Virus record (IMG/VR): IMGVR_UViG_3300032315_000301
Coordinates: 1 to 41,472 of that record
Strand: one strand, 5' to 3'
DNA length: 41,472 bases
Origin: a virus
Position numbers and translations under genes: made by a program. Below the pieces are notes generated by a model, which was not told the origin of the DNA, did not search any database, and saw only the letters and a list, made by a program, of their open reading frames with translations. Below, piece after piece: positions 1 to 41,472 of the stretch. Numbering within the stretch: position 1 is the stretch's first letter; each line of letters starts with the position of its first letter.

Positions 1-352
1 CAATTAGGGCTTTAGTGACGTACTGCGTGTGAACGTCCGTAGAGTTGTCATTAACGTGTGAGTTCGTCTCATCGAAATCGCGAGCTGACACACCATGCTT
101 GACGGTTGCCCCATTGGAGTGGGACACAGCAGTGGTCCCATCCACGCCGCGGGTGGCCGTCAGGTTTAGTGACGCCACCCCAGTCACGGTCACGATCTCT
201 TCGTTGACCGTGCCCTCATCTAGGATGAGCGTGTATGGCGTACTGCCCGGAAACCCCGAGGTTGAGGCCACGGGCAGGGTCGTGGCCGAGTTGGACACGT
301 TGGATGTCAGGGTTGTCTCGACCGCTGTCGAGCTGTAATAGCGACGTGGCAT
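1..352 (-). CDS. tail/appendage protein, N-terminal part (runs off the left edge)
   Basis: An ATG at 352 follows a GAGGTAGG ribosome site and the frame stays open to base 1, giving 117 complete codons. Residues about 60-80 carry an RGVDGTTA..HS pattern also present in the next gene (356-1249), and the visible C-terminal part (ARDFDETNSHVND then VHTQYV) resembles phage tail or fibre proteins that mediate host contact. If the sequence is circular, the frame continues across the junction and stops at 41375, giving about 149 residues, but the last 30 residues look unlike a normal tail protein, so the join is uncertain. The gene is last in the visible leftward virion operon. Confidence 0.7.
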   Translation of the reverse strand, partial: MPRRYYSSTAVETTLTSNVSNSATTLPVASTSGFPGSTPYTLILDEGTVNEEIVTVTGVASLNLTATRGVDGTTAVSHSNGATVKHGVSARDFDETNSHVNDNSTDVHTQYVTKALI

Positions 353-355
353 GGC

Positions 356-1249
356 CTACCTCGTGTAGTGGGTTTGTGCCGGGTATTCATCGAGTAGCCA
401 GGCTCGCTCCTCTGCGAGGCGAGCCTGGAAGAGCTGGAACATGAACCGAGCTGCGGTCTGTCCGGCGCCTGGTGCGATCTTGGAGTCCATTGTGTTTGCC
501 TCGATTGCCCTGGTGGCGATCAAGCCCATGTCCACAGCGGACAGCAGGCGATAGGTGGCGCCCAGGACAATGCAATCGCGCGTGCGCTCCTGGAGTCCCG
601 TGGCTGTCGTGTAGACGTCAGACTCGGATGACATGATTCCAACCTGCTTGCGGTAGGAGACATTGATGGTACGCCCAGGAGTCACGTCTTCGAAGATGTC
701 AATCGTCTTACCTGTAGGCCAGGTCGTGGTGTTGGGATTGGAATTGAACTTCCATCTCCGAATCCCCTGCCACTCCCTAGTTGGGCCAACAATTTGCCAT
801 GTCACTTCATAGACACCCTCCGTGTTAGACGGAAGGGCGTAGGTCGTGTAAGCAGCATTTGCCGTCAGGGTGGTTGACGCCACTCCAAATAGCGTTCCCG
901 TCACCGAGCGCAGGGTGTCATTGATGGCCCTAGCCACTGCGTAGCGTGGAAAGAGCGGCTGGTAGATGACTCGGTCATTGGTCGAGTGGGCAGCGGCAGT
1001 CGTGCCATCCATGCCTCTCCCGTAGGGGGCGATAGTCGCCGTGTTCGTAGTCCGATTTACCGCGTCAATCCAGACCAGCTCAGACCCGATCTCAGCCCTT
1101 CCGCGAGAGAGAACGGTGGCGTCATTGACCACCATGGACGTAGCTGTCGAATTGATCCCTGACGTTAGGTGAGTGGATAGCTCCTGGTCACGAACGTAAC
1201 CGCGAAGGTTTGCGAGCACCTCGTCGATAGTCTGGGCGAATGTCGTCAT
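356..1249 (-). CDS. virion protein, probable head-tail adaptor or tail protein
   Basis: 297 residues; the ATG at 1249 almost abuts the stop of the upstream gene (1251). Residues about 25-95 form a beta-rich segment with ELVWIDAV and an RGMDGTTAAAHS motif shared with the partial gene at 1-352. The middle part (YALPSNTEGVYEVTWQ, then a Trp-rich stretch) and the helical C-terminus ending in FQLFQARLAEERAWLLDEY resemble neck or adaptor proteins of actinobacterial phages. The position between capsid-proximal and tail genes supports a structural role. The exact role is inferred and no enzymatic motif is seen. Confidence 0.6.
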   Translation of the reverse strand: MTTFAQTIDEVLANLRGYVRDQELSTHLTSGINSTATSMVVNDATVLSRGRAEIGSELVWIDAVNRTTNTATIAPYGRGMDGTTAAAHSTNDRVIYQPLFPRYAVARAINDTLRSVTGTLFGVASTTLTANAAYTTYALPSNTEGVYEVTWQIVGPTREWQGIRRWKFNSNPNTTTWPTGKTIDIFEDVTPGRTINVSYRKQVGIMSSESDVYTTATGLQERTRDCIVLGATYRLLSAVDMGLIATRAIEANTMDSKIAPGAGQTAARFMFQLFQARLAEERAWLLDEYPAQTHYTR

Positions 1250-1250
1250 G

Positions 1251-1505
1251 TCACACCGCCTGGAATGCCGAGCCAGTCAGGTTGGAGACCTGAACGGCTG
1301 TTTCGATGTCGTGCTTCTTGGTAGATCGGGGCTGGATGCCCTGACCTCGAGCCGACTTGTAGGAGTCAAGCTCTCTATCCCACTGCTTCTGCTTAGTGGC
1401 GTCTCCACCCCCAATACCGCAGTAGGCAACCTTCAGCTTTGCTGAGCGAGCACACTCGCCCCACGTGGCGTGATCCTTGGTGGGGCAGCCTGACCGACAG
1501 GCCAT
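1251..1505 (-). CDS. small cysteine-containing phage protein, function unknown
   Basis: 84 residues with a GAGGAGGA ribosome site just upstream; its ATG overlaps the preceding stop (TGATG). The N-terminus is MACRSGCPTKDHATWGECAR, a Cys/His-rich start that I recognise from small conserved proteins in actinobacterial phage structural operons. A charged helical middle (KQKQWDRELDSYKSARGQGI) follows. It could bind metal through the three N-terminal cysteines and His. Function is unknown; placement suggests a virion or assembly role. Confidence 0.65.
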   Translation of the reverse strand: MACRSGCPTKDHATWGECARSAKLKVAYCGIGGGDATKQKQWDRELDSYKSARGQGIQPRSTKKHDIETAVQVSNLTGSAFQAV

Positions 1506-2362
1506 CAGTCCTCCTCGATGTAGCTGCCATACCCGGCAGCTACTAGCTCGTTCTTCTGTGTCCCGGTCAGTTCGGTGCGGTACCCGCCCCGGTAGGCGCG
1601 TTCAGCGGCAGCGATCTCGTCCCCAGTTGGGGCGAGTGTTTCTCTCCATACACCGTTCTCACGGAGCACGGTGACCCCCTCCGCGTTCTCCACCCACCAC
1701 AGGGGAGAGTGCTTGCGCCCGAAGGCGTAGCGCAGCTCAGGGCCAACGAAGTAGTACCGAGTCGGCTGAACCGTTCCACGCCCATGCTTCGTATTGGGCC
1801 AGATCCCGTAGCCATCGAGAACTATCGGGCCAGGGCTGACTACGCCAGCCCCGAAGGTCACAGTGTCAGTGAGCCCTGTGCCGGGGATCGTGTACGTGAC
1901 GTCCAGTGAGCCATTGCCCAGGGTTGCCGGGAAGTTGTCATCCTCGTCGTCCAGGACTGTGATGCCACCGATAGTGGCTACACCGACACCGAAGGATGGC
2001 AAGTCCTGTATTCCGGCGCCAGAAAGGGAGACTGGACCAACGGCAGTGTTGCCACTACCAAGGGTAGGAGCGAAATGATCGGTCTCATCGTCCACCACGG
2101 ACACGGATCCGACCGTGATTCCGCCAGATCCGAGCGAGGTCGTGTCAGAAATGCCAGTACCGGCAAGGATGACCGGGCCAATGGCGATCGACCCACTTCC
2201 AATCGCCTCGCCATCAACCAGCGCGGAGCCGCCCAGGCCGATCCGCGCTGCCACCGCACCGGAACCGAATGTGACTGTATCGGTGTGCGATACACCGATC
2301 AGTCGAAGGTTCGGGTCTGGTAGACCTAGCGGAAAGACTGGGCTCTCAAGAACCCCAGCCAC
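1505..2362 (-). CDS. repetitive beta-rich appendage or decoration protein
   Basis: 285 residues from a GTG at 2362; the ribosome site is weak. Residues about 25-190 consist of imperfect repeats built on F/L-G-S/A-G and GP-V/I-xL units. Two longer blocks of about 45 residues are similar to each other, containing VSVVDDETDHFAPTLGSG and ITVLDDEDDNFPATLGNG. Such Gly/Ser/Val-rich repeats usually form beta-helical or Ig-like surface structures. The C-terminal part (Trp, Arg and Tyr rich, about 195-285) is non-repetitive and may anchor the protein. A tail spike or decoration role is an inference; no lyase or hydrolase motif is visible. Confidence 0.6.
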   Translation of the reverse strand: MAGVLESPVFPLGLPDPNLRLIGVSHTDTVTFGSGAVAARIGLGGSALVDGEAIGSGSIAIGPVILAGTGISDTTSLGSGGITVGSVSVVDDETDHFAPTLGSGNTAVGPVSLSGAGIQDLPSFGVGVATIGGITVLDDEDDNFPATLGNGSLDVTYTIPGTGLTDTVTFGAGVVSPGPIVLDGYGIWPNTKHGRGTVQPTRYYFVGPELRYAFGRKHSPLWWVENAEGVTVLRENGVWRETLAPTGDEIAAAERAYRGGYRTELTGTQKNELVAAGYGSYIEED

Positions 2363-2367
2363 CTAGA

Positions 2368-2775
2368 TCACCAGGAGAAGATCTTGTTGGACCCGCTGTC
2401 CCACTCGATGGTGATGTCGCCACCGTTGGGCGTAACCGGAAGGTTCGTGTATGAATCCACGAACATGATTACGCGGCGATCCGCATTGGTCGCACCGTCC
2501 TGGTACAGGACAAAGTTGTTGCAGGCTGCACCATTGGCAACTGCCGTCCAGGTCACATCTGCGGCGTCGAAGACTCCGGAGGTGAAGGTCTTGGATCCGA
2601 TAGCCCCGGATGAGGCGACGATGGTGCCACCAGCGCCAGTAATATCAGCCAAATCCTCATGGGCCGATCCGTAAGTGTATGACCGAAGAAGCGCAGCCTT
2701 GATGGTGCCACTGCTCAGGGCAATCGTTCCATCGAGGATGCCCTCCTTGCCCTTCGGGTAAAGAGCGTTCGCCAC
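2368..2775 (-). CDS. virion protein, probably minor capsid or tail component
   Basis: 135 residues. I chose the GTG at 2775 because AAGGAGA lies just upstream; extension to an earlier start adds an unlikely Arg/His-rich leader. The protein begins MANALYPKGKEGILDG and has a Gly/Ala/Thr/Ser-rich beta-type composition (SSGAIGSKTFTSGVFDAADV) with a Trp/Ile-rich end. It directly follows the capsid gene across a stem-loop (2821-2846), which fits a high-copy decoration or tail protein with its own expression level. No enzyme motif is seen. Confidence 0.6.
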   Translation of the reverse strand: MANALYPKGKEGILDGTIALSSGTIKAALLRSYTYGSAHEDLADITGAGGTIVASSGAIGSKTFTSGVFDAADVTWTAVANGAACNNFVLYQDGATNADRRVIMFVDSYTNLPVTPNGGDITIEWDSGSNKIFSW

Positions 2776-2820
2776 GTGTATCTCCTTAGTGTGGTGGGTT
2801 CGAGCATCACAGCTCGCCCC

Positions 2821-2846
2821 CAGTCCCACACATCCTGTTGGGACTG
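2821..2846 (-). terminator. stem-loop after the capsid gene
   Basis: An 8-bp perfect stem (CAGTCCCA / TGGGACTG) with a 10-nt loop lies just past the capsid stop. There is no clear T run on the minus strand, so it may be a weak terminator or an mRNA-stability element that keeps capsid expression above downstream genes. Confidence 0.45.
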
Positions 2847-2863
2847 AGAGCCAGCCGTGATGA

Positions 2864-3805
2864 CTAGATGGACGCGATGGACTCCACGCGCTGGAGGCAC
2901 TCCTCGCGGTAGCGGGACCAGCCGAGCAGGCCGTACCAGCCGACCGTCATGAAGCGACGGAATCGGTCGATCTGGGGTGAAACGACAATACCGGGCTCAA
3001 TGGACACAGCCTCGGCAAGTGCTTCCTTGCCCATGATCAGCGTGCGGTGCACAGTCGCGGACGACGCACCGTCGCTCGCGCTGTAGGTACGCGGCGTCTC
3101 AATCCACTTGACGCCCTCGTACACACCGATCTCACCCTTCCAGATGAGGTCAGTGCCAGTGCCGTTGTAGACGTGCGGATCGCGCCAATTCGCGACACCA
3201 GTCTCGGCGCGAAGGTCATGGCTAACATCCGGATGTATGAAGCCAATGAAGTAGCCATCATCGAACTCGAGAGCTGCACGACCACGCATCTTGGCGACCG
3301 AGTAGCGAACGAGCTTGGAGCTGAAGACGTCTGTGGCACCGACCGTGTTGGTCGGGCCAGTGGTGTCCACATTGCCCGCATTCGAGTAGACGACGTTGGT
3401 GCCCTGACGAAGAACGCCGAGGACCAGCGAGTCGAGCGAGTTCCGCAGGTTGCGGGACACGAGCTCTGCCTGGGCAACGTCAATGTTGCTCAGAGAGAAC
3501 TGGCGCAGGCGCAGCGTCGAGATCGTCGCGTTGCCGTACTCGTTCAGGGTGATAGAGACCGAGGACGGGTTGGCCAGGGCCACCGCATCCGGGTCGGTCG
3601 TCTCTGCCAGCGTCGACGTGGCATTGGCCAGGTCGGCGTGGATGTACTTGGTGATTGACGAACCGGGGTTGGTCAGATCTGTGTACTCCACCGAAGCGAA
3701 GCGACGGAACATGGGCTCCGTCCAGAGCTGCATGTCAACGACCTTGGAGAAAGCCGTCTTGACAAGGTTCGTCAATACACCAGTTGTGGTGGGGACGTCA
3801 GCCAT
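2864..3805 (-). CDS. major capsid protein
   Basis: 313 residues from ATG 3805 with a clear AAGGAGG site. The N-terminus (ADVPTTTGVLTNLVKTAF), the central stretch with NPSSVSITLNEYGNATI and the helix QAELVSRNLRNSLDSLVLG resemble N4 gp56-like HK97-fold coat proteins found in many actinobacterial phages. It lies immediately downstream of a scaffold-like gene, the usual order. It forms the icosahedral shell. The family call is by pattern recognition only. Confidence 0.85.
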   Translation of the reverse strand: MADVPTTTGVLTNLVKTAFSKVVDMQLWTEPMFRRFASVEYTDLTNPGSSITKYIHADLANATSTLAETTDPDAVALANPSSVSITLNEYGNATISTLRLRQFSLSNIDVAQAELVSRNLRNSLDSLVLGVLRQGTNVVYSNAGNVDTTGPTNTVGATDVFSSKLVRYSVAKMRGRAALEFDDGYFIGFIHPDVSHDLRAETGVANWRDPHVYNGTGTDLIWKGEIGVYEGVKWIETPRTYSASDGASSATVHRTLIMGKEALAEAVSIEPGIVVSPQIDRFRRFMTVGWYGLLGWSRYREECLQRVESIASI

Positions 3806-3834
3806 CCCTTACCTCCTTGGTATTGGCGAGTGAG

Positions 3835-4308
3835 TTATGCGGAGCGAAGGACGGCCATGAGCTCATCCATCGTCTTGGCGCTTGAGATTCGCGCCTCCAG
3901 ATCGGCGGGGACCGTTATGGTTGACTCTGGCCCAATCTCCGCCATTTCCATGCGGACCTGGGAGTCGGGTGCAGTCGGCGGTGCCGACGTCTGCCGAGTT
4001 TCCATGTCCGCCTCGCTCAGGCGTGCCCCTGAGAACACATCGCCGTTCTCGTCCAGCCAGGATTTGATTGCATCTTCAGTGAGCTCGAGATCGGCTGGCA
4101 TGAAGTTCGCCACCTTCGGGCTGAAGCCGTTGTCCTGGAGAATCTGATTCAGATTCGCCTTACGCTGGCTGGCCTTGAGACTGGCGTTCTCCTCCGAAAG
4201 CTCCTTGAGCTTGGACGACAAGTCGTCGATCTTGTTTCTCAGCTTCTTGGGAAGACTGGTCTCCTCGGCGTCATCGTCGAGCAGAAAGTCCAGATCATCC
4301 TGAGCCAT
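3835..4308 (-). CDS. capsid scaffolding protein
   Basis: 157 residues from ATG 4308 after AAGGGAGA. The protein is acidic at the N-terminus (DDLDFLLDDDAEE), then has a coiled-coil-like Lys/Leu/Glu helix (about residues 20-55, LRNKIDDLSSKLKELSEE), a middle domain and a helical C-terminus (SAKTMDELMAVLRSA). This architecture and the position directly before the major capsid gene are typical of scaffolds that direct procapsid assembly and are then lost. No protease motif is seen. Confidence 0.8.
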   Translation of the reverse strand: MAQDDLDFLLDDDAEETSLPKKLRNKIDDLSSKLKELSEENASLKASQRKANLNQILQDNGFSPKVANFMPADLELTEDAIKSWLDENGDVFSGARLSEADMETRQTSAPPTAPDSQVRMEMAEIGPESTITVPADLEARISSAKTMDELMAVLRSA

Positions 4309-4328
4309 GGTGTATCTCCCTTGTGTAG

Positions 4329-4343
4329 ACCCCGGTTCGGGGT
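4329..4343 (-). terminator. short G+C hairpin in the scaffold leader
   Basis: ACCCCG / CGGGGT with a 3-nt loop lies between the tRNA-like element and the scaffold gene, about 20 bases before its start. It could be a weak terminator or a 5-prime leader structure protecting the scaffold-capsid mRNA. The rest of 4344-4440 shows nothing I can name. Confidence 0.35.
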
Positions 4344-4440
4344 TTCGTCACGAGCGCCCAGACCCACCGGGGTAGTGGTTGGGGATGTGTGACTATCGGA
4401 CTCAATACGCGCGCAGGGGCCGATCGATCCTGCTGCGGAG

Positions 4441-4518
4441 TGGAGGTGCTGGGAATCGAACCCAGGTTGGGTCTGCTGCCTTCGTGAGGCTCTACAGTCC
4501 CTCTATCCGTTCACCCCC
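4441..4518 (-). tRNA. tRNA-like element (possible tRNA-Tyr GUA, atypical)
   Basis: Read on the minus strand, 4518-4512 (GGGGGTG) pairs over 7 bp with 4448-4442 (CACCTCC, one G-U). Next to it is a perfect T arm (CTGGG, TTCGATT, CCCAG), with discriminator A and no encoded CCA. A CTGTAGA stretch could be an anticodon loop for Tyr (GUA), but its stem is imperfect and the region where the D arm should be is about 10 nt too short. It lies between virion genes. It may be a degenerate tRNA, a tRNA mimic or a processing signal. Confidence 0.4.
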
Positions 4519-4523
4519 GAGTC

Positions 4524-5759
4524 CTACACCTGGCCAATTCGGTTGGCAGATAGGCTGGACTGGCCCAGCGCGGACGAGCCAGCAAATGCTGCTCGTTCCC
4601 GACTGGCAAGCTTGCGTTTCTTGGTAGTGGCTTCAGCCCCTCCACCCAGGCCGAAGGTCTCCTGGACGAGCTCATCGGTGCTGGTCTGCACTCCGTAGAG
4701 CTGACCGAGCCTGCGGTATGGATCCTCCTGCGTCCTGACCTGCGAGAGACCAGCGGCGGACCTGTTGTAGTCGTAGCCCATGGCGGCGATCTGGTCGCGC
4801 AGCGGAGTCGACAGCCCCAGCCCGACATCCTGAGCGGCACCGCTGACGTTGGCCTGGCCAACTCTGCGGGTGTACTCGGACTCCAGCACAGCAAGCGACT
4901 GCTTCTTGCCCTCGCTCGTGTCAAGCATGTAGGCAGCCATCTCGTCGTTGGTCATGCCGTACAGGGTGCGGAGCTGCTCCTTGACGGATGCTGGAGCCGC
5001 CATGTTGACGTAGTCTTTGGCCATTTGCACTCGCGAGGCCAGCTCTTGCGGGCTGACCTCGGAGGTCATGAAGCTTGCATAGTTCGATCGAGTGCCATAG
5101 ATCTTCTCGAAGCCTGCGGCTGAGAGCACCTGAAGGTAGGCGCGTTCATTACTGATGTACTCAGCTTCAGAAATGGCCATGCCCTTCTTGGACAGCGCGT
5201 CCATGCCAGGGAACCTGGCCTTGTACTGGTCTGTCTTACGGAGTTCGAGTTTGATCCAGTCCATGGACTTGTCGCCCTCAACCCATCCGTAGATAAGGGA
5301 CGAGAGCGACTGGCCACCTTGAGTCGACGTGTCGTCAATTCCGTACGCCTCGAACCAAGACTGCAAGGTCTCCTTGGCTGACTGCTTCTGGGCCTTCTTT
5401 TGAGTATCTTCAACCCAGCCGGTGTTGTCGTTCCAGACGTAGTCCCCCGCGGGCTTGGGGGGCTGCACCCAGTTAGTACCGTTCCAAATCCAGGCCACGC
5501 CCGGCCTGCCAGCAGGCTCGGTCGGTGTCGTGCCGGTATCTCCGGTGTCACCAGTTCCGGTGTCATCCGTGGGCGTTCTAACGCCACTTGCGCCAACCCC
5601 GTATCGCAAAGCGATACGGTCCTTCTCGCCCAGGTTTCCCTTCTTGTCAGCAAGAGAACGAGCCAAGTTGGCAAGTTCATTCGCCCTTTCCAGGGATATG
5701 CGTCCATCCTGAAGATCCAGGCTTAGCTTGCCTATGTACTTAGTGACATCGAAAGACAC
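4524..5759 (-). CDS. probable internal virion protein
   Basis: 411 residues, GTG start at 5759, two bases after the stop of the upstream gene. The N-terminal helix (about 1-55) is followed by a low-complexity Thr/Gly/Asp linker (TDDTGTGDTGDTGTTPTEPA, about 63-82). Then comes a Trp-rich block with two similar units (AWIWNGTNWV and DYVWNDNTGWV), and a long alpha-helical region to the end. Together with the next two genes and the giant protein it forms a block of large, helical, non-enzymatic proteins typical of ejected internal proteins of short-tailed phages. The role is inferred from position. Confidence 0.55.
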   Translation of the reverse strand: MSFDVTKYIGKLSLDLQDGRISLERANELANLARSLADKKGNLGEKDRIALRYGVGASGVRTPTDDTGTGDTGDTGTTPTEPAGRPGVAWIWNGTNWVQPPKPAGDYVWNDNTGWVEDTQKKAQKQSAKETLQSWFEAYGIDDTSTQGGQSLSSLIYGWVEGDKSMDWIKLELRKTDQYKARFPGMDALSKKGMAISEAEYISNERAYLQVLSAAGFEKIYGTRSNYASFMTSEVSPQELASRVQMAKDYVNMAAPASVKEQLRTLYGMTNDEMAAYMLDTSEGKKQSLAVLESEYTRRVGQANVSGAAQDVGLGLSTPLRDQIAAMGYDYNRSAAGLSQVRTQEDPYRRLGQLYGVQTSTDELVQETFGLGGGAEATTKKRKLASRERAAFAGSSALGQSSLSANRIGQV

Positions 5760-5761
5760 AG

Positions 5762-6874
5762 CTACCCCACAAACCCGAACATCGACAGGATGTCGCTGGC
5801 AAGACCGTCAGCCATGGTGTTTGCCTGCTTCGTGTACTGCCAACGATCGTCCTTCCTGAGTGCCTTCTGGAAGTCCCACAGCCCCATAGCTCGAGGCTCG
5901 CCAGTGCTCGGGTCAACGCCCTGGAGCGCCTCGCGCATATACGGATCGCGGAGGCTAATCTCGGATGGGTTCAGCTCCAGGGTGTCCGCATAGATCTCGA
6001 AGTAGGCGGCGGCGATGTCTTCCATGTCCTGGCCTTGCCGGATTCGATCAGCAAATACCGGGAAGGCCGTGGCTGCCTGCTCACGAACGAACGACTGGGC
6101 ATCAGACAAAGCCATGTCCCCAAGTGCCACCGAGTTGACGGTGCTTGTAATCCACGACTGCCAGCGCTCCGACTGCGGATCGAATCCGTTTGCGAGCAGC
6201 GTGGCCGTGAGCGAGTCCTGGTTGGACAGTGCCTGTCCACCAACCTGCTTGCCGTTATCGCGCGCCTTGATGAAGTTGTCGCCCAGCCAGTCCTGATAGA
6301 CGGACTCGTTCTGACCCTGGTCGAAACCCAGGAGTAGGAATCTTCTCCCCATCTGCGCCAGTCGCGCCTCGGAGATATCCTCGACGCGAATGCCCATGGC
6401 GATCAGGTCATCCTTGACCTTTGCCTTGGCGCCGTCGAGGCGGCGCTGGTAGGTCTGAGGATCTGTCTTTTCCAGCGCAAGAATGGTGCGGCGGTAGCCG
6501 TCGTTCTCCTGATACCAGTCGGAATCGATGAGCTTCGCAATAAAGCGAGAGCTTTCCCAGCCATCATCGATGGCCTGACGCCACAGGTCCTCAAGTTCGG
6601 GCACAGACTTTATCAGCTTCCATGCCCAGGAGAACTCGGAGTTCATTAGATCGGCTTCAAGCCGATCCCTGCGAAACTTCTTCTCATCAGCCTTGTCGGC
6701 CTTGGCCTGCTCGTCCCTGTCGAGCTTGCCGTCTTTGTTCTTATCGAACTTCTGGAGGGCTAGGTCCTTCTCGTCGGTCGTGCCGTCCTTGTTGTAGTCG
6801 GCACGAGCCTCCTTCGGCTCGTTCGGACCGCCCGATGCTGGCGTGCCGCTATTGGGAACAGTCGAGTCTGCCAT
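5762..6874 (-). CDS. probable internal virion protein with two EF-hand-like loops
   Basis: 370 residues, ATG 6874 overlapping the preceding stop region. Residues 26-37 (DYNKDGTTDEKD) and 44-55 (DKNKDGKLDRDE) match the calcium-binding EF-hand loop pattern D-x-N-x-DG-x-x-D, in a dockerin-like pair. The rest is helical with repeated Trp/Asp/Gln segments (SEFSWAWKLIKSVPELEDLW; DSDWYQENDGYRRTI) resembling helical tail-associated or internal proteins. Calcium could stabilise the protein or time its unfolding on ejection (inference). Confidence 0.55.
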   Translation of the reverse strand: MADSTVPNSGTPASGGPNEPKEARADYNKDGTTDEKDLALQKFDKNKDGKLDRDEQAKADKADEKKFRRDRLEADLMNSEFSWAWKLIKSVPELEDLWRQAIDDGWESSRFIAKLIDSDWYQENDGYRRTILALEKTDPQTYQRRLDGAKAKVKDDLIAMGIRVEDISEARLAQMGRRFLLLGFDQGQNESVYQDWLGDNFIKARDNGKQVGGQALSNQDSLTATLLANGFDPQSERWQSWITSTVNSVALGDMALSDAQSFVREQAATAFPVFADRIRQGQDMEDIAAAYFEIYADTLELNPSEISLRDPYMREALQGVDPSTGEPRAMGLWDFQKALRKDDRWQYTKQANTMADGLASDILSMFGFVG

Positions 6875-7767
6875 TACCTCACCGGCCCTTGGAGGATGCC
6901 GAGGAATGCATCCATGAGATCGGTTGCCGCGCGGTACTCCGCGTAGTCGGGGCGAGACTGCGAAAACTCCTCGCTGAGCTGGGCAGCATCGAAGCCACCC
7001 TCAACCGTCTGGCTCTGGCCAGATGCGTCGGCAGTGATTGTCTGAATGGTCGGATTCTCGCGCTCGCCCTCATTGAGCACCTTGAGAAACTTCTTGCGCT
7101 CTTCCTTGGTCGCTTCGCGCCCCAGGTAGGAGCCCATGGCCTGATTGATCAGGCGCTTGGCGGTGTCGGCATTTGTAAGGTTGACGGTAGTGACGGTAGT
7201 GGTACCGCCGCCCCCGCCACCCCCTCCTCCGTAACTTCCCCCGCCACCCCCGGAGTCATCTCCGGGTGCGCCGAAGTACATGCCTGAAGCAATGTCACCC
7301 AACACTTCCATGGGGTCGCGCATGATTCCCTGCGCATAGAGATTCTGGGACTGAGACACGGCCATCTGGAAGACCTGCGGATAAAGCGAAGGGCGAGACT
7401 TGGAAATGTCGTACCCGGCGAAGGCGAACGCCGCCGCGTCAAGCAGCTTCAACTCAGCCGGAGTGAATCTGTTCCAGCCTGCACCACCATCGACGTAACC
7501 GTAGGCGGGAACCATGGTGTAGGGGTTAGCGGCTCCTCTTCCGCGATCCCCGGGACGGTAGTTACCAAAGGATGGGAGGTACTGCTGTGGAATGCGAATG
7601 GGGATCTGCGGCTCGGGCACGGGCCCATAGGTCCTGTCCGAGTAGAAGTATTGCCCGGAGCTCCCCTGAGATGTCGAACTCGCGGTAGACGCGCTCTGAG
7701 AAGCCAGCCAGCGTGAGTAAGCGTCCGGAGAAAGATTCTCCTTGGCCCATTTCTCGTTTGCTGTCAT
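6874..7767 (-). CDS. probable internal virion protein with poly-glycine linker
   Basis: 297 residues, ATG 7767 after GGGAGG and overlapping the stop of the giant gene. The N-terminus is Ser/Thr-rich, with Pro/Tyr-rich stretches near 50-95. Residues about 172-190 are an almost uninterrupted glycine linker. A helical C-terminal unit follows (AKRLINQAMGSYLGREATKEE, then SEEFSQSRPDYAEYRAA), which resembles short helical units in other phage virion proteins. The linker suggests two independently folded halves. Function is inferred from context only. Confidence 0.5.
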   Translation of the reverse strand: MTANEKWAKENLSPDAYSRWLASQSASTASSTSQGSSGQYFYSDRTYGPVPEPQIPIRIPQQYLPSFGNYRPGDRGRGAANPYTMVPAYGYVDGGAGWNRFTPAELKLLDAAAFAFAGYDISKSRPSLYPQVFQMAVSQSQNLYAQGIMRDPMEVLGDIASGMYFGAPGDDSGGGGGSYGGGGGGGGGTTTVTTVNLTNADTAKRLINQAMGSYLGREATKEERKKFLKVLNEGERENPTIQTITADASGQSQTVEGGFDAAQLSEEFSQSRPDYAEYRAATDLMDAFLGILQGPVR

Positions 7768-10700
7768 CTCGGCGCACCTCCCATTGCCATGTCAGGTTGC
7801 TGTAGGAACTCCCCTTGCAGCACGATGCGATCCGTGGGATCGCCGGGGAGTAGGGTGTCGTAGTCCAGGAACCTGTTGTAGAAGTCAGCGAAGGCGAGAT
7901 TCTCGCGCTTCTTCTGCAATACCCATTCATCCCACATGGCCTTAATGGGCGCGTTAGTGCTTGAGTTGATGTTTAGGCTTGCGTCATCGCCAAGCTCGCG
8001 CTTCTGCTGGATAATCAATTGTCCAATCTCATTGCGCTTCTCGTACCACTCGGCAACGTCCACCCACAGCGGCTCATCGCCATGAGCCGCCATAAACTTG
8101 TCGTCTTCGAGGATGAGCTCTACGTTCTTAAGAACGGTCTTCCACTCGCCCCTGTCGAACAGGTCGCGCTGACGCTCCCACTCGGGGTTTGCCTTGGCAA
8201 TGTCAGCCTCGAGTAGGATCTTCAAGTCCTTGAGGTCCTCGGCTCCTGACTGCTCGTAGCTAGTCAGGCCCCTCTGCTCGAGCATAGCGTCGAGACCGTT
8301 CATCCCGTCTCGGTACAGAATCCAGCCTCGAGCGACCTGACCCTTCTTAATGACGTCGTCCGGATCTCCACCACGCATGAGCGTTGTGGAGTTCTCGAAG
8401 GCTCGGTTCATCTGGTAGGCGTAAACCGGCTGAGAGAACTCAGTTGAGTACGGGGAGGTGATCATGGCAACATGATCGATCTCGCCGCTGTTGGCCAGTG
8501 TGCTTGCCAAAGTCGGGTTCTGCTCCAGGATCTTGTACTCCCCCACTGAAGCACCGACCCCAGCTCGGCCAGAGGCCGACTGGGTTAGGTAGAAGAACGC
8601 CTCGCCGTGCAGATCGAGGAACTCGCGCAGCGCCGCCTGGTAGCCAATGGTCTTGTCATCCGGGACGGGTACACTAAATCGGGCAGCGCTGTCCTGAATC
8701 TGCATGTGCTTGTCGCTGATGCGACGCCACTCTTCCACGTACGGCTGATACTTGGACTGATAGCTTGAGGCGAAGGGAAGAACAAATGACCCGAGGGCGC
8801 GAAGGGCGTAGAGCTCGCGAGCGCGCTTGGTCGCCTCTTCTGGCGAGGGCGGCTCGCCCTGCCTTCCGCCTCGCTCCCAATCGATTGTCATGTCGCGGCG
8901 GATCTCCTCCACCGTGCCTACAAACTCTGCGTCGCTCCACCCAAGCACAGCAGTAAGAGCACGCCGTGCCGTAGTCGGAACGAACTGATCGGCGGCTGCT
9001 GCCAGAATGTTCTTCTCTGCCGTGGGCCTTCCGAATGGGATCGCAGTCTTGGAGATTGCGTCGCCAATCGGTAGGCCGCCGGCCTCGAAGTTTGTAATCG
9101 CATCTGCATAGTCGGGCTTCTGTGCCGCGATCCAACTAACTGGCACGGAGACGATCGGGCCAAAGTTGGTGAGCCATGGGTAGTCGCCCTGAAGGGCGAC
9201 ATTTAGCGACCCCTTCGAGATTCTGATCTGGCCCTTTGTTCCCAGATCCAGACCCGGAATGTTGTTGATCCTGTCGGCAACAGACTGCGGAACGGAGAAC
9301 TGAAGGTAAGCCTCGCCAGGGGCGAACAGTGCCTCGGGCAGTCCAAAGATGCCCCGCTTGGCCTCGATGGGATTGCCATCGCCATCGACAACCATTCCCA
9401 TTGAGTTAGGTGCGTTGTAGATCTGCACGTAGCGCATGAGGTTCTCTGGCCTCTGGGCAAACTCTCTCGTCCAGAAGCGAAGTGCGTTTTCCCATGCTGG
9501 GAAGAATGGAATTAGGAGGCCCATTGCAGCCGCAGGGGTGGAGAGCCGCGAGATCGTGTACGTCGTGTCCCGCGTTGCGCGCAGCGCACCCGTATGGGCC
9601 GAACGACGCATGGCATCAACCTGAGCCGGAGTGAATGACGTGATTCCGTTTCGCTCATACTCATCCACTTGCTGTTGCATGAGCTCGACCCACCGCTTGC
9701 GGTAGAACGGATGGCGAATCAGGTTGTCCTCAGGAATAGTTCCCAATCCAGTCATTGCGCGATTGATGAAACGCCGCCAGAGGTTGCCTATCTGCGCTAG
9801 TTCTTTCTCCTGGATCGTGACTAGATCGTCACGCCAGGCAAGCTTTGCTTGGAGCTGATCTGGCTGGAGCGGTCCCCGTCCAGCCGCGGCCATCAGCTCA
9901 TCATCGGGAAGCCACTGATAGACCTTCTCTCGAAGCTCACCTATGGTCTGCTCAAGAGTGGTGGCGTCATAGATTCCCGTGCGAACACCCTGGAGGAATG
10001 CGTCATCCTGAGTCAGCTCACGGATGAGAGCCTCGTTCTGTGCTGTGATGGCGTCAATGTCGTCAAGAGCCAGTCGAGGCTGCTGAATGATGCGACGCAT
10101 GATTGGATCCTGGCGAATGTTCTCATTCACCAGGGCCGACATGGCCAACCAGTAGCGATCATCGCCTGGCTCGTACTTGACGAAGTTGAACGATCGCTCG
10201 TACTGGGCATAGCGGTTCTGCATGTAGCCCACAATCATGAGATCGTGAAAGCTGCCAGACGAGGCCAAGCTCTGATATTGACCAGACAGTGCTTCATTAG
10301 GATCGAAGACCTCACCTGTCTCCAGCTTTGCCTGCCCCGCGCGCCCAGTGAACTCGATGCGCTCCTCGCCCTCGACTCCACCAGTGGCGACCTTGCGTCT
10401 CCCCTTCGGTCGAAGCCTGTCGAGGGAATCGCCCAGATCCTTCAGGGTTGCCCTGCGCTGCCCAATCGACTTGTTGATAGTCGCGCCAATGCGATCGAGC
10501 TCTCGCATCTTCGCCATGTCGTCGGCATACTCGGGGCTCTTGGCGAGGATCGCAGCCGTGCGATCGTCGACCTCGTCCTTAAGGCCGAGTCGGACGTAGG
10601 CAAGCCCAGTGCCCTCCTGTCCGATCAGCTCTGAGGCTGATACGAGGACGGGCTCCTTGCCCTTAGATGTGGGCAGAAGAATGTGAGTGAAGCTACCGCG

Positions 10701-13700
10701 CTCCATGAAAAGGGCGAGCTTCGCCCTGTCGGAGCGGCTAAGAGTGCCACGGAATACCCGCTTAGCTAGGTCGGGGTCGTGCTCCTGGAGCACCTGTCGG
10801 CTAGTTGCACCCGCACTGAGGTCGATTACGGAGGCGTTTCCTCTCCCCGCGGCAGCAACCTGTCCGGGGATCAGATTGTCCAGGAAGCCTTCATTGGTGG
10901 CGACCATGTCGGGCACGAACAGTGCCCGGAAGCCCTCGACGGTAGAGGGGTCGTCCACAAGGATCTTGCCGTATCCACGTTCCCGAGCGTACTGAGTAAG
11001 CAGCCGCTCAAGCTTGGCGTTCACTGCGCCGAATCCTTCGCCAGGTGCCGGATTAGCCAGTGACATGGAACGAGAGTCGTAGGGAAACTTCTCCATGAGT
11101 TGACGCGTTGCCACCGCCTGGTTGAGCTGACCCTCAAGCCGCCTCATCCGAGTCATTGTCGAGACATACTCAAGGCCCACATCGGAGATTTCATCCAGGC
11201 GAATAAGAGGGACGTCCTTGGCCCACCAGACGTGTACAGGACCCTTGCCGTATGTACTCGTGGTGACGCCGTCATAACCAGCACGACGCATGGCGTCGAT
11301 GATGTCGTAGGTAGGTCCTACGCCCGTTGTGCCAAGGTCGTCTACAACCGAGTAGGCTAGAGTTCGCACCTGGCGCCACACGCCAGCCACGCGTGTGTTG
11401 CCCGCAAGTGTGGACTCTAGACCAGTGCGAATCCTGCTTCCGATTGTTTCACCGCCCGTACCCAGGGAGAACTTCGGATCATCGAGAACCTGGATCAGGT
11501 CTTCCACCTGGGGATTCAGGTCACCTGTAGCACTAATGACGGGAGCATCAACATCTAGCCATGAGTATCCCGCAGGATCAGGAAGCATGTAGACGACTGG
11601 CTCGTAGGGGGCTGCTCCGACATTTGGAGACTGTGCCTGCGCAACAGCCTTCATGACGTGAGCCATGTGGTAGTCCATGGTGACGCCACCATCGCCAGTC
11701 GCCGTGTAGATACCTGGACCATTCAGGAGCTGGATAGTGTTTCCGTCAACAAGAACGTCAGTTGCGATGTCGTCAACTATGACAGCGCCAGAATGCTCCG
11801 GGAATCCGGAGTTTCCGTAATTTGACTCATCGTTAAGTATCGCCTCAAGTCGAGTGCGAAGATCTCCAGTGCTACCGAGGTCCCGCGAGATCCGGGATTG
11901 CCTGCGAACCAGCTTACCTAGCTCGGCGCTGGTGATGACAAGCTTGTTCTTAGCGGCCCACTCCATGAAATCATCAGGAAGTCGATCGCTGTTGTCCCGT
12001 ATCCATTTACTTACGGCCAATGCCCTGGCGGCTTGCGGATTTGATTCCACGACGCTAAGAAAGGCGACAATGTCACTCTGGGCCACCGGAGCATCAGGGC
12101 CCAGTATCCGCGTAAGCGCAGACGTAAGTTCGGCTGAGAGTTCCTCTACCTCTGATTGTGAATACGCCCCTGGCTGATCCGCTTGTCGATTGAGTCTCTG
12201 GATCTCAATGAAGCGATCCATCACCGAGCGAACAGTTGAGATGTCCCTGGATACGTTCAGCACTTCAGCCTGAACATTGGTGCGTAGATCTAGCACTCCC
12301 CCGTACACATCCGCCTTGGCGTAGCGCGGGTTGACGCTCTTGGGCACTGCAACGATGGAGCCCGATAGGAACTCGTCGCTGGAGATGTCCTCGAAAGTGC
12401 TGGATCGTATGACCTTGAAGCGCCCGTCTCGGTCGATGCGACCGATCCGGTAGTCGGCCTTGGCAAGCTGACGCAGCCGACGTACGTAGGCTTGCTGAAG
12501 CATCTCAGCGTGCTCGACTGCGGCGGCATCGTCAACCCAGGTGCCCTTGCTCTCATCCCAGTAGGCCGCAACGAACTCGTCATAGTTGCGGAGCATGGTG
12601 GGCGTCATGAAGTCCCTGGGCGAGAGCTCGTCGGACATGCCGCCAATCTCGACCCCCTCGGGTCCCATCATGGAGCGGGTGAGTCCCTCGGCATCAGCAA
12701 CCCCCGCACCCGTTGCCGGGTCGGGCTCAAGAAGTCCACGTGCAGTGACGGAGCTTGTCGCGTTCGGGTCGAAAATGAGTGTGTCTGCCGTGTCAAGCAT
12801 GCGGACCTGCTGCTCGGTTAGGTCCTCTGAGATCTGCGTGTAGACCGGAGACTCCATGGCCTCCATGGAGGCGCGGCGCCTACGAAGGAACTCCTGCTCG
12901 GCACCCCTACGCGCCTGCTTGCGGCGCCTGGCCATTTGCTTGGCCAGCTTTCTCCGCTCCTCGCGATTGAGCTTGAGGTCGGCAAGATCACGATCCTGCT
13001 GCTGGCGCATCTTTGCCATGTTGGTTCGAATCTTGCGCAGACCCCTGCGCTTGACCACCATGTTGCGAAGGCGGTTAGTGCCACCCGCAATACGATCGCC
13101 AGAGTTGAGGAAGAAGTTCTTTGAGCTAGTTCCCACGTGTCCCGTGGCGGGGATCTCGCCAAAGGAGGCCAGCGTGCGGAGGTAACCCTCGGCAATGTTG
13201 CGCTGGGTGTAGCCCAGGCGCAGTAGGACCAGGGGACGCCACACGTAGTCGATGGCGGTGAGAAGCTTCTCGGCCCCGGCTCGCCCCTTGCGGGCCCCCC
13301 ATCCGGATCGCTCAATGCGAATCGAGTCTTGCAGCCACTTGAAGTCCATGAGCGTGTAGCCGTTGCGCTGTGTGGCCAGAGTCATCTCGTCAAGAACAAC
13401 GGTCTCACCGTTGTCGATTACCCACTTATGATTGGCAAGATGACCGCGAACAAAGGAGCGTCGGGCAATGTACTTCTTGGCAATTTCCTGCATGGCTGCT
13501 GGCGACTCACCAAGAGCGAATGCCATGGCTTCGACCATCTCAAGTTCGAAGCGCTCAGCAAATGCAGCTTTTGCTGCTGGGGTCGAGAGCGCGGCGTCCT
13601 GAGCCTCCGACAGGAGGCGCGTCCGAAACTCCTCGACGGTTTCGGAGACGGTGTCGCCGTTGGGCAGGCGTCGAGTAATCAGCCTGCCTTCGCCAGTCTT

Positions 13701-15452
13701 CTTTGCTGCCCCGCGAAGGAATGGTGCCGTTTCAAGGGCAGCCCGGAACTCACGCATGAACTCCACGTGGTCCTGAAAGTTCAGTACACCCGTCTGGCGA
13801 TGCTTGCCCAGATAATCCAGTCCACTGCGCAACGTGACGAAGCGGATACCGCGGTTCATTCCAGGGAGTTTGATGACGCTGTGCTCGTAGGCAGAGCCAG
13901 TGAATCGCTCCATGCGACGCTGAGCCTTAGCCTGCATGCCACGCGCGGAGCGCTTGCTGTACACACCAGCACGCTTGTCATAGCGAAACGTGCGCCCCCT
14001 GCCGCCACGAGTTGCCCTGCCGATAACGGGACTCAGGGATACCTCGTCACCGAATCGACCTGTAGTAAAAGCAGAAATAGTGTCAGCCTCGGCAACATCA
14101 TCTTTAAGGGACTTGACAGCACCCTCTGCAACGTCAGCCAGGGCGTCGTAGTGGTCGAGATTCTGTGACACGTCTGCACCGAATATGGCTGCGTAGTTGT
14201 CACCCATGTCGGTGAAGTTGTCGATGTCCCGGTCGGCACCCTTGCGAATGTTCCAGCGCAGAGTGTCGAGCTCTTCCTTGGCGCCCAGGAGGTTGTCGTA
14301 AAGGTCTAGGCGCTGTGCCTTGAGTCTGGCCGCAGATCCGTAGTCACCCAGCATTGCGAGGAAGGCGTCAGCCGCCTGCTCCTTGGAGTCAAACTTGGAG
14401 CCAATGATCGAAGCGACTAGGGCCGGATTGTCGGAATCCAGCACGATCGGATGATGTGCAGCCTCTTCAGGGGTCATGCGATAAATCTCATCAATGAGCT
14501 GACCCTCGGCGGTGACCTCAACTCCAGCGTTGTGCGTCACAACGCGCGCCTTAAATTCGCCCGCATCAATGGTTCCTCGAGCGCCACCCGTGGAGAGAAC
14601 CTGCTGGGTAGCTTTGCGGTAACCACCCATAATACCCTTGGATACAAGGACGTCGATTCCCACGGCGATGGCGATAGTTGCATCTGCCGTACCAGTGATC
14701 CAGCGACCCAGACCTTGGTTGAACGCCGAGTCCATATCGTTTTCGTCAAACGGATCGAAGTCTGAGTGCAGACCCATCAACCACGAGCGCAGCTTGCGCT
14801 CGTTGGTGGGATCAGCGAGACGCGCCGCATTGTCAGCCTCGATATATGCGTCAAGTTTCTTCTGCATGTCCAGACCGACAATGCTGTTGATCCACTTGAG
14901 GCGATCAGCCCAGGCCACACCAATGGCTTGACCAGGGGTGATTTCCGCTTCCCAGACTTTCCCGTAGTAGTCCCAGACGTCACCCAGGGTTACGCCATCC
15001 GTGGGGTCGGCGTCGGTTCGTGTAACCCATGTTGGGTTATTGACAAGCATCGTGGTGCCAGCGACAGCAGTATTGAATGCCCTGAAGGGGGCATCGACAA
15101 ACTGCATGAACTGCTCTCGGGATTGATCTGGCGTCTGGTCACTGATCCCCTCAATGACCTGATTATTTGCGCCTACTGCGTCGAAGTAGGGGCGAAAGCC
15201 CCGAGTGCCCGTGTATGCCTGACGCTGACGAACCATGGGGCTCGTCATGTAGTCGTACGCCTTGACGTTTCTCTGAAACTCGACGTACTCGGCAGATCTG
15301 CCGTCGGCCAGTGCTGGGGTGTAGGTGGGCTGGTTCTGCGCGTCAATGCGCGCCTGAGTATCGTACTGAGCTTGCCGCTGTTGGGCCTGCTGCTGCTGGG
15401 AGTAGATGTAGCTACTGCTCATCGAGTTACGGAAGTCGGAGAACTTGCTCAC
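7764..15452 (-). CDS. giant virion protein, probably ejected with the genome
   Basis: 2562 residues from the GTG at 15452, chosen because GGAGG lies about 8 bases upstream. The N-terminus is Gln-rich and helical. Residues about 830-890 are strongly basic and coiled-coil like (RRKLAKQMARRRKQARRGAE). Residues about 1180-1420 end in MRRAGYDGVTTSTYGKGP and VWWAKDVPLIRLDEI, a pattern recalling ADP-ribosyltransferase-like domains in phage proteins. A hydrophobic AAAMGLLIPFFPAWENALRFW-type segment occurs near residue 1970. Size and single-gene format resemble the giant genes reported in some Microbacterium podoviruses. I see no lysozyme or HExxH protease motif. Confidence 0.7.
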   Translation of the reverse strand: MSKFSDFRNSMSSSYIYSQQQQAQQRQAQYDTQARIDAQNQPTYTPALADGRSAEYVEFQRNVKAYDYMTSPMVRQRQAYTGTRGFRPYFDAVGANNQVIEGISDQTPDQSREQFMQFVDAPFRAFNTAVAGTTMLVNNPTWVTRTDADPTDGVTLGDVWDYYGKVWEAEITPGQAIGVAWADRLKWINSIVGLDMQKKLDAYIEADNAARLADPTNERKLRSWLMGLHSDFDPFDENDMDSAFNQGLGRWITGTADATIAIAVGIDVLVSKGIMGGYRKATQQVLSTGGARGTIDAGEFKARVVTHNAGVEVTAEGQLIDEIYRMTPEEAAHHPIVLDSDNPALVASIIGSKFDSKEQAADAFLAMLGDYGSAARLKAQRLDLYDNLLGAKEELDTLRWNIRKGADRDIDNFTDMGDNYAAIFGADVSQNLDHYDALADVAEGAVKSLKDDVAEADTISAFTTGRFGDEVSLSPVIGRATRGGRGRTFRYDKRAGVYSKRSARGMQAKAQRRMERFTGSAYEHSVIKLPGMNRGIRFVTLRSGLDYLGKHRQTGVLNFQDHVEFMREFRAALETAPFLRGAAKKTGEGRLITRRLPNGDTVSETVEEFRTRLLSEAQDAALSTPAAKAAFAERFELEMVEAMAFALGESPAAMQEIAKKYIARRSFVRGHLANHKWVIDNGETVVLDEMTLATQRNGYTLMDFKWLQDSIRIERSGWGARKGRAGAEKLLTAIDYVWRPLVLLRLGYTQRNIAEGYLRTLASFGEIPATGHVGTSSKNFFLNSGDRIAGGTNRLRNMVVKRRGLRKIRTNMAKMRQQQDRDLADLKLNREERRKLAKQMARRRKQARRGAEQEFLRRRRASMEAMESPVYTQISEDLTEQQVRMLDTADTLIFDPNATSSVTARGLLEPDPATGAGVADAEGLTRSMMGPEGVEIGGMSDELSPRDFMTPTMLRNYDEFVAAYWDESKGTWVDDAAAVEHAEMLQQAYVRRLRQLAKADYRIGRIDRDGRFKVIRSSTFEDISSDEFLSGSIVAVPKSVNPRYAKADVYGGVLDLRTNVQAEVLNVSRDISTVRSVMDRFIEIQRLNRQADQPGAYSQSEVEELSAELTSALTRILGPDAPVAQSDIVAFLSVVESNPQAARALAVSKWIRDNSDRLPDDFMEWAAKNKLVITSAELGKLVRRQSRISRDLGSTGDLRTRLEAILNDESNYGNSGFPEHSGAVIVDDIATDVLVDGNTIQLLNGPGIYTATGDGGVTMDYHMAHVMKAVAQAQSPNVGAAPYEPVVYMLPDPAGYSWLDVDAPVISATGDLNPQVEDLIQVLDDPKFSLGTGGETIGSRIRTGLESTLAGNTRVAGVWRQVRTLAYSVVDDLGTTGVGPTYDIIDAMRRAGYDGVTTSTYGKGPVHVWWAKDVPLIRLDEISDVGLEYVSTMTRMRRLEGQLNQAVATRQLMEKFPYDSRSMSLANPAPGEGFGAVNAKLERLLTQYARERGYGKILVDDPSTVEGFRALFVPDMVATNEGFLDNLIPGQVAAAGRGNASVIDLSAGATSRQVLQEHDPDLAKRVFRGTLSRSDRAKLALFMERGSFTHILLPTSKGKEPVLVSASELIGQEGTGLAYVRLGLKDEVDDRTAAILAKSPEYADDMAKMRELDRIGATINKSIGQRRATLKDLGDSLDRLRPKGRRKVATGGVEGEERIEFTGRAGQAKLETGEVFDPNEALSGQYQSLASSGSFHDLMIVGYMQNRYAQYERSFNFVKYEPGDDRYWLAMSALVNENIRQDPIMRRIIQQPRLALDDIDAITAQNEALIRELTQDDAFLQGVRTGIYDATTLEQTIGELREKVYQWLPDDELMAAAGRGPLQPDQLQAKLAWRDDLVTIQEKELAQIGNLWRRFINRAMTGLGTIPEDNLIRHPFYRKRWVELMQQQVDEYERNGITSFTPAQVDAMRRSAHTGALRATRDTTYTISRLSTPAAAMGLLIPFFPAWENALRFWTREFAQRPENLMRYVQIYNAPNSMGMVVDGDGNPIEAKRGIFGLPEALFAPGEAYLQFSVPQSVADRINNIPGLDLGTKGQIRISKGSLNVALQGDYPWLTNFGPIVSVPVSWIAAQKPDYADAITNFEAGGLPIGDAISKTAIPFGRPTAEKNILAAAADQFVPTTARRALTAVLGWSDAEFVGTVEEIRRDMTIDWERGGRQGEPPSPEEATKRARELYALRALGSFVLPFASSYQSKYQPYVEEWRRISDKHMQIQDSAARFSVPVPDDKTIGYQAALREFLDLHGEAFFYLTQSASGRAGVGASVGEYKILEQNPTLASTLANSGEIDHVAMITSPYSTEFSQPVYAYQMNRAFENSTTLMRGGDPDDVIKKGQVARGWILYRDGMNGLDAMLEQRGLTSYEQSGAEDLKDLKILLEADIAKANPEWERQRDLFDRGEWKTVLKNVELILEDDKFMAAHGDEPLWVDVAEWYEKRNEIGQLIIQQKRELGDDASLNINSSTNAPIKAMWDEWVLQKKRENLAFADFYNRFLDYDTLLPGDPTDRIVLQGEFLQQPDMAMGGAPR

Positions 15453-15607
15453 TGTCCGTCCTCCTTGGCGATGAGATACAGAAACTCGTCGAACTGCTCG
15501 ACGCTTTCCCACCCGGACGTGGCTAGACCCCACACAATTGGTGAGTTTTCCAGGCCGAGTGCATTCACCCCGGAAGCAATCAGCTTCTCAAGAGTGGGTG
15601 GTGTCAC
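15449..15607 (-). CDS. small acidic virion-operon protein, function unknown
   Basis: 52 residues, starting at a GTG whose bases overlap the preceding stop (GTGA) and ending in the same kind of overlap with the giant gene, so it is tightly coupled on both sides. The sequence begins VTPPTLEKLIASGVNALGLE and ends acidic (EFLYLIAKEDGQ), with two Trp residues in the middle. No family is recognised. It may be a head or tail completion factor or a translational coupler. Confidence 0.6.
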   Translation of the reverse strand: MTPPTLEKLIASGVNALGLENSPIVWGLATSGWESVEQFDEFLYLIAKEDGQ

Positions 15608-16044
15608 TTGGATCTGTATCCCTTCAGATACCTGACAAACATTCGGAAAGATTGAGGAGCGTCCGGGCTGTCAGCCCGGGACTCCAGCATCGGCAAGTAA
15701 CGAGCAATTGCCTTCATGTCCCCTGTCATAGAGTTGTCCAGGCTCGGCAGTGAATCCATGCCTGGGCCTGGCCCAAGCGCGGCACCGGCAGTGATCGGCT
15801 CACCTGGGCGCTCGGTGGGGGCATCGATACCAACGGGCATTGGAGCTGCGGGGCCAGCGTCCTCGTACATAGGAGCTGCCCCCTGGATTCCCATGAACTC
15901 TGCCTGCTCGCCATAGGCGGCATTGGGCAGAGCTCGCATAGGCTGACTGTCTGCGGGACCGCCGTCCGTGCGCTGCGACATGGCACCGGGCCCGGATACC
16001 GGGGCTGGATTGGAAGGGGCTCGATAGCCACCGGGCTCAGCCAT
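15604..16044 (-). CDS. proline/alanine-rich virion-operon protein
   Basis: 146 residues, ATG 16044 after GGAGA and overlapping the previous stop. The first 110 residues are rich in Pro, Ala, Gly and Met and probably disordered (SNPAPVSGPGAMSQ; AALGPGPGMDSLPSLDN). A short helical C-terminus follows (KAIARYLPMLESRA ... SFRMFVRYLKGYRSK). The portal C-terminus has a similar Pro/Met/Gly-rich tail. The role is unknown; a portal-proximal structural role is an inference. Confidence 0.6.
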   Translation of the reverse strand: MAEPGGYRAPSNPAPVSGPGAMSQRTDGGPADSQPMRALPNAAYGEQAEFMGIQGAAPMYEDAGPAAPMPVGIDAPTERPGEPITAGAALGPGPGMDSLPSLDNSMTGDMKAIARYLPMLESRADSPDAPQSFRMFVRYLKGYRSK

Positions 16045-16303
16045 CGGTCTCCTTCATCTCGAGTAGCTTGGCTATGTCTGCCGATGTCTCCTCGGCAAAC
16101 TCCTCGCGATCAGCTTGCACCCACTCATGGGCAGACTGCCCAAGTGCGAGCATCGCCAGGTTCTGGAAATGATCAGCAGCAGCCTGGGCCATCTGAGATG
16201 CGAACAGCATCGAGGTGGCCACCGTGTCAGAGTTGAACCAGGGTGTGGCTTCAACGACGACCGCCTGCTCAACCTCTACAGTCTCAAAGTCTTCGTCTTC
16301 CAC
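16037..16303 (-). CDS. small acidic helical protein, function unknown
   Basis: 88 residues from GTG 16303, with AAGGAG upstream. Very acidic N-terminus (EDEDFETVEVEQ), then an amphipathic helix rich in Ala, Gln and Met (about 30-60) and a Glu/Lys-rich end. It overlaps the next gene by eight bases. No family is recognised; it could be a small scaffold-like or completion protein. Confidence 0.6.
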   Translation of the reverse strand: MEDEDFETVEVEQAVVVEATPWFNSDTVATSMLFASQMAQAAADHFQNLAMLALGQSAHEWVQADREEFAEETSADIAKLLEMKETDG

Positions 16304-16313
16304 GACCGGCTCC

Positions 16314-16580
16314 TTACCACTTCACCTTGTCAGCCCAGTAGGCCGCGCTCATCTTGCCCTTCGCAATGTTCGCCGCATGACGAGCCTTAAAAGACGCCTG
16401 ACGTTTCGTAGGCTGCCTGTCACCCGTCACACCCTGCTGACCAAAACGAATCGTCTTGACCTGCGAACCTTCCTTGGCCACAACAACGTGCGACTTCGTC
16501 GGATGGTTGGGGGTGCGCTTAGGCTTGTTGTAGCCAGAAACGCCAGCACGCTCCAGGCGCGAGTCCTTCTTCGCAGCCAT
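16314..16580 (-). CDS. small basic phage protein (DUF6321-like)
   Basis: 88 residues. The ATG at 16580 overlaps the preceding stop (TGATG), which decides the start. Contains GVSGYNKPKRTPNHPTKSH, VVVAKEGSQVKTIRFGQQGV and an end FKARHAANIAKGKMSAAYWA followed by DKVKW, a pattern I recognise as a small conserved basic family in phages. Lys/Arg-rich throughout, so nucleic-acid or capsid-interior contact is plausible. One of four tiny basic proteins after the portal. Confidence 0.7.
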   Translation of the reverse strand: MAAKKDSRLERAGVSGYNKPKRTPNHPTKSHVVVAKEGSQVKTIRFGQQGVTGDRQPTKRQASFKARHAANIAKGKMSAAYWADKVKW

Positions 16581-16738
16581 CACTTCTTCTTTCGGACAGC
16601 AGCGTTGTCAACGAGATTGGGGTACGGCCTGCCCGCCTTTTTCGCACGCGCCTTCGCCGCAGCTTTCTGGGCTGGGGTCAGGGGTGTGGACTTCTTCTTT
16701 GGGTTTGGCCGATCCCAGAACGCCTTCTTAGCGGCCAC
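16580..16738 (-). CDS. tiny lysine-rich protein
   Basis: 52 residues from GTG 16738, overlapping the next frame by one base at TGATG and the preceding gene by eleven bases. The sequence is very basic (FWDRPNPKKKSTPLTPAQKA, then AKARAKKAGRPYPNLVDN, ending VRKKK). It resembles short histone-tail-like phage proteins. It may bind packaged DNA or virion RNA, or be an ejected small protein; function is unknown. Confidence 0.65.
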   Translation of the reverse strand: MAAKKAFWDRPNPKKKSTPLTPAQKAAAKARAKKAGRPYPNLVDNAAVRKKK

Positions 16739-16847
16739 TCTTCTTCTTCGCAGCCTTCTTCATCGGCTTCTGCTTGGCAGCAGCCTTCTTGGCTGCGGCC
16801 TTCCCAGCAGGCGTGTACGGGTACTTCTTTCCACCAACCATCGGCAT
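16728..16847 (-). CDS. tiny histone-H1-like lysine-rich protein
   Basis: 39 residues from ATG 16847, one base after the preceding stop (TGACATG). After MPMVGGKKYPYTPAGKAAAK the rest is Lys/Ala repeats (KKAAAKQKPMKKAAKKKSGR), like the C-terminal tail of linker histones. The K/A repeats and YPYTPAG also resemble part of the neighbouring gene (RPYPN ... AKKA), so the two may be related by duplication. Probably binds DNA; that is inference from composition. Confidence 0.6.
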   Translation of the reverse strand: MPMVGGKKYPYTPAGKAAAKKAAAKQKPMKKAAKKKSGR

Positions 16848-16848
16848 G

Positions 16849-17022
16849 TCAGCGGCCCTTCTTCGAGAACTTCGGGAGCTTGCTGTTAGCGCCAGCCTGG
16901 GGAGGCTTGGTACCCTTGATGCGATCGTTCATGCCGGGACCCTTGCCAGTCGGCGCGGACGGCGGGAACGGGGGGTGCGGGTTCGTCTTCTTGACGCCGC
17001 CCTGAGATGCCTGTAGTGCCAT
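16849..17022 (-). CDS. small basic proline-rich protein
   Basis: 57 residues; ATG 17022 chosen because TAAGGAGAAACAC stands directly upstream. Pro/Lys/Gly-rich and probably disordered (TNPHPPFPPSAPTGKGPGMN), ending LPKFSKKGR. It directly follows the portal gene and heads the cluster of four small basic proteins. No family is recognised. Confidence 0.65.
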   Translation of the reverse strand: MALQASQGGVKKTNPHPPFPPSAPTGKGPGMNDRIKGTKPPQAGANSKLPKFSKKGR

Positions 17023-17032
17023 GTGTTTCTCC

Positions 17033-18820
17033 TTATTGAGCGGCAGGGATCTGCCGGACGACCCGACTTGCCATCTGCGGCCTGCCGGACTCTGACAACC
17101 CGGCCAGCAACTGCTGCATGGCCGGGGGTGCTTGAGGCCCCGCCCCCATGTCCGGGGGACCACTCGGAGCCATCTGATCTGGGGCGGCACCCATCTCGGG
17201 TGTCATGGGCTCGGGGCTTTCAGCCGGACCTTGCGGGGGCGGGGCGAAGGCTGACTTGACAGCCTCCTCAATGGGCACGCCCTTCTTCCGCGCATCCACT
17301 AGGGCAGCGAGCACATCAACGACTTGGCCAGGGTTCTGGCCGCTCGCCGCCATCGACGGGATGGCTTGGGCGTAGCCCTGCACTGATGTGAGAAGCGCGT
17401 CACGCAGCTTCTCGACATCAATGACTTTCTCTTCTTCCGCCACATTCATACTCACGGGGAGATTGCGGCGAACGAAACTCTTGGATGTCAGGCCCGCACC
17501 GAGGGCTTGAAGTGACCACACGAGTGCGCGGTTGGGGTCAAGGCCCGCCATGATGCCGTACTCGTAGGCGACGTTGTAGTTGCCCTTGATGTCACGGCCA
17601 GGCGTGTACTTAAGCTCGTAGGGAGTGCCGTTGTGCGCAGACTGAACAACCTTGGTCTGGTCGGGCCACAGGGCCTCATCCATCTCCAGGCACATGCTGA
17701 TTGAGTCAGCAATCGCTTCACCTAGAACGGCCTGGGTAGTCTTGATGCGAGCGTCGAAGCCGCCCATGAGAGCTTGGACACCACGTCCGGTAACGATGGA
17801 AGCGTCCATGTTTCCGGCGCGAGCTTCCGGGAATCGCGTACCAAGTCGAAGCTCCTCGTCCAGGATTCGTCCCTCAATGAGCGCCGACTGCGGCAGCTCG
17901 AGGGGAACCCTGCGGATCTGCTGAGGATTCTGGCTACGGATGATCGAGTCGGGGCCAAATGCCATCTCCTGCACGTCTGCCGGGAGAGCGATGGGCGCCT
18001 CCACTGCCTTCTGAACCGCCTCCAGGCTGAGCATTGCCAGCTTGGCCTTCGCTGCGTAAACCCAGAGAACGTCGTCAAAAGCGCCTCGCATCTCGTCATC
18101 AATACTGGGGCGGACTGCCACAGCAACAGGTACGCGCTTGATGGGGTTCGCGTATTGCGCGAGGACAAGTGCATCGCGCTCCGGTACGAACAGCACGCAG
18201 CGATCGGCGTCCCACCACTTGACAATTTCAATGGTGGCTTCGCTTGAGCGCCTGGTCTTGTACGGGTCAAGCTTGTCCGCATACTCGGGGAACAGGGCAG
18301 CCAGGTCCGAGACCTTTTTTGTCCAGCGCTTGCCATAGGCGATCACGTTCCCCCATCGATTGAAGTCCACGTAGGCGCCCATGGGATCGTCGACGTGAAT
18401 GTGGGGACGCATGTCGTCGTAGTTCGCCTCGATGCGCAGCGGCAGGAAGCCGTAGGTGTTGAAGCGATCTGCGCCGACCAGTAGGCGTGAGCCGAAGCGG
18501 GAGGCGTAGGGGTAGTAGTTGGCGACCTTGGTGAGTCGATCTGCTCGCGAGCGCTTGGACTCATCGAGGATCGAATCGCCCGCAGCGGTAATGGTCGGCA
18601 TCACGCCCACCATCTCGGCGGTATCCGAGGCGACCACGTCAATGAAGTTGGCCACGATGGGCTTGGGCCACTCGGACGGGAACAGACCGTCGAAGACAAG
18701 CTCGGAGTGCCCCGACCTCACCGCCAGAATGTCCCGCATGCGCTTGTCGCGTTCAGCGTTTTTGCGCTTGAGCACGTCGAAACGAGCGGAGATGTCCTTG
18801 GCGAACTCAGCCAATGTCAC
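17033..18820 (-). CDS. portal protein
   Basis: 595 residues from GTG 18820 with TTTAGGAG upstream, three bases after the terminase stop. The N-terminal region has the usual portal start (RSGHSELVFDGLFPSEWPKP, then an IVANFIDVVASDTAEMVGVMP helix). The centre has YVDFNRWGNVIAYGKRW and a long helical stem, and the C-terminal 80 residues are Pro/Met/Gly-rich. The length and the order terminase-portal are typical. It forms the dodecameric ring for DNA entry and exit. The family call is by architecture. Confidence 0.85.
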   Translation of the reverse strand: MTLAEFAKDISARFDVLKRKNAERDKRMRDILAVRSGHSELVFDGLFPSEWPKPIVANFIDVVASDTAEMVGVMPTITAAGDSILDESKRSRADRLTKVANYYPYASRFGSRLLVGADRFNTYGFLPLRIEANYDDMRPHIHVDDPMGAYVDFNRWGNVIAYGKRWTKKVSDLAALFPEYADKLDPYKTRRSSEATIEIVKWWDADRCVLFVPERDALVLAQYANPIKRVPVAVAVRPSIDDEMRGAFDDVLWVYAAKAKLAMLSLEAVQKAVEAPIALPADVQEMAFGPDSIIRSQNPQQIRRVPLELPQSALIEGRILDEELRLGTRFPEARAGNMDASIVTGRGVQALMGGFDARIKTTQAVLGEAIADSISMCLEMDEALWPDQTKVVQSAHNGTPYELKYTPGRDIKGNYNVAYEYGIMAGLDPNRALVWSLQALGAGLTSKSFVRRNLPVSMNVAEEEKVIDVEKLRDALLTSVQGYAQAIPSMAASGQNPGQVVDVLAALVDARKKGVPIEEAVKSAFAPPPQGPAESPEPMTPEMGAAPDQMAPSGPPDMGAGPQAPPAMQQLLAGLSESGRPQMASRVVRQIPAAQ

Positions 18821-18822
18821 TC

Positions 18823-20709
18823 CTAAAGGTAGACGGACTGGCTTTCAGCCCATTCGTCGAGATTGATCACCATCTGCCGCGTCTTATCCCGGTCGGACAG
18901 CATCTTGTTGGGCATGTGCCAGGTTTGGTGCTTGCGAGCGCTGGAGAGCACGCGCCGTGCAGACAGCTCCGCAAACCACAGGGCCATCACGGTGTCCTGC
19001 TTGCGATGCTTGGTCTTGACTGCCGGACTCCACGACACCAACTGCTCCACAAGCAAACGCACCCCAGGTGCAGTCGCGGTCGGCAGCTCGATCAGGTTGT
19101 CCTTCTGGTGCTGGCGCAGTCCGGTCTTGGGATCTTGTGCGACAGTGCCGAACAATCCCGACATGGAGGCAACCCCGAAGTCGGGGTCCATCTTGTTCGA
19201 GCCCGTGTGGTGCGGCCTGAGCACGATGCCCTTGTTTGCCAGGTACTGGCGCAGGATCTCGTCCTGTGACAGGTACCCCTGGAAGGCGTTCTCCTCGATC
19301 ACCCATTCGCTGGGCTGGTACACCTCGGTCATCTCCGAGATGAGCTCGCGGATCTGCATCGGGGTGGGCGAGGAGATGACGCGCATATCCAGCACCCACC
19401 GCTTGCCCGTCTGTCTGTCGACACTCAAGGCAACAGCCGCACAATCTCCGGCAATAGCCGGGTCCATCGCGCAGATCGTGTAAAAGCCGTCGATGTTGTC
19501 CGGGTGGGCAGCCAGATTCGGATTCAGCGGGGCCGGAGTTCTGCGTCCATTGACGCATCCGCGCACCGCCACCGCATCGAAGGTGGCATTCTCCTCGACA
19601 TCTTGCTGCTGGTAGATGAGTGACCACTTAGTGGCGCCCACCTCGTTGCGCACCTGGGCGAGCCGTTTACCCGTCCAGCGGGGGTAGACCCCGTCACTGA
19701 CAGGTTCATCCGCTTCGCTCATCGGCTCGTCGGTGACGGGCCATAGTGTCTGCCAGTCATCCTCGGAGTCCGCGTACTTGAGCACCGCGGGCATAGCCAG
19801 GTAGGACCAAGGAACCACGCTATCGGCGTAGTGATCAGGGTTGCGTAGCTCTCGATACAGATCCATCGGGGCGACGCGAGTACCCACCACCAGGAGCTGA
19901 CCGTCCGACAGGCGGGAAGCGACTTCCTGGCGAATCCAATCCATCTGGGATTCCCACTGGCCTGCATTGGCGAGCGTGACCGTATCGTCCAGAATGATCA
20001 GGTCTGCGCGGTTTCCATAAATCTGGCCACCCATGCCGACAGCTTCGACACTGGGGTCCTTGGATCCGTCCTGAGCTTCACCACCCAGGTAGACCTTGGT
20101 GGCTGACCACTGGTCAGACGCCGCGCGCCACCCCTCAGGGGGTCCAAACGCGAGCTGGAACTTCGCGTACCTCGGGTGGGTCATGCGCTGCTTGATCGCG
20201 TAAAGGAACTTCTTGGCCTGATCCTGGGTCTTGGAGACAATCATGACCTTGAGGTTGGGGTTCTTGGCCAGGCGGTAGGTGACGTACTCGATGGTGATCG
20301 TCATCGACTTCGCGTGGTTGGGGGGAATATTGATCAAGACGCGCTTGGAGCCCCGGGATCCGGGCTCGTAGATCATCGAGGGGTGGACCCAGGCGGGTTC
20401 ACGTCCCTCCAGGATGTCGATCATGTTCTGCTGGTGGGGCCAGATCTTTCGACCCAGGTACTCCTCGCAGAACTCCGCGAACTCCCCCACCTGCATCTGG
20501 CGGAGGTCGGGATTCGATACGACATTTCGGATCGCGTCGATCTTGGTGGCCCAGTCCCGGTCGGTACGCCGCTGTCCCTCGTACCAGGAACGGGAGCGCC
20601 CGACAATCTGGAGGGCCTCCGCGACGTTCGACCCCTGTCGAAGCAGCTCCTCGAGCTGCGTGCGGATCAGCTCGGCTGGCTTGTTGTCTCGCTTCTTGTA
20701 TTGAGCCAT
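18823..20709 (-). CDS. terminase large subunit
   Basis: 628 residues, the DNA-packaging motor. Residues 28-45 look like a small helix-turn-helix (NVAEALQIVGRSRSWYEG), perhaps replacing part of a small subunit. The ATPase has a Walker A variant PPNHAKS (129-135), Walker B LIILDD (237-242) and VGTR (275-278). The RNase H-like nuclease has DPAIAGD (416-422) and EENAF (472-476). No separate small terminase is recognised in the window; the 21540-22067 product is the only upstream minus-strand candidate, and weakly so. Confidence 0.92.
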   Translation of the reverse strand: MAQYKKRDNKPAELIRTQLEELLRQGSNVAEALQIVGRSRSWYEGQRRTDRDWATKIDAIRNVVSNPDLRQMQVGEFAEFCEEYLGRKIWPHQQNMIDILEGREPAWVHPSMIYEPGSRGSKRVLINIPPNHAKSMTITIEYVTYRLAKNPNLKVMIVSKTQDQAKKFLYAIKQRMTHPRYAKFQLAFGPPEGWRAASDQWSATKVYLGGEAQDGSKDPSVEAVGMGGQIYGNRADLIILDDTVTLANAGQWESQMDWIRQEVASRLSDGQLLVVGTRVAPMDLYRELRNPDHYADSVVPWSYLAMPAVLKYADSEDDWQTLWPVTDEPMSEADEPVSDGVYPRWTGKRLAQVRNEVGATKWSLIYQQQDVEENATFDAVAVRGCVNGRRTPAPLNPNLAAHPDNIDGFYTICAMDPAIAGDCAAVALSVDRQTGKRWVLDMRVISSPTPMQIRELISEMTEVYQPSEWVIEENAFQGYLSQDEILRQYLANKGIVLRPHHTGSNKMDPDFGVASMSGLFGTVAQDPKTGLRQHQKDNLIELPTATAPGVRLLVEQLVSWSPAVKTKHRKQDTVMALWFAELSARRVLSSARKHQTWHMPNKMLSDRDKTRQMVINLDEWAESQSVYL

Positions 20710-21485
20710 AACAAAGCCTCCTAGTGTCGAGCCTCAACCCACCCGTCCGGCTCGACGCCCCACGTCGGGACGGCGGGGAGGGGGTTGGGAGCGAGACACG
20801 TCCACGACAGCCCGCTACCGGGCTGCGTGATGAGGGGCCCTAAGGGAGCACCCGTAGGGGGTGCTCCTGAGAGCGAGCCCCTGAGGCCCCCCGCCCCTTC
20901 TCCCTGGGGGGTCGAAGGGGCTCTAGGGGAGAAAAGGCTTCTAATAGGTAAGGAGGCTTGCATCAGCCCCCCATGCAAGGCCACAGGCCGTGTGATCTGC
21001 GTCACAGGGCTCTGACGTGGGCAAACAATCCTTGGAATCTGCCCAAGAGCTTCCTGAGGGGGTGGGGGAATTGGCGGAAATTAGTGAGGGGGCAGGGTAT
21101 TCGGGGTGGAGGGGGGTATTAACAATCCCCGGGTCGAGCTGTCCGATTGGCCGGGATCGTCCCGATTCGACATAAGGGCTGACATGGGCTCATCTCCGCG
21201 CACACGCGCGCATGACGCGCGCGAAACACGCGCACGCGAGCACGCTCGCATGGTCCTAATACCGTTCACCTGACAGGGCCGGGCGCACGACGTGGCTCTA
21301 ATGGCGGGATGAGATCACAGGACGCCCGCTACGGGCCCTAGGAAGGCCGTAGACGCGACAGGATGCGGGCAGGGTAGTCCGGTTAGGGTCCGGGACGATC
21401 GGGCCGCTACGGGCCCGACAGGGCCGCCAGGGTGGGAACTCACCTGGTCGCACGCCCGAGCTCGAGGGCGCTCGAGCGCGGACAT
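20710..21485. other. G+C-rich non-coding region upstream of terminase
   Basis: About 775 bases without a convincing gene; the open frames here lack ribosome sites and protein-like composition. It holds a perfect 9-bp stem-loop (20845-20867), G tracts near 20870-20930 and 21055-21120, an alternating purine-pyrimidine stretch of CG and CA dinucleotides near 21197-21240, and the repeated unit CGCTACGGGCCC near 21329 and 21410. The position before terminase suits a packaging start (cos or pac), late promoter or origin. None is proven by sequence. Confidence 0.5.
20845..20867. repeat. perfect 9-bp stem-loop
   Basis: GGAGCACCC and GGGTGCTCC flank a 5-nt loop in the non-coding region before terminase. 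It could serve as a transcript hairpin or a protein-binding palindrome; nothing decides which. Confidence 0.5.
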
Positions 21486-21490
21486 GAGAA

Positions 21491-21520
21491 AGGGCCCGAC
21501 CCCTTGCGGGATCGGGCCCT
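21491..21520 (-). terminator. terminator after the 21540-22067 gene
   Basis: A 9-bp stem (AGGGCCCGA / TCGGGCCCT) with a CCC/GGG inner extension lies about 20 bases past the stop on the minus strand, followed by TTTCTC. It probably separates this gene from the packaging and late region. Confidence 0.6.
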
Positions 21521-21539
21521 CTCGGGCGTGCGGCGTGCG

Positions 21540-22067
21540 CTAGCGCGCACCCGCCAGCAGGGGCGCGAGCATCGCCGCGAGCGCGGCGAGTGCGTCACTC
21601 GAGGAATCCGGGGCCGACTCGAGGGGCGCGACCTCGAGGGGCGCGCCCGTGGTCACGACCACGGGCGACCCGTGAGTGCGGCAGGCGCCCGACGGCCCTA
21701 CCAGGAGCGTGCAAGGCGTCCCCTTGCGCGTCGGCACCCCGCACGCGCCAGCACCGGGCGCGACCTCGAGGGCCGGGGCCGCGTGGTGCGGTGGCCGCCA
21801 TCCCACCGGGGCCCCGGTGGCAAACGGCGCGAGGACGTCCGCGCACGCGCGGCCGCGCTCAGTCACGCGCACGTTCCATGCACGCTTGTCGGCAGGCTCG
21901 CCGGCCAGGCTCTCGAGTACGGCCCCGTCGGGGCCGATAACGACGGCGAGACCGTCGCGCCGCATGGACTGGACGTGCATACGCTCACCCCGTGACAGTG
22001 CGCCGTAGGTGACGGTCGAGCCGGACGTGAGGGCCGCCAAGATGGCGGCGTAGTTGCGATCGGACAT
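21540..22067 (-). CDS. probable regulator with C-terminal zinc-finger-like motif
   Basis: 175 residues from ATG 22067, with AAGGAA upstream. The N-terminal region (SDRNYAAILAALTSGSTVTY, then GALSRGERMHVQSMRRDGLAVVIGPD) looks like a small winged-helix domain. Next comes NVRVTERGRACADVL, an Ala/Pro/Gly-rich stretch, and a Cys/His motif ACGVPTRKGTPC with CRTHG, a short zinc-finger pattern common in actinobacterial proteins. It is transcribed away from the amidoligase cassette. A terminase small subunit is a weaker alternative. Confidence 0.55.
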   Translation of the reverse strand: MSDRNYAAILAALTSGSTVTYGALSRGERMHVQSMRRDGLAVVIGPDGAVLESLAGEPADKRAWNVRVTERGRACADVLAPFATGAPVGWRPPHHAAPALEVAPGAGACGVPTRKGTPCTLLVGPSGACRTHGSPVVVTTGAPLEVAPLESAPDSSSDALAALAAMLAPLLAGAR

Positions 22068-22337
22068 TGATCGGTTCCTTCCGTGATGGGCCGGGGTGGA
22101 TCCCCGACCGCTGACACCATGGTGACATGCCAACACAGAATGCATACACATCGGGCATCGAGCCCGCCTCCCACGCGCATGCGCGCGCGAGCGGGGACGG
22201 GTGTGTAGGTGACGGGTACCGTGCAGGCACCGCCTGCGCGCACGGAGCTGGCCCCATTTCGAGGCTTGTCAAGTACCGAATTTCCCTTGCAAACAAAGGG
22301 ATTTCTGGCATTGCAGGATGCTTGCTGGAAACTTGCT

Positions 22338-22346
22338 GCTATCCTG
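22338..22346 (+). promoter_or_regulatory. candidate extended minus-10 element or repressor site
   Basis: TGCTATCCT matches a TGnTAnnnT extended minus-10 and sits about 88 bases before the amidoligase start. The core GCTATCC recurs at three other gene boundaries, so it could equally be a repeated protein-binding site. Confidence 0.3.
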
Positions 22347-22351
22347 GTATC

Positions 22352-22388
22352 GCCCCATCGGGAGTCCTCCCCCGGCTCCCGGTGGGGC
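22352..22388 (+). promoter_or_regulatory. leader stem-loop before the amidoligase gene
   Basis: A 13-bp stem (GCCCCATCGGGAG / CTCCCGGTGGGGC, one G-U) with an 11-nt loop lies 45 bases before the start codon and would be in the mRNA leader. There is no T run, so attenuation or mRNA protection is likelier than simple termination. Confidence 0.5.
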
Positions 22389-22433
22389 ATCTCACATCTG
22401 ATACGCAACATACACACACGATTGGAGATTGCG

Positions 22434-23594
22434 ATGACTGACGTGCATGTGCCTCCCGATGAGGCGACCGAGGTTGAGCCGTGCTCATGTGACTGGGCGT
22501 CCTTGTATGCACACACCACGATATGCAGTGACGATCCTCACCCTGACTTCCCCGACCTGTGCTACGCGCACGGTCGTGACGCACGCACGTGTGACTGGTG
22601 CGGCCGTACCATGCACCGCCACGACACGTACTACTGCAACCATCCCGCCGCCAACATATGCGAGTCGTGCTACTACGACTTCGTCGCAAACTGCGAACAC
22701 TGCGGTGAATACTACAGCACGGACGACTACAGCGGGTGCCCGCACGACTGCGCGGACGACTACAGCGGGTGCCCGCACGACTGCGGCCGGGATGCTCGGT
22801 TGCTCAACTACGGGTACAAGCCCTACCCCGTGTTCCACGACGTCGACGGCCAAGTCTCACCCGTGCCCGGCGTGGTGTACATGGGCGTGGAGTTGGAGAT
22901 GGAGTCCAACGATCACGTCGTAAACGACTGTGTGGACGTGATCGACCGGCACCTCGGTTCGTTCGCGTACTGCAAGGAGGATGGTTCGCTCTATCACGGG
23001 CTCGAAATGGTGACGCACCCGTTCACCCTAGAGTACGCACACAAGCCCAACCTGTGGTCAGTCCTCCACGAACTGCGTCGCATGGGCTGCCGGTCGTGGA
23101 ACACCACGACCTGCGGTATGCACATCCACGTCTCACGCACAGCGTTCGACGGCTCGGCTCACCTGTTCCGCTTCACCCAACTCGTGCTCAAGAACGAGCC
23201 TGCGTGCACGTCCTTCGCCGGTCGGAAGAACGACACGTACGCATCGTTCCGTGATGGCTACCAGCCAGGCTTCCTCGCCAAGGTCATCAAGGGTCGTGAG
23301 CACGGCTCACGTGGAGCGATCAACCTACAGAACGGCTCCACCGTAGAGGTGCGCATGTTCCGTGGGAGCCTGCGCATCAACCGATTGCTCGCCAACCTGG
23401 AGTTCGTACACGCAGCCGTCGAGTACACCCGTGAGCTGACGGTTCCGCAGGTCGCTACTGGCGGCCTGTCATGGCGGGCATTTGCAACATGGATCACCGA
23501 CTATCGCAACACGTACTCGAACCTGTTCGAGTACCTCTCGCTCGACCCCGCCACCCCCAACACCAGCACACACGTAGACATCACGTCGTTCTAA
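22434..23594 (+). CDS. amidoligase-family enzyme with N-terminal zinc-binding region
   Basis: 386 residues from ATG 22434 (GGAG 8 bases upstream). Residues 17-117 are Cys/His-rich (CDWCGRTM, ICESCYYDFVANCEHC) and contain a perfect internal duplication. The glutamine-synthetase-like COOH-NH2 ligase part spans about 146-340: YMGVELEME (149-157), KEDGSL (181-186), LEMVTHPF, CGMHIHVS (227-234), AINLQN and VEVRMFRGS (304-312), the family's metal, ATP and substrate motifs. Such enzymes ligate amines to carboxylates using ATP. The adjacent amidotransferase suggests a joint pathway; the substrate is unknown. Confidence 0.85.
   Translation: MTDVHVPPDEATEVEPCSCDWASLYAHTTICSDDPHPDFPDLCYAHGRDARTCDWCGRTMHRHDTYYCNHPAANICESCYYDFVANCEHCGEYYSTDDYSGCPHDCADDYSGCPHDCGRDARLLNYGYKPYPVFHDVDGQVSPVPGVVYMGVELEMESNDHVVNDCVDVIDRHLGSFAYCKEDGSLYHGLEMVTHPFTLEYAHKPNLWSVLHELRRMGCRSWNTTTCGMHIHVSRTAFDGSAHLFRFTQLVLKNEPACTSFAGRKNDTYASFRDGYQPGFLAKVIKGREHGSRGAINLQNGSTVEVRMFRGSLRINRLLANLEFVHAAVEYTRELTVPQVATGGLSWRAFATWITDYRNTYSNLFEYLSLDPATPNTSTHVDITSF
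22720..22785 (+). repeat. exact 33-bp tandem duplication inside the amidoligase gene
   Basis: Two identical 33-base units (22720-22752 and 22753-22785) encode a repeated DDYSGCPHDC segment, in frame, adding two Cys and one His. This looks recent because not a single base differs. Confidence 0.9.
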
Positions 23595-23606
23595 GGAGAT
23601 CAGATC

Positions 23607-24461
23607 ATGTGCTTGCTCACACTCACACTGCCCAATGCAACACCCAACTACGAGCGCCTGTACGTGGCGGCAGACAACAACCCTGACGGGTTCGGCTTCG
23701 CCGTACACACAGGCGATGACCTGCTCGTCGTGCGTTCGATGGATGCCGACTGGATCATCGACAAGTACGCAGAAGCGCGCGCCGACTATCACGACAGGCC
23801 CTCGATCTTCCACCTACGCCTGGCTACACACGGCGCAGTCGACCTGACCAACTGCCATCCGTTCTACACGGACAAGCACAAGCACACCGTGCTCGCACAC
23901 AACGGCGTCCTGCCAGTCGATCTGCCCAAGGGTGAGACTCGATCCGACACACGTTGGTTCGCGGAGGAATACTTCCCCCGTCACGTGAGCATGTCGCAAC
24001 TCAACTCACGTAAGGCTCGACGCAAGTTGCGCAAGACGATCGGGTCGTACAACAAGATCGCCCTGCTCACGACCGAGGCTGACTCCGATGCGCAGTGGCG
24101 CATCATCAACGAGGCAGCCGGCCATTGGCACAACGGCACGTGGTACAGCAACGACTCCTACAACGTGCGCATGTACTCATACCCCAAGTCGTGGTCCTTC
24201 GGCAAGCCGTCGGCCCTCGACGACGAGGACATCCTGCTCGACGACGACCCCACGCAGGATGTACACGAGCTGTGCATGACGTGCGGATCGGTGCTGTCCG
24301 ACGACGAGGTTCACATGTGGGGAGAGTGTGCAATCTGCGGATCGTGCGTCATGTGCAGCGAGCCGCTCGGCTACTGCATGTGCTACCACGCACCCGAGCG
24401 TGAGCACAACACGCGCTACTCGTACGACAACTCCTTCTACCAGGAGGTGTTGTCCCGATGA
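23607..24461 (+). CDS. class II glutamine amidotransferase-like protein with C-terminal cysteine cluster
   Basis: 284 residues from ATG 23607 after AAGGAGATCAGATC. After Met removal Cys2 would be the N-terminal nucleophile (MCLLTL). Further class II (Ntn-hydrolase) signatures are NNPDGFGFA (24-32), FHLRLATHG (68-76), LAHNGV (96-101) and SDTRW (113-117). Residues about 225-270 add CMTCG, CAICGSCVMC and YCMCYH, a zinc-ribbon-like module. It would release ammonia from glutamine for a partner, plausibly the preceding amidoligase. No synthase domain is fused, so it needs a separate acceptor enzyme. Confidence 0.82.
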   Translation: MCLLTLTLPNATPNYERLYVAADNNPDGFGFAVHTGDDLLVVRSMDADWIIDKYAEARADYHDRPSIFHLRLATHGAVDLTNCHPFYTDKHKHTVLAHNGVLPVDLPKGETRSDTRWFAEEYFPRHVSMSQLNSRKARRKLRKTIGSYNKIALLTTEADSDAQWRIINEAAGHWHNGTWYSNDSYNVRMYSYPKSWSFGKPSALDDEDILLDDDPTQDVHELCMTCGSVLSDDEVHMWGECAICGSCVMCSEPLGYCMCYHAPEREHNTRYSYDNSFYQEVLSR

Positions 24462-24556
24462 GGCTCACATCACGTGGCCACGCTGTCGTAGGCGTGGCCT
24501 ATCTGCTGCTAGTCCTCACGAGCATGGCGCTCGTGGGTTACATCGAGTCACTTTAG
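24458..24556 (+). CDS. 32-residue single-span membrane protein
   Basis: ATG overlaps the previous stop (ATGA). After MRLTSRGHA the stretch VVGVAYLLLVLTSMALVG is a clear transmembrane segment, ending YIESL. The tight coupling to the amidotransferase gene suggests co-production; it could recruit the pair to the membrane (inference). Too short for a family call. Confidence 0.6.
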   Translation: MRLTSRGHAVVGVAYLLLVLTSMALVGYIESL

Positions 24557-24568
24557 GAGGTGGCCCGC

Positions 24569-24799
24569 ATGAGTACCGCACCCGCTACACCTGTCGCACC
24601 CGGCATGTCCGGCTTTGACCAGGCCGTGCATTACCTGGCACGACAGTTCTACCTGGCCCTGTGTGAGATGCGTGGGTTCGATCGCATCGACCCCCCGCCC
24701 CACACCCCCAGGTGGGCAACCGATTACGCACAGATATCCGTGTCATACCTCGGGTATGACGATGAAGCACTCGTCCAGCTCGCACGTGATTACAAGTGA
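24569..24799 (+). CDS. small phage protein, function unknown
   Basis: 76 residues from ATG 24569, which has TAGGAGG at good spacing. Ala/Pro-rich start, helix FDQAVHYLARQFYLALCEMR, and an end ISVSYLGYDDEALVQLARDY. No family is recognised. Co-directional and closely spaced with its neighbours, so part of the cassette operon. Confidence 0.65.
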   Translation: MSTAPATPVAPGMSGFDQAVHYLARQFYLALCEMRGFDRIDPPPHTPRWATDYAQISVSYLGYDDEALVQLARDYK

Positions 24800-24813
24800 T
24801 GGGAGATAGCAAC

Positions 24814-25281
24814 ATGACAACGACATTCGAAACCGCTAGCATTGAGAGCACTGCCAATTACACGTGGTACCTGCTCACCCATGAGGGGCACCTGCCCCCC
24901 ACGCAGATCGACTACCTGTACGGGGCCATGCGTGACCTGCGCATTCGTGATGAGGTCATCCGCCTCACGGTGCAGCAGCAGGACGTCAGGCCCGTGTGGA
25001 CAGCCATCGGCCATCACCTGAGCGAGGTCATGGACAGCAGCACGGTAATCAACGGTCACGCAGGCACGATCATGGCGATCATGGCATGGCTCGATGGTGA
25101 TGACGACTGGGCCTTCAAGGCCCTGCACAAAGTGCTTGATGCAGATCCAGACCACTCACTCGCAGACATCATTCACAGGTGTATCGAGAGTGGCCTCCCT
25201 CCACAGGTGTGGCTGGCCGGGATGAGCAACATGACCCGCGCCATGTGCCTGCACCTGACCGACAAGGAGGAGCAGTCATGA
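24814..25281 (+). CDS. DUF4192-like protein
   Basis: 155 residues; ATG 24814 chosen for GGGAGA upstream rather than the earlier in-frame ATG. The pattern YGAMRDLRIRDEVIRLT, then MAIMAWLDGDDDWAFKALHK, DPDHSLADII and ESGLPPQVW is that of DUF4192, a domain of unknown function common in actinobacteria and their phages. The phage copy appears to lack part of the N-terminal section. Supports an actinobacterial host. Confidence 0.75.
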   Translation: MTTTFETASIESTANYTWYLLTHEGHLPPTQIDYLYGAMRDLRIRDEVIRLTVQQQDVRPVWTAIGHHLSEVMDSSTVINGHAGTIMAIMAWLDGDDDWAFKALHKVLDADPDHSLADIIHRCIESGLPPQVWLAGMSNMTRAMCLHLTDKEEQS

Positions 25282-25670
25282 GCACGGCAACCAAGGTGAC
25301 CTACACGTACGAGGACGTACTCGCTGAGTTGCGGGAGATCATCAGGGGTCGAGAAGGCTACGTGTACAAGGCACCGGAGGATTGCGAGGGTACGTGCGTC
25401 AACTTCCACATGGGTGAGCCGTCGTGTCTAGTCGGGCATTGGCTTGCCATGCACGGGGTCACGGGCACATTCTTCCGTGACAATATGATCCCAGCATCGG
25501 CCACCGTGAGTGACCTGTTCTGCGGAAACGCTCACGTGATGCCCATACAGGTAGACGAACCTGCCCGCATACTGCTCCTCATGGTACAGGAGAGGCAAGA
25601 CTCGGGCAGCACTTGGGGCAACGCAGTTGAGTTCTCCAGTCGTGATGTTGTAGAAGAATACACATCATGA
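25278..25670 (+). CDS. conserved small phage protein, function unknown
   Basis: 130 residues; ATG overlaps the preceding stop (ATGA) and GGAGGAG is upstream. Contains VYKAPEDCEGTCVNFHMGEP, SCLVGHWLAMHGV and a helical C-terminus; three Cys and two His in the centre might bind metal. I recognise similar small proteins from actinobacterial phages without known function. Confidence 0.65.
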   Translation: MSTATKVTYTYEDVLAELREIIRGREGYVYKAPEDCEGTCVNFHMGEPSCLVGHWLAMHGVTGTFFRDNMIPASATVSDLFCGNAHVMPIQVDEPARILLLMVQERQDSGSTWGNAVEFSSRDVVEEYTS

Positions 25671-25915
25671 AGCTCACACTCATGATCGAGCAGCCCCCCG
25701 AGGCTGACCCCCGTTCGCAGGAACTCGACACATCACAGCGTGGGTGGGTGACCGTGCTCGATGAGCACGGCACCCCCCTCCTGCGCCTGTGGATAGACCC
25801 CGAGGGCGGGTCGTTAGGTCTCGGGATCTACGGCCCCCTCGGGGACTTCATTATGTCGGGCACGTTGAGTCCGACTGAATCCTCACACTCGTGGCGGTTC
25901 CGCTACTCAGGCTGA
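25667..25915 (+). CDS. small beta-rich protein, function unknown
   Basis: 82 residues; ATG overlaps the previous stop by four bases. Begins KLTLMIEQPPEADP and continues with short beta-type segments (WVTVLDEHGTPLLRLWIDPE, GGSLGLGIYGPLGDFIMSG), ending HSWRFRYSG. Last gene before a terminator. No family is recognised. Confidence 0.6.
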   Translation: MKLTLMIEQPPEADPRSQELDTSQRGWVTVLDEHGTPLLRLWIDPEGGSLGLGIYGPLGDFIMSGTLSPTESSHSWRFRYSG

Positions 25916-25919
25916 GATC

Positions 25920-25938
25920 AACCCCCCGAAGGGGGGTT
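25920..25938 (+). terminator. terminator closing the first part of the accessory cassette
   Basis: AACCCCCC, GAA, GGGGGGTT: a perfect 8-bp stem with a tight loop five bases past the stop. It is followed by a new leader region, so the DUF932-type gene likely has its own promoter. Confidence 0.7.
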
Positions 25939-25945
25939 GCCTCGG

Positions 25946-26002
25946 CTGCTATCCTTGATTGCAACCTGCTAACCCAGCAGGCTAACCCAGAAAGGACACA
26001 CC
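25946..26002 (+). promoter_or_regulatory. leader of the DUF932-type gene with repeats and hairpin
   Basis: Contains CTGCTATCCT (25946-25955), shared with the amidoligase leader, then TGATTGCAAC. A small stem-loop follows (CCTGCT/AGCAGG, 25965-25981), along with a direct repeat GCTAACCCAG (25968-25977 and 25981-25990). AAGGACACACC then leads to ATG; the same ribosome-site block recurs before 27083. A promoter or operator is likely, but no minus-35 is evident. Confidence 0.4.
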
Positions 26003-27028
26003 ATGGCACACGAACTCGAGAGCATGGGCGACACGTACAGTTTCTACGCCCTGCGCACACCCGGCTGGCACAAACTCGGCACCGTTGTCGAGGAGGCAGT
26101 CGACATTGACCAGGCCCTACGCCTGGCCAACATGGAGTGGGACTTCTCACTCGAACCCATCACCACCACACACGTCAGCCTCAATGGCGTGACCACCATC
26201 GAGGTGCCCAACAAGCGGGCCGTCGTGCGCACACGCCAGAGTGACGGCGACATCCGTGCGCTTGGGGTTGTGGGTGACCGCTTCGTCGTTCACACACCCC
26301 GTGAGATGTGGTCGTTCATCGACGGTCTCGTGGCCGGAGGTGCCGAGATCGAGACGCTCGGCTCGCTCGGGATCGGTGAGCGTGCGTTCATCACGCTCAA
26401 GCTCCCGTCGCACGTGATGGTGGGCGGTCGGGATCAGACCGACCTGTACCTGTTCTGCTCCACCGCCTTCGATGGATCGCAGGCCACACGCGCTGACCTC
26501 ACGGGAGTGCGTGTCGTGTGCGCCAACACTTGGCGTGCAGGTCAGCAGGCCAGCCAGGCTCACCTGTCCATCCGTCACACCTCATCGCTCGATTCGCGTG
26601 CGGACATTGCACGCAAGATCCTCGACATCGCCGTCGACTACGAGCAGTTCCTCGCTGACCTGGGCAACCGTCTGTACGGCACGAGCCTGCGTCACGAGGA
26701 CGCAGCACAGGTCGTGTCTGCGCTGTTCCCGTTCCCCGAGGAGATCGACCCGACCAAGGTCAAGTACGAGGATCTCTCGGCTGGTGCCAAGCGCACCGTC
26801 ACCCGTGTGCAGGAGACACGGGGCCGGGTGTTCTCCATGTACACAGACTCCCCTGTTCGTGCCGAGACGGGCACGGCATGGGGTCTCTACCAGGCAGTCA
26901 CGGAGTGGGCTGACTGGGCATCCCCCGTGCGTGGCGAGGATCGTGACAACGCCCGCGCAGAGAAGGTCCTCCTCGGCGAGGTGGACACCATCAAGGACCG
27001 GGCCCTCGAGTTGCTACTCGTGGGCTGA
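26003..27028 (+). CDS. DUF932 / phage-plasmid-like protein (TIGR03299 type)
   Basis: 341 residues with AAAGGACACACC upstream. The start TYSFYALRTPGWHKLGTVVE carries the W-H-x-L-G signature. Further landmarks are LGVVGDRFVVHTPREMW, FITLKLPSHVMVGGRD, VRVVCANTWRAG and HTSSLDSRADIARKIL, typical of this family found in phages and plasmids. Function is not established; members are often linked to DNA metabolism or accessory regions. Complete length for the family. Confidence 0.85.
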   Translation: MAHELESMGDTYSFYALRTPGWHKLGTVVEEAVDIDQALRLANMEWDFSLEPITTTHVSLNGVTTIEVPNKRAVVRTRQSDGDIRALGVVGDRFVVHTPREMWSFIDGLVAGGAEIETLGSLGIGERAFITLKLPSHVMVGGRDQTDLYLFCSTAFDGSQATRADLTGVRVVCANTWRAGQQASQAHLSIRHTSSLDSRADIARKILDIAVDYEQFLADLGNRLYGTSLRHEDAAQVVSALFPFPEEIDPTKVKYEDLSAGAKRTVTRVQETRGRVFSMYTDSPVRAETGTAWGLYQAVTEWADWASPVRGEDRDNARAEKVLLGEVDTIKDRALELLLVG

Positions 27029-27044
27029 TTGCAACATACACACA

Positions 27045-27068
27045 GGGGCGGGGCTTCGGCCCCGCCCC
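27045..27068 (+). promoter_or_regulatory. UUCG-capped intercistronic hairpin
   Basis: A perfect 10-bp stem (GGGGCGGGGC / GCCCCGCCCC) closed by TTCG lies between the DUF932-type stop and the next start. There is no T run and the next gene follows in 15 bases with its ribosome site, so this is likelier a stability or processing element than a full terminator. Confidence 0.55.
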
Positions 27069-27082
27069 AGGAAGGACACACC

Positions 27083-27376
27083 ATGAACACCGAGATCACC
27101 GTTACGTTCCCGTATTACGTGGAGCCAGCCCGTGCCATGCGCATCCTGCGCGAGGCGCTGCTCGACCACGATGAGGCGTGCGCCACGTTCGCTGGTCGCC
27201 TCATCGCTCTGCGAGGACCTCAGGTTGAGGAGCGCACATCTGACTCCGTGTCCCTGGGCATGGCCGTAGGTGCGGTCGTGTTCCCCGAGAAGGTCACACT
27301 CGCCAAGATCCTCAGGGATACCGGGTGGGATCAGGAGGTCATCCACTCGCACCTCGGCTTCCGGAGTGCGGACTAA
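27083..27376 (+). CDS. small phage protein, function unknown
   Basis: 97 residues; ATG 27083 chosen for AGGAAGGA upstream, sharing 14 leader bases with the DUF932-type gene. Begins MNTEITVTFPYYVEPARAMR, then helical, with SDSVSLGMAVGAVVFPEKVT in the centre. No motif is recognised. Its stop overlaps the next ATG (TAATG). Confidence 0.65.
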   Translation: MNTEITVTFPYYVEPARAMRILREALLDHDEACATFAGRLIALRGPQVEERTSDSVSLGMAVGAVVFPEKVTLAKILRDTGWDQEVIHSHLGFRSAD

Positions 27377-27504
27377 TGGCGACCACGAAGCGTGTGGGCA
27401 CACGCAAGTTCGGGTGGTGTCTCGACGGGCTTCACCACAAGTGCATCAGGCGCACAATTAGTGGCTACACGTGTGGCTGCGAGTGTCACGAGGAGGCGTC
27501 GTGA
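27376..27504 (+). CDS. 42-residue Cys/His-rich zinc-finger-like protein
   Basis: ATG overlaps the preceding stop. The sequence has WCLDGLHHKC and YTCGCECH, with four Cys and three His spaced like a small zinc-binding knuckle, on a basic N-terminus (TTKRVGTRK). Probably nucleic-acid or protein binding; function is unknown. Confidence 0.6.
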   Translation: MATTKRVGTRKFGWCLDGLHHKCIRRTISGYTCGCECHEEAS

Positions 27505-27776
27505 GCGTGCAGTGGGAGGACCCACCCAACCAGTCGACCCACACACACAAGCGTGCAGTCAAGATGGCAGAGACCATCGCCTCACGCCCGGGTGACTGGG
27601 CGCTCGTGGCAACGTACCCCCTCACCGAGTCGGGCCACTCGTCCGCCAAGTCCCGTGCGTACAACATCCGGCACGGCAGGCTCAGTGCGTACAACATCGT
27701 CGGCAAGTTCGATGCTACGTGTAGGCGCACTCCTGACGGCTGGAAGGTGTACGTCAAGTACAGGAGTAAGCCATGA
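27501..27776 (+). CDS. small basic phage protein, function unknown
   Basis: 91 residues from GTG 27501, overlapping the previous stop (GTGA), with CGAGGAGG upstream. Contains THTHKRAVKMAETIASRPGD, WALVATYPLTESGHSSAKS and RAYNIRHGRLSAYNIVGKFD, ending in a basic beta hairpin (WKVYVKYRSKP). This composition is seen in small actinobacterial-phage proteins that may bind DNA; not proven. Confidence 0.65.
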   Translation: MSVQWEDPPNQSTHTHKRAVKMAETIASRPGDWALVATYPLTESGHSSAKSRAYNIRHGRLSAYNIVGKFDATCRRTPDGWKVYVKYRSKP

Positions 27777-28060
27777 GGATCAAGCCCACCGAGATACGGC
27801 TGGTCGCCGACGTGATCAGTCGTGAGTACGACAGTGCGGGCGAGGCAGCCGAGGCTGCCATCCGTGCGCTCGATGAGAAGCGCGCTCGTGACAACGAGAT
27901 GTGGTGCTTCCTGTACTACGACCCGAACAACAAGGTGTACATCACCTTCGGGCCGTACCCTACAAAGGCAGCAGCGGAGCGGGCACGCAAGAACCTTGTG
28001 TCGCCCGGTCCGGAACCGGCACGGGGTATGCCCCTCAAGTTACGGGAGGAGCCTGAGTAG
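27773..28060 (+). CDS. small phage protein, function unknown
   Basis: 95 residues; ATG overlaps the previous stop. N-terminal basic helix (KPTEIRLVADVISREYDSAG), an Ala/Glu/Arg-rich helix, then MWCFLYYDPNNKVYITFGPY and a second helix. The centre looks like a small alpha-beta fold. No family is recognised. Confidence 0.6.
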   Translation: MRIKPTEIRLVADVISREYDSAGEAAEAAIRALDEKRARDNEMWCFLYYDPNNKVYITFGPYPTKAAAERARKNLVSPGPEPARGMPLKLREEPE

Positions 28061-28213
28061 GTGATCTGGCTTGCGCTCAGCATGATCTGGATCATGATGC
28101 TCATCGTTAGTCCCGAACGAACGGCAACACTGACCGTCATAGGCGGGCTTATGTTGTTCGCCCTCAGGCAACTGTGGGTGTGGTACGAGGATCGTCAGGA
28201 GGGCGGCTCATAG
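28061..28213 (+). CDS. 50-residue membrane protein with two spans
   Basis: GTG directly follows the previous stop, with GGGAGGAG 10-15 bases upstream. Two hydrophobic segments (LALSMIWIMMLIV and ATLTVIGGLMLFALRQL) flank a short charged loop (SPERT), and the end is charged (YEDRQEGGS). Could be an accessory holin-like or membrane-targeting protein; nothing decides. Last gene of the cassette, its end lies inside the convergent terminator. Confidence 0.6.
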   Translation: MIWLALSMIWIMMLIVSPERTATLTVIGGLMLFALRQLWVWYEDRQEGGS

Positions 28214-28225
28214 GGCCGCCCTCCT
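28197..28225. terminator. bidirectional terminator between convergent operons
   Basis: An 11-bp perfect stem (AGGAGGGCGGC / GCCGCCCTCCT) with a 7-nt loop spans the end of the plus cassette and lies just past the stop (28230) of the minus-strand sigma-like gene. It serves both directions. Confidence 0.8.
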
Positions 28226-28229
28226 TGCG

Positions 28230-28862
28230 TTACCAGGGGCTCTCCCCACCCAGGGATTGCAGCACCTTCGTCATGGCACGATCGAGCCGCTGCTCAACCG
28301 CCTGCCTGCTCACGTCGAACGTCTCCCCGATCACCTTGGTCGGGACCCCATCCCCGTAAGCCATCATCACCATGGCATACGAGTCGGGATCGAGGCTGCC
28401 CAACGCACGCTGCACATCTGCCAGCATGGCCTGTGTATTGCCACCCTCGGACGGGTCCTGCGTGCCACGCACCCGCTCCTCGGATGTCTGCCCCGCCAGT
28501 GACGACAGGCCATTAGCCTGGGCCCCGATCAGGTCCTCGAGCAGGACTCGATTGTAGAAGAACTCATCACGTGTGGTGTAGCCGGAAGCCTGAGCCTTCA
28601 TGCGTCGGCAGTACCGCTCGGCCACGCGGGACAGGGCCTTCATCAGAGCAGCCTCGCCCCGCCTACGGTCGGCGCCAGGATCACGTGCCAGGTACTCGTG
28701 CACCTTGTCACGCTTGCGCCACGCCCACATGAGCAGCTCCTGGCGCACATCAGGTACCTCTACGAACCTTCGGTACCTACGCGCAACGGCAAAGGCGACA
28801 CTTGCCACGATGTCGTGGACATCCTCCTCGGATACCCCTTCGGGCCAGGTAGTTACGACCAC
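28230..28862 (-). CDS. sigma-70-like transcription factor
   Basis: 210 residues from GTG 28862, overlapping the previous gene by ten bases. The N-terminal part (EEDVHDIVASVAFAVARRYR, VPDVRQELLMWAW) resembles sigma region 2. After a charged linker, residues about 150-205 (LADVQRALGSLDPDSYAMVM, VIGETFDVSRQAVEQRLDRA) are a region-4 helix-turn-helix that would contact the minus-35 box. It may redirect host RNA polymerase to phage promoters. Region 2 is degenerate, so it may act only as a DNA-binding regulator. Confidence 0.7.
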   Translation of the reverse strand: MVVTTWPEGVSEEDVHDIVASVAFAVARRYRRFVEVPDVRQELLMWAWRKRDKVHEYLARDPGADRRRGEAALMKALSRVAERYCRRMKAQASGYTTRDEFFYNRVLLEDLIGAQANGLSSLAGQTSEERVRGTQDPSEGGNTQAMLADVQRALGSLDPDSYAMVMMAYGDGVPTKVIGETFDVSRQAVEQRLDRAMTKVLQSLGGESPW

Positions 28863-29596
28863 TCCTGACCCCCGTAGCGGATCTTGTGCCCGACGATGGG
28901 CACCAGTTCGGGGATGCCGTTGTCGATGATGCCGATACCCTGAGTCCAGTTAGCCGACATGCCAGGGCCGAGGTAGTCGGCCTTGCGCATGTCCATAAGG
29001 CAGCCCACCTCCATACCCCACAGGTACTTGGTGATGCGCCCGTTCAGGGAGCGGTGATCATGTTGCAATCCCAACCGATGCGTGTGCCCTGTCACACACG
29101 AGTAGCCCCACTTGCGGGCCAGACCCATGGCTGTCGAGCCAGCGATGCGCGAGAGCGAACCCTCATCGCCATGGGCAAGAAGCCATCCGGGTGTGAAGGT
29201 GAATGGCTTGGTGTGCCAGGTGATCGAGAGCTCACCGAGGCCGACCAGCTTGGTGTACTCAAGGTCACGCAAGCTGGCTAGTGCTGGCGCATAGCGCCGC
29301 ACGTAGGTGTCGATGCGATCGGTGTGATTGGACCTCATCAGATGGAAAGGCTTGTCGCCCAGTGCTTCACGGAACTGGGCGAGGATCTTATGGGTCGTGT
29401 CTAGGCCCTTCTGTAACGTGCCTGCATACTCCCCCGCCATGCCCTTGTTCCAGCGACTCGGCTCAGGTGAGTCGCACTCATCGCCCACGCACAACAGGCC
29501 ATCGGGCTCAACGTCACGGACGAACTGGGTGACTAGGTCAACGCTGCGCTGATCGTGATCGGGGACCTGGAGGTCGCTGATGACAACCCACCTCAT
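28853..29596 (-). CDS. calcineurin-like metallophosphoesterase
   Basis: 247 residues. The family motifs are present in order: VISDLQVPDHD (5-15), VGDECD (37-42), SNH (89-91), AHGDEG (141-146) and GHTHR (170-174). These coordinate two metal ions for phosphoester hydrolysis. The usual D-x-H of motif I is D-x-Q here, as seen in many phage relatives. It lies in the replication operon, so a nucleotide or DNA-end substrate is plausible. The start overlaps the preceding gene by four bases. Confidence 0.85.
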   Translation of the reverse strand: MRWVVISDLQVPDHDQRSVDLVTQFVRDVEPDGLLCVGDECDSPEPSRWNKGMAGEYAGTLQKGLDTTHKILAQFREALGDKPFHLMRSNHTDRIDTYVRRYAPALASLRDLEYTKLVGLGELSITWHTKPFTFTPGWLLAHGDEGSLSRIAGSTAMGLARKWGYSCVTGHTHRLGLQHDHRSLNGRITKYLWGMEVGCLMDMRKADYLGPGMSANWTQGIGIIDNGIPELVPIVGHKIRYGGQEWS

Positions 29597-29970
29597 GGCT
29601 TGCCCATCGGTAGTCCGAACTGGTCAAGGATGACCAGCCTCCCGATCACGCCGTAGTTGGCAAGGTCACCGAACGTCTCGAGCAGTGGCTCACCCACTGC
29701 ATCCTCCACGTCATGGTCGATCATGTGGTTGATGCGTGCGAGCTTGTCCCATACGCGTACCCGCAGCCCATTGAGGGCTGACCCTGGGCTTTGCAGGATG
29801 TTGAGCGGCCCATAGTTATGGTGCTTACGTAGCAGCAGGTCATGCAGGTAATCGAACTGGGCAGCTACTGCTGCCTCGAATATGGTGGGGCCTTGACTGT
29901 CACCTCTCCCGACGGTGACACTCGAACCACCACCAATCCGTAGGTTCTGGCCCATTGTGTAATCAACCAC
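29593..29970 (-). CDS. DUF1599-like / nucleotide-modification-associated protein
   Basis: 125 residues; GTG 29970 chosen because GAGGAGGA stands five bases upstream. The C-terminal pattern LLLRKHHNYGPLNI, VRVWDKLARINHMI and GEPLLETFGDLANYGVIGR is that of a small all-alpha phage domain linked to DUF1599 or nucleotide-modification-associated proteins, possibly MazG-like. A second short gene with a similar WAKELARI segment lies at 31674-31889. The biochemical role is uncertain. Confidence 0.65.
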   Translation of the reverse strand: MVDYTMGQNLRIGGGSSVTVGRGDSQGPTIFEAAVAAQFDYLHDLLLRKHHNYGPLNILQSPGSALNGLRVRVWDKLARINHMIDHDVEDAVGEPLLETFGDLANYGVIGRLVILDQFGLPMGKP

Positions 29971-29989
29971 GAGTCCTCCTCGGTCGGGG

Positions 29990-30607
29990 TCACATCACCT
30001 CCAGGCCGAGGAGTTCGACCAAGGCGTCTCGTCCATGTGTAACGACGAACTTGTTGGCATCTATTCCAGGTGGCAGCAGTACGTTGCGAGCCTCAGGCAG
30101 GTCAGACATGATCCTCTTGGCCAGCTCCTGGCCGGGGTTAGACCCGTCGTCCTTCTCGTCGTTGTCAGTCAGGACGATGATCTCGTCGTAGCCATCCAGG
30201 CAGCGAGCCATGTGCGGCTTCCAGTGCGTGACCCCAGCCACACCCACGGCTGTCAGGCCACATACACCTGACACCGTGACGGTATCCATCTCACCCTCGC
30301 AGATGATGACGAAGCGGGATAGTGGAATCAGGTCGGTGACGTTGTACAGCCTGGACTTCTGGCCCTGTGGGGCCAGGTAGCGGGGGCCAGCACCCTCGGA
30401 TATGCGACGAAACTTGATGGCCTTACAGCCACCAACACTGGTCATGTAGGGAATGGACAGCATCCCCTCATACATGGAGTGGACGGGGTCGGGGTTACTT
30501 ACGTAACCAAGACGGAACGTAACGGCTGTTGTTTCGTCCACTCCCCTGTCTTCTAGGTACGATAGAGCTGGACTGTCGAGCAGTTGATCCGCGTACCTCT
30601 CGGCCAC
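29990..30607 (-). CDS. DNA primase, Toprim-containing part
   Basis: About 205 residues from a GTG at 30607, the only start in frame close to the first homologous residues; no good ribosome site is visible. ALSYLEDRGVDETTAVTFRL resembles the DnaG region after the zinc domain. The Toprim core is VIICEGEMDTV (100-110) and IIVLTDNDEKDDG (143-155), with E104 and D148-x-D150 as metal ligands. It overlaps the zinc-domain gene by about 110 bases in another frame (+1 relative), so it is either translated by reinitiation or joined by frameshift. Confidence 0.75.
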   Translation of the reverse strand: MAERYADQLLDSPALSYLEDRGVDETTAVTFRLGYVSNPDPVHSMYEGMLSIPYMTSVGGCKAIKFRRISEGAGPRYLAPQGQKSRLYNVTDLIPLSRFVIICEGEMDTVTVSGVCGLTAVGVAGVTHWKPHMARCLDGYDEIIVLTDNDEKDDGSNPGQELAKRIMSDLPEARNVLLPPGIDANKFVVTHGRDALVELLGLEVM

Positions 30608-30896
30608 TCTTGTTAGCCATGTCTCTGAATAGCTCGACTGCTGCGGCAAAACCCACACCCTCTTTCTCCATGATGAGGTTGTAGGCGTCGCCACTCGCTT
30701 GACAAGCGAAGCACTGCCACAACCCCGAGCTTGTATTGACCGAGGCACTTGCGTGCCTGTCATCATGAACAGGACAGGTGATGACCCTGTTCCCGTATCC
30801 ATTGGGCCAGCGCAAGTCGTAGTGCTCGAAGACAATCTCCAACGCCTGGGCGTTGTCGATCTCGGCCACGTTCAGGCGTGGCTTACTCGAACCCAC
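30495..30896 (-). CDS. DNA primase, zinc-binding part
   Basis: About 133 residues from GTG 30896 (GGAAGAAG upstream); GTG 30869 is an alternative. Residues 41-65 form the CHC2-type zinc motif CPVHDDRHAS ... QCFACQASGD, followed by AYNLIMEKEGVGFAAAVELF, just as in DnaG N-terminal domains. The C-terminal tail is basic and low-complexity (VPRRQGSGRNNSRYVPSWLR), suggesting a true end rather than a sequencing error. The Toprim part follows in a different frame. Confidence 0.72.
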   Translation of the reverse strand: MGSSKPRLNVAEIDNAQALEIVFEHYDLRWPNGYGNRVITCPVHDDRHASASVNTSSGLWQCFACQASGDAYNLIMEKEGVGFAAAVELFRDMANKSGREVRGSTARQSSSIVPRRQGSGRNNSRYVPSWLRK

Positions 30897-31269
30897 GGTG
30901 CTTCTTCCAGTTGGCTGCCTCGACCTTGGCCTCTTCGATCCACTCGGCCAGGTCCATGGACTTGCGATTCTTGGCCTCGATGATGGTGACCCATCCGACT
31001 CGCCCATAACCCATGGCCTCGTTCAGATCCAGGTAGGAGTCGTACTCCATCGTCAAGTACGCCTGGCCTATCCCCTTCATGCGCCTCTTGTGCAGGGCAG
31101 CGGGGATCACGATGGAGGGCTTGAACATCGCTGCCGATTGCAGGGCCAGGTCACCCTCGTCATGGGTGCCCGTAGCCCTGAGCCGCTCGATGCTCAGGCC
31201 ACGCGCACGCGCGTGATTCTGCGCGTCACGCTCAAAGGCCCCCCCCTTCGCCTTCTGCGCCGAGGTCAT
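30883..31269 (-). CDS. Holliday-junction-resolvase-like / PD-(D/E)XK nuclease
   Basis: 128 residues; ATG 31269 overlaps the stop of the upstream small gene (ATGA), which decides the start. AKGGAFERDAQNHARARGL, then EGDLALQS and GWVTIIEAKNRKSMDLAEWI give the E-x(n)-GD-x(n)-E-x-K catalytic order of phage resolvase-type nucleases. A helical tail follows (EEAKVEAANWKKH). It probably resolves branched DNA before packaging. The family is inferred from motifs only. Confidence 0.75.
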   Translation of the reverse strand: MTSAQKAKGGAFERDAQNHARARGLSIERLRATGTHDEGDLALQSAAMFKPSIVIPAALHKRRMKGIGQAYLTMEYDSYLDLNEAMGYGRVGWVTIIEAKNRKSMDLAEWIEEAKVEAANWKKHRGFE

Positions 31270-31439
31270 GGCACGCTGGGAATGACGGCGACGGAGTCCA
31301 GTCCAACCGAGTGCTGGCACCCACAGGAACTGGAGCACTGACCATGCGCTGCCTCGGCGGCAGTGAGGTAAGCACCATGTCCATACCTACGCCACATCTT
31401 ATTGTACTCGGCCCCACGCAGGCAGGTCTCGCATATCAT
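31266..31439 (-). CDS. 57-residue zinc-ribbon-like protein
   Basis: ATG overlaps the WhiB stop (ATGA) and its own stop overlaps the next start. MICETCLRGAEYNKMWRRYG carries C-x2-C; later CSSSCGCQH supplies three more Cys and a His. Two metal-binding clusters around a short helix fit a small zinc protein. Function is unknown; coupling to WhiB and the nuclease suggests coordinated expression. Confidence 0.62.
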   Translation of the reverse strand: MICETCLRGAEYNKMWRRYGHGAYLTAAEAAHGQCSSSCGCQHSVGLDSVAVIPSVP

Positions 31440-31702
31440 GACGCCCCCGACAGCGGCTCGAACTTAATCCCAAGGGACTTGCGCAAGGAGATGCGCTCGC
31501 GTCGGGTCGTGCCACCCCACCAGCCGTACTCCTCATGATGCAGTGCCCAGCTACGGCACTGCACGAGTACGGGACAGTGGCTGCACGTGTCGACAAGCAG
31601 GGCGCGATGCATGAGGATTCCATTCCCGGCAGGCTCTTCAAAGAAGGGCTCGCTTCCCACCTGAGTGCACGGCTCATTCCCGGTGAAGTTCGGGTACTTC
31701 AT
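31436..31702 (-). CDS. WhiB-family Fe-S transcriptional regulator
   Basis: 88 residues; ATG 31702 chosen for GGGAG upstream over a TTG two codons earlier. The four WhiB cysteines are C12 (PCTQVGSEPFF), C40, C43 and C49 (DTCSHCPVLVQCR), and the beta-turn signature YGWWGGTT spans 59-66, followed by a basic RRERISLRKSL stretch for DNA contact. WhiB proteins are confined to actinobacteria and their phages and bind a 4Fe-4S cluster and sigma-A. It likely tunes host transcription or excludes other phages. Confidence 0.93.
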   Translation of the reverse strand: MKYPNFTGNEPCTQVGSEPFFEEPAGNGILMHRALLVDTCSHCPVLVQCRSWALHHEEYGWWGGTTRRERISLRKSLGIKFEPLSGAS

Positions 31703-31889
31703 TGACAATCACTCCCATTCTCTTGCGGTACTCGCCCGTTACCATGTTGCTAATGTGCGAGGTAAATGAGTGGAGTTCATCCACGGCCTCGTCATTGAGG
31801 AGCTCTAAAGTGTGCTTGGTAATTACAGTGCTTATTCGCGCAAGCTCCTTGGCCCACCAGATCTCGACTATCTTGAACCGGCCCGCCAC
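31674..31889 (-). CDS. small helical protein, function unknown
   Basis: 71 residues from GTG 31889 (AGAAGGGAAACTT upstream); a longer frame exists but its added residues look like a shadow of the preceding gene. VAGRFKIVEIWWAKELARIS, then a mostly helical stretch (ELLNDEAVDELHSFTSHISN). It overlaps both neighbours, so it is translationally coupled. The WAKELARI segment recalls WDKLARI in the 29593-29970 protein, so the two may be distantly related. Confidence 0.55.
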   Translation of the reverse strand: MAGRFKIVEIWWAKELARISTVITKHTLELLNDEAVDELHSFTSHISNMVTGEYRKRMGVIVNEVPELHRE

Positions 31890-32116
31890 AAGTTTCCCTT
31901 CTCGTGGAGCTCGGCAATACGTGGCACCAGCCACGCCAGGATCTCCCTGCATGTACAAGTGGTACAGCCACAGAACGGCATGCCGCTTTCTGTGGCGTAG
32001 AAGTAGCCGTCGTCGCTGTCGTACATTGCGGAACTCAACTGGTCGAAGTAGTGGACCATGCTGGTCTCCACAATGTGCATGGCGTCGGAGTCGAAGTCCC
32101 AGTCGTCTAGTGCCAC
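31868..32116 (-). CDS. small acidic phage protein, function unknown
   Basis: 82 residues from GTG 32116, which lies inside the end of the helicase gene and has GAGGCG upstream. Acidic start (LDDWDFDSDAMHIVETSMVH), then YDSDDGYFYATESGMPFCGC and CTTCTCREILAWLVPRIAEL. The Cys cluster CGCTTCTC may bind metal. No family is recognised. Confidence 0.55.
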   Translation of the reverse strand: MALDDWDFDSDAMHIVETSMVHYFDQLSSAMYDSDDGYFYATESGMPFCGCTTCTCREILAWLVPRIAELHEKGNLWRAGSR

Positions 32117-32928
32117 TGTCGCCTCGTGTGGGCCATTTGCATCTCCTGCATAGAGGAGTACAGCGTCATCCGTGGTGGGTCCACGTAGACCGTCTCGAAG
32201 TCCTCGGCATTGGCATCGTGCATGCCATGCCTGTTCTTGACGCAGGCCACTCGCAGAACGCCAGCGGCTGGCTCCATAGCCAGCGAGATGATCTGCTCGG
32301 CAAGCTGAGACACCTTGCCCTGGATAGCCCGTCGGGGTGCGGGGAAGTGGGCCTTTGAGTCGTTCTCGCTCACATGATGCAGGATCAGCACGCAGCTCTC
32401 CGTCTTGCGAGCGAGGACGTGCATGAACGACATGGTTTCCCTCATGCCAGCCCATTCGGAGTCAGACATGCTCATGACATTCATGAGGTTGTCGACCACG
32501 ATCAACTCGGGATAGGCGCCGAATACTTCCTCGTACGCCTGCACCTCTAGGTCAATGTCCTCAAGGCTGGGACTGGGATCAAACGCGAAGCGAACGACGG
32601 ACAGTCGTGACGCCGCCTCGCGCAGCTTATCCTTGTCGTTGAGTACGAGATTCTCTACCTCATCGGTAGTGAGTTGCATCTCGATCGCAAGTGCGCGCAG
32701 GAACGTGGTGTGGGGGTCGGTGTCTGCGGACACGAACAGACACCGAACCCCCGATGCGACCGCATACCAAAGCGAGAACAAGGACTTCCCGCCGTTGGGC
32801 TGGGCCACAGCCATAGTCACCTGGCCTCGGCGCAGGCGAATGCCACGGTGCGTCAGAGTGGGCAGGATCTCCGGAAGCACAGCTCCCGATGGACCCTGGT
32901 GCTCAAGCACCTGTCCCAGTGTGCGCAC
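32107..32928 (-). CDS. RecA-fold replicative helicase (DnaB/RepA-like)
   Basis: 273 residues from GTG 32928, overlapping the preceding stop by one base. Walker A is AQPNGGKS (42-49), Walker B is ELIVVDN (141-147), and CVLILHHVSEND gives the sensor region. DnaB-like features are IQGKVSQLAEQIISLAMEPA and a C-terminal ACVKNRHG. Without an N-terminal DnaG-binding domain it is short for DnaB and nearer RepA-type or phage RecA-fold helicases. It presumably works with the primase. Confidence 0.82.
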   Translation of the reverse strand: MRTLGQVLEHQGPSGAVLPEILPTLTHRGIRLRRGQVTMAVAQPNGGKSLFSLWYAVASGVRCLFVSADTDPHTTFLRALAIEMQLTTDEVENLVLNDKDKLREAASRLSVVRFAFDPSPSLEDIDLEVQAYEEVFGAYPELIVVDNLMNVMSMSDSEWAGMRETMSFMHVLARKTESCVLILHHVSENDSKAHFPAPRRAIQGKVSQLAEQIISLAMEPAAGVLRVACVKNRHGMHDANAEDFETVYVDPPRMTLYSSMQEMQMAHTRRQWH

Positions 32929-33380
32929 TACTCATTGACCCAGATCTGCTTGGCCTTAGCTGCACCCGGCTTGCAGGGCCGAGGGCCCTCTGCCGGATCA
33001 ACCCAGACCTTCTTCTCCGTGCCGGCCTTGAGCGTGACGTACTTGAGGATGTACTTACCCCGACCGTCCGGCAGATCCGGGGCATCAGGGTGTCCGTAGG
33101 CGAACTTCTTTCCCCACTTATCGGACTCGATAGCGAGAGAGGTGTCGCCACTCGCAAGCTCGCTGACGACTACCGCGGTAGTCCCCTGCGGTGACATGGT
33201 GGCCGTGACCACGGAGCCGCCGACAATGAGGTCGCCTAGGGACACGATGTCCTGGATGTTGTCCCGAACCCAGGCAAGGTTCATTTCGAACTCAATGCTG
33301 TCATCGCCCTGGATGTTGAGCATGTGTTCCTTGCGGTCAGGCCCCCACTTGTAGTTGGCCTGGATAGCGAATGTTGTCAC
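32928..33380 (-). CDS. conserved phage protein in the replication operon, function unknown
   Basis: 150 residues; GTG 33380 overlaps the stop of the nuclease gene (GTGA), and the longer frame upstream is a shadow. VTTFAIQANYKWGPDRKEHM, then SIEFEMNLAWVRDNIQDIVS, beta-rich SVVTATMSPQGTTAVVVSEL, and a basic Pro/Lys-rich end (AEGPRPCKPGAAKAKQIWVN). Position between nuclease and helicase would suit a single-strand-binding or recombination partner; no signature confirms it. Confidence 0.5.
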   Translation of the reverse strand: MTTFAIQANYKWGPDRKEHMLNIQGDDSIEFEMNLAWVRDNIQDIVSLGDLIVGGSVVTATMSPQGTTAVVVSELASGDTSLAIESDKWGKKFAYGHPDAPDLPDGRGKYILKYVTLKAGTEKKVWVDPAEGPRPCKPGAAKAKQIWVNE

Positions 33381-34057
33381 TTGCGAACTCCAAACTGTGG
33401 ATGGTCGGGGTCGTAGAGATGAGCGTTGGGGCCGCTGCGTGCATAGCACGCATGGGCGACGTCACAGGTGGAGCAATCCCTGCCGATGTTCGGAAGGAAC
33501 GGGCCCCCACTGGTACGAACCTGATCGAGCTGCGAGAACACTCGATCGAAGTAGTCGTCCGAGTAGCGATCGAGCGACTCGGGTGCGGAGAGCTTCCCCT
33601 CACGCGTCATGAAGTAGGCGCCAAGCTTGGGCCGCACTCCGTACTGACGCTCGATGGCCTGCGCATATAGGCACAACTGAAAGAAAGTGTTCGGGACCTT
33701 GGCCCCTGTCTTGTAGTCGACCAGGAGGAGGTCGGGGGTCTCGTACATGCAGTCGGCAAAGCCGAGCACTTCGACCCCCCCGAACTTGGCGCGGATCTCA
33801 AACTCGATGGCGGGCTGATCGCCCACGGTGGCGATACGCCACCCGGCCCTGATCTGCTCATCCATCCAGGTCGTGTAAGCCGACACCTGATCGATGCCCG
33901 TGCGCTCCCAGTAGTCCAAGTCCTGGCCTCCCGGCCACTCCTTAGTCTTGCGGCCTGCACTCCTCCACTCGCTCTCTGGGTGGGCAGTGGACCCCTGCGT
34001 CTCAAGCAGCGCAGCGGACCACGACTCACCCCAGATGCGGGGAAGGTCGAGATTCAC
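33377..34057 (-). CDS. Cas4/RecB-like exonuclease, C-terminal part of a split protein
   Basis: 226 residues from GTG 34057, overlapping the preceding stop (GTGA). Contains the PD-(D/E)XK core FADCMYETPDLLLVDYKTG (100-118) with D102, D114 and K116, the QLCLYAQA helix (127-134) and the cluster CSTCDVAHAC (195-204) that supplies three cysteines. The usual N-terminal segment of the family, with the first cysteine, is absent here but is encoded separately at 34413-34589. It would trim DNA ends in recombination. Both parts are likely needed. Confidence 0.82.
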   Translation of the reverse strand: MNLDLPRIWGESWSAALLETQGSTAHPESEWRSAGRKTKEWPGGQDLDYWERTGIDQVSAYTTWMDEQIRAGWRIATVGDQPAIEFEIRAKFGGVEVLGFADCMYETPDLLLVDYKTGAKVPNTFFQLCLYAQAIERQYGVRPKLGAYFMTREGKLSAPESLDRYSDDYFDRVFSQLDQVRTSGGPFLPNIGRDCSTCDVAHACYARSGPNAHLYDPDHPQFGVRK

Positions 34058-34398
34058 CGAAACATCACACCTTCGATGGGCTCACCGTTGCGAGCCAGCA
34101 GGCTGATCGGAGCCTCGAGCTCAGTGACAGAGGAGTCATCGAGAGTGTCCGCTCGGTAGGCATGAAGCACATCCAGCCAGCCGAAGCCGGGGTCCTTGCG
34201 TGTATCAATGACGAACGGCATTCCGGTGGCGTCAAGTACGACGTCACCGACGCGGAGGTTCGAGCGGTTAGGCAGATCAGCCAGGGGGTCTGCCTCGATG
34301 CTGACGACTGCGGACTCGGGGATCGGAGTGTCCGAGCCAATCGGGTAGAGATGGTTGAGGGTGCGCTCAACGCGCACCGTGACGATGTGTGTAGACAT
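34054..34398 (-). CDS. protein encoded between the two nuclease parts, function unknown
   Basis: 114 residues; ATG 34398 chosen because GAGAGGA lies just upstream. MSTHIVTVRVERTLNHLYPI begins a beta-rich protein with VVSIEADPLADLPNRSNLRV, GDVVLDATGMPFVIDTRKDP and a C-terminal EAPISLLARNGEPIEGVM. No homing-endonuclease, intein or nuclease motif is seen, so the gene is not an obvious selfish invader. Its stop overlaps the start of the C-terminal nuclease part. Confidence 0.65.
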   Translation of the reverse strand: MSTHIVTVRVERTLNHLYPIGSDTPIPESAVVSIEADPLADLPNRSNLRVGDVVLDATGMPFVIDTRKDPGFGWLDVLHAYRADTLDDSSVTELEAPISLLARNGEPIEGVMFR

Positions 34399-34412
34399 GA
34401 GTCCTCTCACGG

Positions 34413-34589
34413 TTATCGCTGGTTCTCGTAGATGTGTCGATTGATTGACTCGATTGCCATGTGAACTGCCTTTCCTCCGACGAGCCAGACGGAGGGAACT
34501 TGGGGTGCGTGCTGGAGGCGCTTGAGCTGGTAGGACTTGCCGCACCGGGTGTAATCACCGAACTGCGAGTTAGACAGATGCGTTGCCAT
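34413..34589 (-). CDS. Cas4/RecB-like exonuclease, N-terminal part of a split protein
   Basis: 58 residues, ATG 34589 to TAA 34413. The pattern LSNSQFGDYTRCGKSYQLKR, then VWLVGGKAVHMAIESINRHI is the N-terminal signature of Cas4/RecB-like phage exonucleases, including the first cysteine (C16) and the G-x-A-x-H motif. It ends just where the family normally continues into the part found at 33377-34057. The ribosome site is weak (GGGGGGATAG upstream). Found by translating the strand directly. Confidence 0.8.
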   Translation of the reverse strand: MATHLSNSQFGDYTRCGKSYQLKRLQHAPQVPSVWLVGGKAVHMAIESINRHIYENQR

Positions 34590-34607
34590 GTTGCTTTGCT
34601 ATCCCCC

Positions 34608-34820
34608 CTATGAGGTTTGTTTCTCGAGGACATGAAGGTCGCGACCCCAGTCGGCGTCGAACCAGGAGGCCCGTACCGTGCAGTAGCCGCGCTTGACGAG
34701 CGCGCGGTACACGTCCCCTAGCTCCTGAGGCGTTGCCTCAGGACCCTGGGCAACCACCGCTTCACCCGACTCTTCGTCAATGTGTGCATAGATCACGAGG
34801 TTGTCGATCACGATCTCCAC
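34608..34820 (-). CDS. small protein at the head of the replication operon
   Basis: 70 residues from GTG 34820, with a G run (CGGGGGG) at plausible spacing; a TTG one codon earlier is an alternative. VEIVIDNLVIYAHIDEESGE, then AVVAQGPEATPQELGDVYRA and an Arg/Trp/Asp-rich end. Alpha-beta composition; no family is recognised. First gene after the candidate promoter. Confidence 0.6.
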   Translation of the reverse strand: MEIVIDNLVIYAHIDEESGEAVVAQGPEATPQELGDVYRALVKRGYCTVRASWFDADWGRDLHVLEKQTS

Positions 34821-34823
34821 CAA

Positions 34824-35084
34824 AACCCCCCGAAGGCTGATGACTTATAGAGACAATGCTGACCCAGCACAGTTTACGGAATCTCGAGGCTCCGCGCAAG
34901 CACCCTGCATACTCGGCGTGTTGCTGTGTTACGATGCTGCCGCGCGTCAGCGTGGGGCGGGAACCTCAGTGACGGTGACGGGATGTACCGGAGGAGCGTT
35001 TCCCCTTATTCCTCAAGGGTTTTTCCCTGGGGGGTAGGGGGGCGTATTCCTAGATCGGGCTCCGGGATACAGGACTAGAGGCAA
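34824..35084. promoter_or_regulatory. control region upstream of the replication operon
   Basis: No gene is supported here. On the minus strand TATAAG (34849-34844) is a good minus-10 about 25 bases before the first replication gene, with no strong minus-35. The plus strand has TGCTGTGTTACGATG near 34924-34938, similar to TGCTGCGTTATCATG before the integrase (35638-35652), so a shared plus-strand promoter or operator is possible. A G-rich run lies at 35028-35042. Confidence 0.4.
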
Positions 35085-35104
35085 GGGGCCTGGCTCCAGG
35101 CCCC
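35085..35104. terminator. terminator after the helix-turn-helix gene
   Basis: GGGGCCTG, GCTC, CAGGCCCC: a perfect stem of eight to nine base pairs just past the minus-strand stop at 35111, followed on the minus strand by TTGCCTC. Confidence 0.65.
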
Positions 35105-35110
35105 GAGACT

Positions 35111-35542
35111 CTAGGGGACCTTGGGGTTTCGGATCATCCCCTTGTCGATGCCTTTGCGGCGCTTGATGTAGAAAAATCCCGCCTCCGTGTCCAGGTCGTA
35201 GTGGACGACGGCCCCCTCAGCATCCAGGCGCTCCTGCCAGGAGCGGTATCTCTCGGCCAGATCGTCGGACACTTTCTGCCCAGCATCAATCCGGGCTCCC
35301 GCTCGCAGCATTTGTGCGGCATAGTGGCCGTTGTGCTCGATCTTGATTCGCTCCCATGGCAAAGCGTCGGAGTACCTCACCCGACTAGTGAGCCCAGCCC
35401 TCGACAGGGCTGCGCTCACCGTCGATCGCCCTACCTTGACCCCGGTCGTCTTGTAGACGTACTCGGCAATCTCCGCGTGGGTCATTGTGCGAGCCAGCTC
35501 AGCGAGCTTGGAATCGCTTGGAAGGTACCTCGGAGCAGCCAT
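35111..35542 (-). CDS. helix-turn-helix DNA-binding protein (candidate lysogeny regulator)
   Basis: 143 residues; I start at ATG 35542, because the open frame continues far upstream only as an antisense shadow of the integrase. Residues about 15-50 (LAELARTMTHAEIAEYVYKT, then GVKVGRSTVSAALSRAGL) form a clear helix-turn-helix. The rest is helical (WERIKIEHNGHYAAQMLRAG) with AVVHYDLDTEAGFFYIKRRK near the end. Similar proteins are common in actinobacterial phages. Divergent placement next to the integrase suits a repressor or switch role; that is inference. Confidence 0.75.
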   Translation of the reverse strand: MAAPRYLPSDSKLAELARTMTHAEIAEYVYKTTGVKVGRSTVSAALSRAGLTSRVRYSDALPWERIKIEHNGHYAAQMLRAGARIDAGQKVSDDLAERYRSWQERLDAEGAVVHYDLDTEAGFFYIKRRKGIDKGMIRNPKVP

Positions 35543-35680
35543 GTAAGCAGGATACAGTCGACATGTCACATAACCAAACCCCCAAGGAGGGGGTGTGTTT
35601 CCCCACGTCAGTAGCAAGATCACATATCCGCGAGTATGCTGCGTTATCATGTTGGCAATTACTTGCCCCCAGGAGGACAG
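35543..35680. promoter_or_regulatory. divergent switch region between regulator and integrase
   Basis: The 138 bases hold a CCCCC-AAGGA-GGGGG stem-loop (35580-35594) followed by TGTGTTT, and TGCTGCGTTATCATG (35638-35652), similar to a site near 34924. Integrase translation starts after AGGAGGACAG. No attP core matching a tRNA 3-prime end is recognisable. Confidence 0.4.
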
Positions 35681-36730
35681 ATGAAGACCACATTTGCAAC
35701 AGCCGTGCAGCGCTACCTCAGGGACCGGGAGATCGATGGCTACACGCCCAACACCCTGGTTGTAAATCGGACAGCTCTCAACAAGGCCATGCGCGCCGTC
35801 GATCCCCAGATCGACGTGCGCAGGCTGGATCGCAATCACGTCTCTCAGATGATTGATTACTGCAACAAACTGGGCAATTCGGACGCGACCATTAATTGCC
35901 TGCTGTCGACCCTGGGCAGCTTCTTCCGGTGGTGCCGAGACAACTCCCTGATGGATGTCAATCACAATCCCCTGTCCGGACGCCGCTCCCGAAAGTCGAT
36001 TCGGCGTGACCACGACATGATCAACCTGTCGGAGTTCCCCCTGGTCCTGGACGTGGCCGAGGGCATTCACGCAAGGGAGCGGATCTACATTGCGCTAGGT
36101 CTGTACACGTTGCTACGCCAGTCCGAGATCCTCTCAATCCGCATCAAGGACGTGAACCTCGAGCTGAACACCCTCAACGTGGTGCTACACAAGACGAAAG
36201 AACGAGACCAGATGCGGATCGTTCCCGAGTTGCGTGCCGAGCTGCGCAAGTGGCTGACCTACTACACCGACGAGTGCGGCCCCCTGCGTGGAGACTGGTA
36301 CCTCGTCCCCACCCGCCGTCCAGCCGGATGGAATGAAGGCCCGGATGGAGCGATGACCATCCGCCGTCGCGACCGTCTAGTTCACCACATCAGACCCCGC
36401 ACCATGCATGCCAATGTGCAGCGCGTCCTGACCGAGATCGGCTGGGACGTGCAGGGCAAGCACTGCGGCTCACACACCCTTAGACGAAGTGCTGCTCGCT
36501 CGCTCTACCAGGAGCTTGTGGCGGAAGGGGTGGATGACGCACTGCGACAAGTGAGCGCTTGGCTTCACCACAAATCGGTTCTCATGACCGAGCTCTACCT
36601 AGGACTCACCGCCGACCGAGAGCGACGCAATCGTCGCTACGAGGACTCCCCCATGTACCCTTCCCTTCAGGCGAATAACGTCGTAAGCCTGAGGAGTACA
36701 GATGGCCAAGCGCATGCTGCTGGAATGTGA
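35681..36730 (+). CDS. int: tyrosine recombinase (phage integrase)
   Basis: 349 residues from ATG 35681, directly after AGGAGGACAG; the frame extends upstream to an unlikely ATG. The N-terminal part is a SAM-like core-binding domain (about 1-90, TAVQRYLRDREIDGYTPNT). The catalytic set is R146 (LLRQSEILSI), K171/K173 (HKTKERD), H265-x-x-R268 (SHTLRR), H297 (WLHHKSV) and the nucleophile Y306 (ELYLGL). It inserts and excises the phage genome by site-specific recombination. Indicates a temperate phage or a temperate ancestor. Confidence 0.93.
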   Translation: MKTTFATAVQRYLRDREIDGYTPNTLVVNRTALNKAMRAVDPQIDVRRLDRNHVSQMIDYCNKLGNSDATINCLLSTLGSFFRWCRDNSLMDVNHNPLSGRRSRKSIRRDHDMINLSEFPLVLDVAEGIHARERIYIALGLYTLLRQSEILSIRIKDVNLELNTLNVVLHKTKERDQMRIVPELRAELRKWLTYYTDECGPLRGDWYLVPTRRPAGWNEGPDGAMTIRRRDRLVHHIRPRTMHANVQRVLTEIGWDVQGKHCGSHTLRRSAARSLYQELVAEGVDDALRQVSAWLHHKSVLMTELYLGLTADRERRNRRYEDSPMYPSLQANNVVSLRSTDGQAHAAGM

Positions 36731-36914
36731 CGGCTGCGGCACCGCACGCGACGTCACCCAGATCTCCGGCAAGCGGGACGTGGTCCCGTTCACCGTGGAC
36801 CTGTGCGACAAGTGCTGGCGCCAGCTTAGTGAGGACTGGCACTTCCAGGTCGGCTCTCGAGCCCCCCGCAGGGACTTCGTCGTCTATTCGGACATAAAGG
36901 ACATACCCAAATAG
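36702..36914 (+). CDS. small zinc-finger-like protein
   Basis: 70 residues; ATG 36702 lies inside the integrase end and has GAGGAG upstream. KRMLLECDGCGTARDVTQIS and VDLCDKCWRQLSEDW give two C-x2-C pairs for zinc. Such small proteins occur often beside phage genes and may bind DNA, for example as an excision or regulatory partner of the integrase (inference). Confidence 0.7.
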   Translation: MAKRMLLECDGCGTARDVTQISGKRDVVPFTVDLCDKCWRQLSEDWHFQVGSRAPRRDFVVYSDIKDIPK

Positions 36915-36934
36915 AGGCACCCAGAAACGCCAAA

Positions 36935-36966
36935 AGGAGGGGTACCCCGTGTGGGGTACCCCTCCT
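36935..36966. terminator. strong bidirectional terminator between integrase and lysis operons
   Basis: AGGAGGGGTACCCC, GTGT, GGGGTACCCCTCCT: a perfect 14-bp stem with a 4-nt loop between convergent gene ends (36914 and 37029), preceded by AAAA on the plus strand. Confidence 0.85.
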
Positions 36967-37028
36967 GGCTGTTAGGCCCTCAGAATGGGTGAGAGAGCCA
37001 TCTGGAGGCATCCTGTGGACGCTTGTTG

Positions 37029-37655
37029 CTATCCCACCAGGGAGAACCAGCGATCCAGCAGTGCCTTGATTCCATTTTGATTTGCCTGCATGAGGCGGGC
37101 TACCCGCCTCCGTTCGGTCTTCAGGTCTAGGCCGTCCGGGTCATTCTTTCTACCCACGGGAAGTGCGTAGGTCTTGTGGAACTCCAGCGCTACCTTCGGA
37201 TCCAGCCCGTAATGCTTCATCAAGGCAGCAGTGCCCTTCCGCAGGCTGGACACCTGCTCCTTGGGCCACTTCTCCCCATCCGTGTGATCCGTCTCAATCC
37301 CAAGATAAAACTGGTTACCCGTGGAGTTAGGGGCCAGGGCAGAAGAGCCGACCCCTGCATGGTTCGCCAGACCAGCGGCGAACACATGCCACTTGCCCTG
37401 CATGTCCACCCAGATCGAGGCACACGGAGCAAGCTCGGAGTACATGCACCAACCCAAAGCTCCAGGCGAAGGCTGATTCGCTGGACTCGCATCGTGATGC
37501 CACATGACGCCGCGCAGCTCAGTCAGGCCGATCCCGTTCCAGCCAACGTCCTTCCAGGACTTTCCCGCGTAACGACCGTACTTGTACGTCATGCCCTCGG
37601 CGTCCACGCCAGCCTGGCGCAGCACCTTCACCATGTCGGTGAGCCAAACGCTCAC
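37029..37655 (-). CDS. endolysin, N-acetylmuramoyl-L-alanine amidase type
   Basis: 208 residues; GTG 37655 overlaps the holin stop (GTGTGA) and has GAGGAGGA upstream, so I prefer it to the TTG at 37673. Amidase_2-like features are GVMWHHDASPAN (49-60) with His53/54, GLANHAGVGSS (95-105), GIETDHTDGE (119-128) and LEFHKTYA with GRKNDPDG (158-175), providing zinc ligands and catalytic residues. It cleaves the peptidoglycan amide bond for lysis. No cell-wall-binding domain is fused; one is encoded separately at 38154-38360. Confidence 0.88.
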   Translation of the reverse strand: MSVWLTDMVKVLRQAGVDAEGMTYKYGRYAGKSWKDVGWNGIGLTELRGVMWHHDASPANQPSPGALGWCMYSELAPCASIWVDMQGKWHVFAAGLANHAGVGSSALAPNSTGNQFYLGIETDHTDGEKWPKEQVSSLRKGTAALMKHYGLDPKVALEFHKTYALPVGRKNDPDGLDLKTERRRVARLMQANQNGIKALLDRWFSLVG

Positions 37656-37891
37656 ACGTCCTCCTCGAGCCAAAGATCTAGATGTCGCTCAGTACCTTTT
37701 CCGTAGCGCGGGTCCTGAGGGTTGAGGTAGTTGATGACCACCGGGAGGACAGCAGCGGTGAGGGCCACCACTAGCGGGTGCACCTCGGCGGTAGCCAGGT
37801 ACGAGCCAAGCGCGCCGAGCGCTGCGGCAAATGCAATCTTTAAGAATGATCCGGTTGGACTACTTGCCAGCCATTGTTCAAATGCGGTCAC
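37652..37891 (-). CDS. holin-like membrane protein
   Basis: 79 residues from GTG 37891 after GGAGGAAAA. Two hydrophobic segments (FLKIAFAAALGALGSYLA, and VVALTAAVLPVVINYL) and a charged C-terminus (RYGKGTERHLDLWLEEDV) fit a small two-span holin that permeabilises the membrane for the endolysin. Its stop overlaps the endolysin start. Confidence 0.75.
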   Translation of the reverse strand: MTAFEQWLASSPTGSFLKIAFAAALGALGSYLATAEVHPLVVALTAAVLPVVINYLNPQDPRYGKGTERHLDLWLEEDV

Positions 37892-38175
37892 TGCTTTTCC
37901 TCCAGGTGCCAGATGATGTGATCGTCCAGTCGCTCGGCAGTGCGGCGGACGTCTGTCTGTATGTCTTGCTGGCGTTCCTCGATCCGGTCGACAGCGTCCC
38001 TTAGAGACGACCCGCCATTTCGATGAAGCTCCTTACGTATGGAGTCGATGTCTTTGCGAACCGGACCAAAGACAACTCGATGCAGTGCAACCAGACCGCT
38101 GGTAATAACCACAAGGGCGCCAATGACTGCTCCTAACCACAAGATCACGTCATCTACCTGAGGCGTATCAAGCAT
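37888..38175 (-). CDS. membrane protein with coiled coil, second lysis protein
   Basis: 95 residues. One span near the N-terminus (VILWLGAVIGALVVITSGLV), followed by a long charged helix (KDIDSIRKELHRNGGSSLRD and RIEERQQDIQTDVRRTAERL) likely to form a coiled coil. It resembles DUF2746-type or spanin-like proteins of actinobacterial phages. It may be an accessory holin, antiholin or envelope-tethering factor; the family is uncertain. Confidence 0.65.
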   Translation of the reverse strand: MLDTPQVDDVILWLGAVIGALVVITSGLVALHRVVFGPVRKDIDSIRKELHRNGGSSLRDAVDRIEERQQDIQTDVRRTAERLDDHIIWHLEEKQ

Positions 38176-38360
38176 GCGACCGTTTCTCCGTCTAGCTCCC
38201 CAGTGATGGGGAGTCGGTTTGCTAACTGAAGACCGCGCAGACGTGCAGCGGTCGCCTCATCGAAGACACCGTCAGCCGGGGCGATCCCTAGCTTTCCCTG
38301 AGCCCATGCCACATCCGGCCCGTCATCGCCAAGCGATGCGGGCACGAGGCGGGCTTTCAT
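38154..38360 (-). CDS. stand-alone peptidoglycan-binding domain protein
   Basis: 68 residues. LGDDGPDVAWAQGKLGIAPADGVFDEATAARLRGLQLANRLPITGE-type layout (given here as its landmarks GPDVAWAQGKLG, DGVFDEATAARL and LANRLPITGELDGETV) is the PG_binding_1 fold usually fused to lysins. Here it is a separate gene next to the lysis block, with its stop overlapping the next start. It may bind the amidase or the wall in trans, or be part of the virion. Confidence 0.75.
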   Translation of the reverse strand: MKARLVPASLGDDGPDVAWAQGKLGIAPADGVFDEATAARLRGLQLANRLPITGELDGETVACLIRLR

Positions 38361-40237
38361 ACTGTTCGAGCCGTGAGTGAGATCACTCCACCGAACCCGG
38401 ATCCATCAGTGGGAGGAGCGATCTGCGAGAAGCTGAGCTCCTCAACCACGACAATTAGAGCCTCAAGAGTATTGAGGTCCTGTAGTCGGACGGTCGGGCC
38501 GTAGTTCACAGTGTCGCGAAGGGCCTGCCACCGAGCCAGGGCAGACCCGTCGTACCCTTTCAGCACTCCGTACTGGTCACGCTCAAAGTCGAAGCACGAA
38601 AGCTGGATGCGGAGCAGTTCTGCCCGCGTCACGGCGGGCAGAGCCCGGATCTGCCAGCCCTGGATGATCGGACCCTTAGTGTTGTCGGAGGAGTCACGAG
38701 TCAGCTCAAGCCTCACAGCGAGCTGTTGCTGCGGAGTTACTGGATATCCGATCGAGAATGACTGGTCGAGATTGGATGAGGCATCAGCTAGGCCGACAGT
38801 CGTGGCCGTGCCATCTCGGTCGACAACCCTGATGGACGTCGAACCCTTCACTGGACGCGCAATCTCCATGCGAATGGAGTCGAAGTTCTTGAGCTCGAGG
38901 GTTCCGTACCGAACCGCACCCGACTGGATGAATCCAGTCGACTCAAGGTTCGAGCCCGTCGCGTAGACCCGCGCCGTGGTGCCAGTGAGAACTAGGGCTA
39001 GATCGCTGGCCGATGTTGCCACGATGCCCGTGACTGTCCCCGACTGACCGGAAGGGGCTCGAACGTCATTCGCCCATGGAACTCGACCGGACTCATCCAG
39101 GTCCGAAAGGTCCATGCGAATCAGCCCGGGTCGACCGTCACCAGCATCAGTCACGCCAGTAAAGACGAAGCGGTCGAAGGGACGAAGGCCGCCCGAGGTG
39201 GCACCCTCATAGGTGAAGGGGCCGTAGGTAACCTGCCCCTCCGTAGCCACCGTGCCGACGCGAATGCCAAGGTTTGTCGCAATAACTACATAGGCCCCGA
39301 GGTAACTGATGATGTCGAGGATCTGCTCACCAACGGGAAGCTCAGCCGTCGTGATTGCACCAGACAGGGTAGGTAGATCGCCCTGGGCATCGAGAACGAA
39401 GCGATAGATGGCGGAGCCACTATCGCCGTACCCGGCTACTAGCAGGGCACCGGGGGCTTCTGCCGCACTCGTCCACACCCAGGACGAGTCGGGATGCTTG
39501 TAGAACTCCGTCTGCACATCGAGATTGCCGCCAGCTAGGGACAGCTCGAAGAGGTCCTGACCTTGGGCGACGAGGAGCCGCTGCTTGACCCACCACGCCT
39601 TGGTCGCACCATTCGATGTCGTCCACAGGCTGGTGAACGTGGTGGTCCCGTTCGTGGCCGAGTAGATACCTCCAGCGGCATTGATCGCCAGGACCTTGGG
39701 CCCGGCGAGAAGTAGGTAGGCTAGTGTTCCGGAGAAGCCTGAAGTCGCCGTAGTAGTGCCAGCGTTGTATCGGTCAATGCTGCTACCGACGCCCATGTAA
39801 AACTGCACTCCAGTGCCGTACTTGACGAGCCGAGCGGTATCGGTCAACGAGAAGGACTTGACTTGCGACGTCGACCTGAGGAGTGAGATCTGACCAAGCT
39901 CCCAGATGTCGATACCTGCACTGGCGTCGAACCTTCTCTGGATGCGCTCATTTTCAGCAGGCTCCATAAACTTGACGCCAGCGCCGCCAGACCAGTCGGT
40001 CTGGGAGCGCAGCCACCATGAGTCCAGAGACTGGTCACCAGGAGCTGCCGACTGATCTACCTGCTGCTTGCGCACAGGCGCAAGGGCACGCTCATAGGGA
40101 GTGGCATCCGAGGTGAGTGACAGGAAAGGGAGCTCACCGATTGCGTAGTCGTATCGGATTGAGTCAGGCGAGTAGGACGCGGCAGTACCGACTACGCCGA
40201 CCGGGATGATCGGCGTAGTGACGACATTCTGAGACAA
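38357..40237 (-). CDS. large tail protein, probable tail-tube or nozzle component
   Basis: 626 residues from TTG 40237, preceded by GGAGGACG. Regularly spaced beta-type repeats (about residues 130-420; WVWTSAAEAPGALLVAGYGD, VVIATNLGIRVGTV, LALVLTGTTARVYATG) suggest a beta-propeller. The C-terminal part is beta-sandwich-like (SIRVVDRDGTATTVGLADAS). The beta-propeller pattern and the position before the lysis genes resemble tail hub or nozzle proteins of short-tailed phages. No enzyme motif is seen; the structural type is inferred. Confidence 0.6.
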   Translation of the reverse strand: MSQNVVTTPIIPVGVVGTAASYSPDSIRYDYAIGELPFLSLTSDATPYERALAPVRKQQVDQSAAPGDQSLDSWWLRSQTDWSGGAGVKFMEPAENERIQRRFDASAGIDIWELGQISLLRSTSQVKSFSLTDTARLVKYGTGVQFYMGVGSSIDRYNAGTTTATSGFSGTLAYLLLAGPKVLAINAAGGIYSATNGTTTFTSLWTTSNGATKAWWVKQRLLVAQGQDLFELSLAGGNLDVQTEFYKHPDSSWVWTSAAEAPGALLVAGYGDSGSAIYRFVLDAQGDLPTLSGAITTAELPVGEQILDIISYLGAYVVIATNLGIRVGTVATEGQVTYGPFTYEGATSGGLRPFDRFVFTGVTDAGDGRPGLIRMDLSDLDESGRVPWANDVRAPSGQSGTVTGIVATSASDLALVLTGTTARVYATGSNLESTGFIQSGAVRYGTLELKNFDSIRMEIARPVKGSTSIRVVDRDGTATTVGLADASSNLDQSFSIGYPVTPQQQLAVRLELTRDSSDNTKGPIIQGWQIRALPAVTRAELLRIQLSCFDFERDQYGVLKGYDGSALARWQALRDTVNYGPTVRLQDLNTLEALIVVVEELSFSQIAPPTDGSGFGGVISLTARTV

Positions 40238-40263
40238 GCGTCCTCCAGACGTGACTCACCAGA

Positions 40264-40294
40264 CGTGGGGCCGCTCATGCCGAGCGACCCCACG
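40264..40294 (-). terminator. stem-loop between two tail genes
   Basis: CGTGGGG / CCCCACG enclose a second stem CGCTC / GAGCG, giving a nested hairpin shortly after the 40315 stop. No T run, so it may be a weak terminator or stability element. Confidence 0.55.
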
Positions 40295-40314
40295 CCGATA
40301 GAAGGAGAGATAGA

Positions 40315-40929
40315 TCAGGTCAGGTCGAACCAGAGGTACGAGAACGTGGCAGCAGCCTGGTCGATCGCGGCAGCAGATGAGTTCACGGCGTACACCGTCA
40401 CAGTGTTAGCACCTGTGACAGCGGCACCAGCGAACGCCAGACCCGTCGTGAGGACGGGCGGGTTGACCACGACGATGTCCCCAGCGGCAACGCCAGTCAG
40501 CGTGAACGTCTTGGAGCCTGTCGAGCCAGCGGCAATCGCATCGAAGTTTACCGATGCGGTACCCGTGGCCACGACCGCCTTCAGATCGGCAGCCTTGCCG
40601 ACGTAGCGTGCCGCAATCTCTGCCGGGGCGAGGCGCTTGGTTGCGTCGGGGGAGGGCTCGAACGTCAAGTTCTGCCCCTCGCGCAGTTCAACTGAGCGGG
40701 TGCCGTCTGGGGTGTTGGCGATCTGAACCCCATTGCGCAGCACCGACACGGTGCTGACGCCGTTGATGCCCGTGTAGTAGGTGGTCGTGTCAGTGAGCGT
40801 CGCCGGGAACGACGCGGCACTGGACAGGGCATCGTCGGTGAACCATGTCTGTCCCGTAGTGGATGTAATGCTGACCACCAGCGTATCCCCAGCGGGGTTA
40901 CGCATGGTGATTGAGCCGCCAAGGGCCAT
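40315..40929 (-). CDS. tail or appendage protein with beta-sandwich-like domains
   Basis: 204 residues; ATG 40929 after GAAGGAGAATGAA. The first half (ITMRNPAGDTLVVSITSTTG, VSVLRNGVQIANTPDGTRSV) and the second half (VNFDAIAAGSTGSKTFTLTG, VVVNPPVLTTGLAFAGAAV) both look like Ig-like or head-fibre beta domains. Such proteins usually decorate capsids or tails. Followed by a hairpin, so it may be produced in high amount. No enzymatic site is seen. Confidence 0.6.
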   Translation of the reverse strand: MALGGSITMRNPAGDTLVVSITSTTGQTWFTDDALSSAASFPATLTDTTTYYTGINGVSTVSVLRNGVQIANTPDGTRSVELREGQNLTFEPSPDATKRLAPAEIAARYVGKAADLKAVVATGTASVNFDAIAAGSTGSKTFTLTGVAAGDIVVVNPPVLTTGLAFAGAAVTGANTVTVYAVNSSAAAIDQAAATFSYLWFDLT

Positions 40930-40930
40930 T

Positions 40931-41056
40931 TCATTCTCCTTCTATTGGTGGGATAGGCGCACCCTCGCAACAGTGCGCCTTGTACTTACATACGGGGCAA
41001 AGCCACCGCGAATAGACAGGCTCGAAAGCCCGTCCACAGTTGTCACACTCAATCAA
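40931..41056 (-). CDS. small rubredoxin-like zinc-ribbon protein
   Basis: 41 residues from a TTG at 41056. IECDNCGRAFEPVYSRWLCP, VCKYKAHCCEG: two C-x2-C pairs (4/7, 20/23) plus Cys29/30, a compact zinc ribbon that I recognise from structural operons of actinobacterial phages. No good ribosome site precedes the TTG. The same frame continues upstream through one TGA into the 41060-41113 peptide, which has the real ribosome site, so the gene may be interrupted, read through or re-initiated. Confidence 0.65.
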   Translation of the reverse strand: MIECDNCGRAFEPVYSRWLCPVCKYKAHCCEGAPIPPIEGE

Positions 41057-41059
41057 GAC

Positions 41060-41113
41060 TCAGTCTTCGTCGTATTCGACATATCCGAGGAAGTCCCAGA
41101 TGTCGTCATCCAT
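41060..41113 (-). CDS. 17-residue leader peptide or N-terminal fragment of the zinc-ribbon gene
   Basis: ATG 41113 has a good AGGAGAGG site and encodes MDDDIWDFLGYVEYDED before TGA. Without that stop the frame joins directly to the zinc ribbon. It could be a mutated N-terminus or a translated leader. Confidence 0.5.
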   Translation of the reverse strand: MDDDIWDFLGYVEYDED

Positions 41114-41237
41114 AACCTCTCCTTATCTGGCATCAGGATGCAGGTTAAATGGCTGCGTTACTGCATTGCAGTGCCGCAGGGATCAATGGGGAACTACTCA
41201 TAAGCGGAAGTCAGGCTCGGCCTATGAGAAGTGTTCG

Positions 41238-41305
41238 CCCCACCCCTGAGAATCGAACTCAGCACGACAGGATTTGGAGGCCCGTCTGCGCCCAGCGCGG
41301 GTGGA
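41238..41305 (-). tRNA. tRNA-like element (possible tRNA-Trp CCA)
   Basis: Read on the minus strand: acceptor TCCACCC (41305-41299) pairs perfectly (one G-U) with GGGTGGG (41245-41239), discriminator G, T arm CTGAG-TTCGATT-CTCAG. The loop CTCCAAA places anticodon CCA (Trp) after U33, with a stem of four pairs and one mismatch. The D region (GCGCTGGGCGC) is about five bases short. No CCA end is encoded. tRNA-Trp genes occur in other actinobacterial phages; the short D arm leaves function uncertain. Confidence 0.5.
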
Positions 41306-41472
41306 TAAAACCCCACCAGTCCCTGAGGACGATGGGGAGTTAGATCGTGAACTCTTACTTTCACGACATGCACATCAGCCCCGCGCAAGGCGGGGCCGAT
41401 GGCGGTGCGAACGGCTACCGGCAGCGGCTCGCAGACCTAGTGTCCCAGACGTGCCCGACATCGAGGCCAGGA
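41306..41472. other. right-edge stretch with two hairpins
   Basis: TCGTGAA / TTCACGA (41345-41366, 8-nt loop) and GCCCCGC / GCGGGGC (41378-41396, 5-nt loop) lie next to the tRNA-like element. If the sequence is circular, the tail gene from position 1 would stop at 41375, inside this region, and the second hairpin would then cover its end. No other gene is supported between 41114 and 41472 apart from the tRNA-like element. Confidence 0.45.

Follow-up and report, generated by a model that had tools for sequence, protein, structure and literature searches.

The question raised by this locus is whether a phage nuclease gene interrupted by a second, complete gene still specifies a working enzyme. 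The locus lies in a 41,472-base virus record, analysed over its whole length and referred to here as the window, where all of the pieces are on the minus strand and follow one another in transcription order as a 58-codon ORF (positions 34413–34589), a 114-codon ORF (34054–34398) and a 226-codon ORF (33377–34057). A first-pass annotation had assigned the outer two ORFs to one Cas4/RecB-like exonuclease, and the coordinates, lengths and residues that it gave for both pieces are reproduced here, with C16 in the N-terminal (N) piece and D102, D114-x-K116 and three C-terminal cysteines in the C-terminal (C) piece. Likewise, the 114-residue gene between them is complete and has the good translation signals ascribed to it: AGAGGA precedes its ATG, which follows the stop of the N piece after a gap of 14 nt, and its stop overlaps the GTG start of the C piece by 4 nt (GTGA). 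The C piece shares a second GTGA overlap with the start of the next gene downstream, which encodes a small protein of about 150 aa (32928–33380, minus strand). The N and C pieces are in different frames in the window, and no sigma-70-like promoter was found between them, although this is a weak test.

The surroundings of the locus, all on the minus strand, comprise a 71-aa ORF upstream in the same orientation as the split nuclease (34608–34823), a repressor-like gene further upstream (35111–35539; PHROG_3929, E=5e-24) and, on the downstream side, a DnaB-like replicative helicase (32107–32928; PHROG_243, E=2e-64). The helicase is also a neighbour of the intact exonuclease in phages, as is the repressor-like gene in several of them.

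The C piece matches Pfam PDDEXK_1 (E=2e-11) and the exonuclease family PHROG_1870 (E=9e-31), and the N piece matches the exonuclease family PHROG_69 (E=3e-6); the Pfam match of the N piece is weak alone (0.013), and N pieces of relatives match PDDEXK_1 with E=6e-7 (L002) and 3e-9 (L013). By these profile matches, the split ORFs are a predicted Cas4/RecB-type exonuclease encoded in two pieces. Alignment with intact actinophage exonucleases places the break, and with it the end of the N piece, in the loop that follows helix 1, which varies in length and reads GRTMSLEE in mycobacteriophages, and the two pieces together amount to 284 aa, compared with 263–318 aa in the intact relatives, such that the whole protein is covered and nothing is lost. 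Besides C16, the N piece contains the motif-I residues G39-x-A41-x-H43 as well as E47, all invariant in seven aligned sequences that include intact relatives, and we take H43 to be the metal-binding His of RecB motif I. Neither piece has the whole site, with H43 in the N piece and D102, D114-x-K116, Q127 and Y131 (Q127xxxY131) in the C piece, which also carries E85. The four cluster cysteines are all present, distributed over the two ORFs as one N-terminal (C16) and three C-terminal (C195-x2-C198-x5-C204). The first-pass annotation had recognized that the cysteines are separated and had overlooked H43 and E47 in the N piece; because these residues reside there together with the first cluster cysteine, the active site and the cluster are both divided. 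The complement of parts corresponds to the published features of Cas4, namely one N-terminal and three C-terminal cluster cysteines, motifs I, II and III and QhXXY (PMC4176176).

The same division is found in other environmental phages. A scan with the middle gene returned a locus (L002) with the same three genes in the same order, at 47, 40 and 42% identity, and the pattern VDYKTGxxVP led to six more related loci (L013, L018, L021, L022, L024 and L027); those of them with both pieces are broken at the same place, with a different intervening gene. With wider patterns, at least 97 loci containing both pieces were obtained from IMG/VR, on at least 96 further contigs, and all 97 listed are split and none intact, a ratio that is valid for the VDYKTG group and not for all phage Cas4-like proteins, since the search patterns derive from split sequences and the intact isolates have RDxKTG or LDLKTG instead. 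In place of the single polypeptide of Cas4/RecB-like (PDDEXK_1) exonucleases, the window and 96 further contigs have two ORFs separated by stops, and the retention of this arrangement in at least 96 other contigs excludes chance. The search of related phages that had been proposed as a check therefore finds the same loop broken throughout, and the contrary case, an intact single gene in close relatives beside a decayed copy here, is seen in none of the listed VDYKTG-type relatives with both pieces. Scans of viral contigs with the C piece or the helicase of the window as a single protein gave no match, and scans with two-sequence alignments returned L002 again and no other relative. The pattern WRxAGRxTK matched 21 loci in GTDB contigs, none of which is a relative by tblastn.

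Ninety-two of the split loci are complete and represent 71 distinct proteins, 22 at <90% identity. Of 15 positions checked across these loci, 14 show no variation, and A41 has one exception; the residues kept in 92/92 are C16, H43, E47, E85, D102, D114, K116, Q127, Y131, C195, C198 and C204. Stops and starts in the split loci overlap or nearly abut. Analysis of dN/dS (Nei-Gojobori, with overlaps trimmed) yields 0.04–0.09, 0.04–0.11 and 0.07–0.11 for the N, middle and C ORFs, respectively, within the L031/L033/L034 group, and 0.08, 0.09 and 0.08 for L013 compared with L027. For the window against L002, the ratio is 0.26–0.45 with dS saturated, the divergence being too great for a firm value. 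On these ratios, the N, middle and C ORFs are all under purifying selection. Indeed, the suggestion that the arrangement is maintained rather than decaying is borne out by the retention of the catalytic and cysteine positions and by the dN/dS of 0.04–0.11 for the three ORFs in the most informative relatives.

What occupies the break differs between contigs. Among the matches listed, and counted by contig, the slot holds a ribbon gene in 92, a gene of the window's type in two (L002 and L076) and nothing in two (L068 and L093). An ORF script gave fewer ribbon genes, the start apparently lying further inside the N gene in some loci. The ribbon gene has about 59 codons and four cysteines, arranged as C-x1-2-CG and CxxC, and is unrelated to the middle gene of the window (type A, encoding the GSDTPIPE protein); no homology between the two families was found, with an hhalign probability of 0.3%. 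The middle protein of the window matches no Pfam or PHROG family, and searches of INPHARED phages and GTDB contigs with its gene were likewise negative; its AlphaFold prediction, at a pLDDT of 44, is unreliable. Neither family matched an endonuclease, and by this measure neither is a homing endonuclease. In L076 (5165–5299, minus strand), the GSDTPIPE gene is shortened to 45 codons and retains the N-terminal half only. In L068 and L093 (minus strand), the stop of the N piece and the start of the C piece overlap directly in ATGAGTAA, at about oriented positions 1145 and 2844. Judged from its exchange and its absence, the intervening gene is dispensable for the split arrangement itself, and its origin from two unrelated families, shortened or missing in places, makes a passenger or accessory role more likely than that of an essential subunit.

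In one relative (L031), the N and C pieces are in one frame with a single TGA between them, and its table-4 read-through, comprising the N piece, a 53-residue junk linker and the C piece, was modelled as a single chain from an alignment of 11 rows. The fused model has a pTM of 0.62, with helix 1 of the N piece at a pLDDT of about 85, the core mostly at 75–90 and both cysteine regions below 50. A Foldseek search of the PDB with this model returned the Cas4-family protein ACE1 (E 8e-7), followed by Dna2, Cas4 I-C, MGME1, AddAB and SSO0001. The model, with its confidently placed N helix, therefore supports the expectation that the small part completes a Cas4-type nuclease fold, while the cluster geometry and the true two-chain interface are beyond what a fused relative can address.

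Intact forms of the nuclease are found in isolates. Over 1,000 records of isolates give a match, nearly all of them, among the matches listed, being annotated as exonuclease or Cas4 exonuclease, and twelve isolate proteins from Mycobacterium, Gordonia, Rhodococcus, Thermobifida and Propionibacterium phages are all encoded by single genes. These actinophage Cas4-family (RecB-like) exonucleases resemble the split form in their residues, in the order of their parts and in their DnaB (often also repressor) neighbourhood, but are one polypeptide of 263–318 aa with no gene in the loop, and share about 24–36% identity with the C piece of the window. In a tree without the long-branched Propionibacterium phage proteins, a single branch (support 100/99) separates the split forms from the intact ones, and the window's middle-gene type branches near the base of the split forms; when these proteins are included, the best tree requires two changes between intact and split instead of one, although the data do not reject a single split clade (AU p 0.22). 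The best reading of these comparisons is that the fission of the nuclease is ancient and maintained. The window also contains a gene for a WhiB-family Fe-S regulator (31436–31708, minus strand; PF02467, E 3.5e-12), which, together with the nearest isolates, points to an actinobacterial host.

Elsewhere in the window, adjacent plus-strand genes encode a putative amidoligase (22209–23594; PF12224, E 7e-5) and a class-II glutamine amidotransferase (23607–24461; PF13230, E 1e-7), possibly a peptide- or cell-wall-modifying pair, and the amidoligase-like ORF contains the direct repeat DDYSGCPHDC. A DUF932 protein (26003–27028; PF06067, E 5.5e-43) is encoded within the plus-strand gene block, and a 2,589-codon ORF in the structural half (7764–15533, minus strand) has no Pfam match.

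How the two pieces should be understood depends on several alternatives. That an insertion broke the gene and left the pieces as remnants would agree with the usual meaning of split genes, which suggest loss, as well as with the less tight ratio for the window against L002 and with the derivation of the sequences from single metagenomic contigs. Against this, the catalytic and cluster positions are invariant over 92 loci, the break is the same in at least 96 contigs, and selection on both pieces in the informative pairs refutes decay in the relatives, leaving inactivation very improbable. Two subunits or an inactivated enzyme had been the choice offered by the first-pass annotation, and with none of the listed close relatives intact, the former is supported and the latter falls away. 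We give still less credence to a single polypeptide made through an intron, an intein or programmed frameshifting. The shared frame of the N and C pieces in several groups would suit it, but no Rfam intron was found and there is no room for one, the frames differ in the window, and the middle ORF is complete and in another frame, with in-frame stops between; because an unrelated complete ORF separates the pieces, frameshift fusion is impossible in the window's type and in the ribbon type.

A C piece that is sufficient alone, with the N piece acting as, for example, a regulator or decoy, would have the catalytic D, D-x-K and QxxxY all at its disposal. Some Cas4 proteins tolerate loss of the cluster, and cluster-dead Pcal_0546 and SSO1391 still cleave DNA (PMC4176176), such that cleavage could survive loss of the N cysteine, a point that counts against the two-part reading. 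The retention of the motif-I His, E47 and the cluster cysteine of the N piece in 92/92 loci is, however, as expected if the N piece completes the site, and we regard self-sufficiency of the C piece as improbable. Less easily dismissed, although still unlikely, is an obligate hetero-complex in which the cluster and the active site lie across the subunit boundary and the exchangeable middle protein serves as third subunit, assembly factor or regulator. The middle gene is placed between and coupled to both halves, the slot is filled in 94 of the 96 other contigs among the matches listed, and purifying selection acts on the ribbon gene; yet the occupants of the slot are two unrelated genes, one of which is cut to 45 codons in L076, and L068 and L093 have none.

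We therefore favour, with a probability of about 0.8, a maintained ancient fission that has given rise to a two-subunit Cas4-like nuclease, with a slot for exchangeable genes between its parts. That the same break is preserved in almost 100 further contigs of environmental phages implies a functional enzyme of two parts with an active site common to both, and the Fe-S cluster is probably common to both as well. An ancestral actinophage nuclease gene would have been interrupted in the loop that follows helix 1, in the simplest case by a single event, and never rejoined, leaving helix 1, the first cluster cysteine and the motif-I His and Glu on the N piece, and the rest of the RecB-type core with the three C-terminal cysteines on the C piece. 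The overlapping or abutting stops and starts suggest that both would be translated separately, in a coupled manner, from one message and assemble close to the site of synthesis. The pieces would then re-assemble in trans into one Cas4-like nuclease, for which we infer exonuclease activity and in which one chain would supply a single cluster cysteine and its partner the other three. The intervening gene, expressed together with the halves and open to exchange, would be a passenger or an accessory factor that the split does not need. The DnaB neighbourhood leads us to infer that the nuclease takes part in replication or recombination.

Cas4-type nucleases are regarded as enzymes of one chain with an Fe-S cluster as the staple, and a natural, widespread version with that staple and the active site on two chains would directly test what the cluster does, which could be to serve as an inter-subunit clasp. 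In addition, the break appears to act as a stable slot for the exchange of unrelated small genes, with no homing endonuclease found. Automatic annotation is likely to overlook the short N piece and to label the C piece a truncated exonuclease, and in the literature searched, of which coverage was partial, we found no earlier report of a split phage Cas4 or exonuclease.

The CRISPR Cas4 proteins SSO0001 and Pcal_0546 and the Cas4-family protein ACE1 have RecB-type motifs and one N-terminal plus three C-terminal cysteines, as here, and the CxxC-x5-C spacing of Pcal_0546 (PMC4176176) is that of the window's C piece. Unlike the split form, these proteins are single chains, and the likeness implies no CRISPR or Argonaute context here. 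Among T4-like phages, Aeh1 NrdA is split by mobE and fully functional, the gp43A and gp43B of phage 25 (split also in 44RR) co-purify with polymerase activity, and the T4 topoisomerase gene 60 is split by mobA (PMC2988022). As in these genes in pieces, a contiguous phage gene is divided here by an intervening sequence, with re-assembly established for theirs and predicted for ours. Their inserts, however, are homing endonucleases or untranslated sequence, whereas the slot described here contains either of two unrelated small genes without an endonuclease signature, or nothing, and the split extends throughout a diverse environmental group and affects a predicted Fe-S nuclease.
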